Below the pieces are notes generated by a model. That model did no database searches and was not told the origin of the DNA. It saw only the letters and a list, made by a program, of their open reading frames with translations. A stretch of 19,667 bases of DNA from Candidatus Moraniibacteriota bacterium (GTDB lineage: Bacteria > Patescibacteriota > Minisyncoccia > Moranbacterales > UBA2206), in assembly GCA_003534085.1 (NCBI GenBank), contig DQBY01000124.1, forward strand, positions 1 through 19,667, written 5' to 3'. Positions 1-19,667 of this stretch are shown here, in pieces (position 1 is the first letter of the stretch; each line of letters opens with the position of its first letter). A program made the translations under genes and the position numbers.

Positions 1-4
1 TCTC

Positions 5-628
5 CTAAGAATTGGCAACTACTTTTTCCGCTTCTTTTCCGATTTCTTCTTTGGCCTTTTCCCAGTCAAAATCAACCAGCATCAACGGGCTCGGGTCGGC
101 ATCCGCATCGTCAAAATATGCCAGGCTCTTCAAAATATGCAATTTATTATATTGCACATTTTTGTATTTTTCTTCAAAAAATCCGATCAATTGAGGCAGG
201 GAATATTTTTTCATCAGAAAATAAATATCCGCAAAATCCTTCTTGCTTCCCCGCGCGGAAATCGTGTCGACTTTCATCCCGGCAATGTCGCGCTCGTCCG
301 CCAATCTCACGCCTTCATGTTCCAGATACGGAAAAAGCAACGCGTAATCATAACGGAAAAAACTTATCTTGACTCCGTCCAGCACTCCGGACAAAGTTCC
401 TTCATCCTCATAATCGACAGCCAGTTGTCCGATTTGAGCCAGTGATTCTTTAATTTTTTGCAAGGAAAAACCTTTTTTCGAAAAAAAATCCAAATCGATG
501 GACTCTCTGTGTCCCAATTGGAGCGCCAAGGCGGTTCCGCCGGCCAGATAAAAATCACTCGTCCAATCCGTTTTTTTTATCTTCTCCAGAACGGACTTTG
601 TTTTTTTGTCGATTGTTTTCGGATACAT
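5..628 (-). CDS. AbiEii/AbiGii-type nucleotidyltransferase, probable toxin
   Basis: This 207-aa protein has the nucleotidyltransferase signature of the AbiEii family near its N-terminus: Gly30-Gly31-Thr32 followed by a GHR..S.DLDFF block with the paired acidic residues Asp45 and Asp47. In known AbiE-type systems the AbiEii partner is a GTP-dependent nucleotidyltransferase toxin that can act on tRNA. Here that role is inferred from the family. The gene begins 52 nt inside the upstream DUF6922-like gene (577-870), so translation is probably coupled. No Shine-Dalgarno is visible before the ATG at 628, which fits coupling. It ends with TAG a few bases from the window edge, so the gene is complete. 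The fold is reasonably sure; the toxin role depends on the pairing. Confidence 0.82.
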   Translation of the reverse strand: MYPKTIDKKTKSVLEKIKKTDWTSDFYLAGGTALALQLGHRESIDLDFFSKKGFSLQKIKESLAQIGQLAVDYEDEGTLSGVLDGVKISFFRYDYALLFPYLEHEGVRLADERDIAGMKVDTISARGSKKDFADIYFLMKKYSLPQLIGFFEEKYKNVQYNKLHILKSLAYFDDADADPSPLMLVDFDWEKAKEEIGKEAEKVVANS

Positions 629-870
629 TTGGATTTATCAAGATTAAAATAAAAACACCAAAAATTATTTGATTTCAGATCGAATTTTTCGCTATTCTTC
701 GAAAAAACCTCAGCCACGAAATCTCGGCCGTACTGATCCACCGCCCACTTGAAATCCTCGATGTCGCCTCTCTCCAATATGCGCTTCACTATGAAGTCTC
801 CATGGCTCGCCGGATCAAGTTTGTCTCGGTCAATATCCCAAAAAAGATTAGGTTTTTTCAACGTTTCCAT
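577..870 (-). CDS. DUF6922-like small protein, likely AbiEii partner
   Basis: This 97-aa protein starts with a block (LFWDID, KLDPASHG, VKRILERGD) that resembles the DUF6922 family, often encoded just before an AbiEii-type nucleotidyltransferase. It is the first gene of a two-gene unit and overlaps the AbiEii start by 52 nt. I infer that it acts as the antitoxin or partner subunit, but no DNA-binding helix-turn-helix is obvious, so autoregulation cannot be claimed. The C-terminus is basic (KQSTKKQSPFWRR). A strong promoter (877-905) has its -10 box 6 nt before the ATG, so the message is predicted to be leaderless. Confidence 0.7.
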   Translation of the reverse strand: METLKKPNLFWDIDRDKLDPASHGDFIVKRILERGDIEDFKWAVDQYGRDFVAEVFSKNSEKFDLKSNNFWCFYFNLDKSKCIRKQSTKKQSPFWRR

Positions 871-876
871 AAGCTT

Positions 877-905
877 ATTATAGCATATAAAGAGCCAAAA
901 ATCAA
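877..905 (-). promoter_or_regulatory. sigma70-like promoter, leaderless, for 577-870
   Basis: On the minus strand TTGATT (900-905), a 17-nt spacer and a perfect TATAAT (877-882) are followed by 6 nt and the ATG at 870. A start site 7 nt past the -10 box falls on the A of the start codon, predicting a leaderless mRNA for the DUF6922/AbiEii pair. Confidence 0.75.
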
Positions 906-942
906 CCTTTTTGCCCGGATATGATTAATACAACTTCCAACC

Positions 943-961
943 AAAAAAGGCGTTTCCGCCT
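943..961 (-). terminator. intrinsic terminator after coiled-coil gene A
   Basis: Read on the minus strand, AGGCG-GAAA-CGCCT makes a short stem with a GNRA loop, followed by a run of six T. It lies just past the stop of the coiled-coil gene at 981. The same core and tail recur at 2341-2361. Confidence 0.5.
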
Positions 962-980
962 CTTGAAAAAACTAGACATC

Positions 981-1385
981 TTACGCCCGCGACAGTTTCT
1001 TTTCAATCATTTCAATTTTCTTTTCCAGCACAAACAATCTAGCCACATCGGCTTTTTCTTTCAATCGCGATTTAAGATCTTTTATTTCAGCTTTGACAGG
1101 AGCAACTTCTTTTTCAATCCGCAATAAATAATCAGAAGTTGATTTATAGCTATCCTTAATATCTCTTTTTAAGCCATCCAGCTTATCATTAGCGGAATAC
1201 AACCGCAAACTAAATCCGGTCACTTTATCCTCCACATTGCTCAATCTTACATCCATCTTGTCCATCGTATCTCTCAAACCGGAATGTTGTTCCAAAACCA
1301 AATCGATCTTTGAGTTCATTTTTTCCAAAAGTACATTCGTGTAATTTTCGGAATTATTTTTTGTTGTTGCTTTTTTCTTAGTCAT
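981..1385 (-). CDS. small coiled-coil protein, copy A of a three-member family
   Basis: The protein is about 134 aa with no signal peptide or membrane segment. A Lys-rich N-terminus is followed by a long charged helical region with hydrophobic residues at heptad spacing. It shares blocks with the proteins at 15260 and 16969: SSKL.LVLEQ.SG in the first third, and YL.RI..E, KAEIKDLK, KADV and a terminal EK..E.IEKKL block. An ATG five codons upstream lies within the -10 box, so I start at 1385, where a perfect promoter places the transcription start on the ATG. The function is unknown. Similar short coiled-coil families are common in Patescibacteria-like genomes, and oligomerisation is likely. 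It is a single-gene unit with its own promoter and terminator. Confidence 0.75.
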   Translation of the reverse strand: MTKKKATTKNNSENYTNVLLEKMNSKIDLVLEQHSGLRDTMDKMDVRLSNVEDKVTGFSLRLYSANDKLDGLKRDIKDSYKSTSDYLLRIEKEVAPVKAEIKDLKSRLKEKADVARLFVLEKKIEMIEKKLSRA

Positions 1386-1391
1386 AGGAAC

Positions 1392-1420
1392 ATTATACAT
1401 TCTTCAAAAAATAGTGTCAA
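1392..1420 (-). promoter_or_regulatory. perfect-consensus sigma70 promoter, leaderless
   Basis: TTGACA (1415-1420), a 17-nt spacer and TATAAT (1392-1397) are all consensus. Six nt separate the -10 box from the ATG at 1385, so the predicted mRNA begins at the start codon. Confidence 0.85.
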
Positions 1421-1467
1421 AAATAGGCGTAAAAAGGCCTTGCATCTTTCTCTCCGAATTTGAAAGA

Positions 1468-1878
1468 CTATATTTTTTCCACGATTGTCAGAAATTTTTC
1501 GATATCCGAGAGCCGGTTATGCAAAATGTCGTATACAATATCGTAGTTTATTTTTTCATAATCATGCGCGACCACATTGCGGAAACCGGTCATGGCTATC
1601 ATTTTCTTGGCCAATTCCAAATCAATGATCCCATCTTCTTCTAAAATATTAAACGACTCGCCCATCGTAGTCGGTTTGCGCAATTTCTTGAAAGATATCG
1701 TTGTTTCAGCCAGATCAATCGCTGATTGAACGGATAAATAGAGATAGCGCTCCACCATCCCTCTCACATCAACGTTGTCTTCTATCTCCGCTCGTGAATA
1801 TTTCTTGTAACGTTCAACGATTTTCAAATATTTCCTGGTCTGGCTTATTTTGTCTTCAATCAGATTAAAATTGGTCAT
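1468..1878 (-). CDS. hepT: HepT-like HEPN ribonuclease toxin (DUF86)
   Basis: This 136-aa helical protein carries the HEPN active-site signature RX4HXY: Arg100, His105 and Tyr107 (RNVVAHDY). In HepT/MntA systems this is an RNase toxin, and the tyrosine of the motif is AMPylated by MntA to silence it; both facts are family knowledge. It lies 13 nt downstream of the minimal nucleotidyltransferase gene at 1892-2284, the usual partner, and has no promoter of its own, so it is the second gene of a bicistronic operon. Length is typical. All three motif residues are intact, so the toxin appears competent. Confidence 0.87.
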   Translation of the reverse strand: MTNFNLIEDKISQTRKYLKIVERYKKYSRAEIEDNVDVRGMVERYLYLSVQSAIDLAETTISFKKLRKPTTMGESFNILEEDGIIDLELAKKMIAMTGFRNVVAHDYEKINYDIVYDILHNRLSDIEKFLTIVEKI

Positions 1879-1891
1879 TTTAATTGGATTA

Positions 1892-2284
1892 TTAAGCTCT
1901 GGTTAAATTATGCCTAAGAAGCATGGTGCGAAAATCAAAATATTCATTCATTATTTTCGGCTCAACTATCAACCTATAAGGTTCGCGATCAAGAATAATT
2001 CTGCCGTTTTTTATTACGGAAAATTTCAATTCCGGATTTTCGGCCCTGTCCAAAACAACAATGTCGATTTTATCCGTGCCCAGCAGCCGGCAGATTTCAT
2101 CCATCAGCGCGACCTTGATTTCAAATATTTTTATTGCGTCTCTTTCATCGAGGTAAACGGCAAAATCAAAATCGCTTAAAGGCCCGGTTTCTCCGGAAAC
2201 CCGGGAACCGAAAAGATACGCCAGCTTCACTTCCGGATGCGATTCGAATATATCCTTAAACTTCTGCATTGTTTCCTCGTTCAT
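1892..2284 (-). CDS. mntA: MntA-like minimal nucleotidyltransferase antitoxin
   Basis: This 130-aa protein has the MNT active-site pattern GSX10DXD: Gly26-Ser27, then Asp38 and Asp40 (FGSRVSGETG...SDFD). A further acidic strand, KIDIVVLD, follows. Family members AMPylate the tyrosine of the partner HEPN toxin and so act as enzymatic antitoxins. Here the HEPN gene follows directly, with 13 nt between them. The C-terminus extends past the usual core with an RTMLLRHNLTRA tail. A promoter with its -10 box 6 nt from the ATG predicts a leaderless operon mRNA. Confidence 0.87.
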   Translation of the reverse strand: MNEETMQKFKDIFESHPEVKLAYLFGSRVSGETGPLSDFDFAVYLDERDAIKIFEIKVALMDEICRLLGTDKIDIVVLDRAENPELKFSVIKNGRIILDREPYRLIVEPKIMNEYFDFRTMLLRHNLTRA

Positions 2285-2290
2285 AGTTAA

Positions 2291-2319
2291 ATATTACTAC
2301 AATTTCACCCAAAAAACAA
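2291..2319 (-). promoter_or_regulatory. sigma70-like promoter, leaderless, for mntA-hepT
   Basis: On the minus strand TTGTTT (2314-2319), a 17-nt spacer and TAATAT (2291-2296) are followed by 6 nt and the ATG at 2284. Both hexamers are weaker than those of the coiled-coil gene, but the geometry is identical. Confidence 0.55.
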
Positions 2320-2340
2320 GCCTCAATTGGCTGGTAAACC

Positions 2341-2361
2341 AAAAAGGCGTTTCCGCCTTTT
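2341..2361 (-). terminator. intrinsic terminator downstream of the aaRS/S66 operon
   Basis: On the minus strand AAAAGGCG-GAAA-CGCCTTTT is an 8-bp stem with a GNRA loop running into T residues. It closes transcription coming from the operon above 2481 or from the histidine-kinase tail remnant. The plus-strand sequence also has a T run after the stem, so it may work in both directions. Confidence 0.6.
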
Positions 2362-2362
2362 C

Positions 2363-2399
2363 CGATTCACGATATGCGATACGCGATTCACGATATGCG
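2363..2399. repeat. two 16-bp direct repeats
   Basis: The 16-mer cgattcacgatatgcg occurs at 2363-2378 and 2384-2399 with 5 nt (atacg) between. It fills the space between the terminator and the histidine-kinase tail remnant and codes for nothing visible. Confidence 0.7.
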
Positions 2400-2400
2400 T

Positions 2401-2481
2401 CTATCCCCACCTCTCTAACAACTCCTTCGTCTGTTGCACGGGTATTTCGATGATGAAGCGAGAACCCTTTCCTTCTTGTTT
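2401..2481 (-). pseudogene. orphan 3' end of a histidine kinase gene
   Basis: Twenty-six codons plus stop encode a peptide ending GSRFIIEIP, then QQTKELLERWG. This matches the last residues of the intact kinase at 7237-8991 almost residue for residue, while the DNA is about four-fifths identical over 80 nt. The homology starts directly at the stop codon of the AspRS-like gene (2481-2483), so the rest of this kinase copy has been lost or replaced. It is a remnant, not a functional gene. Confidence 0.85.
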
Positions 2482-3602
2482 TAAGGATATGATTTAATAT
2501 TCTTTAATCTAGGATATAAAATAGCATCCTTAATATCATCCCTACATAATGCCCAGGTAACAAATCTTTCAATTCCTAATCCAAATCCTGAGGTAATATT
2601 ATATCCAGGAAGATTTCTCAAATTTATGTACCAGTTATAGGGCTTCGCATCAATCTTTTGCCGATTTAACGAATCTAATAATTCTTCAGCCTTATTTTGC
2701 CTTTGACCGCACCCCACTATCTCACCGCCAAAAGCATTTTTTATTATTGGAGGAAAAATCATATCAGCATTGATTACCTTATTCGGATTTTGGGGATCCG
2801 GTTTTTGATAAAATGGAACTCTATCGCGATCATAATTCCTGATCCAAAAAGGCGATTTTATTTTCAAAGTTTCGGCTAATCTTATTTCTCCGTCCGCAGA
2901 TAAATCTCTACCGGAATTGGAAAAATTAATTAAATTTTTATTTTTACTCTTAATTAAAGTTTCTGCTGCCCGATCAAATGTGATTTCTGGAAATTTATTT
3001 ATTTTTAAAATTTTCTTCAAAACAAATTTACTTGCTTCGGGATCCAAACTGATCTTTTCCATGATATTTGGCATCAAAAGCAAGGCTTCCGCCAATACTT
3101 TTATATAACCTTCAATAATATTCATAATATCTTTAATTTCTCCTTTTATTTCAGCCTCACAATGAAAAAATTGATTGAGGTGACGTTTGTTAGGTTTTTC
3201 ACCACGCATTGAAGGCAGGTAACAATAAAACATCTTATTAGTTTCATTTAAAAGTAAAGGCTCAAATCCAAATTGAGATGAATCAACAAGATTTGTTTTA
3301 TGCTTACCGAATTTAATTGCAATTGATTCCGAATCAGATCCTGGACCCATTGGAGAAGATACACTTGTAGTTAGCATAAATAAATCAACATTTTTTGCAT
3401 TACATTTGACTCCAAAATAATAATCAGACACTGATTTAACATAATGTCTCAGAGTTATGAGGGCGCGAAAATATCCGCTTTTAGTTAGGTCTATATAATG
3501 TGTTTCCGGACCATATTTCGGTAATTTAAATTCCTTCGAATCTGCACTCCGAAACTCAAGATCATCATTTTTAATTTGTTTTCTCAAATAGGCAGGCAGC
3601 AT
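2481..3602 (-). CDS. AspRS/AsnRS-like class II synthetase core without anticodon domain
   Basis: The 373-aa protein has class II aminoacyl-tRNA synthetase motifs of the Asp/Asn subgroup. Motif 2 is in SMRGEK...KRHLNQF...CEAE (Arg133, Glu135, His141). Motif 3 is SGFGLGIERF followed by an ILYPR ending (Arg346). No N-terminal OB-fold anticodon-binding domain is evident: the protein goes almost directly into the catalytic core. Related stand-alone cores are known that make asparagine from aspartate, as in archaeal AS-AR, and others activate amino acids for conjugation. So this probably adenylates an Asp/Asn-like carboxylate without charging tRNA, which is inference. It is the last gene of a five-gene operon, 5 nt after the S66 peptidase gene. 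A divergent true AsnRS cannot be excluded. Confidence 0.75.
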   Translation of the reverse strand: MLPAYLRKQIKNDDLEFRSADSKEFKLPKYGPETHYIDLTKSGYFRALITLRHYVKSVSDYYFGVKCNAKNVDLFMLTTSVSSPMGPGSDSESIAIKFGKHKTNLVDSSQFGFEPLLLNETNKMFYCYLPSMRGEKPNKRHLNQFFHCEAEIKGEIKDIMNIIEGYIKVLAEALLLMPNIMEKISLDPEASKFVLKKILKINKFPEITFDRAAETLIKSKNKNLINFSNSGRDLSADGEIRLAETLKIKSPFWIRNYDRDRVPFYQKPDPQNPNKVINADMIFPPIIKNAFGGEIVGCGQRQNKAEELLDSLNRQKIDAKPYNWYINLRNLPGYNITSGFGLGIERFVTWALCRDDIKDAILYPRLKNIKSYP

Positions 3603-3607
3603 ACATT

Positions 3608-4609
3608 TTAATGTTCAATTATTTTAATTTTAGCTTCATCACCAATTACAGAAATTTGCACAATACCCCCTATTGGAATTGTTGCAAGAGGAGTAGTGTG
3701 TCCAAAATCAACGTTAGCAATTATCGGAATATTTTTTAATTCTTTTTTTCCTTTTATGATCTTATGTAATAATTCCTTTCTCATTTGTGTGTCCTTTTGA
3801 AAACGTCCGATCAAAATACCTTTGACACCATTAAAGTCATTCTGATGAATTAGAGATTGCAATTCCCTGTCAAAATGATGTGGCATTGATTCACTATCAT
3901 CCTCTAACAATAAAATGGAATCTTCCATGCTTTGCATAAAATCAGTTCCGCAGAGCAACTTAAATGTGCAAAGATTTCCTCCAATTGTTCGTCCCAAAGC
4001 ATTACCGGGATTTAATATCCAATATCCATCGTTTGGAATAAATTCGCGCTTATCCTGATCCAGATACCACGGATCATCACTCCATTCTTTGGAAGTCAAT
4101 AATTCAAAACTCTCATCTTTCATGCAACATTTTTCAAAACCTTCCAGAGAATATTCAAATCCTTTCTGCATGGCCCAACTTGAAAAATGTGGGCCCATAT
4201 ATGTTATTAAACCTGTTTTTGAAGTGATTGCATTACCCAATGCTGTTACATCAGAAAAACCGCAAATAATTTTGGGATTTTTTTTGATTAATTCATAATC
4301 AATATATTTAAGTAATTGATTAGAATTATATCCTCCAATTACAGTAAGAATTGCATCTACATCCTTATCTAAAAAAGCATCGTGCAAATCTCTTATTCGT
4401 GAATCTATTGAAGAGGAGTTAAATTCATCCATCTCTGACACATGCCTGCCAAAAGACAGTTTAAAGCCATACTCTTCCAACTTCCTAATCGCGAGGCTTT
4501 TCGTGTCTTCTGATAATAAACCCAAACTACGCACGGGCGCTATTATCCTAATATGCGCTCCCTTCTTTATTTTTTTTGGCTTAATCGTCTTTTTTATTAA
4601 TATGCTCAT
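3608..4609 (-). CDS. S66 family serine peptidase, MccF-like
   Basis: The 333-aa protein is a complete S66 peptidase (LD-carboxypeptidase/MccF superfamily). Visible landmarks are VIGGYNSNQLL, the nucleophile Ser119 in CGFSDVTAL, the catalytic Glu236 in LLLEDD and His304 in FGHTTPLATIPIG, a Ser-Glu-His triad spaced much as in MccF. The GPHFSSW segment and the Trp-rich loop WSDDPWYLDQD fit the MccF branch better than muropeptide LD-carboxypeptidases. MccF cleaves the amide between an amino acid and a nucleotide in processed microcin C and so gives self-immunity. There is no signal peptide, so it should act in the cytoplasm, whereas a muropeptide-recycling role looks less likely among these neighbours. 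It lies between two synthetase-like genes, about 50 nt after one and 5 nt before the other. Confidence 0.85.
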   Translation of the reverse strand: MSILIKKTIKPKKIKKGAHIRIIAPVRSLGLLSEDTKSLAIRKLEEYGFKLSFGRHVSEMDEFNSSSIDSRIRDLHDAFLDKDVDAILTVIGGYNSNQLLKYIDYELIKKNPKIICGFSDVTALGNAITSKTGLITYMGPHFSSWAMQKGFEYSLEGFEKCCMKDESFELLTSKEWSDDPWYLDQDKREFIPNDGYWILNPGNALGRTIGGNLCTFKLLCGTDFMQSMEDSILLLEDDSESMPHHFDRELQSLIHQNDFNGVKGILIGRFQKDTQMRKELLHKIIKGKKELKNIPIIANVDFGHTTPLATIPIGGIVQISVIGDEAKIKIIEH

Positions 4610-4659
4610 ATAATTAATTTTAAGAATTTAGGATTTCATCTTTTATTTCTTTTGAAGCA

Positions 4660-5718
4660 TCATGTCTCATATGTTTTGATAATTTCTATAATAAGGCCAG
4701 ATAACCGATCTTCTGAATCAGGGAATTCTCTTTTTTCAAAACCAGTGATTATTTCACTCAATTTTTCGAAATCTATTCCAGATTTCATTTTAAAATACGC
4801 CAATGCTTTCAAATACTGCTTTAAAATTCTATTTCTATTATGTTTTCCGAATGGTCTCAGACCCTCATTAAACAAAACTACACTTGTTATTATAGCATCT
4901 TCAAACTTTCTTCTTAAATTATTATCAATATTTTCTAAACCAATTACGGGCGAACAATCTAGCACGTGATCCAATCCATATAATTCTTTAAGAATAGTAC
5001 TTGACCCTAGGGCTAGCTCCACTCCTAAAATTTTTTTATTATTGCTAAGGAGGATAATATTTCCAACATCCGCAAAGCCTTTTCCGTCCGAATTCCGTAA
5101 AGCAATATTAAAACTCCTGCCTGAAATTCCCTCTACACCTATTTTATGTTTATAATATTCCTCTTTCTCCTTGTCAAATTCCAAATTTTCATCATTCAGA
5201 TTCTCCCTACAAGCTTCAACAAGATCATCATCAGAAGAATTAATACGAATTAATATATTTTCAGGGGAGATATTAAGCTGTTTCTTAAAAAAATTAAAGG
5301 TATCAACACATGTTTCCTTAAGTCTTTCCGCGGGAGCTATAGCCCCCAAACTTGTAAAATATGAACCCCAACCAAGAGCGAAGCTGTCTTCCAATAATTT
5401 ATCTGCATTTCTCGTTCTTAAACAATTTTGCCGCATAAAAATTCCCGGATTAGGAATTCTTTCCTGAATCAAATATGGCTTAAACACACTAATATGAGAA
5501 CCAATAAATCTGACGCTGGAATCGATTCCGGAAGTTATCAAAACCGGCGTCTCTTCATGATAACCCAAGGAGAAAAAATGCTCTTTAAAGCCAGCAAGCA
5601 GAGCATCTAAATGCTCCTTGGCTTTTTCAGGAGGAAACTTTTCATTCCCATAAATATTTTTTTTAAATTTTTCTTCTTCCATCTCTGATCCGGGATATTT
5701 TTCAAAAAATTCAGGCAT
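4660..5718 (-). CDS. alanyl-tRNA synthetase-like catalytic core, divergent
   Basis: About 352 aa from the ATG at 5718; an upstream TTG at 5727 is less likely. Order and spacing follow the AlaRS core. QNCLRTRNADK matches the AlaRS 'Q-C-LR-ND' segment, LGWGSYFTSLG the 'LGNFSFGDYF' region, NSSDDDLVEAC the 'DDDEA' segment, and ELALGSS..LKELYG the motif 3 'TGMGLERL' region. NEGLRPFGKHNRNRILK matches the helix 'DGV-PSN-GRGYVLRR'. The editing and C-Ala domains are absent. The motif 3 arginine is not present in the expected place, so chemistry may be altered or lost. The ATG overlaps the stop of the methyltransferase gene by 8 nt, so translation is coupled. It is the third gene of the operon. The assignment comes from pattern matching of weak similarity and should be held at moderate confidence. 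Confidence 0.6.
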   Translation of the reverse strand: MPEFFEKYPGSEMEEEKFKKNIYGNEKFPPEKAKEHLDALLAGFKEHFFSLGYHEETPVLITSGIDSSVRFIGSHISVFKPYLIQERIPNPGIFMRQNCLRTRNADKLLEDSFALGWGSYFTSLGAIAPAERLKETCVDTFNFFKKQLNISPENILIRINSSDDDLVEACRENLNDENLEFDKEKEEYYKHKIGVEGISGRSFNIALRNSDGKGFADVGNIILLSNNKKILGVELALGSSTILKELYGLDHVLDCSPVIGLENIDNNLRRKFEDAIITSVVLFNEGLRPFGKHNRNRILKQYLKALAYFKMKSGIDFEKLSEIITGFEKREFPDSEDRLSGLIIEIIKTYET

Positions 5719-6493
5719 ATGGTTCAAATTTACAGGTAATTAATATTAAAAATTTATTTTTATTAAAAATATTTGCAACAAATTTCCCGATCGTTTTTAA
5801 AATAAATCTAGGAGTTTCCATTAATAAGGGATTCCCAAAATAATTAATTTCTAGATAAGATATTTTTCTTCCATATTCTTTGCTTATTTTTTCAAGTATT
5901 TTTTTTATTTCTTGAGGATCATGAAATTTTTCCGTATCAATTTTATAACCAGGCATAAACTTAATTTTTTTAAGAAATCGAGCTTTTAATATGGGCCCTG
6001 AATGAAAGTTAGGCATACCTAATGCTACAATGCCAGACTCAGAAGATACCCGGATCATCTCTCTTAATATCAATTCTATATCTTTTAAATCATAATGTTC
6101 AATTACGCCGATATTCCATACTAGATCAAAGCTATTATTCTCAATTGGCATTTCGAAAATATTTCCCTTTATGAAAATTGGATTTTCAACACCAAATTTA
6201 ATCGCTAGAAAATTTGCAAATTTTAAAGCGATTGGAGAAATGTCTAAAAAATTTTTCTTTAACGAAGGATCCAATAAAATCGTTGCTTTGCCCGAACCAC
6301 TTCCTGCCTCTAGGACGGTGCTGAGGCTATTTTTCCTAACAAGATTGTTGATATAATTAGATAATTCTTTATAATAATCTTCCCACCAAAAAGAAGAAAA
6401 CTTTTTATAATTATTGTTTTCCAATTCATCTTTGAATACCTTGCTCCAATGCGCATTTTCATGCTCAATAATTTTAGACAGATCATTTTCCAT
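5711..6493 (-). CDS. class I SAM-dependent methyltransferase
   Basis: This 260-aa protein has motif I as VLEAGSGSGKAT (residues 60-71), an acidic strand-2 end at NFLDIS, and the post-motif DLVWNIGVIEHY (123-134), which is typical of small-molecule methyltransferases of the Methyltransf_11 type. The C-terminal third (KFMPGYKID, FLILITCKFEP) is probably substrate-binding. The substrate cannot be read from the sequence. Its place in the operon suggests it modifies the compound handled by the two synthetase-like proteins. The start overlaps the end of the HD gene by 11 nt and the TGA stop overlaps the next ATG, so expression is tightly coupled. Confidence 0.85.
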   Translation of the reverse strand: MENDLSKIIEHENAHWSKVFKDELENNNYKKFSSFWWEDYYKELSNYINNLVRKNSLSTVLEAGSGSGKATILLDPSLKKNFLDISPIALKFANFLAIKFGVENPIFIKGNIFEMPIENNSFDLVWNIGVIEHYDLKDIELILREMIRVSSESGIVALGMPNFHSGPILKARFLKKIKFMPGYKIDTEKFHDPQEIKKILEKISKEYGRKISYLEINYFGNPLLMETPRFILKTIGKFVANIFNKNKFLILITCKFEPYA

Positions 6494-7133
6494 ATGTTTC
6501 AGATAATTCTGATTGTAATTCTTTTAAAAATAATCTTAAAAAATCCATCCTTTTTTCCGACATCTTTTTTGCACTCTTGGTGTGCAATCTTTTCTGAATA
6601 ACCATCAATCTTGTAAGAAATAAATCTAAAGCATATCTGCTGTCGTCCGGTTTCCGTCTTGAACAGAATGGATCATTATAATTATAAAAACTTTTTTTCA
6701 TTAGGCCAGCTGAAGAAAATGTTCGCATTACAGATATAGCACCCATAGCTTCTAGGCCATCAGCATCCTGCAAAATCATAGCCTCAATAAATCCTGGGCT
6801 TAAATTCTTAGAAAAAGAACAATATCTTATGCATTCACATACTTTTTCAATTTTTTCTTTTGGAAATAATTTAATTTTTTTTAGAACCTTTTTAGTAAAA
6901 ATAGCACTCTCTTCTTGGCTATGTAATCTTTTAAGATGATTTTTTGGATAATTTACAATATCATGAAAAAGGGCAGCTGGCACAATAATATCCATATCGG
7001 CTTTTTCAACTTTTGCAATTTTTTCAGATAAAGCAAGCACTCTTAAAGCATGCTCAATATCATGCGAGGGGTCTGATCCGGAAATATTTTTTTTTGCAAT
7101 TCCAATCAATCGATTTTTTGTTATTTTGTCCAT
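6483..7133 (-). CDS. HD-domain phosphohydrolase
   Basis: The 216-aa protein has the full metal-binding set of an HD hydrolase: His24-Asp25 and His28 in SHDIEHALRV, His57-Asp58 in ALFHDIVN, and Asp123/Asp125 in LQDADGLEAMGA. This arrangement resembles the YpgQ/YedJ-like group, of which some members hydrolyse nucleoside triphosphates to monophosphate and pyrophosphate. It is the first gene of the operon, read from a leaderless-type promoter at 7140-7168. A role in making, activating or clearing a nucleotide intermediate would fit the operon, but that is inference. Confidence 0.85.
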   Translation of the reverse strand: MDKITKNRLIGIAKKNISGSDPSHDIEHALRVLALSEKIAKVEKADMDIIVPAALFHDIVNYPKNHLKRLHSQEESAIFTKKVLKKIKLFPKEKIEKVCECIRYCSFSKNLSPGFIEAMILQDADGLEAMGAISVMRTFSSAGLMKKSFYNYNDPFCSRRKPDDSRYALDLFLTRLMVIQKRLHTKSAKKMSEKRMDFLRLFLKELQSELSETYGK

Positions 7134-7139
7134 ATTTCA

Positions 7140-7168
7140 ATTTTAAACTCTCGCTTACTTTATTGCAA
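7140..7168 (-). promoter_or_regulatory. sigma70-like promoter for the five-gene operon, leaderless
   Basis: On the minus strand TTGCAA (7163-7168), a 17-nt spacer and TAAAAT (7140-7145) precede the HD gene ATG by exactly 6 nt. No other good promoter is seen inside the operon down to 2481. Confidence 0.65.
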
Positions 7169-7190
7169 ATATACAGTTTTTTGACAAAAC

Positions 7191-7219
7191 AAAAATCCCG
7201 AACCATTGCTGGGATTTTT
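7191..7219. terminator. bidirectional intrinsic terminator
   Basis: A 9-bp perfect stem, aaaaatccc (7191-7199) with gggattttt (7211-7219), encloses an 11-nt loop. T runs exist in both readings. On the minus strand it ends the histidine-kinase operon and insulates the promoter of the HD/methyltransferase operon. Confidence 0.8.
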
Positions 7220-7236
7220 ATTAAAAATCATGTTCC

Positions 7237-8991
7237 CTATCCCCACCTCTCCAACAATTCCTTCGTCTGTTGGATCGGGATTTCGATGATGAATCTCGAA
7301 CCCTTTCCTTCTCCGTCCGATTCCGCCCAGATCTTTCCGCCGTTGTTTTCAACCATGGAGCGTCCGACATAGAGGCCAAGTCCGGTTCCGCCGGTGTTCA
7401 GGCGGGAAGTGTCTTTGCCTCGGGAGAATTTAGCGAAAAGATACGGCAGTTCGGTCTGCGGTACGCCGATTCCGGTGTCGGCGACGGTAATCCTGATAAC
7501 ATCTTGTCCGCCAAGGTTTGATTTTTGATCATTTGGATTTTGGGATTTGTTTGGAATTTGGAATTTGGAATTTGGAATTTGCTCGAGGCGAAGTGTAACG
7601 CCGCCTTTCGGAGTATATTTCAAAGCGTTGTCCACCATGTTGGAAATGACTTCCCTCACTTTCGTGCCGTCAATCATCACCTCAGGCAAAGGAGTTTCCG
7701 ATTTCTTATATTCCAGATACAAACCGTTGGCCTTGGCTTTCGGAATGAAAGTATCCATCACGTCCGCGCAGATCTTTTCCACGCTCCATGGCGCGAACTT
7801 GAATTCCATCCTGCCCGATTCCATCCTGGAAACGTTCAAAAGGTCTTCCACCAGATTCACGAGCCTTTCATTGGAAGTGTACACCTTGTTCAAAACATCC
7901 TGCTGCTTCGGATCGACTTTTCCGTATGAACCTTCCAAAAGCATCGAGATGAATCCCTTGATCGCGGTCAATGGAGTCCTCAACTGATGCGAAGCGATGG
8001 AGATGAATTCCGATTTGGCATTATCCAATTTCCGGAGCTGATCATTCGCCTCCGCCAGCTTGTCGCTCATCCCCTGCAGCTGTTCCTTCCTTTCCTCGCT
8101 GACTTTCACCGCCCTCACCAACGCCCAGCCGGCCCCGATCGTCAAAAACAACGTCACCGCAGTCAAGATTATAGCCGTCGTAGTCTCAACAAAGAAAAAC
8201 ATCGAGCCTACAAGGATAATCAACGCCGCCACCAATGCCTGCGCCGCAAGCATCTTAATATTGAAGGCTTTGAATTTGACGATGAGATAGGCAAGGAATG
8301 CCATGAAAACGGCCATACTTAGAACTCCCCAAAATTCTAATTCATAGTTTTCGGTTATGCTTGATGTAAAAAGAGCAATAAAAAGGGATAACAAAAAGAA
8401 TTCAATTCCAAATACAAAAAGAATTAATTGTTTTTTAAAAGAATTTTCGACTTTTCTGTATTTTAAAATTGCCATTATTAATACCCAAAAAAATATAACG
8501 ACGCAAATTGAAAAAAAATATAAAATAAAATAATAACCCTCAGTTGCCTCACAATCATTAATGATGCTGAAATTTGTTAGATTTTTATTAGTGGGAGTAA
8601 AAAATATCGCTGGAAGTAATAATAATAGAAAAAATGTTTTTACAGACACGCCAACATCACCTTTATTTATAAAAACATATGTTAAATACAGACTTAATAT
8701 AAAAATTAATTCAATTAAAAGACCAGAAAAAGACCAGAAAAACATTATACTTGTACTATTCGAACTTGTCCATAAAATAAGATTAAAAATCACCCAAATT
8801 GAAAATGCCATAGACAAGGACAACAAAATTTTACTTACAAGTGCCTTTTTGTTTTTTAAAAAAACAAAAAGGCTTACTATTAGCGAAACTGTCGCGGCAG
8901 GAATATGAGAATAATAAATCAAGTCTAGTGGATAAGAATCTCTTACCAAGGTGAAACAATATTCAATATTATTAACTAAATTAAAAGACAT
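7237..8991 (-). CDS. membrane histidine kinase with multi-span N-terminal sensor
   Basis: The 584-aa protein begins with roughly eight or nine hydrophobic segments (about residues 25-295) resembling the 7TM-type histidine kinase sensor. A short coiled linker (SEERKEQ..LAEANDQLRKLD) follows. The HisKA domain has phospho-acceptor His335 in SHQLRTPLTAIKG. The HATPase domain has the N box SNMVDNALKYTP, G1 ADTGIGVP, the F box LFAKFSR and G2 GGTGLGLYVG. All catalytic boxes are intact. A repeat-encoded stretch (IPNSKFQIPNK, NPNDQK) is inserted between the N and G1 boxes. No response regulator gene is in the window. The start overlaps the SET gene by 11 nt, so it is the last gene of a three-gene operon. 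The 3' half is much richer in GC than the 5' half. Confidence 0.92.
   Translation of the reverse strand: MSFNLVNNIEYCFTLVRDSYPLDLIYYSHIPAATVSLIVSLFVFLKNKKALVSKILLSLSMAFSIWVIFNLILWTSSNSTSIMFFWSFSGLLIELIFILSLYLTYVFINKGDVGVSVKTFFLLLLLPAIFFTPTNKNLTNFSIINDCEATEGYYFILYFFSICVVIFFWVLIMAILKYRKVENSFKKQLILFVFGIEFFLLSLFIALFTSSITENYELEFWGVLSMAVFMAFLAYLIVKFKAFNIKMLAAQALVAALIILVGSMFFFVETTTAIILTAVTLFLTIGAGWALVRAVKVSEERKEQLQGMSDKLAEANDQLRKLDNAKSEFISIASHQLRTPLTAIKGFISMLLEGSYGKVDPKQQDVLNKVYTSNERLVNLVEDLLNVSRMESGRMEFKFAPWSVEKICADVMDTFIPKAKANGLYLEYKKSETPLPEVMIDGTKVREVISNMVDNALKYTPKGGVTLRLEQIPNSKFQIPNKSQNPNDQKSNLGGQDVIRITVADTGIGVPQTELPYLFAKFSRGKDTSRLNTGGTGLGLYVGRSMVENNGGKIWAESDGEGKGSRFIIEIPIQQTKELLERWG
7553..7580. 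repeat. four tandem copies of a 7-bp unit inside the kinase gene
   Basis: The unit ggaattt is repeated four times without error, with degenerate copies continuing to about 7530. Because 7 is not a multiple of 3, three units make a 7-residue protein period (IPNSKFQ). The array sits in frame between the N and G1 boxes of the ATPase domain. Confidence 0.85.
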
Positions 8992-9586
8992 ACTTTTTTA
9001 TGTTATTTTTATTTATTAATCCAAGTTTTTTTAGCGCATCAATCTCATACCTGGGAAGTTTGAAGTGGTTTTTATCATATTTTTTTGATTTCAACAAAAT
9101 TTTCATATAATCTTGCAACGCACCCATTTTCACATACATAGTTAAAGTTTTTTTTGGAATAGTCAATATATGACTTATCTTTTTTCTGCATATATTAGAA
9201 CCACACTTGCATCTCATTTCCCAAATTGTCGGCGCAATGACGGTCGAATAATCATAAGTTATTTCCTCTCCCTTTTCTATGTTCCTCAGAGCAAATAATT
9301 CACTCGTCTTCCTCACACCAGCATTTGGACTGCAACTATGATTAAAAGTGTTTGAAATTCTATCCATATCCAGATAGGTTCGCCTGCCAATCTGAAGAGA
9401 ATCATTCATAGCCTCTTTTCCATATTTAACTCTATTTGCCCATTCAGTTACATCCATCTTCTCGCCACTTAAAACCCATATTTTATTCCCTTTATTTATG
9501 TTTTCAAGGGCAAATATGCCATTCCCATATTTAAGAGTCTCCTTTAATTTCAATTTGGAATTGGTCCAAGAAAAAATATCTTTCAT
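8981..9586 (-). CDS. SET-domain protein lysine methyltransferase with post-SET zinc site
   Basis: This 201-aa protein has a near-complete small SET domain: the N-terminal YGNGIFAL strand, FNHSCSPN (Asn82-His83-Ser84-Cys85), RNIEKGEEITYDYS with Tyr111 and Tyr113, and a post-SET segment RCKCGSNIC (Cys126, Cys128, Cys133; CXCX4C). In eukaryotic SET enzymes Cys85 plus these three cysteines bind zinc near the active site, so this copy looks catalytically competent. It should methylate a lysine on a protein; the target is unknown. The ATG overlaps the stop of the upstream unknown gene (ATGA), and its own end overlaps the kinase start, so the three are one operon. Confidence 0.88.
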   Translation of the reverse strand: MKDIFSWTNSKLKLKETLKYGNGIFALENINKGNKIWVLSGEKMDVTEWANRVKYGKEAMNDSLQIGRRTYLDMDRISNTFNHSCSPNAGVRKTSELFALRNIEKGEEITYDYSTVIAPTIWEMRCKCGSNICRKKISHILTIPKKTLTMYVKMGALQDYMKILLKSKKYDKNHFKLPRYEIDALKKLGLINKNNIKKYVF

Positions 9587-10419
9587 TTATCTAAATCAAT
9601 TTTATTAATTAAATCATCTGGATAATATTGCCAAAATATATCTCCATCAACTTTATAGCTAACCAGTGGGACAATCAATGGCCTTAGGCCGAAAATCTCC
9701 TGTATCCTATCAAATGCCGGCTTAACGACATCAAAAGTAAACTTCTTTTCATCCTTGTTTGATCCCACAAAATAATTTTCAAAAAGTACCCCATTACAGA
9801 TAAAAAGAGCAAACACTTTTAAGTAAACATCATAAGCACTCTCCCCGTTAGTCTTAAACTCAGAGACATCGAATGTGTCTATTTTTTTATATTTTTCATT
9901 GAAAATTCGATGATGAAATTTAATAAAGTCTTCGCCCCAAACAGTTTTAATTTTTTTGAAATACTCGCCATCGCATTTCTCTAAATCAATTATCTTTTTT
10001 CTATCGTTAATACAAGCATCTTCTCCATTTTTTTGATGAAAGAATATCATTTTACCTAAATGCAATTTATCCTGATTGCGAGTACAAAATTTGTCATTCA
10101 AAAATTCCATAAAAATAAAATTGAGATCTAAAAGTCTCGCTGTATCACTGGCAATTTGGAATTCCAAATTAGGAGTTGTCATAAACCTGAACAATGCGGC
10201 TCGTGGTTCTTTTTTAAAAACTTCAGGTAGCTCCCCTCCCAAAAAATCCTCCACCTTTTTCCGCAGCACTTTGTCATTCCAGCGGCGCCAGATTTCTTTT
10301 TTTGCGACTGATAGCGGGGTATAGATATCTTTAATATCAAATTCCTCGTTTTCAGACTGTTTGGAAATATCTACTTTTTCAACTTTTTTATCCTTCCCGA
10401 CTTCATTCTTCTTATTCAT
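9583..10419 (-). CDS. hypothetical protein, 278 aa, first gene of SET/kinase operon
   Basis: I do not recognise a characterised family. The protein has a charged, probably disordered N-terminus (about 25 residues), then a conserved-looking block IYTPLSVAKKEIWRRWND and a mixed alpha/beta remainder rich in Lys, Asp and Phe. There is no signal peptide or membrane segment. The block is conserved in a second, broken copy at 15744-15853, so this is a multi-copy family in the genome. Its stop codon overlaps the SET gene start (ATGA), so the two proteins are likely made together. It is a candidate substrate or partner of the SET enzyme, purely from position. Confidence 0.78.
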   Translation of the reverse strand: MNKKNEVGKDKKVEKVDISKQSENEEFDIKDIYTPLSVAKKEIWRRWNDKVLRKKVEDFLGGELPEVFKKEPRAALFRFMTTPNLEFQIASDTARLLDLNFIFMEFLNDKFCTRNQDKLHLGKMIFFHQKNGEDACINDRKKIIDLEKCDGEYFKKIKTVWGEDFIKFHHRIFNEKYKKIDTFDVSEFKTNGESAYDVYLKVFALFICNGVLFENYFVGSNKDEKKFTFDVVKPAFDRIQEIFGLRPLIVPLVSYKVDGDIFWQYYPDDLINKIDLDK

Positions 10420-10469
10420 AAATCTTTGAATTTAACGATAACCAAGAATTACTACAATTCCCTACCTTT

Positions 10470-10498
10470 ATTATGCTACTAAAAAGGATTTTTGACAA
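10470..10498 (-). promoter_or_regulatory. sigma70-like promoter for the 278-aa/SET/kinase operon
   Basis: On the minus strand TTGTCA (10493-10498), a 17-nt spacer and CATAAT (10470-10475) are present. The predicted start lies about 44 nt before the ATG at 10419, so this transcript would have a short leader, without a clear Shine-Dalgarno. Confidence 0.5.
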
Positions 10499-10533
10499 GA
10501 AAAATGCCGAGATCTGAAAAACCAAATCTCGGC
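10497..10533 (-). terminator. intrinsic terminator after the ArgA-like gene
   Basis: An 8-bp stem, gccgagat (10506-10513) with atctcggc (10526-10533), is followed on the minus strand by a T-rich tail (ATTTTTC). It lies about 25 nt past the end of the ArgA-like gene. Its tail borders the -35 box of the next operon. Confidence 0.75.
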
Positions 10534-10559
10534 TCAAGGACAATCGCTTATCCGTAGTA

Positions 10560-11612
10560 TCATATATACTTCCTTACCCACACCTTGTTGCCATTGCCGT
10601 TCGCTATACCGCATTCGCGTAAGGAACATTTGGCAAACCCAAGTTTTTTGAACCAGGGATACATGCCAAGCAAGTTGGTGTTTTTTTCCGGATCCAGAAA
10701 TATCCATCTTTCATTCTTTTCAACATCCGCAAGCGCATGTTCGATGAGGCGCTGAAATATAATGGGTTTTTGATATGCAGGTGAAGCTCCCAAATATGAC
10801 ACCTCCATTGCTTTACCATCATCCTTTATCATCATACATCCGTGCACTTGGTGATCTACCGAAAAAATCACAAAATCATTAATGCTTCTCTCTATTAAAT
10901 CCAGTGGCACAGAAGTCTTGACCGACTCCTTGATGATTTCGAATATTTCAGAAACATCAGTTTTTTTGGCATTGCGGATTCCATGATAAATCCTGTCATA
11001 TATCATGGTTCCGGATCCTTCACAGGTTAATATCTCTCTGAATAAGCTCCCCTCCCTAGATCCGATTATGTGTATGCGCGGAATTCCTTGCTCACAAGCC
11101 ATCAGCGCAACCTCGACCCGTTTGAGCATGTCATGGGTTATGACTCCCGACATTGCAATCATCTCTCTGACTTGTCGCACATTCATTTCATGGACAAGCA
11201 ACTTTCCTGATTGAAACACGCCATCCTGATTTGTAATATATACAATTTTTATGGCGCCAAGTTTGAGAGCTAAGCTAGCAATGGCCTTTTCGCTCGACAG
11301 AAATGATGTTTCGCCAAAGAAAACTACTGGCGTCATTCCCATTGCAACATGACCAGCAATGTCAGAAATTGTGGAAATATCCAGAAACACAACAGGCTCC
11401 AGAGTAAACCATGGATCTTTCCTGAAATGAGTATCCGAATGAGTGACAACAACCTCAATCCCGGCGTTTTTCAACAGACCTATGTCTCTGATAACATTGC
11501 CAAGTTTTTTATCTTTTGCCAATACATGCTTGCTCACTTTTACGACGATAATCTTTCCTCGAAATTGTCGCGTATAGTCGAGGATTTCTTTGGCCAATCT
11601 AAAGCTTTCCAT
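10560..11612 (-). CDS. ArgA-like N-acetylglutamate synthase (AAK + GNAT)
   Basis: About 350 aa with the two-domain plan of bacterial ArgA. An amino-acid-kinase-like domain (residues 1-220: GKIIVVKVS, LLKNAGIEVVVTHSD, KIVYITNQDG, THDMLKRVEVA) is followed by a GNAT acetyltransferase domain (about 225-350: VHGCMMIKDDG, YLGASPAYQK, ERWIFLDPEKN, WFKKLGF). Such enzymes acetylate glutamate as the first step of arginine synthesis. I choose the ATG at 11612 over an in-frame GTG at 11630 because AAAGGAG (11621-11627) sits 8 nt before it, the best Shine-Dalgarno in the window. It starts just after the ArgE-like gene ends (11614), so the two form an operon. It is shorter than E. coli ArgA (443 aa). Confidence 0.82.
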   Translation of the reverse strand: MESFRLAKEILDYTRQFRGKIIVVKVSKHVLAKDKKLGNVIRDIGLLKNAGIEVVVTHSDTHFRKDPWFTLEPVVFLDISTISDIAGHVAMGMTPVVFFGETSFLSSEKAIASLALKLGAIKIVYITNQDGVFQSGKLLVHEMNVRQVREMIAMSGVITHDMLKRVEVALMACEQGIPRIHIIGSREGSLFREILTCEGSGTMIYDRIYHGIRNAKKTDVSEIFEIIKESVKTSVPLDLIERSINDFVIFSVDHQVHGCMMIKDDGKAMEVSYLGASPAYQKPIIFQRLIEHALADVEKNERWIFLDPEKNTNLLGMYPWFKKLGFAKCSLRECGIANGNGNKVWVRKYI

Positions 11613-11613
11613 C

Positions 11614-12567
11614 TCAATCGCTCCTTTCACTGCATACGCGCCTTATCAGGCGAATATACTTTTCAATAGTTTCTTCTTTCAATAATTCAGCTCGGACATA
11701 TTCATTGTCCGTGTGTGCTTGCCGAATATCTGTCGGACCCCATATAACCGTTTCGCTTCCAGCCTTATTGAAAATGTTACCCTCCGTATTGAAGGAAACA
11801 GTTTCTGCGGGATGACCGGCTATTTCTTCCACTGCCTTGATTATGTAAGAATCTCTTGGCGTCTCCATGGGATAAGTAAACGCCCTCTTGGCTCCCACAT
11901 GAACATAGAATTTTTCATCAGGAACAGCGGTCTTAATGCTGCGAATCCTGTCCTCTATGCTAGACCTAATAATATCAATCAGGTCTGCCGGATCCTGTCC
12001 GGGCAACGGCCTAATATCACACTCAATCGTAAATCCGCGAGGAATGATATTTTTCGCAACCTTATCCGGCTCAGTTTTTACACCTTTCTTCTCTCTGCCA
12101 ATGCGAATATTGCCTCCAATATTCATAGTTGGACACGGTGGCACAAATCGCGAGTCGGCAACATTCTCCAAATGACTTTTGAACTTACAAAGCTCATCAA
12201 TAACTATTGGCAATGCTTTTTCAACAACATTTGTTGTTGTACTTGGATTTGAGCTGTGAGCCGAATTATCTTTAACCTTATCCTTCCCATGAGAATCTTT
12301 AAACGCACCGACAATTATTTCAAGAAAGATGTAGCCCTTGTGCGCATAAACGGGCTTTGAACTTGTTGGCTCTCCGATAACCACATATTTGCCAATCACT
12401 CTCCCCTTGCGCGCAATATCGTCAACCAGCTTCTTCGCTCCCAGGCATCCCACTTCCTCATCACTTGTGAAACAAAGTGCGAAAGGGGACGATAAATCCG
12501 ATGCTGATACAGCCTTACCCGACTTCATTGCAATTGCAAGAAATAATTTCATGTCCGAAATTCCCAA
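11614..12567 (-). CDS. ArgE/DapE-like M20 deacetylase, N-terminally truncated
   Basis: About 317 aa matching the central and C-terminal parts of M20 metallohydrolases such as acetylornithine deacetylase: SDMK (metal-ligand Asp), FTSDEEVGCLGAKKL (catalytic Glu pair), VVIGEPTSSKPVYAHKG, a dimerisation domain with ECDIRPLPGQDP, and a C-terminal WGPTDIRQAHTDNEYV with the metal His. Homology continues upstream of the first usable start (TTG at 12567) as DKNIYQGLGI, up to an in-frame TAG at 12589-12591. About 80-90 N-terminal residues that normally hold the first metal histidine are therefore missing. No frameshifted remainder is visible upstream. It is probably inactive, or active only with another subunit. 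Operon partner of the ArgA-like gene. Confidence 0.75.
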   Translation of the reverse strand: MGISDMKLFLAIAMKSGKAVSASDLSSPFALCFTSDEEVGCLGAKKLVDDIARKGRVIGKYVVIGEPTSSKPVYAHKGYIFLEIIVGAFKDSHGKDKVKDNSAHSSNPSTTTNVVEKALPIVIDELCKFKSHLENVADSRFVPPCPTMNIGGNIRIGREKKGVKTEPDKVAKNIIPRGFTIECDIRPLPGQDPADLIDIIRSSIEDRIRSIKTAVPDEKFYVHVGAKRAFTYPMETPRDSYIIKAVEEIAGHPAETVSFNTEGNIFNKAGSETVIWGPTDIRQAHTDNEYVRAELLKEETIEKYIRLIRRVCSERSD

Positions 12568-12617
12568 ACCCTGATAAATATTTTTATCCTACAAAACTGT
12601 AAACAACGCTCTAATAT

Positions 12618-12662
12618 CTAACACTTAAGCCATTTTAAATTGAGATGAATCAAACCTTCCAT
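12618..12662 (-). CDS. possible 14-codon leader peptide before the arg-like pair
   Basis: An ATG at 12662 sits exactly 6 nt after a promoter -10 box, the same geometry as the leaderless genes in this window. It opens a 14-codon frame (MEGLIHLNLKWLKC). It contains no arginine, so it is not a classic attenuation peptide for arginine. It could instead be the new, meaningless 5' end left when the ArgE-like gene lost its start. Confidence 0.25.
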   Translation of the reverse strand: MEGLIHLNLKWLKC

Positions 12663-12668
12663 ATCTGA

Positions 12669-12696
12669 ATTATCGTACAATTTTGGATTTTTGCAA
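12669..12696 (-). promoter_or_regulatory. sigma70-like promoter for the ArgE/ArgA-like pair
   Basis: TTGCAA (12691-12696), a 16-nt spacer and GATAAT (12669-12674) on the minus strand. It lies about 100 nt before the first usable ArgE-like start and 6 nt before the ATG of a 14-codon frame. Confidence 0.5.
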
Positions 12697-12697
12697 A

Positions 12698-12734
12698 GAA
12701 AAAAAGGCGTAATCGTAATGATAACGATCACGCC
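12698..12734 (-). terminator. intrinsic terminator after the membrane-protein gene
   Basis: On the minus strand GGCGTGATCGT and ACGATTACGCC form an 11-bp stem with one G-T wobble and a 7-nt loop, followed by a T run. The stem starts directly at the stop codon (12735-12737). Confidence 0.8.
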
Positions 12735-13598
12735 CTAGATTTTGAGGATTGGCCGGAGCAAGAATTCGGCGATAATGCCGTTTCTGATTATCCAATAGCC
12801 GACACTCACAAATAGACTTGCCAGAAAAATAAATATATCTCTTCTCCTCAACCCGTCTATGTGTCCGTATCGCAGATAGGATGTTGTTATGAACGGATCT
12901 TGATAAACAGACAAGAAAAAGAAAATTATCGTATCTCCGACATGTATAGTTTTCAGTTTCATCAACACCAGAGTTAATAACCTGAAACACACAAGCGAGA
13001 GCAAGATGACTTCCAATCCCAATATTTTTTCAGGAAGGAAAATGACCAGTGAATAAACCGGCAGCGCCTCTTTCGAGAACATCGGATAAATAAAAATGTC
13101 CAATTTTGAAGCAATTTCTCTTCCCGAAAGTTTAGTTTCCAAATTTCTCAAAAGCCAAGCTAGACACTTAAGACCGATAAGGATGCCCATCAGCACCTTC
13201 AGCCCCAGAGCTTTATCGGGATTGCATAGGATTACCGTAAGAAAGAAAACCGCCAGTGCCTTCCATGAACTTAAAATCTGAAGGATTTGATTGAAATTTT
13301 CTTCCTTCTCCTTCAGAAATTCCATACCGTCATTCCAGAGAAGCCATGAGACTTTTTTCCTCCTATAAAAAAGGAGTAGCCCGATATTAAGGAGAATAGC
13401 TATTGTTGCCATAACGGCCACACCCCATCCCTTAAAGATCAACTCAGCAAACCACCATAATGGATTGTCAAAGGCCCAGCTGAGAATCTGATAAACTCCC
13501 ATTCCGGCAATTTTTTTCCAATGCCGTTTAAGGAATTCCACAGCTCCATGCCAGATTGCCGCAACGAATGCGGCAATTTTTTTCAATACACCGCTCAT
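12735..13598 (-). CDS. multi-span membrane protein, unknown function
   Basis: The 287-aa protein has about six or seven hydrophobic segments: near residues 8-20, 55-78, 110-125, 133-148, 178-195, 200-215, 222-232 and 255-270, some short. Charged linkers separate them (FYRRKKVSW, FLKEKEENF, NLETKLSGRE). A Trp-rich segment (ILSWAFDNPLWWFAEL) sits near the first membrane span. I recognise no transporter or enzyme motif. It is a single-gene unit with a promoter at 13703-13731, a leader of about 100 nt and its own terminator. The start ATG at 13598 has a weak AGGTG upstream. Confidence 0.75.
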   Translation of the reverse strand: MSGVLKKIAAFVAAIWHGAVEFLKRHWKKIAGMGVYQILSWAFDNPLWWFAELIFKGWGVAVMATIAILLNIGLLLFYRRKKVSWLLWNDGMEFLKEKEENFNQILQILSSWKALAVFFLTVILCNPDKALGLKVLMGILIGLKCLAWLLRNLETKLSGREIASKLDIFIYPMFSKEALPVYSLVIFLPEKILGLEVILLSLVCFRLLTLVLMKLKTIHVGDTIIFFFLSVYQDPFITTSYLRYGHIDGLRRRDIFIFLASLFVSVGYWIIRNGIIAEFLLRPILKI

Positions 13599-13702
13599 CG
13601 CGACACCTATACCAATCCGAAGCCGTTAGGCGTAGGATGGCCCTTTCGATATTTTTTTGTCAAACAACATTACTTTGGTTTAAAAAACCATCGTAACAAC
13701 CT

Positions 13703-13731
13703 ATTATACACCCAAAATCCCATTCTGTCCA
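13703..13731 (-). promoter_or_regulatory. sigma70-like promoter for the membrane-protein gene
   Basis: TGGACA (13726-13731), a 17-nt spacer and a perfect TATAAT (13703-13708) on the minus strand. The start would lie about 98 nt before the ATG at 13598. The leader holds a small GGTTT/AAACC hairpin and a GC-rich stretch. I see no known riboswitch in it. The rest of the gap up to 13822 holds nothing I can name apart from a TTTTGGCT/AGCCAAAA inverted repeat near 13744-13766. Confidence 0.6.
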
Positions 13732-13822
13732 GCCCCTTGGCTGTTTTTTGGCTGAGATAAGCCAAAATAAAAAAACATATCCTCCTCCAATAGCCCGCAT
13801 TTAAGCCAAGTTAAAGGAAAAT

Positions 13823-13846
13823 AAAAAAAACTGGCGCTGATCCAGC
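13823..13846 (-). terminator. intrinsic terminator after the M16 peptidase gene
   Basis: A short GC stem, CTGG/CCAG (13831-13834 with 13842-13845), is followed on the minus strand by eight T residues. It lies 20 nt past the M16 stop. Confidence 0.55.
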
Positions 13847-13866
13847 AATTTTAGACAAATGATTCT

Positions 13867-15144
13867 TTATAATTTGAATTTGACCTCATCCTTGCTCATG
13901 TTGCCAATAATAGCTACCGACACATTTTCTTCAGTTAGGTACTTTTTTGCAACCATTCTTATTTCATCAGCAGAAAGCTCATCGATTTTTTTAAGATATT
14001 CTGACGGAGAAATCAGTTCGCCTCCCAAAAGAGCCGGATCGCCATACCACCATAAAAGAGCAAAGGGATCATGAAGTCTTCTGGAAATGTTCGCTTTATG
14101 ATAATTTTTGTGCGATTGGAACAAGGATTTCGGTATATTTTTATTTTTCAAAATATCGATTTCGTCAAAAGCGATATCCAATGAAGGGTTCAACTTATTT
14201 TTATCCGAAGTATAGATAAAACTTAGATAACCGCTGTCTGAAAAGTTATCTGATCCGCTCTCGACCCAGTATGTATAGTTATTTTCTATCCTAAGCTTTT
14301 GATTCAAACGGGAAATCCAATGATCCGCCAGATATGAAGCGATGAAATCCAGAGCAATTATTTCTTTATGATCTGCCATCGGGACAGTCTTAAAATTGAT
14401 GCTGATTGTAAGCCGATCTCCTTTTCTTTTTTCCACCTTCAGCCTCTCAGGCTTATATGCTTTTTCCGAAGTTATTTCTCTCAAATACTCTCCTTTTTTT
14501 CCTTTCTTGTAGCCGGAATTTATGAATCCCGCAATCTTTTTGGTCGGCTCATTTCCGATAAAAACAAAAACCGCTTTTTCCGGAGAATAGAATTTATTTT
14601 TAAACTCGATCATGTCCCCGATACTTATCGCTTTTATGCTTTTTTCGGTTCCGAAAAAATTCTGCCCCAGAGAACTGCCCTGAAAAAGGGCCTCTGTACC
14701 TAAAAACCAGATCCGACTTTCCGGGCTTTCGTTCGATCTCGAAGCTTCATCAATGATAATTTCCTTCTCACTCTCAAACATTTTTTCATCGATCACTGAT
14801 GCATTCAATCCTTCAAGAAAAATTTCCAAGGAATCATAAGTTTTTTCCGCCATTTGAAATTGATAGTAGTGGCAAGCTTGCCGCGACGTAAAAGCATTAT
14901 ACGAGATCCCGTTTGATTCCAAGGATTCCAATCTTTTCATCCTATCTTTAAATTTCTTTGTTTTTGTCATCAGAAGATGCTCAAAAAAATGAGCTAATCC
15001 TTCTTTTCCTTTTGGATCAAACCTTGAGCCGGCATTGAACCAGGCAGAAATTATGGAAAACGGCAAATCAGGAACAATGATGTTCACCAATTTTGCTCCA
15101 GAAGTTAAATTTATTTTCTCTATTTTGTGATTGCTATGTTTCAT
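13867..15144 (-). CDS. M16 family zinc metallopeptidase
   Basis: The protein is 425 aa from the ATG at 15144. An upstream frame to 15231 runs through a hairpin and has no family-like sequence, so I reject it. The inverted zinc motif HXXEH is present as His52-Phe-Phe-Glu55-His56, with the third ligand Glu133 exactly 76 residues further on (IIIDEASRSNES). The N-terminal block (LPFSIISAWFNAGSRFDP..GLAHFFEH) and the later C-terminal M16 half (INFKTVPMADHKE, YTYWVESGSD) are complete. This length fits the two-domain bacterial M16 peptidases (PqqL/YmxG-like) that work as dimers. There is no signal peptide, so it is probably cytosolic and degrades peptides. It is a single-gene unit. Confidence 0.92.
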   Translation of the reverse strand: MKHSNHKIEKINLTSGAKLVNIIVPDLPFSIISAWFNAGSRFDPKGKEGLAHFFEHLLMTKTKKFKDRMKRLESLESNGISYNAFTSRQACHYYQFQMAEKTYDSLEIFLEGLNASVIDEKMFESEKEIIIDEASRSNESPESRIWFLGTEALFQGSSLGQNFFGTEKSIKAISIGDMIEFKNKFYSPEKAVFVFIGNEPTKKIAGFINSGYKKGKKGEYLREITSEKAYKPERLKVEKRKGDRLTISINFKTVPMADHKEIIALDFIASYLADHWISRLNQKLRIENNYTYWVESGSDNFSDSGYLSFIYTSDKNKLNPSLDIAFDEIDILKNKNIPKSLFQSHKNYHKANISRRLHDPFALLWWYGDPALLGGELISPSEYLKKIDELSADEIRMVAKKYLTEENVSVAIIGNMSKDEVKFKL

Positions 15145-15154
15145 AAAAAATTTT

Positions 15155-15179
15155 AGCCGGTGTAAAAAATACACCGGCT
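15155..15179. promoter_or_regulatory. perfect 10-bp inverted repeat just before the M16 gene
   Basis: agccggtgta (15155-15164) and tacaccggct (15170-15179) pair perfectly around five A residues. On the minus strand it is followed by AAAATTTTTT and the ATG at 15144. It may be the terminator of the coiled-coil B unit. It also overlaps a TAAAAT box 5 nt before the M16 ATG, so it could be an operator. No good -35 box was found. Confidence 0.55.
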
Positions 15180-15193
15180 GTGTAGAAATATTC

Positions 15194-15244
15194 CTATTTC
15201 CCTCTGGTGCCGGTTCCGCCACCAGAACCAAAACTAGAAGTATT
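15194..15244 (-). pseudogene. possible orphan Gly-rich C-terminal tail
   Basis: Sixteen codons and a stop read NTSSFGSGGGTGTRGK with no start codon, between the coiled-coil B repeat boundary and the hairpin at 15155-15179. The sequence looks like the C-terminal tail of a lost protein still followed by its terminator. The stretch 15204-15225 is also a near-palindrome (CTGGTG/CACCAG), so the protein reading may be chance. Confidence 0.3.
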
Positions 15245-15259
15245 TTATAGAAAAAATTT

Positions 15260-15688
15260 TTATTCCTTGACGAGCTTCGCGAAGACCAATCTTTCCAGTT
15301 TCAACAGCCTTTTTTCAAAACCATTTATTTTTTCCAGATCAGCTTTTCCTTTAAAAATTTTCCTTAAGTCTTTTAGCTCGGTTTTTAAATCCTGAATTTC
15401 CTCATCAATTCGAAAAAGATATTCCAAAGCTATTTTTAGGTTTTTATCAGTCCGATCCACAAACCTAAAAACCTCCTTGAAGTTTTCGTCAGTCTGCTTT
15501 CTGAAACTAATCATCTCACCCCGAAATTCAACCATTTCGCCTTTAAACCCCAAAAATTCTTTATGATTATCTCTGATTTCCTTGCGAATGCCCGAGAACT
15601 GCTCCAACACTAAAGCCAACTTGGAGCTTATATCCTCCAGGACAACTGTTTGCTGATCCTTTTTTATTTTACCGGTTTTTCCTACCAT
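15260..15688 (-). CDS. small coiled-coil protein, copy B
   Basis: 142 aa. A Lys-rich N-terminus (GKTGKIKKDQQ) is followed by LEDISSKLALVLEQFSGI, then a run of 7-residue repeats (FKGEMVE, FRGEMIS) and the C-terminal block YLFRIDEEIQDLKTELKDL..KGKADLEK. It is a long, highly charged helix, probably an oligomerising coiled coil with no catalytic motif. It is closely related to copy C (16969-17376), differing by exactly one extra heptad in the middle, and more distantly to copy A (981-1385). It is a single gene with its own promoter, 6 nt from -10 to ATG. Function unknown. Confidence 0.82.
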   Translation of the reverse strand: MVGKTGKIKKDQQTVVLEDISSKLALVLEQFSGIRKEIRDNHKEFLGFKGEMVEFRGEMISFRKQTDENFKEVFRFVDRTDKNLKIALEYLFRIDEEIQDLKTELKDLRKIFKGKADLEKINGFEKRLLKLERLVFAKLVKE

Positions 15689-15694
15689 GCCTTT

Positions 15695-15722
15695 ATTTTA
15701 TCATGCTAATTGCACCTGTCAA
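15695..15722 (-). promoter_or_regulatory. sigma70 promoter, leaderless, for coiled-coil B
   Basis: TTGACA (15717-15722), a 16-nt spacer and TAAAAT (15695-15700) on the minus strand, with 6 nt to the ATG at 15688. Only a few spacer bases differ in kind from the promoter of copy C, so gene and promoter were duplicated together. Confidence 0.75.
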
Positions 15723-15743
15723 AATTTACTATTGCGGATTTTA

Positions 15744-15853
15744 AAGTCGTTCCATCAGCGCCATATTTCTTTTTTGGCGACTGATAGCGGGGTATAGATA
15801 TCCTTGGTGTCGAATTCTTCTTCAGTTTTTGCGGGTTTTTCTTTCTGACTCAT
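15744..15853 (-). pseudogene. 5' fragment of the 278-aa hypothetical family
   Basis: From an ATG at 15853 the frame reads a charged start and then EEFDTKDIYTPLSVAKKEIWR, a TGA stop, and WND, matching the N-terminus of the intact protein at 9583-10419 (EEFDIKDIYTPLSVAKKEIWRRWND). The CGC-to-TGA change comes right before the homology ends at about 15744. The remaining ~240 codons are absent, replaced by the promoter of coiled-coil B. It starts 3 nt after the Fic gene stop. Confidence 0.8.
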
Positions 15854-15856
15854 AAA

Positions 15857-16156
15857 TTATTTTCTTATTCTCTCTCGCGAATCCAGGTATCTTTTTAATG
15901 CATCAATGGATGACAGCCAATTGCGCCCTTCCTTGTGCGCTTCCAGTTTGCCGTTACGCGCCAAAAGATTCAGATATTTTTCCGTAAATTTTGTACTTTT
16001 GGCCAATTCTGCCAATGGAACAAATTTTTCTTTACCCTTTTTGCTTGGCATCAATATTTTCAAATAAATATCCAGTGTTCTTTCCACCGCCCGTGCGATG
16101 AAATTTATAAATGACACATAATTACCTTTGTCCGCCAAAGTATCTTTTCCGATCAT
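15857..16156 (-). CDS. C-terminal part of the Fic protein, split off by a frameshift
   Basis: This 99-aa frame continues the Fic protein after a frame change. ADKGNYVSFINFIARAVERTLDIYL is the usual last helical part of a class II Fic domain. The next segment, PLAELAKSTKF..KYLNLLARNGKLEAHKEGRNW, looks like a winged helix or excisionase-type DNA-binding domain. It overlaps the upstream frame by 35 nt and has an ATG at 16156, so a separate product is conceivable but has no Shine-Dalgarno. Most likely it is the distal half of a broken gene. Confidence 0.7.
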   Translation of the reverse strand: MIGKDTLADKGNYVSFINFIARAVERTLDIYLKILMPSKKGKEKFVPLAELAKSTKFTEKYLNLLARNGKLEAHKEGRNWLSSIDALKRYLDSRERIRK

Positions 16157-16787
16157 TTTTCAAAACAATTACCAATGGAAAACCGGATTGCATCAAAATT
16201 ATATTCATAGCCAGCCGCGAAGTCCTGCCATTGCCATCAAAAAATGGATGAATATAAACAAGTTTGTGATGCAAAACACTCGCCAATTCGACCGGATGCG
16301 TTTTTTTCTTATTATCCCCAACCCATTTGATAAGCTTCTGCATGAGTTTTGGAATTTCCATCGCTTCCGGAGGCTTATGATCGGCGCCACCGATAATCAC
16401 CGCGCTGTTTCGATATTTACCCGCCCAATCCCTATCGATATCCTGCATCACAATCTGGTTTAGCGACCGAATAAATCTTTCGGACACTGTGTTATTTTTA
16501 CCTCTTTCCACCAGTGAATATAAATAATCCAGCGCCTCCTTGTGACTCTTGGCTTCAACATGATCTTTGAGCGGCTTACCCTTGATAGTCAGCCCTTCGT
16601 TGATAACCAAATAGGTTTCTTTAAGCGTCAAACTATTACCTTCAATCGCATTGGAGTTATATGTCATTTCTATCTCAAACTGCTCCCTGAGTTTTTTAAC
16701 CGCGGACGATGACAGCGGACGGAAAGAGTTGAGCAATTTCAATTTCTCATCAATTCTTTTTTGAATTTTTTTGTCTAAACAATGCAT
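16122..16787 (-). CDS. Fic-domain AMP-transferase, C-terminus frameshifted
   Basis: 221 aa. The Fic core motif is intact: His180 in HPFFDGNGRTSR. An inhibitory motif (S/T)XXXE(G/N) sits near the N-terminus as Ser45-Asn-Ala-Ile-Glu49-Gly50, making it a class II (self-inhibited) Fic protein. Such enzymes transfer AMP to hydroxyl groups of target proteins. After KNDRKRYF the frame runs into a stop (GGQR), where relatives continue with Y..L..ADKG. That continuation is present in another frame at 15857-16156. A small deletion around 16135-16145 would explain it. The gene has a clear promoter, a leader and AAGGA before the ATG at 16787, unlike its leaderless neighbours. Confidence 0.85.
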   Translation of the reverse strand: MHCLDKKIQKRIDEKLKLLNSFRPLSSSAVKKLREQFEIEMTYNSNAIEGNSLTLKETYLVINEGLTIKGKPLKDHVEAKSHKEALDYLYSLVERGKNNTVSERFIRSLNQIVMQDIDRDWAGKYRNSAVIIGGADHKPPEAMEIPKLMQKLIKWVGDNKKKTHPVELASVLHHKLVYIHPFFDGNGRTSRLAMNIILMQSGFPLVIVLKNDRKRYFGGQR

Positions 16788-16820
16788 ATATTCCTTAATA
16801 TGGTTTAAGTGATTATTTTC

Positions 16821-16848
16821 ACTATACCATATTAGTAAAAATCGTCAA
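16821..16848 (-). promoter_or_regulatory. sigma70-like promoter for the Fic gene
   Basis: TTGACG (16843-16848), a 16-nt spacer and TATAGT (16821-16826) on the minus strand. The predicted leader is about 27 nt and carries AAGGA a few nt before the ATG at 16787. Confidence 0.65.
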
Positions 16849-16890
16849 TTCCGGCACATCTCCACCTACATCCCTATGAGAAGTATTTTG

Positions 16891-16938
16891 AAAAATCGAG
16901 GACGAAAAATCGAGGACGAAAAATCGAGGACGGTCCTC
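16891..16938. repeat. three 14-bp tandem repeats ending in a palindrome
   Basis: The unit aaaaatcgaggacg occurs at 16891-16904, 16905-16918 and 16919-16932. The last copy runs into GAGGAC-G-GTCCTC (16926-16938), a 6-bp perfect inverted repeat. An agaagtatttt 11-mer flanks the array on both sides (16880 and 16945) and recurs at 15236. It is noncoding. Confidence 0.85.
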
Positions 16939-16968
16939 TAGACTAGAAGTATTTTATAGAAAAAATTT

Positions 16969-17376
16969 TTATTCCTTGACGAGCTTCGCAAAGACCAATC
17001 TTTCCAGTTTCAACAGCCTTTTTTCAAAATCATTTAATTTTTCCAGATCAGCTTTTCCTTTAAAAATTTTCCTTAAGTCTTTTAGCTCGGTTTTCAAATC
17101 CTGAATTTCCTCATCAATGCGAAAAAGATATTCCAAGGCTATTTTTAGATTTTTATCCGTCTTGTCTCTAAAATCATACATCTCATTTCTAAACTTGATC
17201 ATTTCGCCTCTGAATTCGATCATATCCCCTTTAAATTCCAAAAATTCTTTATGATTATTGTCTATTTTTTTATTGACGCCTGAAAACTGCTCCAATACCA
17301 AAGACAATTTGGAGCTTATATCTCCCAAAACAACCGTTTGCCGATCAGATTTTATTTTGCCTTTTTTCTTTTCCAT
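16969..17376 (-). CDS. small coiled-coil protein, copy C
   Basis: 135 aa with a basic start (EKKKGKIKSDRQ), LGDISSKLSLVLEQFSGV, heptad repeats (FKGDMIE, FRGEMIK) and the C-terminal block YLFRIDEEIQDLKTELKDL..KGKADLEK, nearly identical to copy B in the last 70 residues. The central repeat region has one heptad fewer than copy B. Function unknown; a structural or adaptor role by oligomerisation is plausible. Single-gene unit with its own leaderless-type promoter. Confidence 0.82.
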   Translation of the reverse strand: MEKKKGKIKSDRQTVVLGDISSKLSLVLEQFSGVNKKIDNNHKEFLEFKGDMIEFRGEMIKFRNEMYDFRDKTDKNLKIALEYLFRIDEEIQDLKTELKDLRKIFKGKADLEKLNDFEKRLLKLERLVFAKLVKE

Positions 17377-17382
17377 ATCCTT

Positions 17383-17410
17383 ATTTTATCACGCCTCTTG
17401 CGTCTGTCAA
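17383..17410 (-). promoter_or_regulatory. sigma70 promoter, leaderless, for coiled-coil C
   Basis: TTGACA (17405-17410), a 16-nt spacer and TAAAAT (17383-17388) on the minus strand, with 6 nt (AAGGAT) to the ATG at 17376. The AAGGA touches the ATG too closely to work as a normal ribosome site. Confidence 0.75.
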
Positions 17411-17450
17411 AATTTCATTCCTATACTTGAAAATTCACCTATTTCGCAAT

Positions 17451-18266
17451 TTACGAACTGCCGCTTTCGTAGTGTTTCAGGGCGAAGTGAAAAAACCATC
17501 GGGAGGAGAAAAAGAAGATTGCCGCCATCAGAACCGCGAGCGAGGCCAATTTCCAATCAAAGCCGTGCGCCAGGATCTTGGCCGGTATGGTAGCCATGAA
17601 CGCAATAGGGACGACAAAGGTCGTTGCGAATCTAGCCGCTTTGTTGAAAAAAATATCGCTCGGGTATTGCGTGATCCTGGTGATTGCCATGCTGATATGG
17701 AAAAGGGCGTCGCCTTGGATGGTCCAAAAGGTGACTGAGCGCAAAAATACATTGACGCTGTACGTTATTATGAACGCGCAAAAAATCAAGATGAGATACA
17801 GAAATAAATTCAAAAATAATTGTCCCGCCGCAAAATCAAGATGGATCAAGGCGAAAGAAATCACTCCGATTCCGCTGACCACCCTGGCCAAGTCTTCCAT
17901 ATCCCCCCTCCAGACGGAAATCAGAAATTGCGTGTCCACCGGACGCAAAATGATTCCGTCCAGCGTCCCGTCTTTTATGTTTTTGTTCAAAGCATTGAGA
18001 TAGGCGCAGCTTGCCCACATCAGACCTTCGATCAGCATATAGCTTCCCACCACCAGCACAGCTTCATAAAATCCCCAGCCGGCCACCGTGCGATTGCTGG
18101 AAAACAAGACGCTGATAAAAACCAGGCTAAAAACCATCTGCAACGCCACAGTCAAAACAGAGATAAAAAAATTTATCCGATAAGCCATGCGGTTCATCAG
18201 ATCGATCTTCTGCATATACAGCATGATGCCAAAATATTTTTTCAGTTTATATGCCAAACCCTTCAT
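17451..18266 (-). CDS. ABC-2 type transporter permease (second subunit)
   Basis: About 271 aa from the ATG at 18266; the frame further upstream overlaps the previous permease and has no family-like sequence. There are six hydrophobic spans. The cytoplasmic loop NIKDGTLDGIILRPVDTQFLI, with its Gly/Leu/Arg-Pro pattern, is typical of the DUF990/ABC2_membrane_6 permeases that work as a heterodimer with one ATPase. The substrate is unknown. Homologous export systems handle peptides or hydrophobic toxins. Its start overlaps the first permease by 20 nt, with AAAGG upstream. It is the last gene of the operon. Confidence 0.85.
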   Translation of the reverse strand: MKGLAYKLKKYFGIMLYMQKIDLMNRMAYRINFFISVLTVALQMVFSLVFISVLFSSNRTVAGWGFYEAVLVVGSYMLIEGLMWASCAYLNALNKNIKDGTLDGIILRPVDTQFLISVWRGDMEDLARVVSGIGVISFALIHLDFAAGQLFLNLFLYLILIFCAFIITYSVNVFLRSVTFWTIQGDALFHISMAITRITQYPSDIFFNKAARFATTFVVPIAFMATIPAKILAHGFDWKLASLAVLMAAIFFFSSRWFFHFALKHYESGSS

Positions 18267-19038
18267 ATGCTTTGATGCCTTTCTTAAAAATAAATTTCGC
18301 GAAAAAATAAAACACGGCGATCCAAATTGCCGGAACCAGGAAAAGCCATATGTCCGCATCCATCCTTCCGGTGAATACAGAAATCGGCACGAACATTATG
18401 TGCTTGAACGGCAAAAAATCATTGATCTTTGTTATGGCTGAAGGGAGAAGGTCGAGCGGAACCAAGCCGCCTTCCAAAAAAATTACCAGCATCATAAAAC
18501 CGAAATTGAATCCTCTGACCAGGCCGAGCCAAAAGGTCGTCAGCCCCACGATATAAAATATCAAAAAATACAAGATGCCGCCCAGGCCCATAAGCGCGAG
18601 AGAAAAGAAAGCCCTCCACGGATCCAGCACAAATCCGAGATACGGAAACAGGAAAGCGCCTACCAAGGCAAACAGCGCGAAATATGAAATGCCGCGGAAA
18701 AAATAACTGCCCATGACCTGGAAAAATTTATATTTGGAATAGCTGATCGGACGCAGCATGACTCCGACGATCTTGCCAAGCCTGATTTCGTCTCCGACAT
18801 TCCAAGCCACGTCCGTGCCTTTTATGACCAGAGCGATGAAATTGGCCGCGAAATAATAAAGGACGATATCCGGAAAAGAATAATTCCCGATCTGTCCCCC
18901 TTGGCGGTAGATCGAACTCCAAAGATAAAAAAGCGCGAAAAAAGAAAGCGATTCGGAAAAAAACATCGCGAAAGTGTCAAACCTGTACGCCATGTGATTT
19001 TGGACGCTGTTTTTGAAAGCAAAAAAATATTTTTCCAT
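18247..19038 (-). CDS. ABC-2 type transporter permease (first subunit)
   Basis: About 263 aa from the ATG at 19038 (MEKYFFAFKN), which lies 1 nt after the ATPase stop codon; the longer frame upstream merely overlaps the ATPase gene. It has six hydrophobic spans and the loop DEIRLGKIVGVMLRPISYSKY, which matches the equivalent loop of the second permease and marks the same ABC-2 (DUF990-like) family. It ends GIKAYEGFGI, a common end for this family. It acts in the cytoplasmic membrane with the partner permease and the ATPase. Confidence 0.87.
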   Translation of the reverse strand: MEKYFFAFKNSVQNHMAYRFDTFAMFFSESLSFFALFYLWSSIYRQGGQIGNYSFPDIVLYYFAANFIALVIKGTDVAWNVGDEIRLGKIVGVMLRPISYSKYKFFQVMGSYFFRGISYFALFALVGAFLFPYLGFVLDPWRAFFSLALMGLGGILYFLIFYIVGLTTFWLGLVRGFNFGFMMLVIFLEGGLVPLDLLPSAITKINDFLPFKHIMFVPISVFTGRMDADIWLFLVPAIWIAVFYFFAKFIFKKGIKAYEGFGI

Positions 19039-19039
19039 A

Positions 19040-19657
19040 TCAAGAGACGAAAATGTTGCGGATGACGCTGTCGATGTCCTCTTCTCCGATTTCGATGTCC
19101 TTGACCGGAAGATCGGATGAAAGTATCTGGATGGCTTTTGCTTTGACATCTTTACGATCGACTTTGAGAAGCGCCTTGAGCTTTTTGAATTCATACACTT
19201 CTCCGAACCGATCCAGACTATCCCTGCTGACTTCTTCGTTGAAAAACACGGTTATCATTTTGTGGGAAGCGTGTTTTTCCACCAGATCTTGCATCTGTCC
19301 GTCATAAATTATCTTTCCGGTATTGATGATGATTATTCTTTTGCAGAGCTCGGCGATGTCATCCATGTAGTGGGAAGTCAGGATAATCGTGGTCTTTTTT
19401 TCCTTGTTATATTTTTTCAAGAAATCTCGGATATTTTTCTGCGCTACCACGTCCAATCCGATCGTCGGCTCATCCAGAAAAAGCACCCGCGGAGCATGGA
19501 GCAAGGCGGCGATCAGTTCGCATTTCATCCTTTCTCCCAAAGACAGCTTTCTTACTTGTTTGTAGATGATATCCTTGGCATCCAGCAACCCGACCAACTC
19601 CTCCAGCCTTTTCTCGAAATCTTCTTTTTCGATTTCATATATCTTAGTTTTTAGAAT
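19040..19657 (-). CDS. ABC-2 exporter ATPase subunit, C-terminal part only
   Basis: The visible frame (about 205 codons) contains KIYEIEKEDF, the ABC signature LSLGERMK, Walker B VLFLDEP with the D-loop TIGLD, the H-loop TSH and a C-terminal regulatory region. Walker A and the Q-loop should lie upstream. The frame has an in-frame TAG at 19658-19660, 8 nt before the window ends, while another frame there reads ALDSKN, similar to the D-S segment that normally precedes IYEI in this family. So the gene either has a frameshift near 19650 or a sequencing error. It is followed 1 nt later by the first permease, giving an ATPase-permease-permease operon. Confidence 0.85.
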   Translation of the reverse strand: MLKTKIYEIEKEDFEKRLEELVGLLDAKDIIYKQVRKLSLGERMKCELIAALLHAPRVLFLDEPTIGLDVVAQKNIRDFLKKYNKEKKTTIILTSHYMDDIAELCKRIIIINTGKIIYDGQMQDLVEKHASHKMITVFFNEEVSRDSLDRFGEVYEFKKLKALLKVDRKDVKAKAIQILSSDLPVKDIEIGEEDIDSVIRNIFVS

Positions 19658-19667
19658 CTAACGCAAC

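Follow-up and report, generated by a model that had tools for sequence, protein, structure and literature searches.

Why should a single operon combine two catalytic cores resembling aminoacyl-tRNA synthetases with a peptidase, a methyltransferase and a phosphohydrolase? We addressed this question using a contig of a Candidatus Moraniibacteriota bacterium (DQBY01000124.1, assembly GCA_003534085.1), of which the whole 19,667-nucleotide stretch analysed is referred to as the window. A preliminary description had reported five closely spaced genes and read them as a pathway for a small aminoacyl or amide conjugate.

Layout of the cassette and its genomic setting

The five genes are real, tightly packed and conserved, and span positions 2481-7133 on the minus strand, between two copies of a direct repeat:

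2401..2476, no strand assigned: left copy of a 76-nt direct repeat, a remnant of the 3′ end of a histidine kinase gene
2481..3602, minus strand: AsnRS-type catalytic core without an anticodon-binding domain (373 aa; AgnA homolog)
3608..4609, minus strand: S66 peptidase of the MccF type (333 aa; from PDB matches, catalytic triad and Trp loop)
4660..5718, minus strand: AlaRS-type catalytic core with a rebuilt active site (352 aa; from residue states)
5711..6493, minus strand: class I SAM methyltransferase (260 aa; Pfam Methyltransf_31, 2e-14)
6483..7133, minus strand: HD-domain phosphohydrolase, the first gene of the cassette (216 aa; Pfam HD, 3e-14)
7237..7312, no strand assigned: right copy of the 76-nt direct repeat, the 3′ end of the intact histidine kinase gene at 7237-8991

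The repeat copies are 88% identical with a spacing of 4836 nucleotides, and a search of the whole assembly with the left copy matched these two places only, which rules out a genome-wide repeat. Shorter matches near the histidine kinase end belong to a different repeat, within the kinase gene. The flanking repeat and the low G+C content of the cassette are consistent with an agrocin/microcin C-like cassette that has probably been moved horizontally, although low G+C is not confined to the cassette (0.25-0.34 at 8401-10500). Searches led us to reject a tRNA or a known RNA element as the frame of the cassette, and also a PADLOC defence system, the methyltransferase matching mad2 (8.5e-15) over its methyltransferase part.

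The source genome has separate translational enzymes, and we reject the idea, which would have spoken against the preliminary description, that the two cores are its own AsnRS or AlaRS. A non-discriminating AspRS is encoded by a separate gene on contig C2 (542 bits, cut-off 353), C29 carries an AlaRS that starts off in another frame (564 bits, cut-off 529), and LysRS is present in pieces on C25 and C43.

Active sites of the two synthetase-like cores

One core had been assigned from the sequence to the Asp/Asn type of class II synthetases, lacking a tRNA-binding domain, and both points hold. Among 120 listed homologs, motif 2 retains its Arg in all 120 and its Glu in 119, each of the Gly, Glu and Arg of motif 3 is invariant (120/120), and the pocket position is always Glu (120/120), as in the four AsnRS alignments compared; AspRS has Lys at this position. 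The best structural match begins at residue 107 of AsnRS 1x54. Some lower-ranked matches begin near residue 38, but the stretch ahead of the core is only about 30 residues long. A protein of 373 aa cannot accommodate an OB domain as well, and the OB-fold anticodon-binding domain that AsnRS carries at its N-terminus is absent. Judging from this residue census the Asn-type core should adenylate, and we predict it to be an adenylating amide ligase.

In a tree, the Asn-type core grouped with AgnA, two Streptomyces proteins and one Pantoea protein (a fusion represented by its last 340 residues) apart from two outgroups (100/100), namely the AspRS of the source genome without its first 100 residues and a protein of locus L021 that is AspRS-like by eye. 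AgnA, a homolog at 31% over 97% (2e-38), takes part in the biosynthesis of agrocin 84 and has been described as a truncated relative of AsnRS (PMC4392301). None of 63 pattern matches to the Asn-type core in viral contigs was confirmed, and eight unannotated phage records matching the Asn-type core of locus L071 at 27-32% identity were taken for ordinary AsnRS.

The second core, previously described as Ala-type, indeed has the AlaRS fold, and the protein stops before the AlaRS editing domain; its active site has been rebuilt. The motif-2 Arg is kept in 149/149 listed homologs, so the loss of ATP-binding residues is partial, but the motif-3 Arg is found in 0/149, compared to 14/14 AlaRS controls. 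A Trp is replaced by His, the AlaRS Asp236 position is Glu in every listed homolog (149/149), and the Asn303 position is Asn in 2/149, a less certain count since the alignment is gapped there. Lys244, present in 147 of the 149, might substitute for the lost motif-3 Arg.

These changes recall AcmF of the ascamycin pathway, which is reported to be a truncated AlaRS-like enzyme transferring tRNA-bound alanine to a nucleoside antibiotic, that depends on Glu232 (Asp to Glu relative to AlaRS), that carries a second change from Asn to Gln (Gln219), and that lacks the pair reading G3:U70 (PMC12945691). Equating residues through these published changes and the AlaRS alignment rather than through the AcmF sequence, both proteins are AlaRS-derived cores without an editing domain in which ATP-site residues are lost, the position binding the amino group has gone from Asp to Glu, and the Asn that reads G3:U70 has disappeared. 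The Ala-type core differs in keeping Asn at the position of Gln219 (149/149 listed homologs). We predict it to be an aminoacyl transferase of the AcmF kind; from its residue states, it should need no ATP for the transfer of amino acids.

The Ala-type family is rare: it was detected in 5/379 genomes of the phylum at 1e-20 and 3/383 of the class at 1e-15 (own genome included in both), in none of nine genomes sampled from the family to which the window belongs, and, in the order of genome G080, in 1/6 genomes, this being G080 itself. Plasmids and phages gave no match at 1e-3, and none of 51 pattern matches in viral contigs was confirmed. Six of nine further matches were judged from the match table to be ordinary AlaRS, because their E-values were near 1e-16 and the matches were partial, N-terminal and in long frames.

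Partner enzymes and recurrence of the gene set

The S66 protein carries the Ser-Glu-His triad and the Trp loop in which the preliminary description had seen a resemblance to MccF. It matches PDB entries 4h1h (7.7e-112) and 4e5s (1.4e-107), MccF itself (3tla, 2.2e-35) and, less strongly, LdcA types (about 1e-18), and aligns nearly end to end with the MccF-like proteins of solved structure BA_5613 and Lmo1638 (1e-107 to 1e-112). The window gene is embedded in a cassette; the organisms from which the closest MccF-like structures come are not known to be producers. A housekeeping LdcA is ruled out by these scores, by 97.3 of the 378 bits required by the curated LdcA model, and by the search for a second S66, which found none in the 76% complete assembly. 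The proposed separation of MccF from LdcA was borne out by the scores and not by the tree (18 rows, eight trimmed to the matched stretch, one an open piece of L016), whose long branches do not separate the two at depth. We predict an immunity or processing hydrolase.

The methyltransferase belongs to a subfamily, MT1, shared with L002 (2.9e-115), L016 (7.3e-50), L071 (1e-56) and the Bradyrhizobium loci L023/L024 (8.9e-65). Its match to the pAgK84 enzyme is 0.0094. The methyltransferase adjoining agnA falls in another subfamily with those of L021 (2e-40), L069, L070, L022 and L018. The HD protein has a homolog in L002 (1.8e-91) and scores 167 bits against NCBIfam PRK10119, below the cut-off of 286; L071 and Bradyrhizobium (L023) have a HAD hydrolase, and other loci other enzymes.

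The partners travel with the cores. All nine Ala-type loci read have a methyltransferase adjacent, fused or one gene away, and 8/9 have an S66 or, in one case (L021), an S51 peptidase in its place; an S51 peptidase is also present in L069. The S51 family includes MccG, which cleaves processed microcin C and whose stand-alone homologs protect cells from this compound (PMC9239234). The Asn-type core occurs with a methyltransferase and an S66 in the absence of an Ala-type core in two patescibacterial clusters, in pAgK84 and in plasmids of Bradyrhizobium. Each core can thus occur without the other: the Ala-type core is missing from the stretches of Bradyrhizobium, pAgK84, L069 and L070, and the Asn-type core from those of L015, L017 and L018. 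As a proxy for linkage, contig sizes were compared between matches to the two cores, using 118 and 119 of the 120 rows listed for each (177 and 946 matches in total); 34 sizes were shared, one being that of the window's own contig, whereas controls shared 1.1 on average. The set is nevertheless patchy, the Ala-type core being absent from the nine family genomes sampled. The S66 and methyltransferase frames of L016 are broken, and no S66 was seen in the plasmid stretches L026, L027 and L028, whose Asn-type cores are more distant; the Asn-type core matched 63 plasmid records, seven of which were read. In L021 a KamA-family aminomutase lies between the cores. In soybean strains of Bradyrhizobium a homologous operon (S66, Asn-type core, HAD, methyltransferase) resides on conjugative plasmids, where the copies adjoin nodU; a literature search for a bradyoxetin link gave nothing, and one for 'SrmL' gave, among the matches listed, unrelated uses of the letters.

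The agrocin 84 plasmid pAgK84 encodes an S66 homologous to that of the window (28%, 2e-21) and has no detectable Ala-type core (best profile match 4.7). Its LeuRS, radical SAM, dioxygenase, NUDIX and ABC transporter genes lack counterparts among the five window genes; the ten window proteins scanned include neither a leucyl synthetase such as its immunity LeuRS (AgnB2) nor a ThiF protein such as MccB of microcin C clusters, with which the window shares the MccF-type S66. With pAgK84 homologs of the Asn-type core, the S66 and several of the methyltransferase relatives, aminoacyl-nucleotide chemistry is more strongly implicated than in the preliminary description. Overall, its observation was confirmed in part and its interpretation gained partial support; of the three outcomes it had set against itself (cores serving as the only AsnRS and AlaRS, genes dispersed in related genomes, an S66 firmly among the LD-carboxypeptidases), none was found.

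A candidate pathway and its competitors

With somewhat better than even confidence, we read the cassette as biosynthesis plus immunity for an aminoacyl-nucleotide-like amide, related to agrocin 84 and similar to microcin C and ascamycin, with microcin C amide chemistry as the working model. The Asn-type core would use ATP to activate asparagine, or a closely similar amino acid, and attach it through an amine or phosphoramide to a small acceptor. This acceptor, in all likelihood a modified nucleotide, would be tailored by the methyltransferase and HD phosphohydrolase. The Ala-type core, its ATP site damaged, would add a second aminoacyl group taken ready-activated, by analogy with AcmF most likely from aminoacyl-tRNA, and the S66 peptidase would cut the carboxamide inside the cell, so protecting the maker. 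In favour are the intact Asn-type motifs and Glu pocket, the grouping with AgnA, the AcmF-like Ala-type residues, the MccF-type S66 and its S51 replacement, the constancy of the methyltransferase and hydrolase partners, the L021 match to the agnA-adjoining methyltransferase, and the linkage proxy for the cores. On the other side, domain and profile scans of the five proteins revealed no exporter, no ThiF enzyme and no tailoring oxidase; also against the reading are the occurrence of the cores apart, the rarity of the Ala-type family, the weak window-to-agrocin methyltransferase match, the Asn kept where AcmF has Gln, the broken L016 frames and the S66-free plasmid stretches. While gene content, folds predicted from sequence, residue states and recurrence are observations, the substrates, the presence of a nucleotide, the order of the steps, the immunity role and the direction (synthesis and not breakdown) are inferred; the product may be an antibiotic, signal or cofactor.

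It is improbable, though the strongest competitor, that the conjugate is non-toxic (a modified cofactor, sugar-nucleotide or signal) and the S66 a turnover or processing enzyme. The same scans of the five proteins found no target-resistant synthetase either, the L021 S51 protein has further matches, short of the cut-offs, to models of cyanophycinase and PepE, metabolic genes (amidohydrolase, HAD, APH, dCTP deaminase) occur among the neighbours in related loci, and the Bradyrhizobium plasmid copies adjoin nodU. However, a patchy distribution fits a toxin better than a core cofactor, as does the exchange of two hydrolase families that the microcin C literature ties to immunity. Less likely again is a resistance island with all five enzymes directed at foreign aminoacyl-nucleotide antibiotics, which the S66 would cleave while the methyltransferase and core-like proteins would modify or bind them: protection by stand-alone MccG homologs, the closest S66 structures coming from organisms not known as producers, and the missing motif-3 Arg would suit this, but a binding decoy would not need the adenylation motifs that the Asn-type core conserves, and AgnA, the closest characterised relative, belongs to a biosynthetic operon. 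The Asn-type core shares its fold and motifs with AsnRS and archaeal asparagine synthetase A, yet falls far below both curated cut-offs (147 of 414 and 135 of 389 bits); a role in amino-acid metabolism, with this core as a stand-alone asparagine synthetase A and the Ala-type core as a HisZ-like regulator, is very unlikely. Least likely are paralogs that modify tRNA or protein with the S66 and HD as passengers, for although EpmA, a core lacking an anticodon domain, can aminoacylate a protein and the L021 aminomutase recalls its partner EpmB, the curated-model scan of the Asn-type core gave no EpmA match and weak LysRS matches (1.6e-4), and S66 and methyltransferase accompany the Asn-type core in Bradyrhizobium too.

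The agrocin 84-related reading can be extended, tentatively, to Patescibacteria at large, which may carry modular cassettes for small-molecule assembly. Retired class II cores (Asn, Ala, Thr, Lys, Phe types) would serve there as interchangeable ligases or transferases, combined with a methyltransferase and S66/S51 immunity and independent of NRPS or ThiF. The window version would build a two-amino-acid nucleotide conjugate, one residue added by the Asn core at the expense of ATP and the other by the Ala core, which would draw on tRNA and do without ATP. Episymbiotic bacteria would use compounds like this as weapons or to act on their hosts, and agrocin 84 would have been put together from this ancestral type. 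Our literature search, which covered few subscription papers, recognised no description of this gene set in patescibacteria; graspetide clusters have been reported there, with no synthetase or S66 mentioned in the accessible text (PMC8939145).

Since relatives of the set recur in other ultra-small bacteria and beside the genes for one known antibiotic, a so far undescribed small molecule tagged with an amino acid is probably made, or handled, by the cassette. The residue census yields a precise and testable claim for each core, and the homologous Bradyrhizobium operon offers a culturable test case. To our knowledge, few systems with synthetase-targeting or signalling conjugate chemistry have been characterised (agrocin 84, ascamycin and microcin C). 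If our reading is true, reduced-genome bacteria thought to live on other bacteria would carry cheap five-gene pathways for conjugates of this synthetase-targeting or signalling kind.

The cassette and its S66 peptidase

The window is the entire contig C9 of a 792-kb assembly in 126 contigs (completeness 76%). On its minus strand, 2481-7133 holds five ORFs that overlap or almost abut, which bears out the close packing reported in the preliminary description; the single promoter proposed there for all five was not supported, as promoter-like sites are no commoner than in shuffled sequence. By a Pfam and NCBIfam scan covering ten window proteins, the five products are an AsnRS-class core (Asn-type core), an S66 peptidase, a protein matching AlaRS below threshold (Ala-type core), a SAM methyltransferase and an HD protein.

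The S66 protein, the sole one found in the 76% complete assembly, carries the expected MccF-like triad and Trp loop (Ser-Glu-His and W-S-D-D). Its PDB matches favour the proposed MccF-like assignment over LdcA: MccF-like Lmo1638 and BA_5613 score 1e-107 to 1e-112 and MccF itself 2e-35, versus ~1e-18 for LdcA types. In the S66 tree it forms one clade (support 100/99) with the Bradyrhizobium protein and those of the related loci L015, L016 and L071; the deep forks that would separate MccF from LdcA are weakly supported (45/85).

Distribution and gene content of related loci

Counting the window's own genome, the Ala-type core was found in 5 of 379 genomes sampled phylum-wide at 1e-20 and in 3 of 383 class genomes at 1e-15; none of nine sampled genomes of the window's own family had it. 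In the order of genome G353, nine of 246 genomes gave matches, three of them judged true. The Asn-type core was present in 4/379 genomes phylum-wide at 1e-60. As a linkage proxy for the two cores, 34 longest-contig sizes were common to both protein lists, whereas 2000 jittered controls had 1.1 in common on average and never more than 5 (all among the matches listed).

We read nine Ala-type loci: the window, L002, L015-L018, L021, L022 and L071. L017 and L018 belong to one genus; L002, from Zambryskibacteria, has a contig that stops within the Ala-type core gene. A methyltransferase is neighbouring, fused (L015) or one gene off in all nine. Seven have an S66 gene and L021 an S51 gene, the remaining locus being the cut L002. 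The claim that the gene set stays together holds for the methyltransferase and the peptidase (S66 or S51, 8/9); the Asn-type core occurs at five of the nine loci (window, L016, L021, L022, L071) and HD at the window and L002.

Variable partners at the Ala-type loci
window, L002: HD
L071: HAD
L015: APH-like kinase, ThrRS-like core, aminotransferase
L018: two dCTP-deaminase-like proteins (same ORFs in L017, by eye)
L021: radical SAM protein of the 2,3-aminomutase family
L022: glycosyltransferase
L002: PheRS-like protein, ATP-grasp maturase

Under genetic codes 11 and 25 alike, neither the S66 gene nor the methyltransferase gene of L016 gives an unbroken frame.

An Asn-type core with methyltransferase and S66, and no Ala-type core in the stretch, occurs at L070, at L069, on Bradyrhizobium plasmids (S66 - Asn-type core - HAD - methyltransferase, adjoining nodU) and on the agrocin 84 plasmid pAgK84, where the S66 gene lies away from agnA. 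L070 is a second cluster in genome G337, separate from L015 (Ala-type plus ThrRS-like core); each of the two also combines an APH-like kinase with S66 and a methyltransferase. The L069 core is accompanied by an AdoMet decarboxylase, a NodU-like carbamoyltransferase, a LysRS-like protein, a PheS-related protein and an S51 peptidase. Decarboxylated SAM is reminiscent of the aminopropyl group of microcin C. The large L069 gene group (1-10376) also has a CN hydrolase, with S66 and S51 both present. Its PheS-related protein scores 401 bits with the SrmL model (cut-off 300), and its C-terminal part resembles the L018 product of 8725-9513, adjoining the Ala-type core (34%, 116 residues). No S66 was found on the plasmid stretches L026-L028, which carry more distant Asn-type cores beside P450, NRPS or GNAT/MFS genes.

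Repeats at histidine kinase genes

The cassette is flanked by a 76-nt direct repeat (2401-2476 and 7237-7312, 88% identity). The adjacent histidine kinase gene (7237-8991) has the right copy as its 3′ end; no further copies were found in the assembly. At L002, a 227-nt repeat of a kinase 3′ end (3439-3665 and 6342-6568, 84%) encloses the PheRS-like and ATP-grasp genes and stops 22 bases ahead of the HD gene. Duplicated 7TM histidine kinase 3′ ends bracket cargo genes in two different patescibacteria, which suggests that cargo was inserted at kinase 3′ ends. G+C is 0.28-0.35 across 2801-7000 versus 0.43-0.47 in the kinase 3′ half; it is also low outside the cassette (0.25-0.34 at 8401-10500), and the kinase gene is itself a mosaic, its 5′ part being ~0.25. 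A short repeat within it (~7517-7583) is open in frame by eye, and pieces recur on ten other assembly contigs.

Other window genes were also noted:
8981-9586: SET-domain protein (Pfam 1.6e-14), adjoining the kinase
9583-10419: protein with no Pfam match; homolog at L002 1220-2047, upstream of the related kinase
5-628: AbiEii-like protein (PADLOC 1.8e-7)
1468-1878: small protein, HEPN-like by eye; no PADLOC match
1892-2284: nucleotidyltransferase (PADLOC 4.7e-9), adjoining the HEPN-like protein
16122-16787: Fic-like protein (PADLOC 1.4e-31)
981-1400, 15260-15688, 16969-17376: three alike small coiled-coil-like proteins, the last two with almost identical C-termini (by eye)

Relation to known systems

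AgnA is described as a truncated AsnRS homolog of the agrocin 84 operon (PMC4392301). pAgK84 likewise encodes an S66 protein, and the methyltransferase adjoining agnA is homologous to that of L021 (2e-40). For microcin C products, PMC9239234 describes carboxamide hydrolysis by MccF and MccG; this pair is paralleled by S66 at most loci, S51 at L021 and both at L069. The cassette is a member of none of the agrocin 84, microcin C and ascamycin systems, because one defining feature of each was sought and was absent. It works, in part each, like the enzymology of all three, and from its enzymes we infer its product.
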